From assembly GCF_963676935.1 (NCBI RefSeq), contig NZ_OY781470.1, positions 2,142,680 through 2,206,679 of the forward strand: a DNA stretch of 64,000 nucleotides. Direction: 5' to 3'. Position 1 is the stretch's first letter, and the number at the start of each line of letters is the position of its first letter. Under the pieces are notes generated by a model, which worked only from the letters and a program-made list of their open reading frames with translations, searched no databases and was not told where the DNA came from. This DNA comes from Halarcobacter sp. Its GTDB lineage: Bacteria; Campylobacterota; Campylobacteria; Campylobacterales; Arcobacteraceae. Below are positions 1-64,000 of this stretch, piece by piece. The translations under genes were made by a program, and so were the position numbers.

Positions 1-82
<82 letters not shown>

Positions 83-264
83 ATTATGAATGTTTAATTC
101 TCTGACTTATGTTTTATTACTTTTGTAACAAAACTAAATCTCATTTGTAAAGCTTAGCTTTATGTTTCTTAAATAGACAAGGATATAATTTACTTATATT
201 CTTGTTGTTATATTTTGTGTTATCATATTCGGTTTATAAAAATTACTTCTTCTTACAAACCTTC

Positions 265-278
265 GTTGTTAAAGATCA
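265..278 (-). promoter_or_regulatory. boxA-like antitermination site in the rRNA leader
   Basis: On the transcribed strand the leader reads TGATCTTTAACAAC, close to the bacterial rrn boxA consensus TGCTCTTTAACA. It lies between the rRNA promoter and the 16S start, where the NusB/S10 antitermination complex would load. The assignment rests on motif and position. The rest of 83-324 is AT-rich leader in which I see no gene. Confidence 0.6.
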
Positions 279-324
279 TCCATCTCTTCAAAACTTTGTG
301 TCGTTCCTCTGAAATTGGACGGGA

Positions 325-353
325 ATTATAATAGATTTTTTAACGCTTGTCAA
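325..353 (-). promoter_or_regulatory. Consensus sigma-70 promoter of the rRNA operon
   Basis: On the minus strand TTGACA (353-348) and TATAAT (330-325) are separated by exactly 17 bases. Both hexamers match the E. coli consensus perfectly, which is rare in this phylum, where -35 boxes are usually weak. Transcription would start near 318 and read through about 235 bases of leader into the 16S gene. AT-rich sequence with A/T runs lies upstream (354-430) and could act as an UP element. Bases 354-514 contain no gene that I can support. Confidence 0.85.
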
Positions 354-514
354 GGGTTTTTTCTTATTCCTGGCTTAAATTTTGAAAAAAATCTGCTTTT
401 TTACTTTTTTGCTCTCTTTAAGTATTTTCTTATTTTTATAAAAAGCCTATATATTGGGGAGTGTTTATATTTTTTAATTGATTAGGATTGTTTTTGTATA
501 AAGTAAAATTAATT

Positions 515-546
515 TTAAATAAATAGGTTTAAACCTATTTATTTAA
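515..546. terminator. 32-bp perfect palindrome at the end of mtnN
   Basis: The 16 bases at 515-530 are followed directly by their exact reverse complement at 531-546, and the mtnN stop codon (537-535) lies inside the palindrome. As RNA it would form a long A/U-rich hairpin with a GG/CC core. It probably acts as a weak terminator or 3' stabiliser separating mtnN from the rRNA promoter region downstream. There is no strong uridine run, so the terminator role is inferred. Confidence 0.5.
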
Positions 547-1230
547 TTTATCAACAATTTTAAGAAGATAATCTGCTGATTCTTTTGCACTAGATTTTAA
601 AAATTCATCAAAATCTATATCAGCTCCACCATCTGCAGCATCCGAAATTGCTCTTAATATGAAAAATGGTACATCTAAAGAATCACATATAACCGCAACA
701 CTTGCACCTTCCATCTCTAAAGCATCTGCTTTAAATGTATTTTCTATAAAATTTTTTCTCTCTGATGAATGTACAAATTGATCTCCAGTAGCTATTGTTC
801 CTTCTAAAACATTTAATGAATTTTCTAAAGCAACCTCTTTTGCTACTTCTCTTAATTCTTTAGAAGTTTCAATAAATACATCGCCACCAGGAACAAAGCC
901 ATGAGGATGACCAAAGGCAGTAATATCTAGATCATGTTGACATAACTTATCTGCAATTATCAAGTCACCAATTTTAAGTTTAGGATTTATTGCACCTGCA
1001 ACTCCTGAAAATAAAAGTGTATCACATCCAAATTTTTCAATTAGTGTACTAGCTGTTAAACTTGCAAATACTTTTCCTATCTTAGAGTATGCAATAACAA
1101 TATCTAAACCATTATAAGATACTTCATAATATTTATTTTTTGCAAACTCTGTAATTTTTACATTGTTAAAGTGAGATAATAAAGGTTCAATTTCCTCTTC
1201 CATAGCTCCCATAATTGCTAATTTTTTCAT
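535..1230 (-). CDS. mtnN: 5'-methylthioadenosine/S-adenosylhomocysteine nucleosidase (MTAN)
   Basis: Cytosolic nucleosidase that removes adenine from methylthioadenosine and S-adenosylhomocysteine. In Helicobacter and Campylobacter the same enzyme also cleaves 6-amino-6-deoxyfutalosine in menaquinone synthesis, and that double role is likely here. The N-terminus MKKLAIMGAMEEE aligns with E. coli Pfs and carries the catalytic Glu near residue 12. ALEMEGASVA (about 170) and AISDAADGG with the catalytic Asp (about 195) complete the active site. The length (231 aa) is typical. I chose the ATG at 1230 because it matches family N-termini; an in-frame ATG at 1239 overlaps the end of fabD. It is the last gene of a fabD-mtnN unit. 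Confidence 0.95.
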   Translation of the reverse strand: MKKLAIMGAMEEEIEPLLSHFNNVKITEFAKNKYYEVSYNGLDIVIAYSKIGKVFASLTASTLIEKFGCDTLLFSGVAGAINPKLKIGDLIIADKLCQHDLDITAFGHPHGFVPGGDVFIETSKELREVAKEVALENSLNVLEGTIATGDQFVHSSERKNFIENTFKADALEMEGASVAVICDSLDVPFFILRAISDAADGGADIDFDEFLKSSAKESADYLLKIVDKLNK

Positions 1231-1231
1231 C

Positions 1232-2164
1232 TTATGCATTTACCTCTTCAATCACTTTTTCTAAAGATGCCATATCACTTACATTTAGTGTTGGTGTTCC
1301 TTTACAAATTTTTCTGTTTAGTCCTTTTAAAACTACTCCATTACCAAACTCAATAAATGCATCTACTTTTTGAGCATTTGAAGCAACACTTTGTTTATAC
1401 TTTACTGGACTTGTTAATTGAGAAGATAATAACTCAATCGCTTCATCTTTAGTTGTATATTCTTGTGCCGTAACATTTGAAATTACTGGCAAAAATTCAT
1501 CTTTTAAATATTCATCTAAATATGGTCTTAAATTTTCAACTGCACTTGTAAGTAATTCACAATGGCTTGCAACTGACATATCTAATACAATAGCTCTTTT
1601 TGCTCCAGCTTCTTTAAATGTGTCTACTAGACTTTCTAAATCAGCTTTAATTCCTGCTAGTACTAATTGCCCATCTTGATTATAGTTTGCTGGCCAAACT
1701 TGTTTACCCTCTTTTCTTTGAGCTTCACAAATATCTTCTGCAACTTTATCATCTATACCAACTAATGCCATCATCCCTGCTCCACCATCTGAACAAGCCT
1801 CAGTCATAAATTGCCCTCTTTTATGTACTAATTCTATTGCATCTAAATAATCAATTGCACCCGCTGCAACTAATGCTGAAAATTCTCCAAGTGAATGTCC
1901 TAAAACAAATTCAGGTTGAATATCACATTTATCTTTAAATATCTTATTTGCAATTGAACTTACTAATAAAATAGCAGGTTGTGTATATTCTGTTAATCCT
2001 AATTTATCATTTTCTTCAAAAAGTAGTTTTTCAAAATCTATATTTAATCTGTCACTAGCTTTTTTAATCATCTCTTTTGCAATATCATTATTTTCAAAAA
2101 AGTCTTTTCCCATACCTATAGATTGACTTCCTTGACCTGGAAAAATAAATGCAACTTTCTTCAT
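1232..2164 (-). CDS. fabD: Malonyl-CoA:acyl carrier protein transacylase
   Basis: Transfers malonyl from CoA to acyl carrier protein, supplying the extender unit for type II fatty acid synthesis in the cytosol. Family hallmarks are FPGQGSQSIGMG near the N-terminus, the nucleophile elbow GHSLGEFSAL (Ser about residue 91), and the His of SVASHCELL near 200. The 310-aa length is standard. The gene overlaps the alternative start of mtnN by a few bases, so the two are co-transcribed. It is separated from upstream slyD by a terminator, with its own TATAAT -10 box at 2206-2211. Confidence 0.96.
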   Translation of the reverse strand: MKKVAFIFPGQGSQSIGMGKDFFENNDIAKEMIKKASDRLNIDFEKLLFEENDKLGLTEYTQPAILLVSSIANKIFKDKCDIQPEFVLGHSLGEFSALVAAGAIDYLDAIELVHKRGQFMTEACSDGGAGMMALVGIDDKVAEDICEAQRKEGKQVWPANYNQDGQLVLAGIKADLESLVDTFKEAGAKRAIVLDMSVASHCELLTSAVENLRPYLDEYLKDEFLPVISNVTAQEYTTKDEAIELLSSQLTSPVKYKQSVASNAQKVDAFIEFGNGVVLKGLNRKICKGTPTLNVSDMASLEKVIEEVNA

Positions 2165-2205
2165 ATTATTACCCTTTATAATTTGATTGTTTAAAAATGA
2201 GCAGT

Positions 2206-2211
2206 ATTATA
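2206..2211 (-). promoter_or_regulatory. -10 box for fabD-mtnN
   Basis: TATAAT on the minus strand, about 42 bases upstream of the fabD start and just past the slyD terminator. No good -35 is visible (the hexamer 17 bases upstream is TTTTAT), as is usual in Campylobacterota. The RBS AAAGGG precedes the fabD ATG. Confidence 0.5.
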
Positions 2212-2235
2212 CTATTTTTTTATACTCTATAAAAT

Positions 2236-2271
2236 AAAAAAGCCCAAAAGTATCACTTTTGGGCTTTTTTT
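2236..2271 (-). terminator. Intrinsic terminator of slyD
   Basis: Perfect inverted repeat with arms reading AAAAAAGCCCAAAAGT and ACTTTTGGGCTTTTTT around a 3-base loop. It lies immediately after the slyD stop codon. On the minus strand the stem is followed by a uridine run, so it ends the pal-ybgF-slyD transcript before fabD. The symmetry means it could work in either direction. Confidence 0.85.
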
Positions 2272-2287
2272 AAGATTTAATTTGTGA

Positions 2288-2866
2288 TTAGTGACAACCA
2301 CATCCTCCACCACCGTGAGAATGTCCATGGTCATGTCCACCTTCACTTGAACAACAACTACCTTCACTTTCTCCGTGGCTACCGCCACCACAACAACCAC
2401 CCATTGCTGCCATACCACCAACAACACCAGTTTGAATCTCTTCTTCAGTTGCATCTCTTAAAGATTTAATAGTAACTGAGAACATTAAAGTTTTACCAGC
2501 CATTGGATGATTATAATCAATAGTAACATCAGAGTCTGTGAAAGATTTAACTGTAACTTGAACAGTTTCACCTTGCTCACCTTGACCATATAGAGTCATA
2601 CCTTCTGCTAATTCAATACCAGCAAACTGCTCTTTTGGAAGAGTTTGCATTGCTTCTTCATTGTATTCACCATAAGCATCAGCAGGTTGAACCATAACAT
2701 CTGCTGATTCATTTTCTGACATCTCTACAAGTTTAGTTTCTAAACCTGCAATAATTTGACCTTTTCCAGAAACAAATTCTAATGGTGCAGCACCAACATT
2801 TGAATCAAGTTGCTCACCTGAATTTGCGTCTTTTAAACTATATTCAAAACCAATTACTTTTGACAT
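2288..2866 (-). CDS. slyD: SlyD-type FKBP peptidyl-prolyl isomerase with metal-binding tail
   Basis: Cytosolic prolyl isomerase, chaperone and nickel-binding protein of the SlyD class. The FKBP domain is split by an insert-in-flap chaperone domain (about residues 70-130). The tail from about residue 155 is dense in Cys, His and Gly (GGCCGGGSHG, GSCCSSEGGHDHGHSHGG, GCGCH), the metal-storage feature that lets SlyD deliver nickel to hydrogenase in E. coli and Helicobacter. The 192-aa length is normal. The same neighbours (ybgF upstream, fabD downstream) occur in Campylobacter. It has its own RBS and is probably co-transcribed with pal-ybgF. Confidence 0.93.
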   Translation of the reverse strand: MSKVIGFEYSLKDANSGEQLDSNVGAAPLEFVSGKGQIIAGLETKLVEMSENESADVMVQPADAYGEYNEEAMQTLPKEQFAGIELAEGMTLYGQGEQGETVQVTVKSFTDSDVTIDYNHPMAGKTLMFSVTIKSLRDATEEEIQTGVVGGMAAMGGCCGGGSHGESEGSCCSSEGGHDHGHSHGGGGCGCH

Positions 2867-2885
2867 ATTTTTCCTTTTATTAATT

Positions 2886-3857
2886 TTATTTTATATTTGA
2901 TAAGTTTTTAACAGCTACTTTAGCTTCTTTAGAATCTGGATAGATATCAATTAAAGAGTTGTAAAAATTAGCTGCATTACTAAAATCTTTTATTTTTTCA
3001 AAAGATATAGCACTATGTAGTAAAAGCTTTGGCATGTATGAAGCTTTATCATATAACATTGCCGAAGTTTTAAAATATGAGATTGCATCATCATATTTTT
3101 TTCTGTAATACCACATTTCACCTAAATAAAAATTACATGTTGCAGGCTTATAATTTTCAGCTACTAAATGTTCAAACATTGGTATAGCTTTTGTAAAATA
3201 ATCCTTTTTAAACAATGCAATAGCTTCATCTAAGATTTCACCATTATCTTTTTGAGATAGTACCTTTTTAGATTTACTCTTAGCTGTACTTTTACCACTA
3301 GTTTGAATTCCTAAAGATTTTTTTAAAGCTTCAAATTCAGCTCTAGTAATAAATTGATTCATATTTGATTTAAACTCTTTTTCAGAGATATAACTATTAT
3401 TTATTTTATTAACATTTGTTGATAATCTTGTAACAGCTTTTTTAAGAGTTTCAAGACTTTTTGAATAATCTTCTTGCATTGTTAAAATTTGTGCCAACAC
3501 ATTTTTTAAGTCTGCAATATCGTTTGTGTGTTTTTCTGTTAATGTTGAATTCTCTTCAACTTTCTTAATTATTTCATTAATTTTTAATACTGAACCATTT
3601 AACTTTTGAGAATCACCTTCATAGATTGATTCTAATCCATCAATTCTTTCACTTATAGATTCTAATGACAATTTTACATCTTTTACTTTTGAATCTATTG
3701 TTCCAAGTGTTTTTTTATTATTTAAAATATTTTTTTCAGTAGATGTTAATCCATATGGATTTTTCGAATTTAAATCTCCAGCACCAAAAGCTGAAATCTC
3801 ATCAGCTTTTAAAAAAGTGCTAGCGATAAAAAGAGTAATAAATAAAATTTTATACAT
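2886..3857 (-). CDS. cpoB: Tol-Pal associated periplasmic TPR protein (CpoB/YbgF-like)
   Basis: Periplasmic partner of the Tol-Pal machine. In E. coli CpoB links Tol-Pal activity to peptidoglycan synthesis at the septum. Residues 1-18 form a signal peptide (hydrophobic ILFITLFIAS, then cleavage before DEIS). Residues about 45-150 are heptad-rich coiled coil. About 205-323 hold three TPR-like repeats starting at EAIALFKKDYFTKAIPMFEHL and YFKTSAMLYDKASYM. It follows pal by 6 bases. The protein is somewhat longer than the E. coli protein because of the coiled coil. Confidence 0.85.
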   Translation of the reverse strand: MYKILFITLFIASTFLKADEISAFGAGDLNSKNPYGLTSTEKNILNNKKTLGTIDSKVKDVKLSLESISERIDGLESIYEGDSQKLNGSVLKINEIIKKVEENSTLTEKHTNDIADLKNVLAQILTMQEDYSKSLETLKKAVTRLSTNVNKINNSYISEKEFKSNMNQFITRAEFEALKKSLGIQTSGKSTAKSKSKKVLSQKDNGEILDEAIALFKKDYFTKAIPMFEHLVAENYKPATCNFYLGEMWYYRKKYDDAISYFKTSAMLYDKASYMPKLLLHSAISFEKIKDFSNAANFYNSLIDIYPDSKEAKVAVKNLSNIK

Positions 3858-3863
3858 TAATTA

Positions 3864-4415
3864 TTATTTAACTAGTTTGTGTTCAGATCTTCTGTTTTTT
3901 TGCCAACAAGCAGAATTTTTCTCAGTACAAGCTGGATTTGACTCACCAAAACTTACTACTGTTACTGCAGATTCTGAAATACCATCCATAACTAAAAAGT
4001 CTTTAACAACTTTTGCTCTTTTTAAACCTAAAGCATAATTATATTCGTCAGTTCCCCACTCATCACAGTTACCTTCAACTTTGATAGTTGTACCAGCTTG
4101 AACAGCTGCCAATTTTGCAGCATTTGATTTTGCAACATCTTTCATATCACCTGATAAATCATATTTATCAAAAGCAAAATAGATATTTTCAATGAAAACT
4201 TTTTCACCATTTATCATATAATAATATCCATTGTCTGCTTTTTCTAACAATTCATCATTAACAACTTCTTGTTGTACATTAGTTTCTTCAACATTATTTA
4301 ACGCGCTCTCAGAGTTTTGTGGTGCCGGTTCATTAGTAACTTCAACTTCTTTTTGGCTACAACCAGTAAAAAGTACAGCTGCAACTAAAAAAGCGTAAAT
4401 ACTTAACTTTTTCAT
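3864..4415 (-). CDS. pal: Peptidoglycan-associated lipoprotein Pal
   Basis: Outer-membrane lipoprotein that binds peptidoglycan and TolB. MKKLSIYAFLVAAVLFTGC is a lipoprotein signal with the lipidated Cys at residue 19. The OmpA-like domain begins near YFAFDKYDLS, and its peptidoglycan-binding core includes GNCDEWGTDEYNYALG and KNRRSEH. I start at 4415 rather than at an upstream in-frame ATG (4475) because AAAGGA lies just ahead and only this start gives the lipobox signal. Its usual neighbour tolB lies 8 kb away, so it probably uses its own promoter (TAAAAT at 4452-4447). Confidence 0.94.
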   Translation of the reverse strand: MKKLSIYAFLVAAVLFTGCSQKEVEVTNEPAPQNSESALNNVEETNVQQEVVNDELLEKADNGYYYMINGEKVFIENIYFAFDKYDLSGDMKDVAKSNAAKLAAVQAGTTIKVEGNCDEWGTDEYNYALGLKRAKVVKDFLVMDGISESAVTVVSFGESNPACTEKNSACWQKNRRSEHKLVK

Positions 4416-4479
4416 AATTTGCTTTCCTTTAATAAATTTTGCTTTGATTTTACAAAAGTTAAACTTAATCAACAATTAC

Positions 4480-5421
4480 TCAAATATCAAGACTTGTTAT
4501 AATTTCTTCTAATGTATCCAAAAAGTAACTGTTATGATTTGCAACTTTTGCTACTCTATAATCTATAAAACCATGATTTTCTGCCACTTCCTTATATTCT
4601 ATATCTAATTCAAACTCTGTTTCTGAATTATCTACTGTAAACGATATTGGATATATTAAAACTTTTTTTGATTTTTTAATTTCTTCTAATTTATCTTCTA
4701 AATATGGTCTTAACCATTCCATTGGTCCAACTCTTGATTGGTATGCAACATGTATATTTTTGAAATTTATATTTTGACTTTTTAATTCTTTTTTTGCACA
4801 CTCTACATTTTTTAGAATATGTTCTTGATAAGGATCTCCTTTATCTATAGTTCTTTGAGTTAAACCATGAGCAGAAAATATCAATTCAAAATCTTCTGAA
4901 TTATCATCTTTTAAGGCTTCTTTTATACGTTCAACAATTGCTTTATTATAACTAGTATTATAATAGTAATAATCTACTGTTCTAATTTCAGCTTTTAGAT
5001 TAGCCTTTTTTGCATACTTTCTAAAATCTTCAATAGACGATTTTGTTGTAGTAGAAGAGTAATGTGGATACATGGGTATTGCAAATACTCTATCATAATC
5101 TTTTAAATTTGTTACAATCTCTTTTGCAAAAGGGGGAGTATATCTCATCTCATAAAATACATCTATATTTTCTAATCTTTTTTCTAGCCTTCTAACTAAT
5201 CTCTTAGTATGTCCAACTATAGGAGAGATTCCACCTAATAATTTATAGTTGTTTTTTGCTTCATTTTTTCTCATACTAATTATTAAAAATGCTATTAATG
5301 CTCTAATTGGTTGAGGGGCACCTATAATATATTTATCATTAAACATATTTTTTAAAAATACTTCTACCTCATCTAAATTGTTTGGTCCTCCCATATTCAT
5401 AAGTACAACAGCTTTTTTCAT
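4480..5421 (-). CDS. hemH: Ferrochelatase
   Basis: Inserts ferrous iron into protoporphyrin IX in the last step of protohaem synthesis. The N-terminal LMNMGGPNNLDEVEVFLKNM is characteristic. The catalytic His sits in FSAHGLTQ and the conserved acidic segment is DNSETEFELDIEYKE. The length (313 aa) fits the bacterial family. It is the gene of the inserted island closest to pal and has about 65 bases on each side, so it may be transcribed separately from the photolyase operon. Confidence 0.95.
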   Translation of the reverse strand: MKKAVVLMNMGGPNNLDEVEVFLKNMFNDKYIIGAPQPIRALIAFLIISMRKNEAKNNYKLLGGISPIVGHTKRLVRRLEKRLENIDVFYEMRYTPPFAKEIVTNLKDYDRVFAIPMYPHYSSTTTKSSIEDFRKYAKKANLKAEIRTVDYYYYNTSYNKAIVERIKEALKDDNSEDFELIFSAHGLTQRTIDKGDPYQEHILKNVECAKKELKSQNINFKNIHVAYQSRVGPMEWLRPYLEDKLEEIKKSKKVLIYPISFTVDNSETEFELDIEYKEVAENHGFIDYRVAKVANHNSYFLDTLEEIITSLDI

Positions 5422-5486
5422 ATATTACCTTTTTTAAAAAAGATAATATGTAAAAATTTAAATTTTTCGTAGAAATAAAATGTTAA

Positions 5487-5942
5487 TTAATCTAATTTTT
5501 TGGAAGATAGTATTTTTTTTGTTATTTGATGTCTAAATTCAAACATATTATTTAATTCTTTCTTTATAAAAAAATCAAATAGTTTACCAAGTTTTCCAAA
5601 AGGTAATTTATAGATAACAACATCTTTTAATTCAACTTGATTTCCTCTTTTTGTGAATATATGAGAATGTTCCCAATATTTAAATGGAGATTTTATTGCA
5701 TAATCAACTAATAAATTGGGAGAATCGATTTTTTTAATTTCAACTTCCCAATAAGTAGGAATAAAATTTTTTATACTTTTTATTTTTAAAACTGTTCCTT
5801 GCTCAACTTTAATTACTTCGTTTAAAAGTATAACTTTCATATCTGGAGGTGTTATTCTTTTTAGATTATTTACATCTAAATGGAAATCAAACACCTCTTG
5901 TAAAGTGCAGTTTAAAATTATACTTTTTTCAAATCTTTTCAT
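5487..5942 (-). CDS. SRPBCC-fold ligand-binding protein
   Basis: A 151-aa single-domain protein of the START/SRPBCC superfamily, close to the cyclase/dehydrase type also found fused to TIGR01777 epimerases. Visible features are the N-terminal strand FEKSIILNCTLQEVFDFHLD, then NNLKRITPPDMKV, and a C-terminal helix. No catalytic residues can be assigned. The stop codon of the epimerase gene lies 3 bases beyond the start side of this gene, so the two are co-transcribed and probably act together. The ligand is unknown. Confidence 0.75.
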   Translation of the reverse strand: MKRFEKSIILNCTLQEVFDFHLDVNNLKRITPPDMKVILLNEVIKVEQGTVLKIKSIKNFIPTYWEVEIKKIDSPNLLVDYAIKSPFKYWEHSHIFTKRGNQVELKDVVIYKLPFGKLGKLFDFFIKKELNNMFEFRHQITKKILSSKKLD

Positions 5943-5945
5943 AAT

Positions 5946-6800
5946 TTATACTACCAAATTTTTTAAACTATTTTCTATAGAAGCATATTTAAATTTAAAT
6001 CCATTATCTAAAAGCCTTTGAGGTATTGCACATTGTCCATCTGTTAAAACTTTTGCACCTTCACTAAATATAAGATTTAACATAAATTGTGGCACTGTAA
6101 AAAAAGTTGGTCTATGAAGAACTTTTCCTAATGCTTTAGTTAAACCCTCATTTGTAGTTGAGATTGGTGCTGCAAGATTGAATACACCATCTAACTCTTT
6201 ATTTTCATAAACATGATTATATGCTCTTAGTAAATCTTCTATATGAATAAAAGAGAAATATTGTTTTCCATCACCAATATTTCCACCTAAACCAAATTTA
6301 AAAGCAGGTAACATTTTACTTAAAGCACCACCATTTCCTAAAACAATTCCAAATCTAAAAATCGCTGTTCTTATGCCAAATTCGTTTGCTTTTAAGGCTT
6401 CTGTTTCCCATTCTTTACAAACATTAGCTAAAAAATCATCTGAATACTCAACTTCATCTTCTTTATAACAAGATTTATTATTATATATTCCCACAGCAGA
6501 AGTTGAAATAAATAATTCTGGTTTTACTTTTGCATTTTTCATAGCTTCAACTATTGCTTTTGTTGTATCTATTCTACTTGTATAAAGAAGTTTTTTATAT
6601 GAGTCTGTCCATCTATTTATAATATTTGCACCTGCTAAATTAATAATAAATTGTGAGTTTTCTACTATATCAATAAGTTTTTGTGAATCTTTTAACTCTT
6701 CTCGCTTTATTCCTCTTACATTAAAACCTATATTTGAAAAAAAACTTTTTAGACTTGTACCTACAAATCCACTTGAACCTGTAATTGCTATTGTTTTCAT
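5946..6800 (-). CDS. TIGR01777-family NAD-dependent epimerase/oxidoreductase (YfcH-like)
   Basis: Extended short-chain dehydrogenase fold with an N-terminal nucleotide-binding motif ITGSSGFVGTSL. The family signature NLAGANIINRWTDSYKKLL is followed by STSAVGIYN and FRFGIVLGNGGALSKMLP. The C-terminal segment QRLLDNGFKFKYASI is the DUF1731 motif typical of YfcH-type proteins. The length (284 aa) is close to E. coli YfcH. The substrate of the family is unknown. It forms a two-gene unit with the SRPBCC protein behind a TATAAT box at 6832-6827. Confidence 0.85.
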   Translation of the reverse strand: MKTIAITGSSGFVGTSLKSFFSNIGFNVRGIKREELKDSQKLIDIVENSQFIINLAGANIINRWTDSYKKLLYTSRIDTTKAIVEAMKNAKVKPELFISTSAVGIYNNKSCYKEDEVEYSDDFLANVCKEWETEALKANEFGIRTAIFRFGIVLGNGGALSKMLPAFKFGLGGNIGDGKQYFSFIHIEDLLRAYNHVYENKELDGVFNLAAPISTTNEGLTKALGKVLHRPTFFTVPQFMLNLIFSEGAKVLTDGQCAIPQRLLDNGFKFKYASIENSLKNLVV

Positions 6801-6826
6801 TATAGACTCCTTTTTAGGTTTATTTC

Positions 6827-6871
6827 ATTATATATCTATTCAAACAATTTAGTATATTTTTTTTGTAAGTT
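6827..6871 (-). promoter_or_regulatory. Promoter and repeat motif ahead of the epimerase-SRPBCC pair
   Basis: TATAAT lies at 6832-6827 on the minus strand. Upstream, read on the plus strand, GTATATT (6852-6858) and GTAAGTT (6865-6871) start 13 bases apart. The GTAAGTT copy starts 33 bases from the -10 box, the same distance as one of the two copies at the rudS promoter. TAAGTTAAT (6866-6874) fits the LytTR half-site consensus [TA][AC][CA]GTTN[AG][TG]. Regulation by the adjacent LytTR protein is inferred. Confidence 0.45.
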
Positions 6872-6876
6872 AATAG

Positions 6877-7587
6877 TTAAAGTGTTCTACTTTCTATGTA
6901 TTCTCTAAATTCTTTTGCTCCATCTTTTGAACTTGTCACAATATCATCTATATCATTAAAACTAATCTCTAGTTTTGATTGTTCAACACTTTGCATTGAC
7001 TTTATTTTATCCACATTTACTATATACGATCTATGTACTCTAAAAAAATTTTTACCTTTTAATATATTTTCCATATCACCAATTTTTTTTCTTAAATAAG
7101 CATCTGCATTTTTTATTTTTATTATAACTTCATCTAAGTCGGCTTTTATATAATATATATCATTAATATCTATTAGATAGATTTTATTCCCTCTTTTTGC
7201 CACAATTTTTTTTGTTTCATCGAGTACTTTATCTGTATATTTATATATTTTATCAAGACTTTTTTTAATAGATTCACTAGAAATTGGTTTTAATATATAA
7301 TCCATGCCACCTGATTCAAAAGCTTCTAAAGCATACTCTTCATAAGCTGTTTGAAACACAATAAAAATACTAGAATCTATTTCTAAAAGATTATTTGCTA
7401 ACTCTAAACCACTCATTGAAGGCATAGATATATCTAAAAAAGCTATATCAATTTTTTGTTTTGCAACTTCAGTAATAGCTTTTATAGGAGAGTCACACTC
7501 TATTATATCTTCTATGCCTTGTTCAGTTAAAAGTCTTTTTAATCTACTTAAAGCTAATTTTTCATCATCTACTATTAAAACTTTCAA
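6877..7587 (-). CDS. LytTR-family response regulator
   Basis: A two-domain DNA-binding response regulator of 236 aa. The receiver domain (1-120) has the acidic pair D8/D9, the phospho-acceptor D52 (FLDISMPSMSG), the switch Thr in FQTAYEEYA and K100 (YILKP). The LytTR domain (about 135-236) shows KRGNKIYLIDINDIYYIKA and FFRVHRSYIVNVDKI. LytTR proteins bind direct repeats ahead of promoters. The gene lies 1 base behind the histidine kinase gene and ends the photolyase operon, so the pair is its dedicated two-component system. Confidence 0.93.
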   Translation of the reverse strand: MKVLIVDDEKLALSRLKRLLTEQGIEDIIECDSPIKAITEVAKQKIDIAFLDISMPSMSGLELANNLLEIDSSIFIVFQTAYEEYALEAFESGGMDYILKPISSESIKKSLDKIYKYTDKVLDETKKIVAKRGNKIYLIDINDIYYIKADLDEVIIKIKNADAYLRKKIGDMENILKGKNFFRVHRSYIVNVDKIKSMQSVEQSKLEISFNDIDDIVTSSKDGAKEFREYIESRTL

Positions 7588-7588
7588 A

Positions 7589-8581
7589 TTATTTCTCCCC
7601 CAAGTTAATAATAAAATTCATTTTATTATTTTCTGTGCTATAACTTAAAGTACCAACTTTTAATAAAGCTAATCTTCTTTCTAGATTAGTAAGTCCCGTA
7701 CCAAATATAAGCTTTTCACTTATTTTACCGTTATTTAGTACTATAATAGTATCATTATCAATTTTTATCTCAATATTTAACTTTTTTGAGTCATATCCAT
7801 GCTTTATAGCATTTTCAACCAAAAGTTGTATAGAAAATTTAGGTACTATTATCTCTTTATCTTTTATATTTGAAATAATTATAAGCTCAATATTATTATC
7901 AAATCTAATATTTTCAATACCAACATATGTTTTTACCATATCAAGTTCAGTCTTTAAAGGTATTAAACTATCTCTATTTATAGCATTTCTTAGAAATTTG
8001 GATAAATCTAATGTTGCTTTTTCTGCTTTTTGTTTATCAAGATATATTAACTCTGATATAGAATTAAGTGCATTAAAAAGAAAATGGGGATTTAATTCAC
8101 TCTCTAATGCTTTTATTTTACTCTCTAATATCTCACTATTTATACTTTCATTTTTATATTTCGTTGCAATAAATTGATGAAGGATTAAACCTATTAAAAA
8201 AGTTAAAAAACCACTTATAATACTTATATATAACCAAAACTCTGAAATAAATTCAATGATTTGAAAACTAGTTTGACTAAATATATAATAATTGAAACAA
8301 AACCCTAAAAAACCAGAAAGAAAAGAAAAAACAAAACTGATAAGTATCCAAAATTTTTCTTTGACTTTAGGTAAAATTAGTTCATTTGAAAGAGTAATAA
8401 AAATAAATGCAAAAAAAGATATACTAATTGCACTACAAGTACTAAAAAATACGGTACCTATTGCAAGTAAACTTTTATCTAAAAATAAAAATAAAAAAGA
8501 TATTAAAAATCCAAAAAGTGCACCAATCAAAATAATATAAAGCCAATCTTTATAAGAAATTTTTAACTTTACACTATCCAT
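7589..8581 (-). CDS. LytS-type sensor histidine kinase
   Basis: Inner-membrane kinase of the His_kinase (LytS/AlgZ) class, 330 aa. The N-terminal half carries hydrophobic helices (about residues 12-145) with only short loops, and no periplasmic sensor domain is evident. Residues about 155-210 hold the phospho-acceptor region with ELNPHFLFNALNSISELIYL. The HATPase domain has the N-box NAIKHGY and the G-box GTGLTNLERRL. It overlaps the oxidoreductase gene upstream by 8 bases and precedes the LytTR gene by 1 base, so it is translationally coupled to both. The stimulus is unknown. Confidence 0.9.
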   Translation of the reverse strand: MDSVKLKISYKDWLYIILIGALFGFLISFLFLFLDKSLLAIGTVFFSTCSAISISFFAFIFITLSNELILPKVKEKFWILISFVFSFLSGFLGFCFNYYIFSQTSFQIIEFISEFWLYISIISGFLTFLIGLILHQFIATKYKNESINSEILESKIKALESELNPHFLFNALNSISELIYLDKQKAEKATLDLSKFLRNAINRDSLIPLKTELDMVKTYVGIENIRFDNNIELIIISNIKDKEIIVPKFSIQLLVENAIKHGYDSKKLNIEIKIDNDTIIVLNNGKISEKLIFGTGLTNLERRLALLKVGTLSYSTENNKMNFIINLGEK

Positions 8582-9989
8582 TTAATTCCTCATTTAATAC
8601 TTTCACTCCAATTGCTATTCCAGGCCAACCTTGTCCAGCAAAAATTGTATCACCTACATTATATAAACCTTTAAAAGGAGTTGTACAACTTGGTAGTTGA
8701 AGTATGTTTTTAAGTGTTATTGCATTTCCACCACAATTAGCTCTATTTATATATCTTCTAAAAGTTTTTGAAGTGGCACTTGAAATATTAATTATATCTT
8801 TTTTATTAATATTCTCAAAATGTTCTACAAAAGAATCGATAATAAAGTTTTCACAAAGTGCTTTTTGTTTTATATATTCATCTTTATTTATATTCTCCCA
8901 ATAAGAAGCATTTGTATGTGTTGAAATTGTTACACTATAACCATTCTTACTCATTTTTTTATCATCTTTAGAACTAAATGAGATAAAAAATGAGTTTGAA
9001 ATTGTATTTGGAATTTTTTTATCTAAAATTATTTGATAATGGTGTAATAGATCTTCATTTGTATCTAAATTAAAATTTACAACAAAAGCACTTTGATTAT
9101 TAAAAGAGAATCTTTGATAATATTTTTGAATCTCTTTATCTTCAAATAAATTTGCACAATCATATATAGTAGAGTTTAAAACTATATTTGAAGTTAAATA
9201 CTCATCTTTTTTTGAAATAAGTCTAAATTTGTCTTTTTCTTTTATTATTTTTACAATTTGCTCTTTTCGTTTTAAGTCAATATCATTTAATAAACCTTCA
9301 AATAAACTTCCCATTCCACCATTTACATAAAAAACATCGTGGAAAGGATAAGCTAGTCCTAAAGCTAAAGACAATACCGTTATCTCTTTTGAAGTAGTTT
9401 GCAAAGTTATTAATAATTGAGCATCTATAAAATCTTGATACTCTTTTGAGATATCCCCTAAAATCTCTTTTATAAAACTTTTTGCACTTTTAAATGTATA
9501 AGTATTAAAGTTGAAAAAAAGCTCTATAAAAGAATTTATTGTTTTGATATATGCATTTAGTGAGTATTTTGAATAATATAGCTTTTTTAATTGCCAAAAC
9601 TTTTCATCTATATCTTTAATCTTTTGCCAAAATATTTTGTTATTTTTATTTGGGTAAGCTTTATTTATATCTTCAATAAATTTATCAAAATCTTTAATTC
9701 TATCAATTACTTTTTTATTTTGTATTATTCTAATTGCTATATCACTTTTGGTAATATCTGGTTTATAATTCGCTTTATCAAATATCTCTTTTATAGGATG
9801 ATTTTCTTCATAACCTACAAAAGTAGTTGCTCCTGCGTTAAAGTATGAACCGTATCTCTTAAATGTACTAGCACAACCACCAAGGTTTTTATCTTTTTCA
9901 AATATTATTGTATTTTTATCTTTATTTAAAGAGGCGATCATACTTCCTCCTATACCTGAGCCAACAACAGCCAAATCATACAGTTTCAT
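8574..9989 (-). CDS. FAD-dependent oxidoreductase of the phytoene desaturase/CrtI-like superfamily
   Basis: A 471-aa flavoprotein. The N-terminal dinucleotide-binding motif is VVGSGIGGSMIASL, followed by the GGCASTFKRYG segment found in CrtI/RetH-type amine-oxidase-like enzymes. The C-terminal FAD motif is LYNVGDTIFAGQGWPGIAIG. No phytoene synthase is nearby, so a carotenoid role cannot be claimed. Related genes often sit beside photolyases in light-response clusters of other bacteria. It overlaps phrB by 14 bases and the kinase by 8. The substrate is unknown. Confidence 0.75.
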   Translation of the reverse strand: MKLYDLAVVGSGIGGSMIASLNKDKNTIIFEKDKNLGGCASTFKRYGSYFNAGATTFVGYEENHPIKEIFDKANYKPDITKSDIAIRIIQNKKVIDRIKDFDKFIEDINKAYPNKNNKIFWQKIKDIDEKFWQLKKLYYSKYSLNAYIKTINSFIELFFNFNTYTFKSAKSFIKEILGDISKEYQDFIDAQLLITLQTTSKEITVLSLALGLAYPFHDVFYVNGGMGSLFEGLLNDIDLKRKEQIVKIIKEKDKFRLISKKDEYLTSNIVLNSTIYDCANLFEDKEIQKYYQRFSFNNQSAFVVNFNLDTNEDLLHHYQIILDKKIPNTISNSFFISFSSKDDKKMSKNGYSVTISTHTNASYWENINKDEYIKQKALCENFIIDSFVEHFENINKKDIINISSATSKTFRRYINRANCGGNAITLKNILQLPSCTTPFKGLYNVGDTIFAGQGWPGIAIGVKVLNEELNG

Positions 9990-11316
9990 TTTTTGCCTCT
10001 TTGAACTTTTCTATTGCTCTTTTTCTAGATATAGATATATCAACCATAGCTTTAGGATAAGAGATAAAAAGATTTGATTGTACACCATTTTCTATATGGA
10101 AAAGTCTTGAATCTACATCTTTAAGTTCTTTTATTACAGATTTAATAAAAATCCCTTTTTCATCAAATTTTTTTGATTGTGTGTATGGATTAAATACTCT
10201 AAAATATGGTGCAGCATCAGCTCCTGTACTAGCACCCCACTGCCATGAACCTATATTTGAACTTGCCTCATAATCTAACAGTTTCAAAGCAAAATATTTT
10301 TCACCTTTTTTCCAATCTATAAATAGATTTTTTGTTAAAAAAGATGCAACTATCATTCTTAATCTATTATGCATAAATCCTGTTCTATTTAAATGTCTCA
10401 TTGCTGCATCAATAATTGGAACACCAGTATTACCTTCACACCATCTTATAAAATCATCTTCGTTTTCATTCCAACTAATATCAATATTATTAAAATTATT
10501 AAACTCTGAATTTGGAAAATGAAATAAAATATAATTATAAAACTCTCTCCAAAATAATTCTCTAATAAAAAAATCACTATCTTTTAAATTTCTAACATAA
10601 TTAAATACCATAACTGGAGAAATAATACCAAACCTTAAAAACACCGAAAGATTTGAAGTGGCATCTTTATAAAAATAATCTCTATTTTCTTTGTAAGTAC
10701 TTAATTTCATAGGAATTTTTTCTAAGAGTTCCTTAACACCATTTGTTAATATTTTAGGTAGATTTACTAATTTAAATCCCATACTTTCTAGTGTTGGGAC
10801 ATCAGTATAATCATAATGAAATAAAACCATGTTTTTTGATATGCTTCTTTGTTCTATATTATTTGAATTAGTTAATAAATCTAAAGATTTATAAAAGGGA
10901 GTAAATACTTTGTAAGGTGTACCATCATTTTTTAAATGATTTGCTGGATTTAAAATAAATGAATCAATAAATTGTCTTAGAGGTATTATTTTATCTATCT
11001 CATCATCTCGCTTTTTTGAATAAAAATCAAAATCAACTGAACATAAAACTTCATCAAAGCCAAATTTTTTTAAATTTTTAAATATCTCTTTTGGTTTTCC
11101 ATAAAAGATTGCTAGATCTAAATTCATCTTCAATAATTTTTGTTTTAAATCTATTACTGACTGATAAATAAAATTTACCCTTTTATCATCAAAAGGTAAA
11201 CTATCTAATATATCAATATCGAAAATAAATATAGGGAATACTTCACCTTGTGCATTTTCTAATAAAGCTGAGTCTTCAATCCTTAAATCTCTTCTAAACC
11301 AAAGTATTTGTTTCAT
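9976..11316 (-). CDS. phrB: Deoxyribodipyrimidine photolyase (cryptochrome/photolyase family, class I)
   Basis: Light-driven repair of cyclobutane pyrimidine dimers. The N-terminal antenna domain starts ILWFRRDLRIEDSALL. The FAD-binding helical domain shows FIRELFWREFYNYIL, WCEGNTGVPIIDAAMRHL, TGFMHNRLRMIVASFL and SNIGSWQWGASTGADAAP, the last with the conserved Asn near FAD N5 and tryptophans of the electron-transfer chain. The 446-aa length is close to E. coli PhrB. It overlaps rudS by 4 bases and the oxidoreductase by 14, which places it in the middle of a five-gene operon. CPD rather than 6-4 specificity is inferred from overall similarity. Confidence 0.93.
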   Translation of the reverse strand: MKQILWFRRDLRIEDSALLENAQGEVFPIFIFDIDILDSLPFDDKRVNFIYQSVIDLKQKLLKMNLDLAIFYGKPKEIFKNLKKFGFDEVLCSVDFDFYSKKRDDEIDKIIPLRQFIDSFILNPANHLKNDGTPYKVFTPFYKSLDLLTNSNNIEQRSISKNMVLFHYDYTDVPTLESMGFKLVNLPKILTNGVKELLEKIPMKLSTYKENRDYFYKDATSNLSVFLRFGIISPVMVFNYVRNLKDSDFFIRELFWREFYNYILFHFPNSEFNNFNNIDISWNENEDDFIRWCEGNTGVPIIDAAMRHLNRTGFMHNRLRMIVASFLTKNLFIDWKKGEKYFALKLLDYEASSNIGSWQWGASTGADAAPYFRVFNPYTQSKKFDEKGIFIKSVIKELKDVDSRLFHIENGVQSNLFISYPKAMVDISISRKRAIEKFKEAKNETV

Positions 11317-12266
11317 TTATATGCCTCTACCTTTGATCTAAGTGCTAAATCTTTGGGATATGGATTTAAGAAAATTTGTGTTTTTAAATATTCTATATCA
11401 AATTTATTTGTATAAAGTTTGATAATTTTAATTACTGCAATTAAAGGAATTATCCCATTTTTAAAATCTTCAATAGATTCTAAAATCTCATCTTTTTCCT
11501 CTTTAGATATCACTTTTTTAAAATATCCATATATATGAAGTAAAACATTATAGGTATTTTTTATTGTACCTTTTTGACCTATTGCTTCTAAAAAAAGTTT
11601 TTTATACTTTTCTAAAACAATTTCAATTGATTCTTTTTCATGATTAGCCACAATATTACCTAACTCTTTATAATAATTATGAGATTTAGAATATATCATG
11701 TATTTATATGAGGTGTGAAATTTAACTAAATCATTAAAAGAGGGTTTTGAATCTAAAAAAATATGTAAAGATTTATACGCAAATACTTGCATTAAAAAGT
11801 TTTCCCTTAGCCAAGGGTCACCTAACCTTCCCTCTTCTTCAATAGGTAAATAAGGAAACTTATTTTTTAATTCATTAGCAAATACACCTACACCAACATT
11901 TTCACTTTGTCCATTTTTTTTATCTGGATATATTTTAACTCTTTCCATTCCACATGTAGGAGATTTTGATTTAAGTATAAATCCACATAATTGATTATCT
12001 TCAATTTTCTTTACTAATTCTTTTGAAATATCAGTAATAGTATTAGTTACATCTTCATTCTCATTTGTAGTTCTTACAGTAACTTCACCATTACTTCTAA
12101 CTAGTCTTATTGCAGGTCTGGGAGTTGGAAAAACTAATTTTTCAGGACAATATGCTTCAAATTCAAAATAATTTGAAAGTTCATTAACAATAAATCTATC
12201 TCTTGAATGACCGCCATCATATCGACACATAGTACCTAATAGGCATGATGATATTCCTAGTTTCAT
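11313..12266 (-). CDS. DUF523-DUF1722 fusion, RudS-like tRNA thiouridine desulfidase
   Basis: The N-terminal DUF523 (TudS) domain, about 1-150, has the cysteines that hold a [4Fe-4S] cluster in TudS: GISSCLLG, then KSPTCGMERVKIY, with YCPE between them. The C-terminal DUF1722 (YbgA) domain, about 190-310, is all-helical with FHTSYKYMIYSKSHNYY. TudS removes sulfur from 2-thiouracil. The two-domain form is known as RudS, which strips sulfur from 4-thiouridine in tRNA, the near-UV sensor nucleotide. E. coli also places ybgA beside phr. It is the first gene of the photolyase operon, with RBS AAAGGAG. Enzymatic activity here is inferred. Confidence 0.82.
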   Translation of the reverse strand: MKLGISSCLLGTMCRYDGGHSRDRFIVNELSNYFEFEAYCPEKLVFPTPRPAIRLVRSNGEVTVRTTNENEDVTNTITDISKELVKKIEDNQLCGFILKSKSPTCGMERVKIYPDKKNGQSENVGVGVFANELKNKFPYLPIEEEGRLGDPWLRENFLMQVFAYKSLHIFLDSKPSFNDLVKFHTSYKYMIYSKSHNYYKELGNIVANHEKESIEIVLEKYKKLFLEAIGQKGTIKNTYNVLLHIYGYFKKVISKEEKDEILESIEDFKNGIIPLIAVIKIIKLYTNKFDIEYLKTQIFLNPYPKDLALRSKVEAYK

Positions 12267-12283
12267 AATAACTCCTTTGTGAA

Positions 12284-12328
12284 ATTATATTAAAACTAGG
12301 ATATTTTTGTAAGTTTTTTTTGTTAGTT
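12284..12328 (-). promoter_or_regulatory. Promoter of the photolyase operon with a 13-bp repeat
   Basis: TATAAT lies at 12289-12284 on the minus strand, just ahead of rudS. Upstream, GTAAGTT (12309-12315) and GTTAGTT (12322-12328), read on the plus strand, start 13 bases apart. Their near edges lie 20 and 33 bases from the -10 box, where a DNA-binding activator would replace a weak -35. The same arrangement recurs at 6827-6871. Binding by the operon's LytTR protein is an inference. Confidence 0.5.
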
Positions 12329-12335
12329 TATAAAA

Positions 12336-13604
12336 TTACCAATCAATTGATTGAATTTTTCCATTCTTAAGAGGAGAAAGAAATGATTTACCTTGATTTA
12401 ATCTAATAATACCAATAGAACTTCTACCTTTCATATTTTTTAAGAATATAATAGATTCTCCATCTTTAGAAAATTTAGGAAATTGATTACTTCCACTAGC
12501 AGTTAATCTTTCTAAGAAATCACTTTTAGTTGACATAAGGAAAAGATTAAATGTATAACTACCAAACTCATTATCTCTTTCTCTACTTGTATAAACTACA
12601 TAATCTTTATATGTTGTTGCAGAAGAGTTATTTCTACCATGATATACAAGTCTTTCAACACCTCTATTACCTATTTTTTTTGCAAAAATATTAGGATATC
12701 CTAATCTATCAGATACAAAAACAATTTTTGAATCATTTTCAACAAAATGTGCACCAACATCAATACCTTTATATGTTGTTAATCTTGTTTTTGTTTTTCT
12801 TTGAGTATCATAAAGATAAATGTCTGGTTGATAATCTGGACTTGCAGTAATTAAAAGTTTTCTTCCATTACTACTTATATCAGATGCTACAACCATACCC
12901 TCACTTTTCATAATAACTTCTTTTTTTCTATTATAAAGATTAGTTTTTATAAGTGTAGGGATACCTTTATCATATGTAGTGTAATAAAAATCGCCTTTTT
13001 TCTTATCTGCCCATTTAGGGAAAATATTTAAACCACCTTTTATAACTGGTTGTTGAAAGCTAAGTGTATAATCTGCAATAATAATATCAGCTTTTTTAGC
13101 TTCTTTATATAAAGAGAATATAACAAATTTATCCATCCAATCAATTGATGGAGCATTTAATTGTTTATTAACGGCAATTGCAATTCTATGAGCTAAAAAA
13201 GGATATCTATCCTCTTTTGAAGTTGATAAAGTTTTAGATAAAACTTGTTGTTTTGAATTAATATCAAATAATTTAAAGTCAACAGAATATCCTCCAAAAC
13301 CGCTAACACTTGAACTTATATTTAAAAATAAATCTGTTCCTTTATTTGATAAAGCTAACATATTTGGCAATTTGTTAAACTCTACAACTTCATTTGAGTC
13401 TATAACATCAAAATGTCCACTAATTTTTAAGTCTTTTTCAATTAATCTCTTAACTTTGTTTGTTAACTCTTTATTCATAGCACCTGGTGCAACTGAAATT
13501 TCAATTTTTGGTAAATTTGTACTTTTCTTAACAATATCAAGTTCTGCATCGGCAGCAAATAAAAAAGTAGTAAAAGCTATAATTAAAAATAAAAATCTAT
13601 TCAT
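12336..13604 (-). CDS. tolB: Tol-Pal system protein TolB
   Basis: Periplasmic component of the Tol-Pal machine that binds Pal and connects it to TolA. Residues 1-18 are a signal peptide (RFLFLIIAFTTFLFA). The N-terminal TolB domain follows (about 30-160). The C-terminal part is a beta-propeller with WD40-like blades such as SSNGRKLLITASPDYQPDIYLYD and FSKDGESIIFLKN. The 422-aa length matches the family. It follows the TolA-like gene by 4 bases. In Campylobacter the next gene is pal; here the photolyase island intervenes. Confidence 0.94.
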   Translation of the reverse strand: MNRFLFLIIAFTTFLFAADAELDIVKKSTNLPKIEISVAPGAMNKELTNKVKRLIEKDLKISGHFDVIDSNEVVEFNKLPNMLALSNKGTDLFLNISSSVSGFGGYSVDFKLFDINSKQQVLSKTLSTSKEDRYPFLAHRIAIAVNKQLNAPSIDWMDKFVIFSLYKEAKKADIIIADYTLSFQQPVIKGGLNIFPKWADKKKGDFYYTTYDKGIPTLIKTNLYNRKKEVIMKSEGMVVASDISSNGRKLLITASPDYQPDIYLYDTQRKTKTRLTTYKGIDVGAHFVENDSKIVFVSDRLGYPNIFAKKIGNRGVERLVYHGRNNSSATTYKDYVVYTSRERDNEFGSYTFNLFLMSTKSDFLERLTASGSNQFPKFSKDGESIIFLKNMKGRSSIGIIRLNQGKSFLSPLKNGKIQSIDW

Positions 13605-13608
13605 TTAT

Positions 13609-14334
13609 TTATCCTTCTGATTTAAAGTTCACAATAATATCAACTTTTGAATTAATTTTTGGTCTAGGGAATTGCTCATTAATTTGAGATTCCAAAAACT
13701 CTTTTAATGATTCATCGAAACGTTGGTCATTTGAATATTTCATTATTCTATAATCAAACTGTCCACTACTTGAAATCATTACAAGAACTTTTACAACAAG
13801 ACCTGATTCTAATAGTTTTGGATTCCATCTTTGCCATAATATCTCTTTTATTTTTGAAAAATATTCATCCTCTTCACCATTTGAAGTAGAACTATTTGAT
13901 GGAAGATTAGTTGTTGTTTTAACATCTTTTAAAAGTTTAGAAACCGTATTATTATCCGTTTTCTTTTGTTTTTGAAACTTTGATTTAAATCTACTTGGAT
14001 CTAAAGATTCTTTTACAGCATTTACATCTTTTTCTTCAACTTTTTTTGCAGTAGTTTTTACATTTGCAAATAATGATTTAAAATCTGCTTTTTGTTTAGA
14101 TGAACGTGAAGTTGATTTTTTAACTACCTTTTCAGCTTTTTGAGGTGTTTTTTGAGCAGCACTTTTTTTATCTGCTTTTGTAGAAATCAAATCTAATTCT
14201 AAAACTGTAGTTTTGCTTGAATCATATTTTTTAGGTTTTGGAGCATTTATATAAATTAAAAAAGATAAACAGATTAGTAAATATAAACTAGCTGATATTA
14301 CACCTGCTAGATAAAAATAACCTTTTTCTTGCAT
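13609..14334 (-). CDS. tolA: TolA/TonB-like energy-transducing protein
   Basis: A 241-aa inner-membrane protein with one N-terminal helix (about 10-30, YLAGVISASLYLLICLSFLI), a Lys/Ala/Ser-rich periplasmic linker (about 50-150) and a C-terminal TonB/TolA-type domain (about 160-241, EYFSKIKEILWQRWNPKLL). It would carry proton-motive-force energy from TolQ-TolR across the periplasm to TolB and Pal. It is shorter than E. coli TolA. Position between tolR and tolB favours TolA over TonB. It starts 2 bases from the tolR stop. Confidence 0.8.
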   Translation of the reverse strand: MQEKGYFYLAGVISASLYLLICLSFLIYINAPKPKKYDSSKTTVLELDLISTKADKKSAAQKTPQKAEKVVKKSTSRSSKQKADFKSLFANVKTTAKKVEEKDVNAVKESLDPSRFKSKFQKQKKTDNNTVSKLLKDVKTTTNLPSNSSTSNGEEDEYFSKIKEILWQRWNPKLLESGLVVKVLVMISSSGQFDYRIMKYSNDQRFDESLKEFLESQINEQFPRPKINSKVDIIVNFKSEG

Positions 14335-14336
14335 GA

Positions 14337-14726
14337 TTATCCATCAGTTATTAATGCAACTTTATAAAAACCAGCCTCTTTTACTGATTTTAAAACATGC
14401 ATTATATCATCATAAATTAAACTTTTTTCTGCTCGAATATGGATAGGAGTTTTTCTGTCTTTACCCTTTGCAAAAAGTAAAAAGTTATCAGAAAAATTTT
14501 CTAAATCGTATCTTTTTTTATTTATCAATACTTTCCTATTTTTAGTTACTACTATATCAATTTTTTTTACAGCTTGAATTTGTTTTGAGGCACTTCCTTT
14601 AGGAAGATTAATTGGTTCTTCAAACTCAATCACAGGGGCAGTTACCATTAATATTGCTAAAAGTACTAGCATAATATCAACTAATGGTGTAATATTTAAA
14701 TCAGGTTTTTGATTGTAATCGTACAC
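14337..14726 (-). CDS. tolR: TolR/ExbD-family proton channel subunit
   Basis: A 129-aa protein with one transmembrane helix near residues 14-33 carrying the proton-path Asp in TPLVDIMLVLLAILMV. The periplasmic domain follows (NLPKGSASKQIQ, then KTPIHIRAEKSLIYDDIMHV). Together with TolQ it forms the inner-membrane motor. The spacing to tolQ (2 bases) and to tolA (2 bases) shows a single operon. TolR rather than ExbD is chosen from linkage to tolB. Confidence 0.88.
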   Translation of the reverse strand: MYDYNQKPDLNITPLVDIMLVLLAILMVTAPVIEFEEPINLPKGSASKQIQAVKKIDIVVTKNRKVLINKKRYDLENFSDNFLLFAKGKDRKTPIHIRAEKSLIYDDIMHVLKSVKEAGFYKVALITDG

Positions 14727-14728
14727 TC

Positions 14729-15289
14729 TTAACCTTTAGCAATTAAAATTTGAGATTGTGCCTTTAAATAAGTATTTAACTCATAAACTTTTCTTACTAA
14801 TATTTGATGAAAAGTATAAGCAAATATAGCTACAAAAATACCAGCTGCTGTTGCAACTAATGCTTCACTTATTGCAGGAGCAATAACAGAAAATCCAACT
14901 TTCGATTCATTTGAAAACTTTGCGAAAGATTCTAATATACCAACTACTGTTCCAAAAAGACCAACAAATGGTGAAGTTGATGCAATAATAGATAACCAAG
15001 TAATACCACTACTAGCATCTTTTATAATATTAATCTCACAAGCATGTAATATCTCTTTCGTATGTACAGAGTTTGAACATTTATTTAAAGAAGACATTGG
15101 ACTAAGTGTTGCACTTCTAGATGTTAAATCATCCAAAGATTTTCTTTCGTTAAATATTAAAGATTTTAAAGATAAAAATCTATAAATAAAAAGCCAGAAA
15201 CATATAATGAAGTAAAATGATAGTGTCAATAACACTAAAAGTGTTATTGCACTGCCATTATTTAAATAATTTAAAGCTGTATCAATCAT
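14729..15289 (-). CDS. tolQ: TolQ/ExbB/MotA-family proton channel subunit
   Basis: An inner-membrane protein of 186 aa with three helices: about 14-38 (ITLLVLLTLSFYFIICFWLFI), about 100-125 (LSIIASTSPFVGLFGTVVGI) and about 140-165. The last contains the signature APAISEALVATAAGIFVAIFA. It forms the stator channel with TolR that energises TolA. It is shorter than E. coli TolQ, in line with Campylobacterota versions. It starts 11 bases beyond the atpC stop, so tol genes may be partly read from the ATP synthase operon. Confidence 0.9.
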   Translation of the reverse strand: MIDTALNYLNNGSAITLLVLLTLSFYFIICFWLFIYRFLSLKSLIFNERKSLDDLTSRSATLSPMSSLNKCSNSVHTKEILHACEINIIKDASSGITWLSIIASTSPFVGLFGTVVGILESFAKFSNESKVGFSVIAPAISEALVATAAGIFVAIFAYTFHQILVRKVYELNTYLKAQSQILIAKG

Positions 15290-15300
15290 CTACACTAATT

Positions 15301-15678
15301 CTATGCAAATGAATTAATTTTAGCTTCTACTGCTGCTAATGATACATTTGCATCTTTAACAGAGTTTACTAAGTCTTTTGCAGCTTCAATATTTTTAGCG
15401 ATTTCAGAGTCAGCACCTGAAGTAAGTGCTACTGCTCCATCAACTAAAACATCTACAGAGCTTTCAGAAACTTTTACGTGTCCCCAGTTAATAGCCACTG
15501 CATCTGTTGAACCTGCTTTTTCAATAATAATTACGCCAACTGTTAATGATGATACTAAAGACGCGTGTCCTGGAAGGACACCAAACTCACCCTCTTTTCC
15601 AGGTAGAGTAACGCTTTTTACATCATCACTAAAAATTAGACCATTTGGTGCAACTATCGATAATTTTAATGTATCCAT
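15301..15678 (-). CDS. atpC: F1 ATP synthase epsilon subunit
   Basis: Central-stalk subunit that couples rotation to catalysis and can inhibit hydrolysis. MDTLKLSIVAPNGLIFSDDVKSV and LPGKEGEFGVLPGHASLVS are the family's N-terminal beta-sandwich motifs. The C-terminal helical part is short (125 aa in total), so the inhibitory extension may be weaker than in E. coli. It is the last gene of the ATP synthase cluster, 14 bases after atpD. Confidence 0.95.
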   Translation of the reverse strand: MDTLKLSIVAPNGLIFSDDVKSVTLPGKEGEFGVLPGHASLVSSLTVGVIIIEKAGSTDAVAINWGHVKVSESSVDVLVDGAVALTSGADSEIAKNIEAAKDLVNSVKDANVSLAAVEAKINSFA

Positions 15679-15692
15679 AAAGCCGCCTTTAA

Positions 15693-17105
<1,413 letters not shown>

Positions 17106-17993
17106 TTATTTTAATGCTTCAACACCACTGATAATCTCTATCAGCTCTGTTGTAATTGCAGCTTGTCTAGCTTTATTATATTCAACTGTTAAAGAGTTAA
17201 CTCTATCTTTTGCATTATTAGTTGCAGCTTCCATAGCTTGCATTCTAGCAGAGTGCTCTGCTGCTAAAGAATCGATTAATGAGTAATACATATTGAAATC
17301 AATATATTTACCTGTTAATTCTTCTAACACTTCTTCATCATCATCTGGTTCTATCTCTAACATAGATGTTTCATTTTCAGAAACTTCAACATTATCTAAG
17401 CTAATTGGTAATAGCTCTGTTACTCTAATCTCTTGAGTAAGCATATTCAAGAATCCATTGTAAACTAATATTACTTTATCAGTTTCACCATTTTGGAAAT
17501 CTTTAACTACTTCACCAATAAACTCAGCAGCTCTATCATAATCAGGAGCAGAAGATAAGTCTGAAACTTTTTGAGCTAATTCTTCACCTTGGAAAGTAAA
17601 ATAATCAACACCTTTTCTTCCAGCTACTCTATATCTTACATTTGCACCTTTTGCTTTATACTCAGCTGCAAGTTTACTAACTGTTTTAATTGTTGCCATG
17701 TTAAAACCACCACAAAGACCTTTGTCAGCAGTTACAAAAACTAAATCAACAGTTTTTGGGTTCTCAACTGGGATAAATGCTTTATTAGTATTTCCCCCAT
17801 CTTGAACATTGCTAACTCTGTTTGCGATCTCAGAAAGTACTGCATTAATCTTCTTTGCATAACTTCTAGATTGTTCAGACAATTGTCTAGTTCTAGTAAG
17901 TTTTGCAGAAGATACAAGCTTCATAGCTTTTGTAGTCTTCTGAGTGTTTTTAACACTTCCAATTTTTAATTTTATCTCTTTTAAGTTAGCCAT
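17106..17993 (-). CDS. atpG: F1 ATP synthase gamma subunit
   Basis: Rotor shaft of F1. Both terminal helices of the coiled coil are present: the N-terminal MANLKEIKLKIGSVKNTQK and the C-terminal YNKARQAAITTELIEIISG. The conserved DKGLCGGFN motif is near residue 90. The 295-aa length fits. An acidic stretch (EPDDDEEVLEE, about 217) is a lineage-specific insertion. Spacing to atpA is 9 bases. Confidence 0.97.
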   Translation of the reverse strand: MANLKEIKLKIGSVKNTQKTTKAMKLVSSAKLTRTRQLSEQSRSYAKKINAVLSEIANRVSNVQDGGNTNKAFIPVENPKTVDLVFVTADKGLCGGFNMATIKTVSKLAAEYKAKGANVRYRVAGRKGVDYFTFQGEELAQKVSDLSSAPDYDRAAEFIGEVVKDFQNGETDKVILVYNGFLNMLTQEIRVTELLPISLDNVEVSENETSMLEIEPDDDEEVLEELTGKYIDFNMYYSLIDSLAAEHSARMQAMEAATNNAKDRVNSLTVEYNKARQAAITTELIEIISGVEALK

Positions 17994-18002
17994 AGACTAT
18001 CC

Positions 18003-19520
18003 TTATTTAGCATTAAAAACAGTTTTAAACTCTTCTAATGCAGCTTTTAATGCTGTTTCTGTTTCATCATCTAATTTTTTCTTAGATTTAATGTCATCTA
18101 AAATATTTGCATATTTTTGCTCAATGAAAGTGTGTAACTCATCTTCATATTTAACAACATCACCAACAGCTACATCATTTAAGTAACCTTTAGTACCAGC
18201 ATAAATAATTACAATTTGTTTTTCAATAACTAATGGTTTATTAACACCTTGTTTAAGTACTTCAACCATTCTTTGACCAAGTTCTAACTCTTTTCTAGTA
18301 GACTCATCAAGATCTGATGCGAACTGTGCAAATGCTTCTAACTCTCTAAACTGAGCAAGTGATAATTTTAATGTACCAGCAACTTGTTTAGTAGCTTTAA
18401 TTTGTGCAGCACCACCAACCCTTGATACTGATAAACCAACGTTAATTGCAGGTCTAATACCTGAGTTAAATAGGTTTGTTTCAAGGAAAATTTGACCATC
18501 TGTAATAGAAATAACGTTTGTTGGAATATATGCCGCAACGTCTCCTGCTTGTGTCTCAATAATTGGTAATGCAGTCATAGACCCAGCACCATTTTCATCA
18601 GACATTTTAGCAGCTCTTTCTAATAATCTTGAGTGTAGATAGAATACATCCCCTGGGAATGCCTCTCTACCTGGAGGTCTTCTTAATAATAAAGACATCT
18701 CTCTATATGCAACCGCATGTTTTGATAAATCATCATAAACGATTAACGCATGTTTACCGTTATCTCTAAAATACTCACCAATAGTAACACCTGTATAAGG
18801 AGCTAAGAATTGTAATGCTGAAGATTCAGAAGCACCTGCATTTACAACAATTGTATAGTCCATAGCACCAGAGTCTTCTAAAGTTCTAACAACAGAAGCA
18901 ACAGAAGAAGCTTTTTGACCAATTGCAACATAAATACAAACAACATCTTCACCTTTTTGGTTAAGAATTGTATCAATAGCAACTGTAGATTTACCAGTTT
19001 GTCTATCACCAATAATAAGCTCTCTTTGACCTCTTCCTATTGGAACTAGTGCATCAATTGCTTTAATACCAGTTTGTAGTGGTTCATGTACTGATTTTCT
19101 AGCCATGATTCCAGGAGCTTTTTCTTCAACAAATCTTGATTCAGAAGATTCAATAGCACCTTTACCATCAATTGGGTCACCTAGAGCATTTACAACTCTA
19201 CCTACCATAGCTTCACCAACTGGAGTCTCTAGAAGTTTACCTAATCTTTTACAAGAAGAACCTTCTCTAAGACCATCTCCAGATCCAAGTACAACAACAC
19301 CAACTGAAGACTCTTCTAAGTTTGAAGCAAGACCTCTCTCACCATTTTCAAACTCTACAAGCTCCCCAGCCATAACATTTTTAAGACCATAAACTTGAGC
19401 AATACCATCTGCAAAAGAGATGATTTTACCTGTTTCATTTACATCTACATTTAATTCAAAGTTATCAATTCTCTCTTTTATGATAGAACTGATTTCGTCT
19501 GCTTGAATTTTTGCACCCAT
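18003..19520 (-). CDS. atpA: F1 ATP synthase alpha subunit
   Basis: Non-catalytic nucleotide-binding F1 subunit. It shows [18 protein letters not shown] at the N-terminus, Walker [10 protein letters not shown] (about 170), the Walker B strand [13 protein letters not shown], and [20 protein letters not shown]. The length (505 aa) is typical. It follows atpH in the order atpF'-F-H-A-G-D-C. Confidence 0.99.
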
Positions 19521-19541
19521 TCAATTTCTCCTTTATAAATT

Positions 19542-20072
19542 CTAAACTGCTTTTAAAATATGATCAATCATTTGTGATTTAAGTCTCTCTTTAGAGAACG
19601 AAATCTCAACACCAAGAGAATCAATATCTACTTTGATACCATCATAATCACAAACATTTTGTGATAGTGTTAACTTAACATCAAATTTTTTACTAAATTG
19701 TTTCTCAATTGAAGAAACATAGTCAGTAGTTAATTCTTTGTTAGTGTAAACTACACCTGTATATGTATTATTCATTTTAGCGATTTTTGTTTCTAATTCA
19801 GTTACAATTGCTGGAATTAGATCTAATCTTTTATTTGTTCCAAGTAGTTTGATAAAGTTACTTAACTCATCACTACTTTTTTCTAAAAATGAAATAACCA
19901 ATTCTACTTTTTCAGTACTTTTAACTTCAGATGAAGCAAGTATTGAATTAAACTTCTCATCACAAAATGCTGCTGAGATAGTTTTTAAATCATTACAAAT
20001 AGCAGTTGCAGACTCTACATCTCTACCATCCAATAATGCTTTTACATATCTTTTTGCTATTAAATCATTCAT
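19542..20072 (-). CDS. atpH: F1 ATP synthase delta subunit
   Basis: Peripheral-stalk subunit joining the b dimer to the top of F1. The 176-aa protein has the N-terminal helical domain beginning MNDLIAKRYVKALLDG and the conserved C-terminal region with YDGIKVDIDSLGVEISFS followed by LKSQMIDHIL. Its start shares a base with the atpF stop, which indicates translational coupling. Confidence 0.95.
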   Translation of the reverse strand: MNDLIAKRYVKALLDGRDVESATAICNDLKTISAAFCDEKFNSILASSEVKSTEKVELVISFLEKSSDELSNFIKLLGTNKRLDLIPAIVTELETKIAKMNNTYTGVVYTNKELTTDYVSSIEKQFSKKFDVKLTLSQNVCDYDGIKVDIDSLGVEISFSKERLKSQMIDHILKAV

Positions 20073-20593
20073 TACGCTACCTTCTTAAGAACAATGTTTG
20101 CTAACTCATCTTGAGTTAAAGAAACATTTTCTGAACTTAATAGCTCATCAAGCACTTCAGAAACAATTTGTCTCTTTGTTTTCGATGTTTCAACTTTGAT
20201 TCTTTCATCAAAAGTTTTCTCTAAATTAGCGATTTCAGCATCTACTGCATCTGAAACTCTTTTCTTAACTGAATCTACATCAGCTTTTGCACCATCAACA
20301 ATCTCTGTTGCTAAGGCTTTAGCTTCTTCAAGTTTTTTGTTAGCTTCTTCAACTTTATCTTGAGATGCTTTTAAAGAATCTTGTACTTTATCAAGCTCAG
20401 CTTGAATAGAAGCAGTTCTTCCAGCAAAATATGCTTTAATCTTATCAGCAAGTAAATACCATAAAATTCCAGCAAAGATAATAAAGTTAACGGTTCTTTG
20501 AATTATATCTGTTTCCGCACCTTCACTATTAGCAAATAACGCCACAGGAGCTAAAGCTGCTAATCCAATCAATAATAATTTTTTCAACTTCAA
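20072..20593 (-). CDS. atpF: Fo ATP synthase subunit b
   Basis: Peripheral-stalk b subunit, 173 aa. A hydrophobic N-terminus (LLLIGLAALAPVALFA) resembles a signal sequence and is followed by the membrane helix TVNFIIFAGILWYLLADKI. Residues about 60-150 form a long charged helix. The first hydrophobic stretch is probably cleaved, as is common in this lineage. It pairs with the divergent b' product of the preceding gene. Confidence 0.93.
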   Translation of the reverse strand: MKLKKLLLIGLAALAPVALFANSEGAETDIIQRTVNFIIFAGILWYLLADKIKAYFAGRTASIQAELDKVQDSLKASQDKVEEANKKLEEAKALATEIVDGAKADVDSVKKRVSDAVDAEIANLEKTFDERIKVETSKTKRQIVSEVLDELLSSENVSLTQDELANIVLKKVA

Positions 20594-20601
20594 CCTCCCT
20601 T

Positions 20602-21024
20602 TTAAATTGAGCTAATCTTAGCTTTTAGGCTCTCATTAAATTGAGGCATTGCAGCTACTAACGACTCTTTTAAAGCTTTCGCCTCTTCTTCTAATTCTTT
20701 AGAAAAATTAACTGATTTAGCTTCAAGCTCTTCTTTAGCACTTGCAAGTTTTGCATCAGCTACTTCTTTTGCTTCAGTATATGCTTGTTCTCTAACAGCA
20801 GCCGCTTCTTTTTTAGCCTCAGCAAGAATATGACTTGCTTCCTCTAAAATACCATCTACATTTGCAGAGTTCGATTGAGCATCTTTTAAATCTTTTTTAA
20901 TAGATTCTGCTCTATCGTCCATATGCTTTAATAGTGGTACGAATAAACAACTGTTTAGTCTAGCAACAACTAGAAGAAAGATGATTGCTGAACCAAGCAA
21001 CAATACAGGACTTATGTCTAACAT
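20602..21024 (-). CDS. atpF': Fo ATP synthase subunit b' (second b-type subunit)
   Basis: First gene of the ATP synthase cluster, 140 aa. One N-terminal helix (about 6-24, LLLGSAIIFLLVVARLNSCLF) is followed by a long Ala/Glu/Lys-rich amphipathic helix. A b/b' heterodimer instead of a b homodimer is normal in Campylobacterota and photosynthetic bacteria. The a and c subunit genes are not in this cluster, also as in this phylum. A strong RBS (GGAGGAA) precedes the start. I see no clear promoter in the 104 bases between it and parB. Confidence 0.92.
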   Translation of the reverse strand: MLDISPVLLLGSAIIFLLVVARLNSCLFVPLLKHMDDRAESIKKDLKDAQSNSANVDGILEEASHILAEAKKEAAAVREQAYTEAKEVADAKLASAKEELEAKSVNFSKELEEEAKALKESLVAAMPQFNESLKAKISSI

Positions 21025-21128
21025 TCATTCCTCCATATTTTTTACAGTTTAGTTTGACTAAAACTGACTATATATTATCGAAAAGAATTATAAAATTTTA
21101 TTAAAATGTAGGTTTTCGTAAAAGAAAT

Positions 21129-22004
21129 TTAAAAAGTGTTACCAAAGTAGTTAGAAATTTTCTCAATGTCCTCTTGAGACCTAATTTCTATCTTAAAATA
21201 GTTTTTTTCAGCTTTAACTTTTAAATCAGATTTTTGTAGATTTTCAATAGCTTTTTCTAAAGGTTTAAAGTCATAAACTTTTTTCTGTTTTTTAGAAGGT
21301 TTTTTATCTTCACTATCTTTATTTGATTTTAATTCTCTAACAAGATTTTCAGTTTCTCTAACAGAAAGCTTTTGTCCATAAATTGAATCAGCAACTTTCT
21401 TTTGTAAATCTTCATCAAGTCCTAACATAATTTTACCATGTCCAGCAGAGATTTTATTGTTTGCTAACATTTGTTGTACATAAGACGATAATTGTAATAA
21501 TCTTAAAGTGTTTGTTATAGATGTTCTACTTTTGAATACTCTTTTTGCTAACTCTTCGTGAGTAATAGCGTGTTCGTTAATAAGTTGTGCATAAGAGTAA
21601 GCTAATTCAATAATATTTAAATCATCTCTTTGAATATTTTCAATAAGTGCAAGTTCTCTTAATTTGAACTCTTCAATATCGATAATTGTTGCTTTTATTG
21701 TATCCAAATTTGCTAATTTATGGGCTCTTAGTCTTCTTTCCCCTGCAACAAGAATATAACCACCTTTACCATCTTCTCTAACAGTAACAGGTTGTAATAG
21801 TCCATGTTCAACAATTGAATCGCTTAACTCTCTTAATTTATCTTCATCAAATATTTTTCTTGGTTGGTTAGGGTTTGGTTTAATTAAATCTACACTTAAT
21901 TCCATAATAGAATTATTGTAATGATTTGTATTATTACTATTTGAGTTAGTATATGCTGTCTCAACTTCACCTAATAATTCACCTAATCCTCTACCTAACG
22001 CCAT
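21129..22004 (-). CDS. parB: Chromosome partitioning protein ParB
   Basis: A 291-aa ParB/Spo0J protein that loads at parS sites and slides as a CTP-dependent clamp. The N-terminal MALGRGLGELLGE is the ParA-activating tail. The CTP-binding core contains NPNQPRKIF, EHGLLQPVTVRE and the GERRLRAHKLA motif. The DNA-binding helix-turn-helix (TRSSITNTLRLLQLS region) comes before the C-terminal dimerisation domain. It lies 25 bases downstream of parA. I found no canonical parS palindrome (GTTTCACGTGAAAC) in the window. Confidence 0.95.
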   Translation of the reverse strand: MALGRGLGELLGEVETAYTNSNSNNTNHYNNSIMELSVDLIKPNPNQPRKIFDEDKLRELSDSIVEHGLLQPVTVREDGKGGYILVAGERRLRAHKLANLDTIKATIIDIEEFKLRELALIENIQRDDLNIIELAYSYAQLINEHAITHEELAKRVFKSRTSITNTLRLLQLSSYVQQMLANNKISAGHGKIMLGLDEDLQKKVADSIYGQKLSVRETENLVRELKSNKDSEDKKPSKKQKKVYDFKPLEKAIENLQKSDLKVKAEKNYFKIEIRSQEDIEKISNYFGNTF

Positions 22005-22029
22005 TTGACAAATCCTAATTTAAATTTAT

Positions 22030-22806
22030 TTAACCTGCAATTGCACGTGCAAGGTTTGTATATGCTTTTGTACCAATTGCTGATGAATCATAAAGCATAA
22101 TTGGTTTTCCAAAACTTGGAGATTCTGCAAGCTTAATATTTCTTGGAATAACTACATATGATGATTGATCAATCTTAAATAGTTTATTCTCAAAATGTTG
22201 TGCAAGGTCTGCAAAAACTTGTTTTGATAAGTTATTTTGAGAACTATACATAGTTGGTAAAAATCCTCTTATCTGCAGTTGCCTATTAATAGTTTGCTTA
22301 ACTAATTTAATTGTATTTAATAATTGTGCTAAACCTTCCAATGCAAAGAATTCACATTGAATAGGAATTAATACAGAATTAGATGCACTAAGTGTATTAA
22401 TAGTAATTGGTCCTAATGCTGGTGGCGAATCAATTATAATATAATCATAATCTTTTCTAATTGGATCAATTTTTCTTTTTAATACCAATTCTCTATCTTT
22501 TAAATTTTTATAGAACTCTTTTTCTATTCCAACTAAACCTATATTTGAGGGCGCAACTTTTAAATTTTCAATTTCTGAGTCTAAAATAATCTCATTTAGC
22601 TCTTTTGTACCTAGCATAACATGGTAAATGTTATATTCATAAGTATCTCTGTGAAAACCTAAAGATGTTGTTGCATTAGCTTGTGGGTCAGCATCAATTA
22701 ATAATACTTTTTTACCCTCTAAGGCTAAGGCTGCACTCAAATTAACCGCAGTAGTAGTCTTACCTACACCACCTTTTTGATTTGCAATTGCAATTACTTC
22801 TGTCAT
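22030..22806 (-). CDS. parA: Chromosome partitioning ATPase ParA/Soj
   Basis: Deviant Walker A ATPase that moves ParB-bound origins. It shows ANQKGGVGKTTTAVNLSAAL at the N-terminus, the Walker A' strand DADPQANATTSLG and the Walker B-like IIDSPPALGPITIN. The 258-aa length lacks an N-terminal helix-turn-helix, so it is the chromosomal Soj type rather than a plasmid autorepressor. It overlaps the birA stop by 4 bases. Confidence 0.96.
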   Translation of the reverse strand: MTEVIAIANQKGGVGKTTTAVNLSAALALEGKKVLLIDADPQANATTSLGFHRDTYEYNIYHVMLGTKELNEIILDSEIENLKVAPSNIGLVGIEKEFYKNLKDRELVLKRKIDPIRKDYDYIIIDSPPALGPITINTLSASNSVLIPIQCEFFALEGLAQLLNTIKLVKQTINRQLQIRGFLPTMYSSQNNLSKQVFADLAQHFENKLFKIDQSSYVVIPRNIKLAESPSFGKPIMLYDSSAIGTKAYTNLARAIAG

Positions 22807-23438
22807 CTTAAACTAAAAACCCTTGTGTTATTGATTTCTATAGAACCATCACTAAACAAAATGGCATTTTCCAAAGAAATTTTTTTATTATTTATTGTAG
22901 CTTTAAATTTTCTGCTTTTTTGAAATTCTATCTTAAATTGACTAAAAATATCCTTCCAAGAGATTCTTTTTTCCAAAGAATCGAAATAAATTTCTAAACA
23001 CTCTTTTTTATCAATTTTTATATCAAGTTTACCAAATTCATCAGATACATCTAAAAGATTTAAGCCTATTCCACAATATATCAAATCTTTAGTTACAGTT
23101 GTAATAGTCCCACCAATTTTTTTATTATCTATATAAAAATCATTTGGCCACTTCAACCATAAATTCGAACCTTTAGAAGAAAGTATATTTTTTAAAAGAA
23201 AAGAAAAATATATTGAAGCACTTTGAATTTCCAAATCTTTTGGCAATTCATCTTTTTTTAAAACAAAAGAAAAAAATAAATTTCCTTTTTTCCCAGTCCA
23301 AGAGTTTCCTCTACTTCCCTGTCCATTTGTTTGCATTTCAGTACTTATACAAATTGGATAAGAATATCCCTCTTTATTTATAAGTTCTTTTAAATATGTA
23401 TGTGTTGAATCGATTTCATCTAAAAAAATAATTTTCAT
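22803..23438 (-). CDS. birA: Biotin-[acetyl-CoA-carboxylase] ligase, catalytic domain only
   Basis: Attaches biotin to the biotin carboxyl carrier protein. The core motif is GQGSRGNSWTGKKGNLFFSF, with LKWPNDFYIDNKKIGGTI at the active site. At 211 aa it lacks the N-terminal repressor helix-turn-helix found in E. coli BirA, so it should not regulate bio genes. It is co-transcribed with parA in the order known from Campylobacter. Confidence 0.92.
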   Translation of the reverse strand: MKIIFLDEIDSTHTYLKELINKEGYSYPICISTEMQTNGQGSRGNSWTGKKGNLFFSFVLKKDELPKDLEIQSASIYFSFLLKNILSSKGSNLWLKWPNDFYIDNKKIGGTITTVTKDLIYCGIGLNLLDVSDEFGKLDIKIDKKECLEIYFDSLEKRISWKDIFSQFKIEFQKSRKFKATINNKKISLENAILFSDGSIEINNTRVFSLR

Positions 23439-23503
23439 AAAACATTATAACTTATATTTTTTCAATATATAATAAAATATAATAATTTTAAAACAGCTTA
23501 GTA

Positions 23504-24424
23504 TTAATTTAATATATCACCTTGAGATAATCTTTTACCCCTAATAAAATCTAAAGCACTATTGGCTTTTTTTGATGGAGCTTGTATAGTTGAAATAAGA
23601 ATTTTTCCTTTTTTGCATCCAATAATAACACCCTTTTCATCAAAAGATATAATTTTACCTTCAGTATTTTTACTATCTATATCAATTAATTCTATATCTT
23701 TTAATTTTAAGCCTGATTCTAAAAATACACCTGGCCAATAAGAATATGCTTTATATTTTAAAAAAAGCTTCTTAGCACTTTTAAAATTAACTAATCCATA
23801 CTCTTTTTTTATTTTTCTACAGAAACTAACTTCAGACTCATTTTGTTTTTTTGGATTTATTAACTCAAAATTATCTAATGTAGTTATAGTTAATTTTGCA
23901 GCTATTGATGATAACTTATCAAAAGCCTCTTTTACTTCCATTGTAGGAGTTATTTTTAGATATTGTAATGCTAAAATATCACCACTATCAAGTCCCTCTT
24001 CCATAAACATTGAAGTTACACCTGTAAATTCGTCATCATTTAGTAGAGATTCTTGTATTGGACTTGCACCTCTATATTTTGGTAGTAATGAAGCATGAAG
24101 ATTTATACATGGAGCTATATTTAAAATCTCTTTAGGCAAAATCTGCCCATATGCAGCTACAATTATAAAATCTGGTTTTAAATTTTCAATTTGATTTCTC
24201 GCTTCTTCATTTCCTCTTAGTTTTTCTGGTTGAAAAATTGGTAAATCAATAGAGTTATCTATACAATATTGTTTTATATGCGGAGCAGTAATAACTTGTT
24301 TTCTTCCTACAGGTTTATCAGGTTGTGTAAAAAGTCCTATCACTTCATATTGACTATTAAGTAACTCCTTAAAAATCTCAGTTGCATAATCTGGGGTTCC
24401 CATAAATAGAACTTTTTTACTCAT
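23504..24424 (-). CDS. fmt: Methionyl-tRNA formyltransferase
   Basis: Formylates initiator Met-tRNA using 10-formyl-tetrahydrofolate. Landmarks are the N-terminal LFMGTPDYATEIFKELL, the formyl donor site CINLHASLLPKYRGASPIQ and TGVTSMFMEEGLDSGDIL with the conserved catalytic residues. A C-terminal OB-like tRNA-binding domain follows about residue 205. The 306-aa length is normal. It is 20 bases from proB. Confidence 0.96.
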   Translation of the reverse strand: MSKKVLFMGTPDYATEIFKELLNSQYEVIGLFTQPDKPVGRKQVITAPHIKQYCIDNSIDLPIFQPEKLRGNEEARNQIENLKPDFIIVAAYGQILPKEILNIAPCINLHASLLPKYRGASPIQESLLNDDEFTGVTSMFMEEGLDSGDILALQYLKITPTMEVKEAFDKLSSIAAKLTITTLDNFELINPKKQNESEVSFCRKIKKEYGLVNFKSAKKLFLKYKAYSYWPGVFLESGLKLKDIELIDIDSKNTEGKIISFDEKGVIIGCKKGKILISTIQAPSKKANSALDFIRGKRLSQGDILN

Positions 24425-24444
24425 TATAATCCTTTCAATTTTTT

Positions 24445-25245
24445 CTAAAGAAAATAGTTATCTACAATATTAGCTCTGAATAATGACCCACTATTATGGT
24501 TATCATCTACTAAAAAATCCCATGCATTAGTTAAATCAAATCCTGAACTTAAATACATAGGAATTCCTTTTTTCATAACATAATCTGCTGCTTTTAATTT
24601 TGTAACAATTCCACCTGTAGCAAATTCTGAATTTGGAGTGTGTTTCATCTCTAATTCATACTCTTCAATCTTATCAACTATTTTTCGCATCTTTGCATCT
24701 TTATTTTCATGTGGATTTGAATCATATAAACCATCCACATCAGATAAAATAACTAATAAATCTGCACCAAAGAAATATGCAGCCCTTGCTGCTAGTTGGT
24801 CATTGTCTCCAATTAATAATTCTTGATTTGCAATTACATCATTTTCATTTAAAATTGGGATAATATCATTTTCAAGAAGAATCTCCATAACGCCTCTTGC
24901 ATTTTTAGAACGTCTTCTTGAATCAAAATCCTCTTCAACTAAAAGCATTTGTGCACATTTTAAGTCATGTTCTCTAAATCTTTTTTTATAAAATTTCATC
25001 AATAAAGGTTGACCAATTGCTGCCAAAGCTTGTCTATTTAATATAAGTTTTCTATCAAGGTTAAGTTTTGTATTACCAGCTGCTACAGCACCTGAACTAA
25101 CAAGTATAACCTCATTATTTTTTTCTTTTTTTAATTTAGCAATTAAATCAACTAAATTATTAAGTCTAGTAACAGCTAATACATCATCTTCTCTTAAAAC
25201 TGCACTACCAACTTTAATTACTATTCTTTTATTTTTTTGTTCCAT
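24445..25245 (-). CDS. proB: Glutamate 5-kinase without PUA domain
   Basis: First committed step of proline synthesis: phosphorylates glutamate to gamma-glutamyl phosphate. The amino-acid-kinase fold shows IVIKVGSAVLRED, VILVSSGAVAAGNTKL, NENDVIANQELLIGDNDQLAA and SDVDGLYDSNPH. The 266-aa length means that the C-terminal PUA domain of E. coli ProB is absent, as in other Campylobacterota. It starts 2 bases after the obgE stop. Confidence 0.95.
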   Translation of the reverse strand: MEQKNKRIVIKVGSAVLREDDVLAVTRLNNLVDLIAKLKKEKNNEVILVSSGAVAAGNTKLNLDRKLILNRQALAAIGQPLLMKFYKKRFREHDLKCAQMLLVEEDFDSRRRSKNARGVMEILLENDIIPILNENDVIANQELLIGDNDQLAARAAYFFGADLLVILSDVDGLYDSNPHENKDAKMRKIVDKIEEYELEMKHTPNSEFATGGIVTKLKAADYVMKKGIPMYLSSGFDLTNAWDFLVDDNHNSGSLFRANIVDNYFL

Positions 25246-25247
25246 AA

Positions 25248-26339
25248 TTATTTATTTTGTCCTATTAAATCATATAGTGCAAACTTAATAGAGTTTGTAT
25301 TTAAATGTGTTACAGAAGATAAAGGTAAAACAAAAAATGGTTTACTTTCATCAAATTTATTAAATGTTAAATCTTGAACATAATAAGGTAGAGTCTTATC
25401 AAATCCATAATCATTTGACTGGGCAACTTCTAAACCTAATTCATTTATAAAAGCTTTTATATCACCTTCAAGATCTTCACCATAATAAGCATCAATTTTT
25501 GTTAATGCTATAGCAAAATTTCTTCCACTTAATTCTTCTGAAAACTTCTTAACCTCTTCTTTTAATACTTTGTATTGGTCAATAATTGTTCTATAGTTTG
25601 CAACATCAATCATAAATAATAAAGTTTTTGTTCTTTCAATATGTTTCAAAAACTCTATTCCCAAACCTCTTCCATCGCTTGCACCATCAATTATTCCTGG
25701 AATATCAGCCATAACAAAAGAGCTATATTCTCCTACTTCAACCACACCTAATTTTGGTGTTAAAGTAGTAAACTCATAATTTGCAATCTCTGGACTAGCA
25801 TTTGAAGTTGTAGAGATTAAAGTTGATTTACCAACATTTGGATATCCAACTAACCCTACATCTGCAATAAGCTTTAGCTCAAGCCTTAATTCTAAACTCT
25901 GACCGGGTAGTCCCGGTTGGGCATATGTAGGTCTTTGATTTCTTGAATTTTTAAAGTGAGTATTACCTAATCCACCTTTTCCACCTTCAAGAAGCAACTC
26001 TTTTTGTCCCTCTTCTAACATATCAAGAAGAACCTCTCCTGTATTATTATCAATAATTTGTGTTCCTGGAGGTACAACTAAAACTAAAGACTCTGCAGAC
26101 TTTCCAGTTTTATTTCTTCCTTCTCCAGGTTTACCATTATTTGCTTTTAATACTGTCCTACCTTTAAACCAAGATAGTGTATCAGTATTGTTGTCTACTT
26201 GAAAATAGACATCTCCACCTTTTCCACCATCTCCACCATCAGGTCCACCTTTTACAACAAATTTTTCTCTTCTAAAAGAGGCACAACCTTGTCCACCTTT
26301 TCCTGATGATACAGTAAATTTTACACTATCTACAAACAC
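25248..26339 (-). CDS. obgE: Obg-family GTPase
   Basis: Ribosome-associated GTPase for 50S maturation and stringent-response signalling. The Gly-rich Obg domain covers about 1-158 ([37 protein letters not shown]). The G domain has [12 protein letters not shown] (G1), the [10 protein letters not shown] switch region, DIPGI (G3) and LTKID (G4). It lies downstream of rplU-rpmA, the nearly universal arrangement, but an intrinsic terminator and 188 bases separate it from rpmA. Confidence 0.97.
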
Positions 26340-26465
26340 GACTACTCCATTATATATTAAACGTTTATACTTCTACAGTATATTATAACTCTTTTTTAAA
26401 CACTATTTCTACTAATTACTATAATAACTAAAATAATACTACTTAAAACAAAATTATAGTTTATT

Positions 26466-26504
26466 AAACAAAAAAAGGGTGTAGGCAAAAGCACTACACC
26501 CTTT
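26466..26504 (-). terminator. Intrinsic terminator after rpmA
   Basis: Perfect 11-bp stem (AAAGGGTGTAG at 26474-26484 with CTACACCCTTT at 26494-26504). On the minus strand it is followed by a run of T. It ends the L21-L27 transcript before obgE, so obgE needs its own promoter or read-through. The rest of 26340-26465 is AT-rich with no gene visible. Confidence 0.85.
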
Positions 26505-26527
26505 AAAAACAATTACCTTTTAGCTTA

Positions 26528-26782
26528 TTAAGAAGCGTAAACAGATACTTTTTTTCTATCTTTATCTTTTACTTCGAATTTAACTACACCATCAATTAAT
26601 GCGTAAATTGTATGATCTTTACCGATACCTACATTTTCACCACAGTGTACTTTTGTTCCTCTTTGTCTAACAATGATGTTTCCAGCTCTTACAACTTCAC
26701 CACCATATTTTTTAACACCTAGTCTTTTACCAGCTGAATCTCTATTATTTTGAGTAGATCCTTGACCTTTCTTGTGAGCCAT
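26528..26782 (-). CDS. rpmA: 50S ribosomal protein L27
   Basis: An 84-aa ribosomal protein near the peptidyl transferase centre. It begins [20 protein letters not shown] with no cleaved N-terminal extension, and continues LGVKKYGG and [20 protein letters not shown], all strongly conserved. It follows rplU by 17 bases. Confidence 0.98.
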
Positions 26783-26799
26783 ACTTTATCTCCTTAAAC

Positions 26800-27117
26800 T
26801 TATGCAGCGATTTTAGTAATTCTAACTTTAGTGAAGCTTCTTCTGAAACCTCTTTTTAATTTAGAATCTTTTCTTCTTCTTTTTTTGTAAATGATAACTT
26901 TTTTATCTCTATTTACACCAGTTCCATCTAATACTACTTCAGCTTCAACTTTAGCAGTAGAAACAGCATCACCAGTTTTTAGCTCACCATCATTGATAGC
27001 TAAAACGTCAGTAATTTCTAATGTTTCTTTAGCAGCTTTTCCAGTATAGTCAAGATCTAAGATATCACCCTCAGAAACCTTATACTGTTTACCACCACAC
27101 TTAATAATTGCGTACAT
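26800..27117 (-). CDS. rplU: 50S ribosomal protein L21
   Basis: A 105-aa ribosomal protein that binds 23S rRNA. It starts [18 protein letters not shown] and has the basic motif [19 protein letters not shown] near residues 73-91. It is the first gene of a leftward unit with rpmA. A TATTAT -10-like box lies at 27179-27174. Confidence 0.98.
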
Positions 27118-27173
27118 ATTCCAATCCTCTAATTTATCAATCTTTTAATAACTATTACATTTAACGGGACGGA

Positions 27174-27179
27174 ATAATA
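27174..27179 (-). promoter_or_regulatory. Probable -10 box for rplU-rpmA
   Basis: TATTAT on the minus strand about 57 bases upstream of the rplU start, with a G/C-containing discriminator (TCCGTCCCG) just downstream, typical of ribosomal-protein promoters. There is no recognisable -35. Confidence 0.35.
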
Positions 27180-27226
27180 GCCAATATTAGTTTAAACTTT
27201 CTTTAAGCGAAACTATATTTTTACTT

Positions 27227-27610
27227 TTATCTAAAATCTATTGGTAAGGCAACTGCATCCATAACAACCATAGAATTCATCGGTAATTCCTTTGCTGCAA
27301 CAGTTGTTCTAGCAGGTTTATGTTCACCAAATGCTTCAGCAAAAAGTACATTTACAACACCAAAATCATCCATATTTTCTAAATGTACATTAACTTTTAT
27401 AACTTTATCCATTGCACTTTGAGAATCTTCTAACAAAATTTTTAAATTTTCTAAAACTTGTCTTGTTTGTTTTTTGATATCTCTTTCTACAAGTTCACCA
27501 TCTGCTGTTAATGGTATTTGCGCCGATGTATAAATAAAACCATTTGCTCTAATTGCTTGAGAGTATGGTCCAATTGCCTCTGGTAAGTTTTTACTTTCTA
27601 ATAATTCCAT
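27227..27610 (-). CDS. ridA: RidA-family enamine/imine deaminase
   Basis: Hydrolyses reactive enamine/imine intermediates from PLP enzymes. The 127-aa protein contains NLPEAIGPYSQAIRANGFIY near the N-terminus and the C-terminal signature PARTTVAAKELPMNSMVVMDAVA with the catalytic Arg. I start at 27610 because AAGGGA precedes this ATG; the in-frame ATG at 27628 has no RBS. It follows dnaG by about 45 bases. Confidence 0.93.
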   Translation of the reverse strand: MELLESKNLPEAIGPYSQAIRANGFIYTSAQIPLTADGELVERDIKKQTRQVLENLKILLEDSQSAMDKVIKVNVHLENMDDFGVVNVLFAEAFGEHKPARTTVAAKELPMNSMVVMDAVALPIDFR

Positions 27611-27656
27611 TTTTTCCCTTTTGTTCATTACATAAACAAAAATTTTACAAAAATTA

Positions 27657-29294
27657 TTATAAATTATAACTTACTAATTTACCTTGTTTTAATTGATATA
27701 TGTTATCTTTAATTTTTCTAAGAAGATTTGCTTTTTCTCTAAAAGCTAAAGTTTGATTATATTGAATAGTTCTTAATTCATTTGTATAAAATTTTAAAAG
27801 TAAAACTAATAACTCATCTTTTAATCTTGAATCATCATATATTTCTAATTTTTCATTTAATAATATACCCATTAATCTGTTATCTTTATTATCAGATAAT
27901 AAAATTTCAAACTCATCTCTGTGAAACTCAAACATTGAAGCATCAATAATATCTAAAACAGAATCTAACCTATCAGGCTTTTCCAATATCGATTTTATAA
28001 TACAAAGTTCTCCAATATCTATTTTTGTTAAATTAGCCTCTTGTTTTCTTACATTATCTGATGATACTTTTATAAGGCTCTCTCTAATATTTAGTTTTTG
28101 TGCAATATATCTTTTATACTCATCTTGATATATCTCTCCTAATGATTTTAAATAATCATTGGCTTCATATAATGCCTTTTGTTTTTGGCTAGGATTATTA
28201 ATATCATATTTTCCAATTATATAATCAATTGCAAAAGGGATAAAAGATGTTGGATTTGCAAAAATTCTATTAAGTTCTTCAACTTTCCCATCTTTTACCA
28301 TATCTGCAGGATCTTTTCCCTCTCCAAAGATCACAACTCCACCTTCAAATTCACTTTGACTTAACATAACTGAAGCTTTAAAAGCTGCATTTAATCCTGC
28401 TTTATCACCATCATATGCAACTATAACTTGTGGTTCTCCACGTCTAAGTAAGGGTAAATGATCCTTAGTAAGTGCTGTTCCAAGTGTGGCCACAGCAGTA
28501 GTAAATCCAGCTTGATGTAACATAATAACATCAAGATATCCTTCTGTTACAATAATTCTATTTCTTTTATAGATACTCTCTTTAGCAATGTTATAACCAT
28601 ATAAAAGTTTTGATTTATTAAAAACTTTTGTTTGTGGTGAATTTACATATTTTGCATTATGCCCTGTTATGGTTCTACCACCAAATCCAACTATTTTTCC
28701 ACTAATTGAATATATAGGGAAAGTGATTCTTTCTATAAACCTAGAATATAAACCATTATGTCCTGTATCTATTAAACCTAACTCTTTTGCATCTGCCAAA
28801 TTAAAATAATTGTTTTTTAAAAAATTAATCGTGTCATGAGATGAAGGGGCATATCCAATCTCAAATTTTTCAATAGAAAATTCTGAAATCCCTCTACTAA
28901 TCATATAATCTTTTGCAACTTTATTGTTTACGAAAAGTTTTTGATAAAACTTATTAACCTCTTCTATAACTTTAAAATCTTGTTTTTTTTGATTGTTATT
29001 ATTATCATATTGAAGAGTAACATTATACATAGAAGCTAGTTTTTCTATAGCTTCTGGGTAAGAGAGTTTTTCATACTCCATTACAAACTTAATTGAATCT
29101 CCACCTGCACCACATCCAAAGCAATGATAGATTTGTTTTTGTGGGCTTACCACAAATGAAGGAGTATCTTCTCCATGGAAAGGGCAACACGCTTTAAAAT
29201 TTGCACCACTTTTTTTTAGTTCAAGAGATTGAGAAATGACATCAACTATGTCAAGGTGGTTTTTAAGATTTTCAATAGAGTCTTTTGTTATCAT
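27657..29294 (-). CDS. dnaG: DNA primase DnaG
   Basis: Synthesises RNA primers at the replication fork. The N-terminal CHC2 zinc finger shows CCPFHGEDTPSF and YHCFGCGAGG. The catalytic core has the TOPRIM motifs VTEGYLDVIMLHQAGF and AYDGDKAGLNAAF. The C-terminal helicase-binding part is short, as in Campylobacterota. I start at 29294 (MITKDSIENLK), which matches family N-termini; an upstream in-frame ATG at 29330 would add 12 non-homologous residues. No clear RBS is visible for either start. Confidence 0.96.
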   Translation of the reverse strand: MITKDSIENLKNHLDIVDVISQSLELKKSGANFKACCPFHGEDTPSFVVSPQKQIYHCFGCGAGGDSIKFVMEYEKLSYPEAIEKLASMYNVTLQYDNNNNQKKQDFKVIEEVNKFYQKLFVNNKVAKDYMISRGISEFSIEKFEIGYAPSSHDTINFLKNNYFNLADAKELGLIDTGHNGLYSRFIERITFPIYSISGKIVGFGGRTITGHNAKYVNSPQTKVFNKSKLLYGYNIAKESIYKRNRIIVTEGYLDVIMLHQAGFTTAVATLGTALTKDHLPLLRRGEPQVIVAYDGDKAGLNAAFKASVMLSQSEFEGGVVIFGEGKDPADMVKDGKVEELNRIFANPTSFIPFAIDYIIGKYDINNPSQKQKALYEANDYLKSLGEIYQDEYKRYIAQKLNIRESLIKVSSDNVRKQEANLTKIDIGELCIIKSILEKPDRLDSVLDIIDASMFEFHRDEFEILLSDNKDNRLMGILLNEKLEIYDDSRLKDELLVLLLKFYTNELRTIQYNQTLAFREKANLLRKIKDNIYQLKQGKLVSYNL

Positions 29295-29409
29295 TTGGGG
29301 ATTATACCAAATATATACAGAAACTATCACTTAAATCCAAAATTTTTATTTAGTATCTATTTAATTTATGTTATATTATCTTCTTAAAATAAAATAGATA
29401 AGGTTTTAA

Positions 29410-30459
29410 TTGGACAGTTTAGTCTTAGAGTATAGAGATCCATTATTCGGTATTATTGTTTTTTTTACTCTTATTTTTATTATTTCATTTCTTACTTATT
29501 CATTCTCTTTATATAAAGAGAAAAAAGCAAGAAAAGATTATAGGAAACTCTTAAGAAGATTTGAAATAGGTAAATTAAAAGAAGAAGACTATGTGCATCT
29601 ATATAAAACATATAATCTACCTTTTGACTCAATTATTCTCTTAGCTTCAACTTTTGTTCACAAGGGAAATTACACTAAAGCAATATCTGTTTACCTAACA
29701 CTTTTAGAGCATGTAACAGATAGAGTTAAAAAAGAGGAACTTCTTGAACTTTTAGGTAGTACCTATTTTAAAAGTGGATTTATGCAAAGAGCTAAAGAGA
29801 TATTTTTGAGAATTTTAAAATTTTCTCCAAGAAATATAAATGCGTTAAACTATCTTTTAATTATAAATGAAAAACTAAAAGATTATCAAAGTGCACAAGA
29901 GACTATTGAATGTTTAGAAGAAGTTGGGGTAGATATTAAAAAAGATAAAATTTATATTGATACTTTAACTATTATAAACGACCCTATAGAGTCTTTTGAA
30001 AAGAAAAGTGAAAAGCTTTACGAAATTTTTAAAGAAAATCCAGAAATACAAAGATTGATTGTCCAATTTTACTTACAATACAATAAAAAGTTCTTTTGGG
30101 AACATTTAAATGAATTTGATTTTAAAAAACTTATTGATTTGATGTGGTATTTAAACTTTGATGACCTTGATTTTGATAAAATATCACAAAATAAAATTTT
30201 AAATGAACTATACAATGCAAAAGGTTATTTAAAAACAATTAAACATAGTAATGATTTTGTATTTGATATTTTAATTGCGTTAAATAACCATGAACATAAA
30301 ATCCCTGCAACTATAGATTTTGAGTTTATGTGTAGTTCATGTAAACAAATACATCCTATTTTTGATTCAAGATGTCCACATTGCCATTCTATTTTAACAT
30401 TAAATGTAAAACACAATTTAGTAAAGAGTTTAAATGAAACAAATCAATCTCTACAGTGA
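29410..30459 (+). CDS. Membrane-anchored TPR protein with C-terminal zinc ribbon (LapB-like architecture)
   Basis: A 349-aa protein with one N-terminal transmembrane helix (about 12-33, FGIIVFFTLIFIISFLTYSF) and several TPR-like repeats (about 60-180; for example AISVYLTLLEHVTDRVKKEEL and AKEIFLRILKFSPRNINALN). A C-terminal zinc-ribbon follows, with two CxxC pairs (CSSC and CPHC, about 310-330). This order matches E. coli LapB/YciM, the regulator of LPS synthesis, but the sequence is too divergent to assign that role. The start is TTG, with AAGG six bases upstream. It overlaps rnhA by 26 bases and is divergent from dnaG. Confidence 0.7.
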   Translation: MDSLVLEYRDPLFGIIVFFTLIFIISFLTYSFSLYKEKKARKDYRKLLRRFEIGKLKEEDYVHLYKTYNLPFDSIILLASTFVHKGNYTKAISVYLTLLEHVTDRVKKEELLELLGSTYFKSGFMQRAKEIFLRILKFSPRNINALNYLLIINEKLKDYQSAQETIECLEEVGVDIKKDKIYIDTLTIINDPIESFEKKSEKLYEIFKENPEIQRLIVQFYLQYNKKFFWEHLNEFDFKKLIDLMWYLNFDDLDFDKISQNKILNELYNAKGYLKTIKHSNDFVFDILIALNNHEHKIPATIDFEFMCSSCKQIHPIFDSRCPHCHSILTLNVKHNLVKSLNETNQSLQ

Positions 30460-30874
30460 TGGTTCATCTTTAGGGAATCCAGGCCCTGGTGGTTGGGGAA
30501 CAATATTAGAATATAATGGCAAAGAAAAAGAGCTTAGTGGTGGTCAACTAGATACTACTAATAATCAAATGGAATTAAAAGGTGTTATAGAAGGATTAAA
30601 AGCTTTAAAAGAACCCTGCGAAGTATTTATTGTTTCTGATTCAAGTTATGTTGTAAAAGGAATAAACGAATGGTTAGAGGGTTGGGTTAGAAACAATTGG
30701 AGAAATGCTTCAAAAAAACCTGTAAAAAATGTTGAACTTTGGCAAGAGTATTTAGAGGTTTCAAAACCACATAAAGTATATGCAAAGTGGGTTAAAGGTC
30801 ATGCTGGGCATGAACATAATGAAAGATGTGATATACTTGCGCGTACATTTGCAGAAAAATTAAAAGAGGAATAA
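30434..30874 (+). CDS. rnhA: Ribonuclease HI
   Basis: Cleaves RNA in RNA-DNA hybrids, including Okazaki primers. The catalytic carboxylates are visible in LYSDGSSLGNPGPGGW (Asp), NNQMELKGVIEGL (Glu), VSDSSYVVKGINEWL (Asp) and NERCDILAR (Asp), with the His of KGHAGHEHNERC. The 146-aa length is typical. The gene begins inside the end of the TPR gene and is followed by rnc 3 bases later. Confidence 0.97.
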   Translation: MKQINLYSDGSSLGNPGPGGWGTILEYNGKEKELSGGQLDTTNNQMELKGVIEGLKALKEPCEVFIVSDSSYVVKGINEWLEGWVRNNWRNASKKPVKNVELWQEYLEVSKPHKVYAKWVKGHAGHEHNERCDILARTFAEKLKEE

Positions 30875-30877
30875 AAA

Positions 30878-31549
30878 ATGACAGACTATTCAAAATTAGA
30901 AAAGTGTTTGGCTTATCAGTTTAAAAACAAAGATCTGATAATCGAAGCACTTACCCATAAAAGTTATAAGAAACCTTATAACAATGAGAGGTTAGAGTTT
31001 TTAGGTGATGCTGTACTTAATTTAATTGTGGGAGAGTATCTTTTCAAAAAATTTCCAAACTCAAATGAAGGAGATTTATCTAAAATCAGAGCTAGTTTAG
31101 TAAATGAAACAGGATTTACAAAACTTGCAAATGATATAAAATTGGGTGAATATATCTTTATTTCAAATGCTGAAGAAAGAAACAAAGGAAGAAGTAAGGC
31201 TTCTATTCTTTCAGATGCTTTTGAAGCTATAATGGGTGCTATATATTTAGAATCAGGTTTAGAGGTTTTAAAGCCAATTATTTTAAAACTTTTAGAAAAC
31301 TCATATGATAAAATCAATTTAGATGTATTATTTAGTGATTATAAAACTGCTTTACAAGAGATTACACAAGCTGAGTTTGGAACAATACCTGAGTATAAAA
31401 TTGAGGGTTCATATGGACCTGACCATAAAAAAGAGTTTGAAGTATCAATTTGGATTGATGGAAAAACATATGGTAAAGCTATAGGCAAAAGTAAAAAACT
31501 TGCGCAACAAGCAGTTGCAAAAATCGCTATTGATAAGTTGAAAGGATAA
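30878..31549 (+). CDS. rnc: Ribonuclease III
   Basis: Double-strand-specific endonuclease for rRNA and mRNA processing. The catalytic signature [20 protein letters not shown] is near residue 40 and the second metal-site segment is [14 protein letters not shown]. The C-terminal dsRNA-binding domain (about 150-223) shows [11 protein letters not shown] and [16 protein letters not shown]. It lies between rnhA and aroC with single-digit gaps, as in Campylobacter. Confidence 0.97.
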
Positions 31550-31554
31550 GATTA

Positions 31555-32628
31555 ATGAATAGCTTTGGAGAAAAATTTAGATTTACTACCTTTGGGGAAA
31601 GCCATGGAAAAGCATTAGGTTGTATTGTTGATGGCGTACCAGCAGGAATAAAAATAGATGAATCATTTATCCAAGAAGAGATGGACAGAAGAAAGCCAGG
31701 GAAAAATGCTTATGCCACAGCTAGAAGTGAAGGCGATAGAGTTGAAATCTTAAGTGGTATTTTTGAAGGACAAACAACAGGAACACCTATATCTATGGTT
31801 ATATTTAATGAAAATCAAAAAAGTAAAGATTATACAAATGTAAAAGACTTATTTAGACCAGGTCATGCTGACTTTACATATTTTCATAAATATGGAATTA
31901 GAGACTATAGAGGTGGAGGAAGAAGTAGTGCTAGAGAAACAGCAGCAAGAGTTGCAGCTGGAGCTATTGCCAAACTTTTATTAAAAGAATTAGATATCAA
32001 AGTTCAAAGTGGTATTTGTGAAGTTGATGGAATAAAGGCAAGTAAAACAGATTTTGATTTTGCAAAAAACTCTGAAATTTTTTCTCTAGATAAAGATAAA
32101 GAGGATTTCCAAAAAGAGGCTATTTTAAATGCAAAAAAAGAACACAACTCTGTAGGTGGTGTTGCACTAGTAAATGTACAAAACTGTCCTGTTGGGCTTG
32201 GAGAACCACTTTATTTTAAACTTGATTCTCAAATTGCAAATGCAATGATGGGTATTAATGCTGTAAAAGGTGTAGAGATTGGTGATGGTTTTGAAAGCTC
32301 AAATAAAAAAGGTCTTGAAAATAATGACGAAATAAGAGCTAATGGATTTAAAACAAACCATAGTGGTGGAATACTTGGTGGTATTAGTAATGGAGAAGAT
32401 ATTAATGTAAAAATCTATTTTAAACCAACACCATCAATATTTTTAAAACAAGAAACAATTGATATAAACAATAATGAAGTTGATTGTGAACTAAAAGGTA
32501 GACACGACCCTTGTGTTGCAATTAGAGGAAGTGTAGTTGCTGAATCTATGATGGCACTAGTACTTGCAGATATGTTACTTCTTAATATGAGTAGCAAAGT
32601 TGAAAATATAAAAAAAGTTTACAACTAA
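31555..32628 (+). CDS. aroC: Chorismate synthase
   Basis: Last step of the shikimate pathway: converts EPSP to chorismate with reduced FMN. The three family signatures are present: [18 protein letters not shown], then [20 protein letters not shown] followed by [15 protein letters not shown], and [17 protein letters not shown] near the C-terminus. The 357-aa length is normal. It is followed by an intrinsic terminator that ends the rnhA-rnc-aroC operon. Confidence 0.98.
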
Positions 32629-32705
32629 AATAATATTTTACTCAGATTAAAGAGTTTTTTTGTAATAATCAACTTTCCTTTACTTTGGTCAAGTTGAAAG
32701 GGAAC

Positions 32706-32732
32706 AAGCGAGGCTTTTGCTTCGCTTTTTTT
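32706..32732 (+). terminator. Intrinsic terminator after aroC
   Basis: A 9-bp stem (AAGCGAGGC with GCTTCGCTT, one G-U pair) and a TTTT loop, then a T run to 32732. It ends the aroC transcript. It also shows that a TTG at 32717 cannot be the start of the next gene, since it lies inside the stem-loop. Confidence 0.85.
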
Positions 32733-32764
32733 ATTTCTACCATAAAATTAATAAGGTAAATATA

Positions 32765-33094
32765 TTGTATTTAGATTTGTTAATCTTTTTTCTAGCTTCT
32801 ATTTTCGAAATAATAGGATGTTTTAGCTTTTGGGCTATTTTTAAACTTCAAAAATCTTTATATTTTTTACTTCCTGGATTCATCTCACTATTTTTATTTG
32901 CATATTTATTAACGAAAGTTAATTTAGAATTTGCAGGAAGAGCATATGCTATATATGGTGGAGTTTATATAATATCTTCTTTACTTTGGTTGTATTTTAT
33001 TGAAAAACAAAGTTTTAATAAATGGGATATTTTAGGTTCATTAATAATCTTTCTTGGCATTTCTATTATCTTATTGGGAAATCAAAAAACTTAA
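32765..33094 (+). CDS. UPF0060 (YnfA) family small membrane protein
   Basis: A 109-aa protein with four predicted transmembrane helices. Family motifs are the N-terminal LASIFEIIGCFSFWAIFKL, then GRAYAIYGGVYIISSLLWLY and the C-terminal KWDILGSLIIFLGISIIL. The family belongs to the drug/metabolite transporter superfamily and the substrate is unknown. I choose the TTG at 32765 (RBS AAGG 8 bases upstream), because it gives the normal family length and lies beyond the aroC terminator. Confidence 0.82.
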   Translation: MYLDLLIFFLASIFEIIGCFSFWAIFKLQKSLYFLLPGFISLFLFAYLLTKVNLEFAGRAYAIYGGVYIISSLLWLYFIEKQSFNKWDILGSLIIFLGISIILLGNQKT

Positions 33095-33126
33095 AATCTT
33101 ATTTATTTTATTTTTATTCAATTTTA

Positions 33127-33150
33127 TATACTATATAGGGGTATACTATA
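33127..33150 (+). promoter_or_regulatory. Putative CsoR/RcnR-type operator with G-tract
   Basis: TATACTATA occurs twice (33127-33135 and 33142-33150) around a TAGGGG tract. The block sits directly upstream of the RBS of the DUF156 regulator gene. CsoR/RcnR/FrmR-family operators typically combine a short G- or C-tract with flanking A/T-rich inverted sequence, and TATACT could double as a -10 box. Autoregulation is inferred. Confidence 0.45.
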
Positions 33151-33161
33151 AAGGAATAAAA

Positions 33162-33461
33162 ATGGCATATTGTTGTGATGTAGAACGAAAAAAACTTCAA
33201 AATAGGATTAACCGAATATCGGGTCAAGTAAATTCTTTAAAGAATAAATTTAATGATGAATCCTTTCATTTAGATAGTGACCCTTATGAGACAATTAGGC
33301 AACTTACTGCCATAAAAGGTGCTGTTAATGGAATGATTACTTCATATATTGAACACTATGCAAAAGGTCATATGATTAACAAAGTTAGAAATGGAAGTGA
33401 TATTGAAGCAGAAGCTCAAATAGATAATCTATTAGAGATAATAAAAGTATATGGAAAATAA
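33162..33461 (+). CDS. CsoR/RcnR (DUF156)-family metal-sensing repressor, DmeR-like
   Basis: A 99-aa all-helical repressor. KKLQNRINRISGQVNSLK is the family N-terminal helix and IRQLTAIKGAVNGMITSYIEHY the second. The Cys that usually begins helix 2 in this family is missing (SDPYETI here); instead there is a Cys pair at residues 4-5 (MAYCCDVERKK) and a His in IEHY. The metal site is therefore unusual. The gene overlaps or abuts a His-rich CDF transporter, the DmeRF arrangement for Co/Ni efflux. The start at 33162 has RBS AAAGGA. Confidence 0.85.
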   Translation: MAYCCDVERKKLQNRINRISGQVNSLKNKFNDESFHLDSDPYETIRQLTAIKGAVNGMITSYIEHYAKGHMINKVRNGSDIEAEAQIDNLLEIIKVYGK

Positions 33462-33462
33462 T

Positions 33463-34404
33463 ATGGAAACTTGCAAATTTGGATTAAATGAACATAAACC
33501 TTATCTAGGTGATACTCATCATCACGATCACGATGAACATCATCATGACAATGGGCATTCCCATGACCATAGAAAAGCTGATAAAAAAGTTTTGAAATGG
33601 GCGTTATCAATAACATTAATTACTATGTTTACTGAATTTTTTTATGGTTTTTTATCAAATTCTTTAGCTTTGATTTCCGATGCAATTCATATGTTTACCC
33701 ATTCTTTTGCTTTAATTATCTCTTTAGTAGCTATTATAATTGCAAATAAAAAAGCACCTATTGAAAAAACATTTGGATACTATAGAATTGAAGTTTTAGC
33801 TGCATTTATAAATGGAATTACAATTATATTATCAATATTTTGGATTTTATATGAAGCTGTTGAAAGATTTTTTAATCCACAAACAATAGATATAAAAATG
33901 GCAATGATAGTTGCAACTATAGGATTAATTGTTAATATTATCACTGGTGTAATTTTAATGCAAGGGGATAAAGAAAATATAAATCTAAAATCAGCATTTG
34001 TACATATGCTTAGTGATGCTTTATCATCTGTTGCAATTATTATTGGATATATTGTGATACATTTTACTTCATGGTATTTTATAGATGTTATTTTAGCAAT
34101 TTTAGTTGCGCTAGTAATTGGTAAATGGGCAAAAGATATTTTAAAAAATTCTATTAATACTTTAATGGAAGGTTCACCTGTTGATTTAAAGGAAATAAAA
34201 AGTTTTATTGAAAAACATGAAGAGGTTATAGAATTACATGATATACATATTTGGGAAATAACGCAAGATATGTATAATATGACTGCTCACGTAAAAATTG
34301 ATAAAAACTCTTTTGATAAATATGAAAAGATATTACATGAAATAAACCATGATTTAAAAGAAAAATTTAAAATAGTACATACAACTTTTCAATTTGAATG
34401 GTAA
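33463..34404 (+). CDS. CDF-family divalent metal efflux transporter, DmeF-like
   Basis: Inner-membrane cation diffusion facilitator, about 313 aa. The N-terminus is His/Asp-rich (GDTHHHDHDEHHHDNGHSHD), a metal-binding segment seen in DmeF and other Co/Ni/Zn exporters. Six helices follow, with the transport-site motif LISDAIHMFTHSFAL in TM2 and HMLSDALSSVAIIIG in TM5. The C-terminal cytoplasmic domain has ELHDIHIWEI and MTAHVKID. An alternative ATG at 33451 would overlap the repressor gene by 11 bases. Substrate Co/Ni/Zn cannot be resolved from sequence alone. Confidence 0.87.
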   Translation: METCKFGLNEHKPYLGDTHHHDHDEHHHDNGHSHDHRKADKKVLKWALSITLITMFTEFFYGFLSNSLALISDAIHMFTHSFALIISLVAIIIANKKAPIEKTFGYYRIEVLAAFINGITIILSIFWILYEAVERFFNPQTIDIKMAMIVATIGLIVNIITGVILMQGDKENINLKSAFVHMLSDALSSVAIIIGYIVIHFTSWYFIDVILAILVALVIGKWAKDILKNSINTLMEGSPVDLKEIKSFIEKHEEVIELHDIHIWEITQDMYNMTAHVKIDKNSFDKYEKILHEINHDLKEKFKIVHTTFQFEW

Positions 34405-34409
34405 ATATA

Positions 34410-34432
34410 TAAAGAGAGAAGTTCTCTCTTTA
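34410..34432. terminator. Hairpin between convergent dmeF-like and NifX-like genes
   Basis: A 9-bp stem TAAAGAGAG / CTCTCTTTA with loop AAGTT lies 6 bases after the transporter stop. The U-run is poor on both strands, so it is at best a weak bidirectional terminator. Confidence 0.5.
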
Positions 34433-34451
34433 TAAAGAAAACTAATATTTA

Positions 34452-34790
34452 TTATGCTACTTTTACTAATTTATCTTGTATAAAATCACTAAAAACACTT
34501 AATATTATCTCATCTTTTTTTACATTATAAACAGATACACCACATTTTGATAACTCTTCGAGTGGCAATCTTTTTTCATCATGAGATACTAATACATCAA
34601 AATGTTTTGTTTTACAATATTTGCAAAAACCTTCTAAATTATCATAAAATGGATTTTTAATAATATCTATACCATCGATATTCTGACCTTTACAGTGTAA
34701 TACTGTAAGATAATTAGCATGATAAAAACTATTTTCAACTTTTGAAATATAGCTTAATTTTTCTTGTGTAGGAAATACAACTTTAGTCAT
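34452..34790 (-). CDS. NifX/NifB-C-terminal-like protein (dinitrogenase FeMo-cofactor family)
   Basis: A 112-aa single-domain protein of the NifX/NafY/orange-protein type. KVVFPTQEKLSYISKVENSF matches the start of the fold, and ELSKCGVSVYNVKKDEIILS the end. It has two spaced cysteines in FCKYCKTKHFD, which could bind a metal or cluster. No nif genes are present in the window. In other bacteria such small proteins accompany a DUF134 regulator, as here (divergent, 35143). Expression appears to be controlled by the structured leader at 34796-34912. Confidence 0.65.
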   Translation of the reverse strand: MTKVVFPTQEKLSYISKVENSFYHANYLTVLHCKGQNIDGIDIIKNPFYDNLEGFCKYCKTKHFDVLVSHDEKRLPLEELSKCGVSVYNVKKDEIILSVFSDFIQDKLVKVA

Positions 34791-34795
34791 ATTCT

Positions 34796-34912
34796 CTCCT
34801 TGTAGGAATTAAAAAAAGGAGTTTAAAACATCAAGTTTTTATCAGGATGAGTGAAAAAAAGTAATGACTAGGGAAAAGACAATTATGTGTTATCCTAACA
34901 AAACTGATGTTT
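34796..34912 (-). promoter_or_regulatory. Structured leader RNA of the NifX-like gene (riboswitch candidate)
   Basis: On the minus strand AAACATCA-GTTTT (34912-34900) pairs with AAAAC-T-TGATGTTT (34839-34826), a 13-bp closing stem with one bulge. Inside it, TTAGGAT (34898-34892) pairs with ATCCTGA (34848-34842), 7 bp including a G-U pair, around a loop of about 43 bases. Immediately after, CTCCTT (34821-34816) is complementary to the Shine-Dalgarno AAGGAG (34801-34796). The layout, closing stem then SD-masking hairpin then start codon, is that of a translational switch. No known riboswitch class is recognised. Confidence 0.45.
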
Positions 34913-35045
34913 AAAAATATATTCCATTAAAGCTTATATTTATATACTATTTGTACAATAACGGAAACCAAAAAGGTTACCATGAGAGAAGATCACAAAT
35001 TTTATATTGTACTAAATATATTAAGTCAAACTAAATACTGCTTAG

Positions 35046-35085
35046 TGAACATATGACAGAATTGTATCACTTTTTTGAACATATG
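35046..35085 (+). repeat. Two TGAACATATG direct repeats, 30 bp apart
   Basis: TGAACATATG occurs at 35046-35055 and 35076-35085; both continue as (A/T)CA, and ACATATGT in the second is itself palindromic. The 30-bp offset is about three helical turns. They lie 58-97 bases upstream of the DUF134 regulator gene. The rest of the 34913-35142 gap holds AT-rich sequence with an imperfect inverted repeat (GGAAACC at 34963, GGTTACC at 34975). I infer an operator for this divergent region. Confidence 0.45.
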
Positions 35086-35142
35086 TCAAGTATTATTCAA
35101 TTAATCTATGGTAAAATTGAAATTATTAAATAAGGTATTTAT

Positions 35143-35733
35143 ATGGCAAGAGAAAAACTACAAAGAAAGTTAGAATTAAAGCCTGTATCAAAATATTTTG
35201 GCCCTAAAGATATAAAGGCAAAACAAGATGTAATACTGTTACATGAAGAGTTAGAAGCAATACATTTAATGGATTCTTTTTGTATGTATCAAGAAGATGC
35301 TGCAAAAAAAATGAATGTTTCTAGAGCTACATTTGCAAGAATTATAAAAAGTGCTAGAAAAAAAATATCTCTAGCTCTAATTACAGGAAGTAACATTAAA
35401 GTTCATGAGATTAAAAATGAATTTCATGTTGCGGTATGTTCAAATAGTAATACTGAACTTGAATATGCTGGTCCAGAAGCAAAATATGTTTGGATATTTT
35501 TTATTAAAGATTATAAGCTAAAGTCTGCAAATTGTATAGCAAACCCTGCATACAACAATGAAGATGATGCTCCATGTAATGTCTTACCTGACATTTTATA
35601 TGATTTTACAGTAAATTATTTTTTAATAGAAGATATCGATTACGATTTAAAAATCTCTTTAATTGCAAAAGGTATTTATCCTATCTTACAAGAAGAAGTT
35701 ACACAAGATGGCCTTGTAGGGATTTTTCAATAG
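35143..35733 (+). CDS. DUF134-family DNA-binding regulator with C-terminal NifX-like domain
   Basis: A 196-aa protein. The DUF134 part (about 1-90) shows VILLHEELEAIHLMDSFCMY and a helix-turn-helix YQEDAAKKMNVSRATFARII. Residues about 92-196 are unusual: EIKNEFHVAVCSNSNTELEY, GPEAKYVWIFFIKDYKL and ISLIAKGIYPILQEEV follow the strand/helix pattern of the dinitrogenase FeMo-cofactor (NifX-like) fold. It may therefore sense the same ligand as the divergent NifX-like protein. It has RBS AAGG and a strong terminator behind it. Confidence 0.75.
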   Translation: MAREKLQRKLELKPVSKYFGPKDIKAKQDVILLHEELEAIHLMDSFCMYQEDAAKKMNVSRATFARIIKSARKKISLALITGSNIKVHEIKNEFHVAVCSNSNTELEYAGPEAKYVWIFFIKDYKLKSANCIANPAYNNEDDAPCNVLPDILYDFTVNYFLIEDIDYDLKISLIAKGIYPILQEEVTQDGLVGIFQ

Positions 35734-35755
35734 AAGCTATAAAAGCTTCTATTTT
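35731..35755 (+). terminator. Terminator after the DUF134 gene
   Basis: Perfect 8-bp stem TAGAAGCT / AGCTTCTA with a 5-base loop, beginning at the stop codon and followed by TTTT. The convergent htpX gene ends at 35754, so the hairpin may serve both genes. Confidence 0.75.
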
Positions 35756-36605
35756 ATAAATCGTATTTTAATTCTTCTAATCTAGCTATTCTATCCTCAG
35801 TTGAAGGATGAGTTCTAAATAATGAACCAAAACTATCTTTCATACCAGAAAAAGGATTGATTATAAACATATGTGCTGTTTGTTCTGTAGCATTATGTAT
35901 TGGGTGCCCTCCTCTTGCATAATTATCAAGTTTTGCTAAAGCACTTTGTAAACCTTCTACATTTCCTGTCATTCTAGCGGCACCTTCATCTGCCATAAAT
36001 TCACGACTTCTACTAACTGTCATTTGAATAATTGATGCTGCTAAAGGTAATAATATAGCCATAAGAATCATAATAATAGGATTTCCACCTTGTCTATTAT
36101 TACTTCCTCCAAACATTGCTGAAAATTGCATCATATTAGCAATCATAGCAATGGCACCTGCAAATACTGCTGCAATAGTTCCTATTAGCATATCATAATG
36201 TTTTATATGAGATAACTCATGGGCAATAACACCTTCTAGCTCTTTTTCATTTAGCATCTCATATAATCCCATAGTAACTGCAACTGCTGCATTTTCATAA
36301 TTTCTTCCTGTTGCAAAGGCATTTGGTGTATGATCAGGGATTAAATACACTTTAGGCATAGGTAAATTAGCTTTTTGAACTAATTTTTGTGTAATTCTAT
36401 AAACAGGATGATGTACATCCTCAATAGGTGTAGCATTATAATGTTTTAGAACTTGTTTATCAGAATAATAATATGCATAAAAGTTCATTCCTCCTGCTAA
36501 TAAGAACGCTATTAGCATACCATTTGTACCTCCAAAATAAAACCCTATAGATACAAATAGCACAGTCAAAAGAGTTAATAAAAATATTGTTTTAACTTGT
36601 TCCAT
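35754..36605 (-). CDS. htpX: HtpX-like membrane zinc metalloprotease
   Basis: Inner-membrane M48 protease for quality control of membrane proteins. The zinc motif is [13 protein letters not shown] (HExxH, about residue 127), with the third ligand in [11 protein letters not shown]. Hydrophobic helices lie at about 7-45 and, after the active site, at about 142-160 and 175-195. The 283-aa length is close to E. coli HtpX. It faces the DUF134 gene and is divergent from the SixA-like genes. Confidence 0.95.
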
Positions 36606-36737
36606 AAATCTCCTTTATTGACAATTTTCAGTATTTTATCATCTTTGGATTAATAAAAATTTAATAAAATAAATTATTGATTTATTGTATAAATATGTAA
36701 ATTTTTTTTTACTTAAATCCTTAAGTTAAATAAAAAT

Positions 36738-36746
36738 TGCTATAAT
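36738..36746 (+). promoter_or_regulatory. Extended -10 promoter of the first SixA-like gene
   Basis: TGCTATAAT is a perfect extended -10 (TGnTATAAT), 27 bases upstream of the start codon. No -35 match is needed or seen. The rest of 36606-36737 is AT-rich without a visible gene. Confidence 0.6.
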
Positions 36747-36772
36747 AATCAAACTTGAAAAAATGAGGCAAT

Positions 36773-37261
36773 ATGAAAAAACTCTTTTTAATAAGACATG
36801 GGAAATCTGATTGGTCAAATGAAAATCTAGAAGATTTTGATAGACCTTTAAATGCAAGAGGAAAAAAAAATGCTCCATTTATGGGGGAGATTTTATATAA
36901 AAAAAATATCTATCCTGATGTAATAATCTCTTCACCTGCATATAGGGCAAGAGATACAGCAAAAAAAATAGCAAAAAAAGTTGGTTATCATGAAGATATT
37001 ATCTATAATGAGTATCTTTATGGAGCATCACTAAAAACTATTTTAGATGTTGTAACTTTTATTGAAGATGAATATGATGATGTATTTTTAGTTGGACATA
37101 ATCCTTCTCTTAATCTTCTGGCTTTTTATCTTATTGACTTTAATGATAACCTTCCAACTTGTGGTATTTTAGAAATAACATTTGATTGTGATTCATGGAG
37201 AGAGATTACAAAAAAGAATGCACAACTTGTATCTTATGAATACCCAAAAAAAATTTATTAA
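36773..37261 (+). CDS. SixA-like histidine phosphatase family protein
   Basis: A 162-aa phosphatase of the histidine acid phosphatase/phosphoglycerate-mutase superfamily. The catalytic RHG motif is in FLIRHGKSDWSNENLEDF. IISSPAYRARDTAKKIA is the second Arg motif and LVGHNPSLNLLA holds the second His. This length and layout match SixA-type phosphohistidine phosphatases. A related paralogue lies 92 bases downstream. The substrate is not determined. Confidence 0.85.
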   Translation: MKKLFLIRHGKSDWSNENLEDFDRPLNARGKKNAPFMGEILYKKNIYPDVIISSPAYRARDTAKKIAKKVGYHEDIIYNEYLYGASLKTILDVVTFIEDEYDDVFLVGHNPSLNLLAFYLIDFNDNLPTCGILEITFDCDSWREITKKNAQLVSYEYPKKIY

Positions 37262-37353
37262 AAAAAATCATCAAAATTTTCAGTTTTTCAATCTTTCTTT
37301 AACTTAAATGTTTTAGAATTTAATATAAGTTTATTTTATAATGAGTAAAAAAG

Positions 37354-37830
37354 ATGAAAGAATTATATATTGTAAGACATGCCCAAAAAGAATCAATGAC
37401 TAATTTTAGTTATGATTATGATGTTACATTAACTAAAAAAGGTAAAGAGGATGCAAAAAATCTTGGTATTAAATTAAAAAAGAAAAATGTTATGCCAGAT
37501 TTAATAGTCTCAAGCCCAGCTATCAGAGCACGAGATACAGCAGACATAATAGCCAAAGAGATTGGTTTTGATAAAAGTATAATGTTCAATGAAGTTATCT
37601 ATGAAGCATTTTTAAATGAATTAATTGAATCTATTACATATACTTTTGATACTGTAAATACTTTAATGATAATAGGACATAACCCAGCACTAACTGCATT
37701 AGCTATAACATTTGGAGAATTTAAAGAGGAACTTCAAATGGGACATGCAATAAAGATTGAATTTAATTGTGACTCTTGGATATCAATAGATAAATCAAAT
37801 GCAAATTTTATTGAACTAATAAAATTTTAA
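37354..37830 (+). CDS. SixA-like histidine phosphatase family protein, second copy
   Basis: A 158-aa paralogue of the preceding gene with the same motif order: IVRHAQKES (RHA instead of RHG), VSSPAIRARDTADIIAKE and IIGHNPALTALA. Similarity is clear but diverged, so the duplication is not recent. A TATAAT box at 37337-37342 lies only 11 bases from the ATG, which suggests a very short 5' UTR if it is used. It converges on the flavoprotein gene with no gap. Confidence 0.83.
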   Translation: MKELYIVRHAQKESMTNFSYDYDVTLTKKGKEDAKNLGIKLKKKNVMPDLIVSSPAIRARDTADIIAKEIGFDKSIMFNEVIYEAFLNELIESITYTFDTVNTLMIIGHNPALTALAITFGEFKEELQMGHAIKIEFNCDSWISIDKSNANFIELIKF

Positions 37831-39057
37831 CTATAATAATTTACCAGCTAAATTCCCACTTGCGAAGGACCATTGAAGGTTATAACCTCCACATGGTCCA
37901 TCTAAATCCATAACTTCACCGCAAAAATATAATCCATCAATTATTTTACTTTGCATTGTTTTAGGATTTATCTCTTTTAAACTTACTCCACCTCTTGTTA
38001 TCATTGCTTTTTCAAAACCCACATGGTCTATAACTGTTAAAGGTGTATTTACTAATATCTTTACAAGTTTTTCTCTTACTTGTCCATCCAAATCTTTAAA
38101 CTTCTTTGTGTTGTTTGCTTGGGCTATTAAACATAACTCTTTTACAACTGAATTAGGCAATAAAAAATTTAAAGTCTCTTCAACAGTTTTTTCTGGATAT
38201 GATTTTATATGTTTAAATACATCTTCCTCATTCATCCCTTTTATCATATTGATTAATAATGGAACTTCACCATATTTTTCTAAAAAAGGGGTAATCTCTC
38301 TAGAAAAATCTAATATAACTGGACCCCTAACACCTTTTGGTGTAAAAATTAAATCTCCAACTGCTTTTAGATTTTTTGCCTTTTTTAAATCAATTTTTAC
38401 AATAGCTTTTGCTATTGTATCTGCTTTACAATTTGCTACCCATTTTTCTTTTGTAATAAGTGGTAGCATTGCAGGATAAAGTTCTGTAATTTTATGTCCC
38501 AATGATTTTGCAAAATCAAAACCATCACCATTTGCACCTAGCATAGAAAAACCTAAACCACCAGTTGCAACTATCACCTTTGGTGCATAAATATTATTAG
38601 TAGAAGTTTTTACACCTTTAATTGTTTCCTTTTCACAAATTAAATCTTCTACTTTTGTATTATTTTTTACTTCAACATTTACATTGTAAAGTTCTTCTTC
38701 TAAAGCTTTAATAATAGTTCCTGAATTATGACTTATCGGGAAAACTCTAAAACCATCAGGTATATGTGTTTCTACACCAATATCTTTTAAAAAAGAGATT
38801 AAATCTTGGTAATCAAACTCATTTAATGCATCTTGCATAAATCTTCCATTTTTGCCAAATCTATTCATAAAATCTTCATTTGAGAGAGTGTTTGTAAGAT
38901 TACATTTACCACCACCAGTGGCTTTTAATTTTGGTCCCAATTTTGCTTGTTGTTCACACAGTAATACTTTTTTACCATTTCGTGCAGCTACTATTGCTGC
39001 AATCATCCCTGCTGCACCAGAACCAACAACTATTAAATCATATTCATTTTTTTCCAT
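37831..39057 (-). CDS. BaiN/HI0933-family NAD(P)/FAD-dependent flavoprotein (YhiN-like)
   Basis: A 408-aa flavoprotein. The N-terminal Rossmann motif is LIVVGSGAAGMIAAIVAARNG, and LGPKLKATGGGKCNLTNT is the family signature. VIVATGGLGFSMLGANGDGF is mid-protein and LYFCGEVMDLDGPCGGYNLQ is the C-terminal FAD motif. Members are common and mostly uncharacterised; BaiN acts in bile-acid dehydroxylation in gut Clostridia, which cannot be extended to this protein. The gene ends directly against the second phosphatase gene. Confidence 0.88.
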   Translation of the reverse strand: MEKNEYDLIVVGSGAAGMIAAIVAARNGKKVLLCEQQAKLGPKLKATGGGKCNLTNTLSNEDFMNRFGKNGRFMQDALNEFDYQDLISFLKDIGVETHIPDGFRVFPISHNSGTIIKALEEELYNVNVEVKNNTKVEDLICEKETIKGVKTSTNNIYAPKVIVATGGLGFSMLGANGDGFDFAKSLGHKITELYPAMLPLITKEKWVANCKADTIAKAIVKIDLKKAKNLKAVGDLIFTPKGVRGPVILDFSREITPFLEKYGEVPLLINMIKGMNEEDVFKHIKSYPEKTVEETLNFLLPNSVVKELCLIAQANNTKKFKDLDGQVREKLVKILVNTPLTVIDHVGFEKAMITRGGVSLKEINPKTMQSKIIDGLYFCGEVMDLDGPCGGYNLQWSFASGNLAGKLL

Positions 39058-39159
39058 GTGGTATATTATCTAAATATCTTTAACATGTAGTTTTATTACT
39101 TAAAAAATATTTTATCTTATTTATTATACAATTCTTAAATATAGTTTAAAGGACACATC

Positions 39160-40188
39160 ATGTTAATTAACTCTTACAATGTAGAGATGGAATCAGCAAG
39201 TAGTTTTGTTCAACAACATGAATCTTCAATCAATAGTACACTAATAACACAAAAACTCGAGGGTTCAGCTAATGGTGATAATATTAGATTATCAAATAAT
39301 TCTGTTAATAATACAAAATCAATAGTATTTAATTCAGAAGAAAACATGTCCATTGAAGATAAAATTAAAAAACTTTTAATTGAGTTATTATTAGGTAAAT
39401 TAGATGGAAAACATAAAAAATTTGATATTTATCCTTTTAATAATGAAGAAAAAAACAAAAATTATGAATTTAATCCCCATTTCAATAATCAAAACATAAA
39501 TATAAATGCTTTTGCAGCTAGTTATGAGAGTGTAGAAACTTATTACCAAAAAAGTTCAGTACATTTTTCAAGTAATGCACAAATTAATACAAGTTCTGGC
39601 TCTTTTAATATAGATTTAAATCTGTCATTTACTCAAGAGTTTTATGAACAACATAAAACAAAAATTGAGGTAGCAGGAATTACATTTGAAGATCCATTAA
39701 TTATAAATTTCAAAGAGGAATCTGGCAACTCATTTGATAATATCAGTAAAGAGATTAGTTTAGAATTCGATTTAGATAATGATGGAACAAAAGAGAATAT
39801 CCCTTTATTAAAAGATGGAAGCGGTTTTCTGGCATTAGACAAAAACAATAATGGAACAATTGATAATGGAAGTGAACTTTTTGGACCAAAAACTGGTGAT
39901 GGATTTGAAGAACTAGCAAAATATGATAAAGATGGAAATAATTGGATAGATGAAGCTGATTCAATTTTCAATAATCTAAAAATATGGGAAATAAATGAAG
40001 AGGGAGAAAACAATTTAATAACTCTTTCACAAGCAGGAATTGGGGCTATTTATTTATCAAGTATTGGAAGTGGATTTAATTATTCAAAAGCTTATGGAGA
40101 ACAAACAGCAAATTTAAAAGAATCAAGTATATTTTTAAAAGAAAATGGGGAAGCTGGTCTTATAACAAGTGTAGATTTAGTAGTGTGA
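39160..40188 (+). CDS. Conserved hypothetical protein with EF-hand-like calcium-binding C-terminus
   Basis: A 342-aa protein with no signal peptide or membrane helix. Residues 1-200 are Ser/Asn-rich and unrecognised. The C-terminal part holds three Asp/Asn-rich calcium-loop-like segments: FDLDNDGTKENI, ALDKNNNGTIDNGSELFG and KYDKDGNNWIDEADSIF. This C-terminal module (G..FL.LDKNNNG..DNG.ELFG) also appears in secreted or RTX-like proteins of other bacteria. RBS AAAGGA precedes the ATG. I cannot name a function; unconventional secretion is possible. Confidence 0.7.
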   Translation: MLINSYNVEMESASSFVQQHESSINSTLITQKLEGSANGDNIRLSNNSVNNTKSIVFNSEENMSIEDKIKKLLIELLLGKLDGKHKKFDIYPFNNEEKNKNYEFNPHFNNQNININAFAASYESVETYYQKSSVHFSSNAQINTSSGSFNIDLNLSFTQEFYEQHKTKIEVAGITFEDPLIINFKEESGNSFDNISKEISLEFDLDNDGTKENIPLLKDGSGFLALDKNNNGTIDNGSELFGPKTGDGFEELAKYDKDGNNWIDEADSIFNNLKIWEINEEGENNLITLSQAGIGAIYLSSIGSGFNYSKAYGEQTANLKESSIFLKENGEAGLITSVDLVV

Positions 40189-40211
40189 AATAGTTTATAA
40201 AAAACTATTTC
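40187..40211. terminator. Hairpin shared by the 3' ends of two convergent genes
   Basis: Perfect 10-bp stem GAAATAGTTT / AAACTATTTC with a 5-base loop. It overlaps the stop codons of both the EF-hand-like gene and mnmE. U-runs are short, so termination is inferred from position. Confidence 0.55.
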
Positions 40212-41545
40212 CCTAAACAAAATGCTCCAAACATAACATCTAACATCTCATCATTTTCATATGGCCTTGTGATATTAGAGATATGCTCTAAAGCCTCTTT
40301 TATATGATATGCAAAAAACTCTAATTCACCAGTTTCTAAAGGCATGCTTGAGCTTTTTATATGTTCTAAAGTATTTTCAACAGAATCAACTTGCCTTTTT
40401 GAGATTAAAGTCATATCATCACTATGTGTATTTGAATCTAAAATAGACTCAAGTTTATATATTAAGGGATTAATTGTTTCTTTTGTACTTAATTCAATAT
40501 AATCCTCAAGTTTTGTTTTATCAAAGCTATTTTCTAAATCTGATTTATTTAAAACTTTTATAATCTCTTTATTTGAATATTCATTGATTAAAGATAATAT
40601 TTTTTCATCCTCTTTATCACAAACTTTACTATTATCAAATAAAGAGATAACAATATCCGCTTCTTCTACAGCTTTAATTGATTTTTCTATTCCTATTTGC
40701 TCAATTACATCGTCAGCTTCTCTAATTCCTGCTGTATCAACTATTTTGATTATATGTGTTCCAATTTTTACTGATTCTTCAATAGTATCTCTAGTAGTCC
40801 CTGCTATATCTGAGATGATAGCTCTGTCAAAATTTAAAAGTTTATTTAAAAGTGAAGATTTTCCAACATTAGGTTTTCCTATAATTGCTACTTTGAAACC
40901 TTCTATAAGACCTTCTCTTCTTTTACTAGCTTCTAAAGTATTTTCAAGTTTTATTTCAATTTTATCTAACTTATTTTTGATTTGTTCAAAGATATCAGCA
41001 GGTAAATCCTCTTCCGCATAATCTATATTTACCTCTGTGTAAGCTAACATGAAAAGTAAATCTTCTCTAATATCATTTACAAAAGTAGTTAATTCACCTT
41101 TTAATTGTTTAGCTAAAAGTTTAACAGCATCTTCACTTCTTGCTTCAATTATTTTTGCTATTGCTTCTGCTTTTGTAAGGTCAATTTTACCATTTATAAA
41201 GGCTCTTTTAGAAAACTCACCAGGTTGAGCTAATCTTGCACCACATTTTATAGCTTCGCTCATAATAATATTTGAGATTGCAATTCCACCATGACATTGA
41301 AACTCAACAACATCTTCACCTGTAAAAGAGAATGGATTTTTAAAATAAAGAATTAAAGCTTCATCTATAATCTCATCATTTGAATTATAAATTGAACTAA
41401 GTGTTGCAAGTCTTGGCTTTAATTCTTGTTTTTTTGAAAGTATTTTTGCAATTTCAAGAGCTTTATCTCCACTGATTCTAACAATAGAGATAGACCCTAC
41501 TCCGTTTGCTGTAGCAATGGCTACAATAGTATCATCTAAAATCAA
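40205..41545 (-). CDS. mnmE: tRNA modification GTPase MnmE
   Basis: With MnmG it installs the carboxymethylaminomethyl group on U34 of tRNAs. The N-terminal folate-binding domain starts IVAIATANGVGSISIVRISG. The G domain has GKPNVGKSSLLN, DTAGI and NKSD. The protein ends in the invariant C-terminal CLGK (FGAFCLGK). The 446-aa length is normal. It lies 3 bases after jag, the usual yidC-jag-mnmE order. Confidence 0.97.
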   Translation of the reverse strand: MILDDTIVAIATANGVGSISIVRISGDKALEIAKILSKKQELKPRLATLSSIYNSNDEIIDEALILYFKNPFSFTGEDVVEFQCHGGIAISNIIMSEAIKCGARLAQPGEFSKRAFINGKIDLTKAEAIAKIIEARSEDAVKLLAKQLKGELTTFVNDIREDLLFMLAYTEVNIDYAEEDLPADIFEQIKNKLDKIEIKLENTLEASKRREGLIEGFKVAIIGKPNVGKSSLLNKLLNFDRAIISDIAGTTRDTIEESVKIGTHIIKIVDTAGIREADDVIEQIGIEKSIKAVEEADIVISLFDNSKVCDKEDEKILSLINEYSNKEIIKVLNKSDLENSFDKTKLEDYIELSTKETINPLIYKLESILDSNTHSDDMTLISKRQVDSVENTLEHIKSSSMPLETGELEFFAYHIKEALEHISNITRPYENDEMLDVMFGAFCLGK

Positions 41546-41548
41546 TTT

Positions 41549-42439
41549 TTATTGCTCTTTACTTCTGTACTCATTTACAAGTACATATTTGTCTCCCCTA
41601 ACATTTGTTTTAACAGCAACATATTTTTCAGGGAATTCTTCTCTTAATTTTTTAAGTGCAATATGTACTAAAATTCCATCTAAAGGTTTTGTTTTAAATG
41701 AACCTTTTTCTTTAATAATTTCAATTACAGGCTCTAAATATGTATGGATTGAAGCTTCTTGATTTTTTAAGAATTCTGCAACTTCAAGTCTTAGCATAAG
41801 ACCATATTTTTCATTTATCCAGTTAAAAAGAATATAAGAAAGTGCTTTATACCTGTAACCCTCTTTACCTATTAATAAAGCTGAATCTTCACCTGTAAAT
41901 TCAATATATAAAGTATCTTCATCATAAAATTCAACTTTAATATTATCAATACCATAACAGGTATCTTTAAACAAAGATATAAGCCCAGCATTTACTTCTT
42001 CTAAAACATCTTGTTTATCTTTTTTTACAATAATTTTTGCAACTTCATTTTTACTATCAGATTCATTGTAAAAATTATCAAAAATTCTTTCTTTACCTTC
42101 AACCTTTGGTACTTTATTTAATTTAGGTTCTCTTCTTTTTTCTTCTTTTCTTCTTTTTTGCTCTGCTCTCTCATCTCTTTTATGAGAATCTTCCATTCTT
42201 TTTGAGAACTCTTCAATTTTTATATCTTTTTTCTTAAATCTATGCTCTTTAGCTCTTCTGTTATCTCTTCTTCTTTTTTTAGGAATAGCTGTAATAATCG
42301 CATTTTTTTTACCTATTCCTAAAAAACCTTTTGAAGCTTGTTGAACAATCTCAATATCTAATTCTGTGATTGAACAACAAAACTCGTTTGACGCTAACTC
42401 ATAAACCTCTTCTAAATTTTTTCCCTCAAATTGTTTCAT
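41549..42439 (-). CDS. jag: Jag/KhpB-type RNA-binding protein
   Basis: A 296-aa protein. The Jag N-terminal domain (1-50) starts MKQFEGKNLEEVYELASNEF and ends with GFLGIGKKNAII. A long Lys/Arg/Glu-rich linker (about 55-125) follows, then a KH domain (ALLIGKEGYRYKALSYILF) and an R3H domain (LDGILVHIALKKLREEFP). KhpB-type proteins bind RNA and affect division and membrane insertion. It is co-transcribed with yidC and mnmE. Confidence 0.9.
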   Translation of the reverse strand: MKQFEGKNLEEVYELASNEFCCSITELDIEIVQQASKGFLGIGKKNAIITAIPKKRRRDNRRAKEHRFKKKDIKIEEFSKRMEDSHKRDERAEQKRRKEEKRREPKLNKVPKVEGKERIFDNFYNESDSKNEVAKIIVKKDKQDVLEEVNAGLISLFKDTCYGIDNIKVEFYDEDTLYIEFTGEDSALLIGKEGYRYKALSYILFNWINEKYGLMLRLEVAEFLKNQEASIHTYLEPVIEIIKEKGSFKTKPLDGILVHIALKKLREEFPEKYVAVKTNVRGDKYVLVNEYRSKEQ

Positions 42440-42451
42440 AATAGTCTCCTA

Positions 42452-44068
42452 CTACTTTTTAGCAGCTCTTTGTCTTTCAAATATTTTATTAATACTATAT
42501 TGTTGTGCAATTGTAAATAGGTTATTTGTAAACCAGTAAAGAGTTAACCCTGCAGGGAACCATAAGAAGAAGAATGTAAATATAATTGGTAACATTTGGA
42601 ATATCTTCTTTTGAGTCTCATCTTGCATTGTATTTGGCGTAATTTTTTGTTGTACAAACATTGATACACCCATTAAAATTGGTAATACATAATATGGGTC
42701 CATTTCAGCTAAGTCGTGAATCCATAAAATCCATTCTGCACCTTTTAACTCAATTGAATTTAATAAAACTCTATAGATAGCAAAGAATACTGGAATTTGT
42801 AAAATCAATGGTAAACATCCACCCATTGGATTTGCACCATGTTTCTTATATAACTCCATCATATGCATAGATTGTTTTTGTTTATCATCTTTATATTTTG
42901 TTTGAATCTCTTTCATTTTTGGTGCAAGGTCTTTAAGCTTTTGCATAGAAACCATACCTTTATATGATAAAGGATATAAAACAAGTTTAATAATAATAGT
43001 TAAAAATACAATTGTCCAACCCCAGTTTCCAATGTAACTGTGAAGGAATTGTAAGAATGTAAACATAGGCTTAGCAATAAATGTAAACCAACCATATTCA
43101 ATAACATCTGTTAATTCTGGATTTAATGCTTTTAAATCATTAAAGTTTTTTGGTCCCATATATCCTGAAAAACTAATCTCTCCTAATGCATGAGCAAAAG
43201 CTTGTGGATTTTTTGAATTATCAGGCATTAATGAAATTTGAAGTGATTTTTCAAAGTTATAAATAACTGTTGCATAATATCTATCAAAGTTTGAAACAAA
43301 TTTAATACCAGTATATGATTTTACTTTATCTAAATCTTCATCTGAAGTTAATTCCATTGTTCCATCATTAAGTTTTACATATACACCATGATCAGCATAC
43401 ATATCAGCTAATACATTTGGTCTAAAACCATTAGTGATAAAAAACTGCTCTTTTTTAGATGATTTTACATCTAAATCATAATGTCCATCAGGATAAACTG
43501 TAAACTCTTTTGTTAATACTAAGTCATCAATATTTTGTGTTAAAACAAATTTTTGTGCACTTTTACTTGCATCTACAGTTGAAACAGTTGATGTATAGTT
43601 TGCTTGGAAGGCTTTGTTGTTAATATCTGCATTAGCAAATCTAACCTCTAATGGTCTTAATTGATCAACATCAAAAAGCTTAATTTCATGACCTTCACCA
43701 TCTTTATAAATACGATCAGTTAAAGTTACTTGTGCAACTCTTCCTAGTTTATCAATCTCTATAATACTTTTTGCTGTTTTAATTGTTGTGATAATATCAG
43801 CTTTACCTACTGCTTTACTTGATAAAGCATTGATTGATTTATCCATATTTGCTTCGTTTGGTGCACTTTGTACCATTGCATCTGTTGTTGAAGCCACATC
43901 AGGAGCAGCATTTTGATTTTGCTGTTTTGCTATTTCTTGTTGTTTTAATTTTTCCTCTTGTTGAGGCTTTAATACCAAAAATTCATAAGCAATAAAAAAC
44001 ACAAACACGACTAAAGTCATAATTAACATTCTTTTTTGCATACCATTATCTTGATTCATATTATTCAT
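42452..44068 (-). CDS. yidC: Membrane protein insertase YidC
   Basis: Inserts and folds inner-membrane proteins with or without Sec. It has an N-terminal helix (about 12-28, RMLIMTLVVFVFFIAYEFLV), a large periplasmic domain (about 60-330) and the conserved five-helix core, including NWGWTIVFLTIIIKLVLYPL, GMVSMQKLKDLAPKM and NPMGGCLPLILQIPVFFAIY. The 538-aa length fits Gram-negative YidC. Its start overlaps the yidD stop by 8 bases. Confidence 0.97.
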   Translation of the reverse strand: MNNMNQDNGMQKRMLIMTLVVFVFFIAYEFLVLKPQQEEKLKQQEIAKQQNQNAAPDVASTTDAMVQSAPNEANMDKSINALSSKAVGKADIITTIKTAKSIIEIDKLGRVAQVTLTDRIYKDGEGHEIKLFDVDQLRPLEVRFANADINNKAFQANYTSTVSTVDASKSAQKFVLTQNIDDLVLTKEFTVYPDGHYDLDVKSSKKEQFFITNGFRPNVLADMYADHGVYVKLNDGTMELTSDEDLDKVKSYTGIKFVSNFDRYYATVIYNFEKSLQISLMPDNSKNPQAFAHALGEISFSGYMGPKNFNDLKALNPELTDVIEYGWFTFIAKPMFTFLQFLHSYIGNWGWTIVFLTIIIKLVLYPLSYKGMVSMQKLKDLAPKMKEIQTKYKDDKQKQSMHMMELYKKHGANPMGGCLPLILQIPVFFAIYRVLLNSIELKGAEWILWIHDLAEMDPYYVLPILMGVSMFVQQKITPNTMQDETQKKIFQMLPIIFTFFFLWFPAGLTLYWFTNNLFTIAQQYSINKIFERQRAAKK

Positions 44069-44393
44069 TACTACTCTTCCACTCCCGATTTTTTACTATG
44101 AGGTATCTATTGTTATCTACTGGTACTAGCCAGTATTTAACTTTTATTTTTTTAAAATTTATATTATTATGCTTTACAACTTTTACTATTGGATAATCAA
44201 ATCCACCCTCAAAAAGTTGATTGCATTTTAATACGCGTGCTATTGTAAAATAAATTGCCTTAAAGAAAGTATTGTTCTCCAATTGCCAAATGGCATAATT
44301 TGAACATGAAGGATAATACCTGCAACTTCCAAATGATATTACAGACAAATATTTCTGATAAAATTTAATTAAATATTTAAATAGAGTTTTCAT
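44061..44393 (-). CDS. yidD: YidD membrane protein insertion efficiency factor
   Basis: A 110-aa membrane-associated protein with an amphipathic N-terminus ([17 protein letters not shown]). The three-Cys signature is FGSCRYYPSCSNYAIWQLE and the basic C-terminal half includes RVLKCNQLFEGGFDYP. It assists YidC/Sec-dependent insertion. It overlaps rnpA by 17 bases upstream and yidC by 8 downstream, in the canonical rpmH-rnpA-yidD-yidC order. Confidence 0.94.
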   Translation of the reverse strand: MKTLFKYLIKFYQKYLSVISFGSCRYYPSCSNYAIWQLENNTFFKAIYFTIARVLKCNQLFEGGFDYPIVKVVKHNNINFKKIKVKYWLVPVDNNRYLIVKNREWKSSNE

Positions 44394-44727
44394 TTTTAAG
44401 TAATTGTAACTTTTTCATTGCATAGATAAAGTCTCTTTCTAACTCTTTGTGTGATTTATTAAAAAGGGCTTGTTTTGCAACAAAAATGTATTTACCTTTT
44501 TTTATTCTATTTTGATTAGATAGGCACAAAGCTCTTAGAATTCTCTTTGCTTTTGCCCTTTTTACTGCATTTCCTACTTTTTTAGAAGCAACAAATGCTA
44601 TATTAAGATTTTCGTTAGACGAAAAAAAAGCGACAAATGAGTGGGTATGCCACTTTTTGCCGCTTTTATAAAGTTGATTGAAATCTTTAGAATTGTTTAG
44701 ACGGTGAGTCTTGCTTAAACAGCTAAT
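44377..44727 (-). CDS. rnpA: Ribonuclease P protein component, AUU start
   Basis: A 116-aa basic protein subunit of RNase P (tRNA 5' maturation). Landmarks are [18 protein letters not shown] at the N-terminus and the RNR-type motif [20 protein letters not shown]. The frame has no ATG, GTG or TTG before these conserved residues. The only plausible start is ATT at 44727, with AAGG nine bases upstream; an in-frame stop lies just before it. The gene begins 13 bases inside rpmH and ends 17 bases inside yidD. AUU starts (as in infC) give low, regulated initiation, which fits coupling to rpmH translation. Confidence 0.88.
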
Positions 44728-44849
44728 CTTTTTCTACCTTTAGCTCTTCTAGCTTTGATAACTTTTCTACCGTTCTTAGTTTTCATTCTAATTCTAAACC
44801 CATGTGTTCTTTTTCTTGGCGTGTTATGTGGTTGATATGTTCTTTTCAT
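44715..44849 (-). CDS. rpmH: 50S ribosomal protein L34
   Basis: A 44-aa very basic ribosomal protein: [18 protein letters not shown] at the start, then [15 protein letters not shown] and a GRKRLAV end. Length and sequence are near-invariant in bacteria. RBS GAGGAA precedes the ATG. The last 13 bases overlap the start of rnpA. Confidence 0.98.
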
Positions 44850-44884
44850 AATCTTCGTTCCTCTATTCACAAATTAAGTCGCGT

Positions 44885-44890
44885 ATTATA
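44885..44890 (-). promoter_or_regulatory. -10 box of the rpmH operon
   Basis: TATAAT on the minus strand, 36 bases upstream of the rpmH start and just beyond the clpB terminator hairpin, with a GC-containing discriminator (ACGCG). It would drive rpmH-rnpA-yidD-yidC-jag-mnmE. Confidence 0.6.
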
Positions 44891-44900
44891 TTTAAACCAT

Positions 44901-44924
44901 CCTTAAACTTTCTTTAGTTTAAGG
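44901..44924 (-). terminator. Terminator hairpin after clpB
   Basis: Perfect 9-bp stem CCTTAAACT / AGTTTAAGG with a 6-base loop, 13 bases after the clpB stop codon. The following U-run on the minus strand is short, so termination may be partial. Confidence 0.6.
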
Positions 44925-44936
44925 ATTTTATAATGA

Positions 44937-47513
44937 TTAACTTATATTTGTTATAACCTCATCATCTTGAATATCAAATTCAACACTTGAACCTTCAGCA
45001 ATTTTATCCTCTAAAATCAAATCTGCTAATTTATCTTCAACTACTTCATAAATTGCTCTTTTAAGAGGTCTTGCACCATATACTGGATCAAATCCAACTT
45101 TTGCAATATACTCTTTTGCTTTTTGAGTCAATGAAATATTTATATCTTTTTGATCAACTCTTTTTTTAATATTCGCAAATAAAATATCTACAATATTTGT
45201 AATAGCATCCAATCCTAATTGTTCAAATATAACAATATCATCAAGTCTATTTAAAAATTCTGGTCTAAAATGTGCTTTTAAATCATTTAAAACCTCTTTT
45301 CTTCTTTCCTCTTTATCTGATATTTCTATAATTTTTGCACTTCCTATATTTGAAGTTAAGATAATAATAGTATTTTTAAAATCAATTGTTACACCTTTAT
45401 TATCTGTTAATCTTCCATCATCTAATACTTGTAGTAAGATATTAAATACATCTGGATGTGCTTTTTCTATCTCATCAAATAGTATTACACTATATGGTTT
45501 TCTTCTTACAGCTTCAGTTAATTGACCACCCTCTTCATATCCAACATATCCTGGAGCAGCACCTACAAGCCTACTTACTGCATGTTTTTCCATATATTCA
45601 CTCATATCAAATCTAATAAGAGCTTTTTCATCATCAAACAAAAATCTAGCTAAAGTTTTAGCACTCTCAGTTTTACCAACCCCTGTTGGTCCTAAAAACA
45701 TAAATGAACCAATAGGACGACTCTCGTCAGAAAGCCCTGCTTTATTTCTTTTAATAGCTCTACTAATAGCTTTTAAAGCTTCATCTTGCCCTACAACATC
45801 TTTTTTTAGTTCATCTTCAACTTTTAAAACTCTTTGTTTTTCTGAATCCATCATTTTATTTACCGGAATTCCTGTCCAACGACTTACTATACTGGCAATC
45901 GCTTCTTCATCAACAGAGTTTCTAAGTAAAGTTCCCTCTTTTTGCATTCTGTCCCATTTTTCTTGATTCTCTTTAATTTTTGCTTCAAGTGCTGGTATTT
46001 CACCATATTCAATTGATGCTGCTTCTTCAAAATTTGATTCCCTTTTTGCTCTTTGCGCTTTTGTTCTAAGCTCATCAATTTTTGCTTTTAGAGAACTCTC
46101 TGCATTAAATGTTTCTTTTTCTGTCTGGAATCTAACTTCAAGATTTTGTTTTTCTTCATTTAGATTTGCAAGTTCTTTTTCAATCTCTTTTAATCTATCC
46201 TCATTCTTTTTAGATTTTTCCATTTTTAGAGCTTCTTTTTCTACATTAATAGTTTGAATCTCTCTTTTAATATTTGATAAAGCAGTTGGTTCTGATTCTA
46301 TTTGCATTTTAAGTTCTGCTGATGCTTCATCTATAAGGTCAATTGCTTTATCTGGTAAAAATCTATCACTTATATATCTATCACTTAATTTCGCTGCAGC
46401 AACTAATGCTGAATCATTAATAGTTACATTATGGTGTGTTTCTAATCTCTCTTTAATACCTCTTAATATTTGTAAAGCTTCATTTACACTTGGTTCATCA
46501 ACATTAACTGGTTGAAATCTTCTTTGCATAGCAGCATCTTTTTCAAAATACTTTCTATACTCTTTTAATGTTGTTGCTCCTATAGTATGAAGTTCACCTC
46601 TAGCAAGACTTGGTTTAAGAATATTTGCTGCATCCATAGAACCTTCACTAGCTCCTGCTCCAATTATTGTATGAATCTCATCAATAAATAAAATAATATT
46701 CCCTGCTTTTTTTACTTCATCAATAACCGATTTTAATCTATCTTCAAATTCACCTCTATATTTTGCACCTGCAATCATAGAACTCATATCTAGAGTTACA
46801 ACTTTTTTATTTAAAAGAGAAGTTGGAACATCTTTGTTTACAATTCTTTGAGCAAGTCCTTCTGCTATTGCAGTTTTACCCGTACCAGGTTCCCCAAGTA
46901 AGATTGGATTATTTTTTGTTTTCCTAATAAGAATTTGCATCATTCTATTGATTTGTTCATCTCTACCTATAACTGGGTCAAGCTCTCCATCAATAGCTTT
47001 TTTATTTAAATCAATTCCATATTTACTTAAAGCTTCAAGATTTTCATCTGCGCTAGCACTATCAACAGTTGCACCAGCTCTCATAGCTTCAAGCTCTTTT
47101 TTTGCATCATGAAGATTTATATATTTTCCTAATACATCTTTTATTACATTAGAATCAAAATTTGAAATAAGCCAAGTGTCTACTGCTATAAACTTATCTC
47201 CGTTTTTAGCCATAAGACCTTCTGCTTTTTGCAAACTATCAACAAAGTTTCTTGATAATTTAATATTTTCTTTTGTAAGATTAGATACTGCTGGAAGTTT
47301 GCTTGCGTACGATTTTGCTTCCAATTCAATTGCAGCCTTATCAATATTCATTTTATTTAATAGTTGATTTAATACTGAATTTGTGTTTGTTAATAATGCC
47401 CATAATAAGTGAATTATTTCAACTTCTTGGTTTTTATTATGTAATGCCAAAGCTACTGATGAATCAATAGTTTCATGCATTTGATTTGTTAATTTTTCGA
47501 ATAATTTGTTCAT
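44937..47513 (-). CDS. clpB: ATP-dependent disaggregase ClpB
   Basis: Hsp100 ring ATPase that rescues aggregated proteins with DnaK. The N-terminal Clp repeat domain spans about 1-145. NBD1 Walker A is [15 protein letters not shown], with [12 protein letters not shown]. The coiled-coil middle domain (about 410-525) distinguishes ClpB from ClpA/ClpC. NBD2 Walker A is [15 protein letters not shown] and the C-terminal domain has [15 protein letters not shown]. The 858-aa length is standard. It has a perfect sigma-70 promoter and a CIRCE-like operator whose inner arm contains the RBS. Confidence 0.98.
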
Positions 47514-47516
47514 AAT

Positions 47517-47543
47517 TTAGCACTCCTATACTTTAATTGCTAA
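47517..47543 (-). promoter_or_regulatory. CIRCE-like HrcA operator at the clpB start
   Basis: TTAGCACTC-N9-AATTGCTAA on the plus strand compares with the CIRCE consensus TTAGCACTC-N9-GAGTGCTAA. The left arm is perfect, the right arm matches 7 of 9, and the spacer is exactly 9. On the minus strand the perfect arm includes the Shine-Dalgarno AGGAG of clpB, and the element starts just below the -10 box, so HrcA binding would block both transcription and, if paired in RNA, translation. Confidence 0.75.
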
Positions 47544-47547
47544 TAGC

Positions 47548-47577
47548 ATTATAGCAACTTGAGTTCTATTTTGTCAA
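47548..47577 (-). promoter_or_regulatory. Consensus sigma-70 promoter of clpB
   Basis: TTGACA (47577-47572) and TATAAT (47553-47548) on the minus strand, with an 18-base spacer. Both hexamers are perfect. It overlaps nothing but the last few bases before the upstream kinase stop codon and lies directly next to the CIRCE-like element, the usual geometry for a strong, repressed heat-shock promoter. Confidence 0.8.
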
Positions 47578-47578
47578 G

Positions 47579-49750
47579 TCATATTTCATATATGTAGTTA
47601 TGAGCACTTTCTCTTGGTAGTTTTATTGTAAAAGAACACCCTCTGTAGTTTGTATTTTCATATTTATAATTAATATTTTTTACATATAAATTACCTTTCA
47701 TATGATCTGTAATAATTTGATGTGACATATATAATCCAATCCCAGTACCTTGAGACTTATGTTTTGTAGTAAAATAAGGATCAAATATTTTGTATAAAAT
47801 ATTGTCAGGAATACCTCCTGCATTATCAACTATTCTTAGTTTATAACAATCATCATAAAGCTCTTCTTTTATTTCAATAACTCTATGCTGTATTTGATTT
47901 GAGATAAAAGCATCCTTTGAATTATTAAACATATTAATAAGAACTTGTATAAACTCATTTGGATAGCCTTCAACACTAAACATTTCATCTAAAAAACTCT
48001 TTTTTATTATTATATTGTGATTTTTTATACTTGATTGAATAAGTTTTAAAGCCTTTTCAACTACAGTTCTTACTTCAAAAATTTCTAAACTTTTATCTGT
48101 TTGAAAAAAGTTTCTAAAATCATCTATAGTTTTTGAAAGATATAAAGCATTTTGTACAATCATATCCATTGATTCACCTAATTGCTTATCATCTAAAATT
48201 CCAAACTCTTTTTCAAGCTTTACACTACTTGCACTTGTACTAATCACATTTAAAGGTTGTCTCCATTGATGAGCAATATTTCCAATCATCTCTCCCATAG
48301 ATGCCATTTTTGTTTGTTGATAAAGTAGTCTATCTTTGTTTTTTAATTCTGTAATATCAATTAAAGCAGAAACTCTTATTTTTTCATTATCAAGTTCTAA
48401 AAATTTACCTTGTACCAAAGCATGGAATATCTCTCCCTCTTCTTTGATAAATTCTACTTCATATGGAACATTAACATTTTTTTTAAAATTCTCTGATACT
48501 AATTCTTTATAATCATCAACTATGTAATCTAAAACATTTTTTCCAATTGCATCATTTTTTGATTTAAATCCAAAAAGTTTTACTGTCACATCATTTACAT
48601 CAACTATTTCATGTCCTTTAGATAAAACTACACACTCCATAGTTGAATTAAAAAGTGATTTAAAGCTGTTTAATGATTTTTCTAAACTTTCTTCTCTTTT
48701 ATCAATTTCAATTTGCATTTTATAAAAACTATCCAATAGTTTATTAAATTCTTGAAAATCACTACCTTCAATTTTTGTTTCATAATCACCATAAGCAATT
48801 TTAGATGTTACAGCATGAATTTTATCAAAAGAACTAAATATATTTTTAGAAATTTTAAAAGCAAGATAGATTCCTAAAATCATAAATAAAAACATTGAAC
48901 CCATATATAAAAATATAATATTATTTAATGATTTTAAAATATTATTGTAATTTTCTCTTACAACAATATTCCAATTTGTTTTTTCATTTTTCAAATAAGC
49001 CCCATACTGTTCTTCATTATCAAGTATTGAATAATAAATTGCCTCTTCATTTACTTCTTTTATATCTATCAGTTTTGTAAATATTTCTGAGGAACTAGCA
49101 TTAAAGCGTTGTAGAACAAGCTGAATATTAGTTGGATCCATAATTAAGACCCCATTTCTATCAAATATTCTAACCATGTAGCTATCATCTTGATTTTTAA
49201 ATTTTAAGATAAAATTTGAGATTTCAGTAAGGTCTATAAGAATTACACCTATTTTATTTTTGATCTTAAAACTGTATGAGATAGTTGGTGTTTCATCTAA
49301 AGATGATAAAAATACATTAGACCAATAATTTTTTTTATCTTTTAATTTTTTATAATACTCTTTATTTGAGTAATCAAAACCTTTATATATATTTTGTTTT
49401 TCTTTGTTCTTTACATATATTTCTTCTAAAATCCCATTATTATTAAGTATCAAGATTGAAGAGATATCTTTGTTTGTTTCTAAAATATTATTAAAAGCAA
49501 TATTCCTATTTTTTAATTCAATTTTATTTTCAATATAAGTTGATAAATACTCTATATTATTTATTAAAGAATCAACTCTATCATTTACTTGTTTTAAAAC
49601 AAGATTTTGATTAAATTTAATTGAATCAATTTTTGCATTGTAGATGTTTGAAATAGACAAAACACCAATAACTACAATAACTGAAATAAGAAATAGTGTT
49701 AAACTACGTATAATTTGTTTTTTTAAACTAGTATTTTTTATTTTTCTCAT
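47579..49750 (-). CDS. Membrane sensor histidine kinase (Cache-HAMP-PAS-HisKA-HATPase)
   Basis: A 723-aa kinase. A first helix lies at about 12-32 and a periplasmic Cache-like sensor at about 35-275 (for example GFDYSNKEYYKKLKDKKNYW). A second helix follows at about 278-300 (YMGSMFLFMILGIYLAF). Then come HAMP (about 300-355), PAS (about 365-470), the H-box MGEMIGNIAHQWRQPLNVI and HATPase_c with GTGIGLYMSHQII. No response regulator is adjacent, so it is an orphan. It begins 1 base after a periplasmic-binding-protein gene that is probably its accessory sensor. Confidence 0.88.
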   Translation of the reverse strand: MRKIKNTSLKKQIIRSLTLFLISVIVVIGVLSISNIYNAKIDSIKFNQNLVLKQVNDRVDSLINNIEYLSTYIENKIELKNRNIAFNNILETNKDISSILILNNNGILEEIYVKNKEKQNIYKGFDYSNKEYYKKLKDKKNYWSNVFLSSLDETPTISYSFKIKNKIGVILIDLTEISNFILKFKNQDDSYMVRIFDRNGVLIMDPTNIQLVLQRFNASSSEIFTKLIDIKEVNEEAIYYSILDNEEQYGAYLKNEKTNWNIVVRENYNNILKSLNNIIFLYMGSMFLFMILGIYLAFKISKNIFSSFDKIHAVTSKIAYGDYETKIEGSDFQEFNKLLDSFYKMQIEIDKREESLEKSLNSFKSLFNSTMECVVLSKGHEIVDVNDVTVKLFGFKSKNDAIGKNVLDYIVDDYKELVSENFKKNVNVPYEVEFIKEEGEIFHALVQGKFLELDNEKIRVSALIDITELKNKDRLLYQQTKMASMGEMIGNIAHQWRQPLNVISTSASSVKLEKEFGILDDKQLGESMDMIVQNALYLSKTIDDFRNFFQTDKSLEIFEVRTVVEKALKLIQSSIKNHNIIIKKSFLDEMFSVEGYPNEFIQVLINMFNNSKDAFISNQIQHRVIEIKEELYDDCYKLRIVDNAGGIPDNILYKIFDPYFTTKHKSQGTGIGLYMSHQIITDHMKGNLYVKNINYKYENTNYRGCSFTIKLPRESAHNYIYEI

Positions 49751-49751
49751 A

Positions 49752-50861
49752 TTATTTTATTTTTACAAACCTATTGTCTTTTACTATTGTTAGATTTTGT
49801 TCGCGATGAATATCCCCAAATTGATCAAAAGTAATAAACCCTTGTAAACTTTTAAATTTTTTTATCTCTAACAAAGTCTTTTTAAAATTTTCCAAATTGT
49901 CATCTTTTTTTAATATTTCAATAATGATTTTTCCAGTCTCATAACCTTGTGCTGAGAATATTGTTGGTTCAATTTTAAATTTTTGCTTATAATCATTTAC
50001 AAACTTTAAATATCTTGGATTTTTTGAGTTTTCATCAAAAGAATCTAAAAAAATTGTATTATTAACAGCTTTTCCTCCATCTTCTAAAAACTCTGCCCCT
50101 TTAGCCCAAGCAGAGACAAAAATAGTTTTTTCAATATCTTTTATTTTTAAATATTGTATCAACCTAGATGAATCTAAAGAGTTTGCAACTATAAATAAAC
50201 CATCAATTGAATCATCTGATTTAATCTCATCTGCTATCAATCTAAAATCTTTTTTTATTTTTATTCTTTTTACAAAAGTTTTACCACCTTTTGATAAAAA
50301 TGATTTTTCAAAATCATTCATATAGTTATTTGCATAATTACTATTTTTTTCATCATAAATGGCATATAAATTTAAAATTTTGTTTTTCAAAAAATAATTT
50401 GATAATTTATCAAAATTTTCCTTTGATAAAGCAACTTGTGTTCTAAAAAAGTTATCATCTTTTTTTGAAAACTCTCCACTACTTGCAGTAGGTGAGAATA
50501 AAAATATATTACTATTTTTTGGTATTTCCAATAATGAGATTTTTGTCATTGTACTTGTTGTATTACCAACAATAAGATTAAGTTTTTTTTCTATAAAAGA
50601 ATTGATTATATTTTTTGCAAGCTTTTTGTTTTGCATATCATCTTTTATATCTATTCTAATTTTTTTACCATTAATTGTATAATCGATATCTTCAAATGCT
50701 AAAATAAGTCCATTTAAAGTTGTATGTCCTAAATTTGAATATTTTCCACTTAAGCCACCTACAAAACCTATCTCAATGGTTTTATCTTTTTTTATAAAAT
50801 ATATTAATGCAAAAATTAATGTGATAATAATCACAATAATAAAAAAAAATCTTTTTATCAT
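49752..50861 (-). CDS. Membrane-anchored branched-chain-type periplasmic binding protein
   Basis: A 369-aa protein with an N-terminal hydrophobic helix (FFFIIVIIITLIFALIYFI) and no lipobox Cys, so it is probably anchored by an uncleaved helix. The rest is a type I periplasmic-binding fold of the LivJ/AmiC kind: IEIGFVGGLSGKYSNLG, GLILAFEDIDYTING and LNLIVGNTTSTMTKISL near the N-terminus, and FIEPT-like KFKIEPTIFSAQGYETGKII near the C-terminus. No ABC permease or ATPase gene is nearby. Because the kinase gene follows after 1 base, I infer a signalling role. Confidence 0.82.
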   Translation of the reverse strand: MIKRFFFIIVIIITLIFALIYFIKKDKTIEIGFVGGLSGKYSNLGHTTLNGLILAFEDIDYTINGKKIRIDIKDDMQNKKLAKNIINSFIEKKLNLIVGNTTSTMTKISLLEIPKNSNIFLFSPTASSGEFSKKDDNFFRTQVALSKENFDKLSNYFLKNKILNLYAIYDEKNSNYANNYMNDFEKSFLSKGGKTFVKRIKIKKDFRLIADEIKSDDSIDGLFIVANSLDSSRLIQYLKIKDIEKTIFVSAWAKGAEFLEDGGKAVNNTIFLDSFDENSKNPRYLKFVNDYKQKFKIEPTIFSAQGYETGKIIIEILKKDDNLENFKKTLLEIKKFKSLQGFITFDQFGDIHREQNLTIVKDNRFVKIK

Positions 50862-50935
50862 CTCTTCTCCAGATTAAAACACTATTATACAATTAATAAG
50901 CTATAATTTTACTACAATAATTAATAGGAATAAAT

Positions 50936-51502
50936 ATGTTATGTGGTATTGATGAAGCAGGACGGGGACCCTTGGCTGGTCCTTTAGTTGTTGCAGGTGT
51001 AGTAATCTTAAATAAAATTGATGAATTAGATGATTCTAAAAAGCTTAGTGAAAAAAAAAGAGAAGAGTTATATCCCAAAATAATTAAAAATACAAAATAC
51101 CATATCGTATTTAAAAGTGCAAAAGAGATTGATGAAAAAGGTATTAGTAGTTGTTTAAAAAGTTCCATTCAAGAGATTATGGAAAATCTTAAAGCAACAC
51201 AATATCTAATGGATGGGAACACCTCTTTTGGGATTGCTAATTTAGAACATAAAATAAAAGCCGATGCCACAATAAAAGAAGTTAGTGCTGCTTCAATTTT
51301 AGCAAAAGTTAGTAGAGATAGATATATGTATGAAATAGCAGATAATTTTAAAGAATATAACTTTGATAAACATAAAGGTTATGGTACTAAAGCCCATGTA
51401 GAAAAAATAAAACTACATGGACGTTCTATTGAGCACCGAAAATCTTTTAAACTAAAAGCTTTAGGGGAAGAAAATATGGGAGTACAAAAAAGTTTATTTT
51501 AA
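50936..51502 (+). CDS. rnhB: Ribonuclease HII
   Basis: Removes ribonucleotides from DNA. The 188-aa protein begins LCGIDEAGRGPLAGPLVVAG, with the catalytic DE pair. Further motifs are LDDSKKLSEKKREEL, KADATIKEVSAASILAKVSR and the C-terminal DKHKGYGTKAH. The conserved carboxylates and basic residues are all present. The gene converges on the MTH1187-type gene with no gap. Confidence 0.97.
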   Translation: MLCGIDEAGRGPLAGPLVVAGVVILNKIDELDDSKKLSEKKREELYPKIIKNTKYHIVFKSAKEIDEKGISSCLKSSIQEIMENLKATQYLMDGNTSFGIANLEHKIKADATIKEVSAASILAKVSRDRYMYEIADNFKEYNFDKHKGYGTKAHVEKIKLHGRSIEHRKSFKLKALGEENMGVQKSLF

Positions 51503-51817
51503 CTATTTAGATACTTTTCCTATCTTATTTTCTATAGATTTAACTTTCCCTTTTAATCTATTTTTATGCCCCTTTCTAATATCAAAAGTAATTGGGGCAT
51601 ATACTCTATTACAATCCAATCTATCTAAAGTATCATAACACTTTTGGATTATATTTAAGGCATCTGATAATTTTTCTGTTTCTATAATAGTAGCCATGGG
51701 TGTTAGTTGATAAGGAAACCCAGATTCTCTAATAACTTTTATAACCTCAGCAACATATTCACTTTTACTTTCACCATGATCTGTAGGGAACATTGCCATC
51801 TGTAATAATACACTCAT
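51503..51817 (-). CDS. MTH1187/YqgV-family (DUF77) thiamine-binding-like protein
   Basis: A 104-aa single-domain protein of the MTH1187/YkoF-like ferredoxin-fold family. VLLQMAMFPTDHGESKSEYV and SGFPYQLTPMATIIETEKL are the two conserved parts of the fold, including the PYQLTPM(A/G)T segment. Some relatives bind thiamine or its pyrimidine part. The gene stands alone between convergent rnhB and an AT-rich gap. I see no thiamine-biosynthesis neighbour. Confidence 0.78.
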   Translation of the reverse strand: MSVLLQMAMFPTDHGESKSEYVAEVIKVIRESGFPYQLTPMATIIETEKLSDALNIIQKCYDTLDRLDCNRVYAPITFDIRKGHKNRLKGKVKSIENKIGKVSK

Positions 51818-51996
51818 TTTGTAACCTTTAAATTTTTAAAAATACTACTAAATTTATGATTACAATTTATTAAAATTTTTAAATTTAATTTTTTATCAAA
51901 ATTTTAGTCTATAAAAAATATACTTTGTTTATATTTCAAGTCATATTCATAGAATTTACGTTAATATTTAAAACTATAAATAAAAAAAGGAGCAGT

Positions 51997-52338
51997 ATGC
52001 ATTTAGAAGTTTCACCTGAAGTTTTACTTTCACAATTAGGCTATACAAAAAGTGAATCATCTTTAAAACAAGCGGAAACAATGATTAAACAAACTAAGGA
52101 TTTTGAAAAATTTTCAAAACATGTAATTAGTTTAAATGACAATTTAAAAAAGATGAACGCATATGTTGGATTATCTAATTCATCTGAATATTTAAAAATC
52201 AAATGTGATGAAAATGATGCAGATGAGATTTTAGAAGAATTTCACAATGAAGTAAATCATTGGGCAGAAAAATATAATGTAAACTTACAAAAACTTGACA
52301 AAAAAGAAGTTTATTATATCTTAGGAACAAAAGAATAA
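51997..52338 (+). CDS. Hypothetical protein, 113 aa
   Basis: I do not recognise this family. The protein is charged and mostly helical: an N-terminal MHLEVSPEVLLSQLGYTKSE, a Lys/Gln-rich central helix, and a C-terminal part with NDADEILEEFHNEVNHWAEK. There is no signal peptide, membrane helix or Cys. A strong RBS (AAGGAG) fixes the ATG at 51997; an upstream in-frame ATG lacks one. It is followed by a perfect 13-bp hairpin. The 51818-51996 gap is very AT-rich with no other gene visible. Confidence 0.65.
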   Translation: MHLEVSPEVLLSQLGYTKSESSLKQAETMIKQTKDFEKFSKHVISLNDNLKKMNAYVGLSNSSEYLKIKCDENDADEILEEFHNEVNHWAEKYNVNLQKLDKKEVYYILGTKE

Positions 52339-52361
52339 GTTACTTTTTAAGTAACTTATTC
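52333..52361. terminator. Bidirectional terminator hairpin
   Basis: Perfect 13-bp stem GAATAAGTTACTT / AAGTAACTTATTC with a TTT loop, between the convergent 113-aa gene (whose stop codon it includes) and msrBA. Strength is suggested by stem length; U-runs are weak. Confidence 0.65.
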
Positions 52362-52374
52362 AAACAACTCTCTC

Positions 52375-53229
52375 TTAAAAAATCTTTCTATAAGTATGAC
52401 AATATGGTACTTTTCCAGTTTTTTTATAATAATCTTGGTGATACTCTTCAGCTTCATAAAATTTAACAACTTCATATAAAGAAGTCGCAACTTTATACCC
52501 TTTGTCTTCCAATTGATCAACTAACTCTAAAGCAGCTTGTTTTTGTTTTTCATCTAAATAAAATATTGCAGATAAATATTGATTTCCTATATCTGGACCT
52601 TGTCCATTTGTTTGTGTAAAATCATGTATTTCAAAAAAATGTTGTGCCAATTCTTTGAAAGAAACTACACATTCATCAAATTCAATTCTTACTGCTTCTA
52701 AGTGACCTGTCATACCTGTACAAACTGCCTGATAAGTTGGGTTTTCAAAATGTCCACCCATATATCCAGAAACAGCAGAATGTACTCCTCTAAAATTCTC
52801 GAAATGATGTTCTACACCCCAAAAACAACCTGCTGCAAAATAAGCAAAAGCGTGTTCTTCACAACATTTTTCTTTATCTTCAAACTTTAAAGAGATAGAG
52901 TTTACGCAATGTCTCGTATTTTTAGGAGTAAAGCCTTCACCTTCAAAAACATGACCTAGATGCGCTCCACAATTTGCACATACTATCTCAACTCTTCTTC
53001 CATCTTTATCTGGAATTCTTTTTACTGCACCTTTTATTTCATCATCAAAACTAGGCCAACCACATCCTGAGCTAAACTTATCTTCTGATTCATATAACGC
53101 TGAGTTACATTTCTTACAAAGATAAGTTCCCTCTTCATAAAAATCATTATATTTTCCAGAAAAAGGTCTTTCAGTACCTTTATTATCTATTACGTAAGAT
53201 TCTTCAGGAGATAATTCATTATATTTCAT
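52375..53229 (-). CDS. msrBA: Bifunctional methionine sulfoxide reductase MsrB-MsrA
   Basis: Repairs both epimers of oxidised methionine. MsrB comes first (about 1-125): two zinc CxxC pairs (CKKC and CANC), FSSGCGWPSF and the catalytic Cys in RHCVNSISL. MsrA follows (about 130-284), with the catalytic Cys in FAAGCFWGVEHHF, then GYMGGHFENPTYQAV and AEEYHQDYYKK. The B-A order is the less common fusion order; pilB-like proteins are A-B. No signal peptide is seen, so it is cytosolic. I start at 53229 because GAGGA lies just upstream. Confidence 0.93.
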   Translation of the reverse strand: MKYNELSPEESYVIDNKGTERPFSGKYNDFYEEGTYLCKKCNSALYESEDKFSSGCGWPSFDDEIKGAVKRIPDKDGRRVEIVCANCGAHLGHVFEGEGFTPKNTRHCVNSISLKFEDKEKCCEEHAFAYFAAGCFWGVEHHFENFRGVHSAVSGYMGGHFENPTYQAVCTGMTGHLEAVRIEFDECVVSFKELAQHFFEIHDFTQTNGQGPDIGNQYLSAIFYLDEKQKQAALELVDQLEDKGYKVATSLYEVVKFYEAEEYHQDYYKKTGKVPYCHTYRKIF

Positions 53230-53331
53230 ATTTTCCTCAAAATTGTTTATTTTTGCAAATTCTATCAAAACAAAACAATTTAAGAATTAATTTAATATAT
53301 AATTTTTTGTTTTAATTATTTTTAAAACTTT

Positions 53332-53946
53332 CTATACAACTTTAAAGGTTTGCTCAACAATTACTTCATCTGCATAAAGAATTTTTCCTGTAAAAACATC
53401 CCCAATTTTAAACGCTCCTACACCACTTGGAGTACCACTCATCAAAATATCACCATCTTCAAAAGATAAGAAACTATTAGCTTCTTTAATAATATCTTCT
53501 GGTTTATTTATCATTAAAGAGTAATCACCTTTTTGTCTTAATTGGGAATTTATATATAATTCAATAGATAGTTTTGTAATATCTTTATTAAAAGGGACAA
53601 ATTTTGAAAAAACTGCTGAGTTGTTAAAGGCTTTTGCTCTTTCCCAAGGTAAGCCTTTCTTTTTAAGTTTTGATTGAATCTCTCTTAAAGTTAAATCTAA
53701 ACCAAATCCAACAGCGCTTATTTTATTTTCTTCAATCAAAAAAGAGATCTCTGCTTCATAATGACAACTATTATGCCCTTTTGGGAATATGAGTTTATCT
53801 GAAATAGAAGAGTTTGGTTTTATAAAAAAAACCATTTCATCAGGAGTTTCATTATTTAATTCTTTTATATGTTCAGTATAATTTCTTCCTATGCAGACTA
53901 CTTTTGAAGGGTATATAAGTTTATTATCTATAGTTATGTGTTGCAT
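53332..53946 (-). CDS. Fumarylacetoacetate hydrolase-family protein
   Basis: A 204-aa protein of the FAH fold used for hydrolysis, decarboxylation or tautomerisation of beta-keto acids. SKVVCIGRNYTEHIKELNN is the N-terminal signature and EAEISFLIEE holds the metal-binding Glu pair. GFGLDLTLREIQSKLKKKGL and ILMSGTPSGVGAFKIGD complete the family pattern. It is similar in size to E. coli YcgM. The substrate is not predictable. Confidence 0.85.
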   Translation of the reverse strand: MQHITIDNKLIYPSKVVCIGRNYTEHIKELNNETPDEMVFFIKPNSSISDKLIFPKGHNSCHYEAEISFLIEENKISAVGFGLDLTLREIQSKLKKKGLPWERAKAFNNSAVFSKFVPFNKDITKLSIELYINSQLRQKGDYSLMINKPEDIIKEANSFLSFEDGDILMSGTPSGVGAFKIGDVFTGKILYADEVIVEQTFKVV

Positions 53947-54009
53947 CTAAAACCTTTATTATAAAATTTACCAATTATTATAACTAAAGGATTTTAAATT
54001 GTAATATAG

Positions 54010-54663
54010 TTAAAATTTTTTCAATAAGTCATTAATTATTACTGCTGTTAAACCCCAAATTATATCGCCATTATAATCATATACCCATACTTTGTGTTTT
54101 CTATGTCCCCACGGTTTATGATAGGTCTTAGGAAGTCCTAACTCTTCAACAGGGAAATGGATAACTTTATCTCCATTTTCATCAAAAGTATATGGATGAA
54201 CCTCATATTTTAAAGTGTATTCAACAGCTGGATTTTTTCTAAAGAATTTAATTGGAATTAAAAGTGTTTTTTCAACTTCATTTTTATCAATTGTCATTTT
54301 CTTTAAAGCTTTTTTCTTAACTCTTGCTACAAAAGGCTCAACTACAGCACCAATTGGTGCAACATATGTATCAAGTTGACCAAAGATTTTTATATCTTTT
54401 TTATCAATACCCAATTCCTCTTTTATCTCTCTAAGTGCTGTATGTTTAAAAGATTTATCAATCTCCTCATAACCACCTCCAGGGAAACAAATATCTCCAC
54501 CTTGTCTAATATGTTTAGCTCTTTTTTGAAATAAAATATAATACTCTTTGTCTATTTTAATTATAGGAATAATTACAGCAGAATTAAAATATTTATCTCG
54601 TGCCATAACACTAGGATTTTTAGGCAAATTGTTTATTAATTTTTTAAACTCTTTTTTTTTCAT
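54010..54663 (-). CDS. NUDIX hydrolase, CoA-pyrophosphatase-like
   Basis: A 217-aa protein with a full Nudix box, GGGYEEIDKSFKHTALREIKEELG, preceded by the UPF0035-type extension (QKRAKHIRQGGDICFPGG) seen in CoA pyrophosphatases such as NudL. The C-terminal segment VWGLTA (IIWGLTAVIINDLL) is also typical. The probable reaction is hydrolysis of CoA or related dinucleotides. It starts 7 bases after the downstream end of the kinase gene, so the two may be co-transcribed. Confidence 0.83.
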   Translation of the reverse strand: MKKKEFKKLINNLPKNPSVMARDKYFNSAVIIPIIKIDKEYYILFQKRAKHIRQGGDICFPGGGYEEIDKSFKHTALREIKEELGIDKKDIKIFGQLDTYVAPIGAVVEPFVARVKKKALKKMTIDKNEVEKTLLIPIKFFRKNPAVEYTLKYEVHPYTFDENGDKVIHFPVEELGLPKTYHKPWGHRKHKVWVYDYNGDIIWGLTAVIINDLLKKF

Positions 54664-54670
54664 TTTAACT

Positions 54671-57262
54671 CTATTTTCTTAGCTTTATTAAAAAAGATGC
54701 ACCTTTATAGGATTTATTTTTGTATATATATTCTTTGTTTTTAACTTCTATTGAACCATGCATATGTTTATCAATAATTTGTTTACACATATATAATCCT
54801 ATACCTGTACCTTGATATTGATGTTTTGTAGTAAAGTATGGCTCAAAAATCTTATCAATAATCTCTTCATCTATACCACCAGCACTATCTTTTATCTCAA
54901 TTATTATCTCATTTTTTTTATTTTTAACATCTATAAAAATGTACATATCAGAAGTATTATCTTCTTTAAATGCATCTTTTGAATTATTTACTATATTGAT
55001 TATAATTTGAATAAACTCTCCTTGGAAACTATCCAAACTAACATCTTCAATATTTTTAATAACCTCAATTTTTTTATTGTTTATATTGTAATTAAATATA
55101 TTAAGTGTTTTATCAATTGCATCCTTTATTTTAAACACTTGTTTTTTCTTATTTGGTTTGAAAAAATGCATAAAATCATCTATTGTTGTAGATAAATGGT
55201 TTGTAGTATCAATGATTTTTTCTAAGGTTTCATCTAAAAGTTTTTCATCAATTTTTCCATCAATCTCTTTTTTTACTTTTAATCCACTAGCTCCTGTAGA
55301 GATTACTGATAAAGGTTGTCTCCACTGATGTGCAATATTTTGTATCATCTCACCCATAGCTGCAAATTTTGATTGTTTTGTTAAAAGAGTATCTTTTTTT
55401 AGATTTTCATTTACCTCTTTTTTTACTCTTTCTTCTAATTCAAGATTTATTTTTTGTAACTCTTTTGTTTTTTCATCTACTTTTTCTTTTAATGTATTAT
55501 TCATTTTTCGTAAAAGTATCTGTTTATAAAGGAAAAAAGCCAAAATAAAGATGAACCCTATTAATACTTTCCAAAGTAAATCATAATCAAACTCTTTTTT
55601 ATATTCAATAGTTAACCACTTTTGAAGTATTTTATCTTTTTCCTCTTCAGATATAGACTCAACTGCTTTATTTAAAATCTTGTACATTAATAAATCGTTT
55701 TTTCTAACAGCAATTGATAAAGGTACAGATAGATTTAACTTAGCAGATATTTTTAACTTGTTAAACTCATTTTCTTGAATCTTATCCCATGAAGTTAAAA
55801 TCAAATCTATATGACCATAAAGTTCATCACTCTCAATCTTTTTTATACTTTCATCTATATTATTAACATCAACAAAATTATTATCAGGATATTTTTGTTT
55901 TAATGTTTTATTAAAAGAGTAATATTTATGAATTCCAATTTTTTTATCTTTTAAAACAGAGATATCATCAATAAAATTTCTATTATCTTTAGTAACTAAA
56001 ACTAAAGATATATCAATGATAGGTTTAGTAAAATTTGCAAAACTTCTTCTTTGAGATATATTTTGGGCAGAAGCTAAGATATTACATCTTCCACTTTTAA
56101 AATAATCCAAAGATTGTTTAAAATTCTTTGTTTCAACTAAATTAAAATTTAATGTGGTTTTTTCTTCAATTATTTTCATATAATCTGCAAAAAAACCTGA
56201 AAATTCATTGTTTTGTAAAAAACTATAAGGCTTGATATTAGGTACAATACACATATCTATTGATTTATTTTTATCAATATATTTATTTTCTTCTTTACTT
56301 AAAAAGATTTCAGAACCAGGTTTTAAAACTAATTTTTTAATATCTATTTGATTATCAATTAGCCCCATTACATTGTAAAGATCATATATTCTTTGAATTT
56401 TTTCTAATCTTATTTCACCCAATTTATTTACATTTGAAAACGCCATTGATTTTAGAACATCACCTTCATATTCTAAAGCTTTGATTGATAACTTTTGTTC
56501 ATTATATTTATTATAAATTAATTGAGAGGCTTCTTTTATATTTGAAAATGCATAATTCCAGCCTTTTAAAGCTGCTTCTTTAAAAGCCATTGCTGTTTTT
56601 AAATCATTATTTATTAAATCTTCACTTGTAATTAAAAAATCACTATACATATTAAAACCATAATCACTTGGTGCAAAAACATTGTAAGCTATATTCATAT
56701 TGTTTAAATCAAATGGAGTTTTTGATAAATATGCTGAGATTACATCTGTATTTCCATTGACTAAATCCATAATATCATGGCTATGCTCTAAAAAGTTCAA
56801 TTTTTTAAAATCTAAATTTTTAGATAGAAGCATTGCTTTAATCGATACTTCACTTGCATCATCTATTGTAGTCATAATTCTTTTATTTGCAAAATCTTCT
56901 ATATGATTAATAGCAGAATTTTTTAAAGATAATAAAACCAAAGGTGATTCTTGAAATAGTGCATATAATGCTACAATTTTTTTACCTGCAACTCTATCTA
57001 ATATCAAAGTCTCTCTTGCAACTGCAAAATCAGCTTTTTTTGAGTCTACTTCATCTACTGCGTTTATTCCAAAATTAAAGGGTTTAATTGTTACATCTAG
57101 TCCATAATCTTCAAAAAAACCTTTTTCTTTTGCTATATAATAACCTGCAAATTGAAATTGATTAAACCATGAAAGTTGTAGTGTAACTTTTTTTAACTGG
57201 TTTGCATTTAAACTAGTTATTAACAATAAAATAAAAACTATACTATATTTAATTTTATGCAT
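54671..57262 (-). CDS. Sensor histidine kinase with tandem NMT1/THI5-like and SBP_bac_3 sensor domains
   Basis: An 863-aa kinase. Residues 1-20 form a signal peptide. About 22-310 is an NMT1/THI5-like binding domain (KVTLQLSWFNQFQFAGYYIA, FEDYGLDVTIKPF). About 325-550 is a family 3 solute-binding domain (SIDMCIVPNIKPYSFLQNN, FADYMKIIEEKTTLNF). A membrane helix lies at about 565-583 (VLIGFIFILAFFLYK), then a coiled coil, the H-box MGEMIQNIAHQWRQPLSVI and HATPase_c with GTGIGLYMCKQII. No response regulator is adjacent. Ligands may be a thiamine-pyrimidine-like molecule and an amino acid. Confidence 0.88.
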   Translation of the reverse strand: MHKIKYSIVFILLLITSLNANQLKKVTLQLSWFNQFQFAGYYIAKEKGFFEDYGLDVTIKPFNFGINAVDEVDSKKADFAVARETLILDRVAGKKIVALYALFQESPLVLLSLKNSAINHIEDFANKRIMTTIDDASEVSIKAMLLSKNLDFKKLNFLEHSHDIMDLVNGNTDVISAYLSKTPFDLNNMNIAYNVFAPSDYGFNMYSDFLITSEDLINNDLKTAMAFKEAALKGWNYAFSNIKEASQLIYNKYNEQKLSIKALEYEGDVLKSMAFSNVNKLGEIRLEKIQRIYDLYNVMGLIDNQIDIKKLVLKPGSEIFLSKEENKYIDKNKSIDMCIVPNIKPYSFLQNNEFSGFFADYMKIIEEKTTLNFNLVETKNFKQSLDYFKSGRCNILASAQNISQRRSFANFTKPIIDISLVLVTKDNRNFIDDISVLKDKKIGIHKYYSFNKTLKQKYPDNNFVDVNNIDESIKKIESDELYGHIDLILTSWDKIQENEFNKLKISAKLNLSVPLSIAVRKNDLLMYKILNKAVESISEEEKDKILQKWLTIEYKKEFDYDLLWKVLIGFIFILAFFLYKQILLRKMNNTLKEKVDEKTKELQKINLELEERVKKEVNENLKKDTLLTKQSKFAAMGEMIQNIAHQWRQPLSVISTGASGLKVKKEIDGKIDEKLLDETLEKIIDTTNHLSTTIDDFMHFFKPNKKKQVFKIKDAIDKTLNIFNYNINNKKIEVIKNIEDVSLDSFQGEFIQIIINIVNNSKDAFKEDNTSDMYIFIDVKNKKNEIIIEIKDSAGGIDEEIIDKIFEPYFTTKHQYQGTGIGLYMCKQIIDKHMHGSIEVKNKEYIYKNKSYKGASFLIKLRK

Positions 57263-57319
57263 ATTTATCTTTAATCTTAAAATCTTCTTTATATTAGCTA
57301 AAGGTTTATAAAATAAAAT

Positions 57320-58585
57320 TTAGCTTTTAATATTACTAATCGCTTCAACCATTGTTTTTACTACTTTTCTAAGTTCATCTTCACTTATTATATATGCAAC
57401 TATTGAATAAATAAGTTTCCCAAAAGGTCTAATCCAAACCCCTTTTTGAACACAATAATCTTGAATATATTGAGCATGAGAATTATCTTTTAATTCTATT
57501 ACACCTATTACTCCAATATTTCTTACACTTTTTACAAGCTTTAAACCTTTTGCTTTTTCTAACTCTTCACTAAATATTTTTTCTATATTATTTACTTTTG
57601 ATTTCCAATCCATTTGAGTCAATAAATTAATACTTTCAATAGCTACACTACAAGCAAGTGGATTTCCCATAAATGTTGGGCCATGCATTAGTGCACCCAA
57701 TTTAGAGTTTGAAATTGTATCACTAATATTTTTTGAAGTAATCATAGCAGCCATAGTCATATAACCACCAGTTAAAGCTTTTCCTACTGTCATAATATCT
57801 GGTTTGACATCTGCCCACTGGCATGCAAACATTTTTCCTGTATGACCAAATCCGGTTGCTATCTCATCAGCTATCATTATAAGTTCATATTTATCACAAA
57901 GTTCTCTAACTTTTTTTACATATGAAGGATTGTATATTCTCATACCACCTGCACCTTGAACAATTGGTTCTATAATAATCCCAGCACACTCTTTTTGATG
58001 TTTTTCAACACACTCTTCTAAAGCTTTAATAGATTCACTGCAATCACTATCAAAACCAATTTCAGGTGCTTTTGTAAATATATGTTTTGGTAAATAAGAA
58101 CCATAAATAGAGTGCATAGAATTTTGTGGGTCACAAACACTCATTGCAGCTAAAGTATCTCCATGATAAGCATGTTCTAAAGATATAAATTTATATCTTT
58201 TTTTTCCTTGAGCTTCTTGATATTGAATTGCTGTTTTAAGTGCAACCTCAACAGATACAGAACCTGAATCACATAAAAAGACACTATTTAATCCAGTAAG
58301 TTCACATAATTGCTTAGAAAGTATTGCCGCTTTTTCATGGCTTAAACCACCAAACATAATATGTGGCATAATATCAACTTGTTTTTTTAAAGCATCATTT
58401 AATTTTTCATTATTATATCCATGAATTGCACTCCACCATGAACTCATACCATCAATCAATTCACTTCCATCATCTAAAAATATCTTAGTTTTATCAGTTT
58501 TTACTACAGGTAAAATAGAAGTTTTTGAAGGTAAAGAGTTATATGGATGCCAAACATGTTTTTTATCAATCTCTTGCCAATTCAT
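57320..58585 (-). CDS. bioA: Adenosylmethionine-8-amino-7-oxononanoate aminotransferase
   Basis: PLP-dependent aminotransferase making 7,8-diaminopelargonate in biotin synthesis. The N-terminal DKKHVWHPYNSLP is characteristic of BioA, as are MSSWWSAIHGYN and GGLSHEKAA. The PLP-site region is EPIVQGAGGMRIY, IADEIATGFGHTGKMFACQ and the Schiff-base Lys in TVGKALTGGYM. The 421-aa length is normal. Other bio genes are not in the window. An inverted repeat lies upstream (58624-58642). Confidence 0.95.
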   Translation of the reverse strand: MNWQEIDKKHVWHPYNSLPSKTSILPVVKTDKTKIFLDDGSELIDGMSSWWSAIHGYNNEKLNDALKKQVDIMPHIMFGGLSHEKAAILSKQLCELTGLNSVFLCDSGSVSVEVALKTAIQYQEAQGKKRYKFISLEHAYHGDTLAAMSVCDPQNSMHSIYGSYLPKHIFTKAPEIGFDSDCSESIKALEECVEKHQKECAGIIIEPIVQGAGGMRIYNPSYVKKVRELCDKYELIMIADEIATGFGHTGKMFACQWADVKPDIMTVGKALTGGYMTMAAMITSKNISDTISNSKLGALMHGPTFMGNPLACSVAIESINLLTQMDWKSKVNNIEKIFSEELEKAKGLKLVKSVRNIGVIGVIELKDNSHAQYIQDYCVQKGVWIRPFGKLIYSIVAYIISEDELRKVVKTMVEAISNIKS

Positions 58586-58623
58586 ATAAATCCTTAGTAT
58601 ATATTAATAATATTCTAACTAAA

Positions 58624-58642
58624 AAGTGATATTTTATCACTT
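58624..58642. promoter_or_regulatory. Inverted repeat AAGTGATA-TTT-TATCACTT upstream of bioA
   Basis: Perfect 8-bp arms with a 3-base spacer in the divergent bioA / small-ORF region. GTGATA-like half-sites recur nearby (ATATCAC at 58654-58660; AAGTGATA at 58706-58713). It may be an operator for the divergent promoters. BirA here lacks a DNA-binding domain, so a different repressor would be needed. It does not match the E. coli bio operator. Confidence 0.4.
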
Positions 58643-58752
58643 ATATACTATTTATATCACATTTTAATGGTTACAAATTGGATACAGATAAATCAAGTTA
58701 AGCAAAGTGATAATTTGCCATTATTCCATAAATTTATTTTTGGAGAGTACAA

Positions 58753-58971
58753 ATGTCATTTATTCCTGTATCTGTACAACTTTTAAATGCAATAAAATCA
58801 AATAATGCAATTGAAGTTAAAGAATTAATTTTAAATTCAGATTCAAGAAGAGAGTTAATAACTGAACATATATCATATTATGGTAAAGATTTTTTAATAA
58901 ACCTTTTACCTCAATTTAGAAGTAAAGGTTTAGTTACAAATATTAAATTGTTATTAAATATTGAAGATTAA
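58753..58971 (+). CDS. Small hypothetical protein, 72 aa
   Basis: An unrecognised soluble, mainly helical protein: MSFIPVSVQLLNAIKSNNAI, KELILNSDSRRELITEHI, and a C-terminal GLVTNIKLLLNIED. The first half is faintly like a single ankyrin/TPR-like helical hairpin. RBS GGAG lies ten bases before the ATG. It ends 3 bases from the convergent mgsA stop. The clear RBS and intact frame make it a probable real gene. Confidence 0.6.
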   Translation: MSFIPVSVQLLNAIKSNNAIEVKELILNSDSRRELITEHISYYGKDFLINLLPQFRSKGLVTNIKLLLNIED

Positions 58972-58974
58972 AGA

Positions 58975-59391
58975 TTATACTTTTCTATTTTGATATTTTG
59001 ACCAATCAGGCATCTCATGAATATACCCTTCAAATAGAGGTGATGAAATAATAAAATCAGCTGTTTGTCTGTTTGTAGCTATTGGTATTCTATAAGTATC
59101 ACATATACGTCTAAGAGCTGTAATATCTGGTTCATGGGGTTGTTGTGCCATGGGATCAACAAAGAAAAATAGAATATCTAGTTTAGCTTCAGCAATCATA
59201 GCTCCAATTTGTTGATCTCCACCTAAGGGACCTGATTTTAAACAATGAACACCAAAACCTTTTTCTTGTAAAAGTCTTCCTGTTGTTCCTGTAGCATATA
59301 TCACATGTTTATGGAGAGTTCCTTTGTTAAATAGTGACCACTCTATTAAATCATGTTTTAGATTATCATGAGCTACTAATGCAATATTCAT
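58975..59391 (-). CDS. mgsA: Methylglyoxal synthase
   Basis: Converts dihydroxyacetone phosphate to methylglyoxal, a bypass that releases phosphate. The 138-aa protein carries NIALVAHDNLKHDLIEW at the N-terminus, YATGTTGRLL for phosphate binding, the catalytic Asp region SGPLGGDQQIGAMIAE, and FFFVDPMAQQPHEPDI. All are conserved. It lies 31 bases after a hydroxyacid dehydrogenase gene, possibly functionally linked. Confidence 0.96.
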   Translation of the reverse strand: MNIALVAHDNLKHDLIEWSLFNKGTLHKHVIYATGTTGRLLQEKGFGVHCLKSGPLGGDQQIGAMIAEAKLDILFFFVDPMAQQPHEPDITALRRICDTYRIPIATNRQTADFIISSPLFEGYIHEMPDWSKYQNRKV

Positions 59392-59422
59392 TTTCTAACC
59401 TTTTTCTTTTTTATTTGATATT

Positions 59423-60343
59423 TTAATACCCTTTATTTCTATCTATTATATTATAAGGGATTAAATTTTTGCTTACTCTTTTAAAATTTTCAATAATTTG
59501 CATAGAAACTGAGTTTGGATCAGTCAATGATGCACTATGTGGAGTAACAATAATATTTGGATGAGTCCATAGTAAACTCTCTTTGGGTAATGGTTCTTTT
59601 TCAAATACATCTAAAATAGCTCCATTTAAATGTTTTGAATCTAAAACTTCTAATAAATCATCTTCAACTAGATGTGAACCTCTTCCTACATTTATAATAT
59701 AAGCATTTTTATTTAGTTTATAAAACAGGTTTTTATTTAAAATCCCTTTTGTATCTTTTGTAAGAGGAAGCAGGTTTATTAGAATATCAACTCCATCTAA
59801 AAATTCATCAAGATTTGTAAATGTTTCCATATCTTGTATCTGTTTTTTTGAATTTGAAAAACCTTTTACAGAGAATCCAAACTTATTAAATCTATTAGAG
59901 ATTTCACCTCCAAGTTGTCCTAATCCCATAAAACCTATTGTATAATCTTCAATTGAGTTTAAAGTTAGTTGTTCCCATTTTGATTCTTTTTGTAAAGAAA
60001 TATATTTATAATGATTTGTAACTATATTTAAAACTGTACACAATAAATACTCCCACATAGAAGAAACTAACTTTTCATCAACAACTTTTGTTATATACAC
60101 ATCTTTAGAGATTGTATCATTACTTAAAATATGGTCAACCCCTGCTCCCATAGATGCAATACATTTTAAGTTTTTAAATTCAGCAAAGTCTATATCAAGC
60201 TTTGACCAAACAAGAGCAAAAGTGATTTTATCTTTATTTTTTACATTAGGATATACTTCAATTTCAATATTAGAATCAAGTTGTTTTAGATTGTCTACCC
60301 AAGTCTCAATTCCTTTTTCTTTTGTGACAATTAATAATCCCAT
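59423..60343 (-). CDS. D-2-hydroxyacid dehydrogenase (GhrA-like)
   Basis: A 306-aa NAD(P)-dependent dehydrogenase that probably reduces glyoxylate or hydroxypyruvate. The nucleotide motif is IGFMGLGQLGGEISNRF (about 135-150). The catalytic region has INVGRGSHLVEDDLLEVLDS (Arg), DVFEKEPLP (Glu) and TPHSASLTDP (His). The layout is closest to GhrA in length and C-terminus. It is probably co-transcribed with mgsA. Substrate preference is inferred. Confidence 0.87.
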   Translation of the reverse strand: MGLLIVTKEKGIETWVDNLKQLDSNIEIEVYPNVKNKDKITFALVWSKLDIDFAEFKNLKCIASMGAGVDHILSNDTISKDVYITKVVDEKLVSSMWEYLLCTVLNIVTNHYKYISLQKESKWEQLTLNSIEDYTIGFMGLGQLGGEISNRFNKFGFSVKGFSNSKKQIQDMETFTNLDEFLDGVDILINLLPLTKDTKGILNKNLFYKLNKNAYIINVGRGSHLVEDDLLEVLDSKHLNGAILDVFEKEPLPKESLLWTHPNIIVTPHSASLTDPNSVSMQIIENFKRVSKNLIPYNIIDRNKGY

Positions 60344-60441
60344 AATTAAATACCTTTTGTTTTTTTAGATTATATGAAGGTGAGATTAAAGTTAGATTAG
60401 ATGAATAAAAAATATAAATGATTTTTTGTATTTATTAAAGA

Positions 60442-60960
60442 TTATTTTAAAGATATATTTGTAAGTAATTCATCTCGTGCAATTGTTATTTTAATAAACT
60501 CTTCATGGCTTCCACCAACGTCAGGATGCGTAGTTTTGGCAAGTTTTCTAAAGGCCTCTTTGATTTGAGCTTCACTAAGTTCTTGATCTAAGGGTAGCAG
60601 TAAAAGATTACGATATTTTATATCAATGTCTATTTGTAAAGTTTGTTTGTTTCTATTGTATTTGTTGATTTCATCATAAAATCTATTTTGGGTTCGTTGT
60701 TGTTTTATGAAAGATTCCTTTTGAAGATTTATCCTCTCCTTATGCCAAAAGTTCTGAGTCATAACCATGCAAGCTTCGAAATATATTTTTCCTTTATTGT
60801 AAAGTTCGTTTAAACAAAAGGGTCCTACCATTTCATATGGTGTATCTAAATATGCTATTTTATTTTCTTTGTCTACTTCACCGATGGTTACGAAATCTTT
60901 TAGATTTAATTCGCTGTTGTAGATGATGAAACTTTCGTATAAATAGTTTTCTTCTTCCAT
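60442..60960 (-). CDS. J-domain protein (C-terminal DnaJ domain)
   Basis: A 172-aa protein whose last about 60 residues form a J domain: LSEAQIKEAFRKLAKTTHPD contains the HPD tripeptide, followed by GGSHEEFIKITIARDELL. The N-terminal about 110 residues are unrecognised (NYLYESFIIYNSELNLKDFV; GPFCLNELYNKGKIYFEACM). It should stimulate a DnaK-type ATPase toward a specific client. It lies beside the IS110 region and is divergent from the transposase. Confidence 0.78.
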   Translation of the reverse strand: MEEENYLYESFIIYNSELNLKDFVTIGEVDKENKIAYLDTPYEMVGPFCLNELYNKGKIYFEACMVMTQNFWHKERINLQKESFIKQQRTQNRFYDEINKYNRNKQTLQIDIDIKYRNLLLLPLDQELSEAQIKEAFRKLAKTTHPDVGGSHEEFIKITIARDELLTNISLK

Positions 60961-61021
60961 ATTAGAGTACTTTCTTTTTTGTTTTTATTTTTTATATGCA
61001 AGAAGTGTACTTATAGATTTT

Positions 61022-61181
61022 AGGAGTTGGACACTCCTCTTGGTCTCTTGTACTCACGACGTGAGTACGCTTTCATACTTTTTAGTTGTAAAAGTATGGC
61101 CTGTGCTTGCACTCTCTTTGAGAAAAAGCAACCAGACGGTTGTTGAAGGCGAAGCTTCCCTACAGTTTGCTAATGATTTCC
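61022..61181. other. Hairpin-rich, higher-GC non-coding segment left of the IS110 element
   Basis: Composition is less AT-rich than its surroundings. Three perfect hairpins follow one another: AGGAGT/ACTCCT (61022-61038), GTACTCACG/CGTGAGTAC (61050-61068) and CATACTTTT/AAAAGTATG (61074-61098). Bases 61132-61181 have a diverged copy on the opposite strand at 62543-62581 beyond the transposase. The open frame here (61040-61225) needs a TTG start, has no RBS and is not convincing. It may be a structured RNA, a repeat cassette or the remnant of an earlier element. Confidence 0.5.
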
Positions 61182-61246
61182 TGACCTGCGGAACTTATAT
61201 AATACATTTAAGGGAATATAGTTAATATATTTCCAAAGAGTTTGAA

Positions 61247-61440
61247 AGATAATATATCGTTGCGGAACTAAAGCAATTATAAAAAATAATTTATAATTAG
61301 CTTGATGGCGAGTTTGATAGTTATACTTTAAATTTGAGTGGCAACAAGAACAGTTTTATAACTAGTTCGTATTTTATAAGTCTAAAGTTTGTATAACAAT
61401 TATCAGGTAGGAGAAATCCTACCCTAACGAACTCTTTATC
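61247..61440 (+). ncRNA. Candidate IS110 bridge RNA region upstream of the transposase
   Basis: The non-coding stretch directly upstream of the IS110 transposase can fold. AGTTCGT (61364-61370) pairs with ACGAACT (61427-61433) and encloses GGTAGGA-GAAA-TCCTACC (61406-61423). GTGGCAAC (61338-61345) reappears at 62475-62482, near the expected right end, as a donor guide should. IS110-type elements encode such a guide RNA in the left end. The exact RNA ends cannot be set from sequence alone. Confidence 0.5.
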
Positions 61441-61460
61441 CTAAAATAAAGGTTCTAGAA

Positions 61461-62432
61461 ATGTATTCTATCGGATTAGATGTAAGTAAGTCAACAATTA
61501 ATGTTTATATTCCAATAAATGATTTAGATTTAATTATTGATAATAGTTTAAATGGAATAAAAAGTTTGTACTCTAAACTAAAAAAGCTTTATAAAAAAGA
61601 GATAGATAAATTAGTATTTGTTTATGAACCAACAGCTAATTATTCATTTCTTTTAAAACAGTTTTGTTCAAACAAAAATATAAAAAGTTTTATAGTAAAT
61701 CCTAAAAAAAGTGCTAGCTTTGCAAAAGTAATGGGATATAGAAATAAAAATGATATAAAAGATGCACAGCTTTTATCTAAAATGATTGTTACAGCTAAAG
61801 ATAAAGATATTAAAATACCTATTGTAGATACCATAGAAGAAGAATTAAAAGAGCTTATTTCTGGATATAAATTAATTATTAAACAACAAGTTATAACTAA
61901 AAACCATATAGCTGCTTTAAAAGCAAAAAAAGATAAAAGCTATTTGATAAAAGAGTTTGAATTACAATATCAATTTTTAAAAAAACAAGAACAAAAAATT
62001 ATCAAAAAAATAAAATCAATCATAAAAAAAGATGAGAAACTTCAACAATCATTTAATAATTTGCAAACAATTGATGGTATAGGAGAAATATCTTCAATTG
62101 TATTACTTATACATTTTATTCAATATAAAAATGCTAATCAAAAACAGATAGTATCTTTAGCAGGATTAGATCCAATAGAAAAAAGTTCAGGTATATCAGT
62201 TAATGGAAAAACAAAAATATCAAAAGCAGGTTCAAAAATATGTAGAGGTACTTTGTTTATGCCAGCAATGACATCAATAAGAAATAACGAAAGATTAAAA
62301 AAGTTTTATGATAGACTAAAAGAAAATGGAAAACATACTACAGTTATACAAGTAGCAATTATGAGAAAACTATTAGTTATTGCTCATGCCGTATATAAAA
62401 ATAATGTACCATATGATTCAGAAAAAATTTAA
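61461..62432 (+). CDS. IS110-family transposase (serine/DEDD recombinase)
   Basis: A 323-aa intact transposase. The N-terminal RuvC-like domain has the DEDD set: D7 (IGLDVSK), E56 (FVYEPTANY), D98 and D101 (NKNDIKDAQLL). The C-terminal Tnp_20 domain has LQTIDGIGEISSIVLL, SLAGLDPIEKSSG and the nucleophile Ser S258 in ISKAGSKICR. RBS AAAGG precedes the ATG. A coiled, Lys-rich middle part links the domains. The long upstream non-coding stretch favours the IS110 rather than the IS1111 subgroup. Confidence 0.93.
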   Translation: MYSIGLDVSKSTINVYIPINDLDLIIDNSLNGIKSLYSKLKKLYKKEIDKLVFVYEPTANYSFLLKQFCSNKNIKSFIVNPKKSASFAKVMGYRNKNDIKDAQLLSKMIVTAKDKDIKIPIVDTIEEELKELISGYKLIIKQQVITKNHIAALKAKKDKSYLIKEFELQYQFLKKQEQKIIKKIKSIIKKDEKLQQSFNNLQTIDGIGEISSIVLLIHFIQYKNANQKQIVSLAGLDPIEKSSGISVNGKTKISKAGSKICRGTLFMPAMTSIRNNERLKKFYDRLKENGKHTTVIQVAIMRKLLVIAHAVYKNNVPYDSEKI

Positions 62433-62484
62433 TTTTATTATAAATTTTATATGGAATTTTTATATTCTTTTAAGGTGGCAACTC

Positions 62485-62519
62485 GATATAAAACGTGATA
62501 TTCAATCACCTTTTATATC
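62485..62519. repeat. Hairpin next to the IS110 right end
   Basis: GATATAAAA (62485-62493) pairs with TTTTATATC (62511-62519), with inner GTGA/TCAC pairing across one C-C mismatch. It starts 2 bases after the GTGGCAAC block. It could be the palindromic target of the insertion or part of the flanking repeat. Many IS110/IS1111 elements prefer palindromes. Confidence 0.5.
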
Positions 62520-62542
62520 TCAGACAGTCCTCGGTCTTTTTC

Positions 62543-62581
62543 GGAAATAATTATCAAACTTCCGGCTTCAACAAAGTCTGG
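62543..62581 (-). repeat. Inverted, diverged copy of the 61132-61181 sequence
   Basis: Read on the minus strand, this 39-base segment aligns with 61132-61181 at 33 matching positions if a 10-base gap is allowed. Shared blocks are CCAGAC, TTGTTGAAG, GTTTG, TAAT and ATTTCC. The two copies lie in opposite orientation on both sides of the transposase. Bases 62582-62684 are AT-rich with nothing else I can support. Confidence 0.55.
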
Positions 62582-62684
62582 AAAAAAAAAGTTCAAATTA
62601 TCATTTGTAAATTTACTAAATAGAAATTAGAAATCTAAACAAATCAAAAATGGAAATGTCCTTATACACCTTTTATTCCAAAAA

Positions 62685-64000
62685 CTAGAAAACCTGAGTA
62701 TTTGTTTTATCTTTAAAATTATATTTATAAGAATTCACTTTTTTAAAATTTATTTTCATTCTATAATTAAAAGAAACGATTTTTTCAAATTCTCGTTCAC
62801 TATTCAGAATCTCAATTTTAGAGTAAATATTCTTTTCATATTCATTAAATATCACCTCATCAAACATCTCAAGTGATGTTAATATTAAATAATCTCCATC
62901 ATTAACACTTAATTCATATGCTTCAATATTATCTATATGACAAATATAATTTTCCTCTTTATTATCAAGTTTTTCTATTAAAATATCTTTAAATTGTTTA
63001 TCATAGGTTTCATTTTCTAACATCCACTTAATTTCATTACTACAAACAAAAACAATAGGAACAAAATCTTTTTTTATTAATTTTTGGGCATCATCAATAG
63101 TTTTATTCAATAAATTTTCAATATTATCAAAACTTTGTTCTTCTTTTATATTTATTTCAGTCAAAAACTTATCAAAAATGGAACTTACTATTTCCTGTCT
63201 TATATCTGAAATAATATATTTATTTTCATGTTCAAAATATTTATTTATATCTATAAAATTAATATCTTTTACTAAAAACTTTTTATCAATATTTATTTTT
63301 ATTTTTTTAAAAAACTTCTGTTCTAAACTATCAAATTTAATATTATTAAATAAACTATAAGGCATATAATCTAAGTCATTGAATATTTCATTTGAAAAAT
63401 ATCTATTCATTTCATCTACTTTTTGATTATCAATTGATGTATTTACAAGTACCTCATTATGATAGTCAGTTATATCTTTTATGATAGCATCTATTGAAGT
63501 CTTATAATTTTCAACTTTTTGTTCAATATTTTCATCGCTAAATAGAAGGTTAACATCATCAAATAATTTATCATCAATATTTTCTAGATACTTAAAACTA
63601 TTAATTTCTCTTATAAAAGATTCTCTTGCCTCGTATTCAAATAATGGTGATTTTATAAAATCATTTAACTCTTTTGATAAGTTCCAAATTCTTGTTGAAT
63701 TTCCTATCATAAAGCATTTGATAGTTTGTAATAAACTTGATAATTCAATACTTCTATCTGTATGAACCCTATTTGAAATCATACTTTCTTTACTTAAACA
63801 TTCAAACAATTCAATTAAATAAGCTGGATTACCACTTTTTAATATATCTCTCAATGGATATACATTAAATAAATAGCATTCGAAAATTGAACTTACGTCA
63901 ATTTGCTTATTTGACTGTAGCAAGATAGTCATATTATTATCATATATTCTTTCTTGTTTTAAAAGTGATAAGACAACTTTTTTAATATTATCAGAAAAGA
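62685..64000 (-). CDS. Unrecognised large protein, 3' part only (continues beyond the window)
   Basis: The frame is open to the window edge, with no stop between 63932 and 64000, so the true start lies outside and at least 437 residues belong to it. The ATG at 63932 is internal or uncertain. The protein is acidic, Asn/Lys/Ile-rich and has no membrane helix, P-loop or zinc motif that I can see. Segments such as FNVYPLRDILKSGNPAYLIE and FVPIVFVCSNEIKWMLENE may mark alpha/beta domains. It sits next to the IS110 element, so an accessory (for example defence) role is possible but unsupported. Confidence 0.6.
   Translation of the reverse strand, partial: FSDNIKKVVLSLLKQERIYDNNMTILLQSNKQIDVSSIFECYLFNVYPLRDILKSGNPAYLIELFECLSKESMISNRVHTDRSIELSSLLQTIKCFMIGNSTRIWNLSKELNDFIKSPLFEYEARESFIREINSFKYLENIDDKLFDDVNLLFSDENIEQKVENYKTSIDAIIKDITDYHNEVLVNTSIDNQKVDEMNRYFSNEIFNDLDYMPYSLFNNIKFDSLEQKFFKKIKINIDKKFLVKDINFIDINKYFEHENKYIISDIRQEIVSSIFDKFLTEINIKEEQSFDNIENLLNKTIDDAQKLIKKDFVPIVFVCSNEIKWMLENETYDKQFKDILIEKLDNKEENYICHIDNIEAYELSVNDGDYLILTSLEMFDEVIFNEYEKNIYSKIEILNSEREFEKIVSFNYRMKINFKKVNSYKYNFKDKTNTQVF

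Follow-up and report, generated by a model that had tools for sequence, protein, structure and literature searches.

A strongly conserved structured leader RNA upstream of a NifX-like gene in the genus Halarcobacter

In the genus Halarcobacter, a gene for a NifX-like protein is preceded by a strongly conserved, undescribed structured leader RNA. The window, the whole stretch of 64,000 nucleotides of Halarcobacter sp. DNA that was analysed, carries the leader on its minus strand, and a protein search finds orthologs of the NifX-like protein in every one of the 16 genomes sampled from the genus. Each of these 16 loci contains a divergent DUF134 gene, two boxes around a promoter, a long leader, and the NifX-like gene, with the leader at a fixed position between promoter and gene. 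This position and a covarying structure are the features generally expected of a structured cis-regulatory leader RNA. The features of the window are as follows.

34452-34790, minus strand: NifX-like coding sequence of 112 aa, downstream of the leader (open reading frame, PF02579 similarity, predicted fold)
34796-34801, minus strand: Shine-Dalgarno sequence (SD) AAGGAG, from the sequence
34816-34821, minus strand: CTCCTT, SD-complementary and lineage-specific (2 of 16 orthologs)
34826-34912, minus strand: outer stem of domain B (34912-34902 with about 34836-34826); 10 consensus pairs, 2 compensatory, 99.3% of cells paired
34841-34899, minus strand: inner stem of domain B (34899-34892 with 34848-34841); 8 consensus pairs, 4 compensatory, 95.8% of cells paired
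34849-34883, minus strand: near-invariant pyrimidine-rich core ATTGTCTTTTCCCTAGTCATTACTTTTTTTCACTC, unpaired, in domain B; 98% mean pairwise identity
34913-34923, minus strand: conserved AATATATTTTT directly upstream of domain B; 90% identity, unpaired in the consensus
34953-35012, minus strand: domain A, the 5' hairpin domain; closing stem 35012-35005/34960-34953
34996-34984, minus strand: 5' bulge of domain A, GTGATCTTCTCTC
34981-34963, minus strand: hairpin of domain A, GGTAACC-GGTTTCC
35046-35058, unstranded: operator box TGTCATATGTTCA, shared with the divergent DUF134 regulator
35061-35089, minus strand: promoter TTGACA-17-TACAAT, conserved in the genus; 11/12 matches, TG before the -10
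35076-35088, unstranded: operator box TGACATATGTTCA, also shared with the DUF134 regulator
35143-35733, plus strand: divergent regulator with a DUF134 helix-turn-helix (PF02001, E 9.6e-16) and a probable NifX-like C-terminal domain

Sequence and fold place an outer stem, an inner stem, and an internal region within 34924-34822 of the minus strand. Both stems had been described in an earlier note, together with an enclosed region of about 43 bases, and they are present as stated; the region between the inner-stem strands (34891-34849) is exactly 43 nt. The extent given there, 34796-34912, captures this 3' domain but misses the upstream rest of the conserved leader, which reaches to about 35012. 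Transcription of the leader probably starts near 35050, and its length is roughly 260 nt.

When the window leader is folded alone, it is weakly better than chance (z = -1.69), and 13 of 200 shuffles fold equally well. With so small a z value the fold alone would not settle the structure; the comparison of 16 orthologous leaders, which yield 15 distinct sequences for covariation, does settle it. In domain B, 97.8% of the cells are paired and 6 of the 18 pairs have changed on both sides, values that none of 500 shuffles reaches, while the slid-alignment controls all fail (29-46% paired). Covariation of both stems in relatives, the check that had been proposed, is thus found. The 35-nt core is 98% identical among the 15 leaders, compared with 51% for the linker to the start codon and 54% for the third codon positions of the gene, and this difference from the third positions indicates that the RNA is under strong selection. 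Domain A is less conserved than domain B. Its two-stem arrangement is the MFE fold in 15 of the 16 leaders, support that comes from single-leader folds rather than from covariation in a formal alignment; its closing stem is interrupted in leader L006 and different in leader L014.

Searched with a covariance model of domain B, each of the 16 genomes gives a single hit and no more. Because the model was built from these same genomes, the hits there arise by construction, and the information lies in the single copy and in the absence elsewhere. No copy is found in other genomes among 250 relatives or, outside the genus, among 397 genomes drawn from the phylum. Within the window's genome the only full-length match is the leader itself, other matches being short AT-rich pieces, and collections of phage, plasmid, and viral sequences give no match to the leader.

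To our knowledge, few gene-control RNAs have been described in this phylum. The earlier statement that the leader belongs to no recognised class is borne out by Rfam 15, in which the leaders of the window and of eleven loci from relatives match no family at the gathering score and have no relevant match at a relaxed E-value. The Moco riboswitch candidates (RF01055) are among these unmatched families; their likeness to the leader is thematic only, through a gene possibly linked to Mo/Fe cofactors. The orphan riboswitch candidates of intergenic-region surveys (PMC6429828, PMC8632094, PMC11109978), as presented in the main texts, resemble the leader in being structured, covarying 5' leaders that have a highly conserved loop and precede a single gene; unlike them, the Halarcobacter leader is confined to one genus and absent from Rfam 15. 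Term searches of these main texts return no mention of the NifX-like gene. One of the surveys covered Arcobacter sp. L and, in its main text, left genus-confined motifs unnamed (PMC6429828). Literature searches on DUF134 together with NifX, and on riboswitches in Arcobacter, turned up nothing on the leader element.

The explanation we consider reasonably probable is a genus-wide cis-acting leader RNA whose core binds a metabolite, an ion, or an RNA-binding protein and alters the downstream message. The NifX-like gene would be transcribed from a promoter under the divergent DUF134 regulator, as the shared boxes suggest, and the leader of about 260 nt would fold into two hairpin domains. The almost invariant pyrimidine-rich loop of domain B would then serve as the recognition site, either as a small-molecule or ion aptamer or as a site for an RNA-binding protein, and binding at the core would change translation or stability of the downstream message, with a lineage-specific output. 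Translation or stability is proposed because no intrinsic terminator is present. What we infer in this scheme is transcription of the leader, action in cis, ligand binding, and the direction of control. A cis-acting leader is favoured by the covarying stems, the invariant core, the single copy, the constant association with the same gene, the strong conserved promoter, and the lack of a terminator, and also by a covarying leader before the ortholog in Malaciobacter, with a helix pairing the SD in 6 of 6. Counted against it are the variable linker and the lack of an expression platform conserved in the genus; in addition, a large pyrimidine-rich loop would also be typical of trans-acting antisense RNAs, and the Malaciobacter leader has no significant sequence similarity. 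Riboswitch is a plausible but tentative label for the leader, and its confinement to one genus and one gene means that it carries little information about a ligand.

A narrower version of such control, a riboswitch for a small molecule or metal in which CTCCTT sequesters the SD to act on translation, is possible but unlikely. It builds on the geometry of a translational ON/OFF switch proposed in the earlier note, which does not extend to the genus. In the window species CTCCTT (34821-34816) is indeed complementary to AAGGAG (34801-34796), and the SD is predicted to be 95% paired there and in a sister; CTCCTT is private to the window's genome and this 94%-identical sister and absent from the other 14 of 16. 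In 13 of these 14 the SD is paired no more strongly than with shuffled linkers; in the exception, L006, it is paired through a different pairing. Linker length also varies, from 9 to 43 nt. Since the antiSD:SD pairing occurs in only 2 of 16 orthologs, the CTCCTT expression platform does not belong to the element as such. A search for intrinsic terminators finds no terminator-like site for the leader, and thus the conserved expression platform expected of a riboswitch is absent. In Malaciobacter, pairing of CCTTT with AAAGG is kept in 6 of 6 leaders, which favours sequestration of the SD.

The nature of the gene bears on the ligand. At E values up to 1, 23 of 25 orthologs match PF02579 (best E 2.5e-6); the window protein alone has no Pfam match at 0.001. 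Its predicted structure (pLDDT 88.5) resembles PH0822, TM1290, TM1816, ORP, NifX, and NafY, with fold matches to 2yx6 (E 6.8e-9) and to NifX (9ian, E 4.7e-4). Profile and predicted fold mark the gene product as a divergent Nitro_FeMo-Co/NifX-type protein, in agreement with the first description of the regulated gene as NifX-like. Its likeness to the NifX / NafY / orange protein (ORP) family (PF02579) is one of predicted fold and profile similarity, and it differs from that family in that its gene is retained in genomes without nifH. Full-length NifH is encoded in 8 of the 16 genomes, whereas the leader and the NifX-like gene are present in all 16, which argues against a role restricted to nitrogenase and means that the nitrogenase cofactor is not a necessary ligand. 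The iron-molybdenum cofactor, which falls under the metal, cluster, or pterin ligands suggested before, is thus disfavoured, given the 8 genomes that keep the core without full-length NifH, and an SD-sequestering riboswitch for FeMo-co is unlikely for the same reason. Moco genes are found in 16 of 16 genomes and are uninformative on the ligand.

We regard it as rather improbable that the leader, as such or after processing, works in trans as a regulatory RNA with conserved C/U-rich single strands that pair with the ribosome-binding sites of other messages. The conserved unpaired segments UUGUCUUUUCCCUAG, GAUCUUCUCUC, and UUUUUUUCACUC are pyrimidine-rich and SD-complementary in kind, and a few complements with one mismatch sit at positions resembling an RBS. 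However, the 16 genomes contain no perfect 14-nt complement besides the leader itself, there is no conserved duplex with aceE, porG, or the leader's own start region, the DUF134 start gives a weak tendency only (mean z -1.17), and the leader does not end in a terminator. Target searches with 14-mer, 12-mer, and RBS-placed 8-mer complements found none conserved (30 of the 8-mer loci compared). In the window species the core can pair with the start region of its own gene (UAGUCAU with AUGACUA), a pairing that orthologs do not keep.

It is highly improbable that the region is conserved as DNA, as an extra operator or binding site. The intergenic region is a shared regulatory one with conserved operator boxes adjoining, but the conserved stretch lies downstream of the promoter, and this idea is largely refuted by the compensatory changes in both strands of the stems, which 0 of 500 shuffles match and which a DNA site would not need. 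A leader peptide or overlapping small ORF is barely conceivable as the source of conservation and largely refuted: the opposite strand carries ATGACTAGGGAAAAGACA within the core, but no frame survives the one-base indels in the T-run and in the variable flank, and L014 has lost the ATG.

The related genus Malaciobacter (g13, including Malaciobacter halophilus) has a different structured leader before its NifX-like ortholog; 4 of the 48 pairs in it are compensatory, and a CCTTT:AAAGG helix involves the SD. The six leaders (L018, L019, L021, L023, L024, and L025) share a domain core TTGTCTAGCCTAACATAC..CACTCCTC plus a TTTTTGTAAAAAC hairpin. Similar motifs in the leaders of the two genera (TTGTCT, CCTA, CACTC, CTCTC) fail to beat shuffles as a sign of homology, and because the alignment scores do not exceed those of shuffles, homology is not claimed. 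In Arcobacter sp. EP1 (L016, one sequence), a long leader with another set of hairpins precedes the NifX-like ortholog.

In the genus loci, two CATATGTTCA-like boxes flank the TTGACA-17-TACAAT-like promoter, and the DUF134 protein would bind them. Foldseek top hits for the C-terminal part of the regulator are all NifX-family, on a model of low confidence and with weak sequence comparison. This putative domain has invariant cysteines and may be a metal or cluster sensor.

The palindrome TGAACATATGTTCA, presumed to be the DUF134 operator, also occurs beyond the NifX-like/DUF134 region, at 1319336-1319349 (L096, own genome) and 157156-157202 (L097). In the window's genome one copy stands about 70 bases before aceE (PDH E1), which diverges there from a lipoate-ligase-like gene and lipA, and two copies lie in the interval from PFOR to porGDAB, the gene names being read from translations. 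Most genomes of the genus have it at aceE as well, and several have it at the por genes. This distribution suggests that the DUF134 regulator may control the step of pyruvate dehydrogenase and ferredoxin oxidoreductase. Sharing its operator with pyruvate dehydrogenase, lipoate, and pyruvate:ferredoxin oxidoreductase genes, the NifX-like gene falls into a regulon of central metabolism.

The setting of this undescribed structured RNA, whose 35-nt core is unusually rigid, is informative: a DUF134 regulator with a probable NifX-like domain, a NifX-like gene, and one operator shared with the PDH, lipoate, and PFOR/POR genes. It raises the testable question of what a stand-alone NifX-like protein and its leader RNA sense in organisms without nitrogenase. 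A doubtful possibility is that the leader represents a new class of riboswitch, or is bound by an Fe-S or NifX-type protein, and senses a signal of the pyruvate-oxidation switch; the NifX-like gene would then be under RNA-level control in addition to that by the DUF134 regulator. The switch is that between pyruvate dehydrogenase and pyruvate:ferredoxin oxidoreductase, and its signal would be oxygen, Fe-S, or lipoate status.

On the other side of the NifX-like gene, the window has a gene for a metal-sensitive repressor of the RcnR/FrmR type (33156-33461, PF02583), and a CDF cation efflux gene (33451-34404) begins inside it. This pair is convergent with the NifX-like gene; most orthologous loci carry aroC there.
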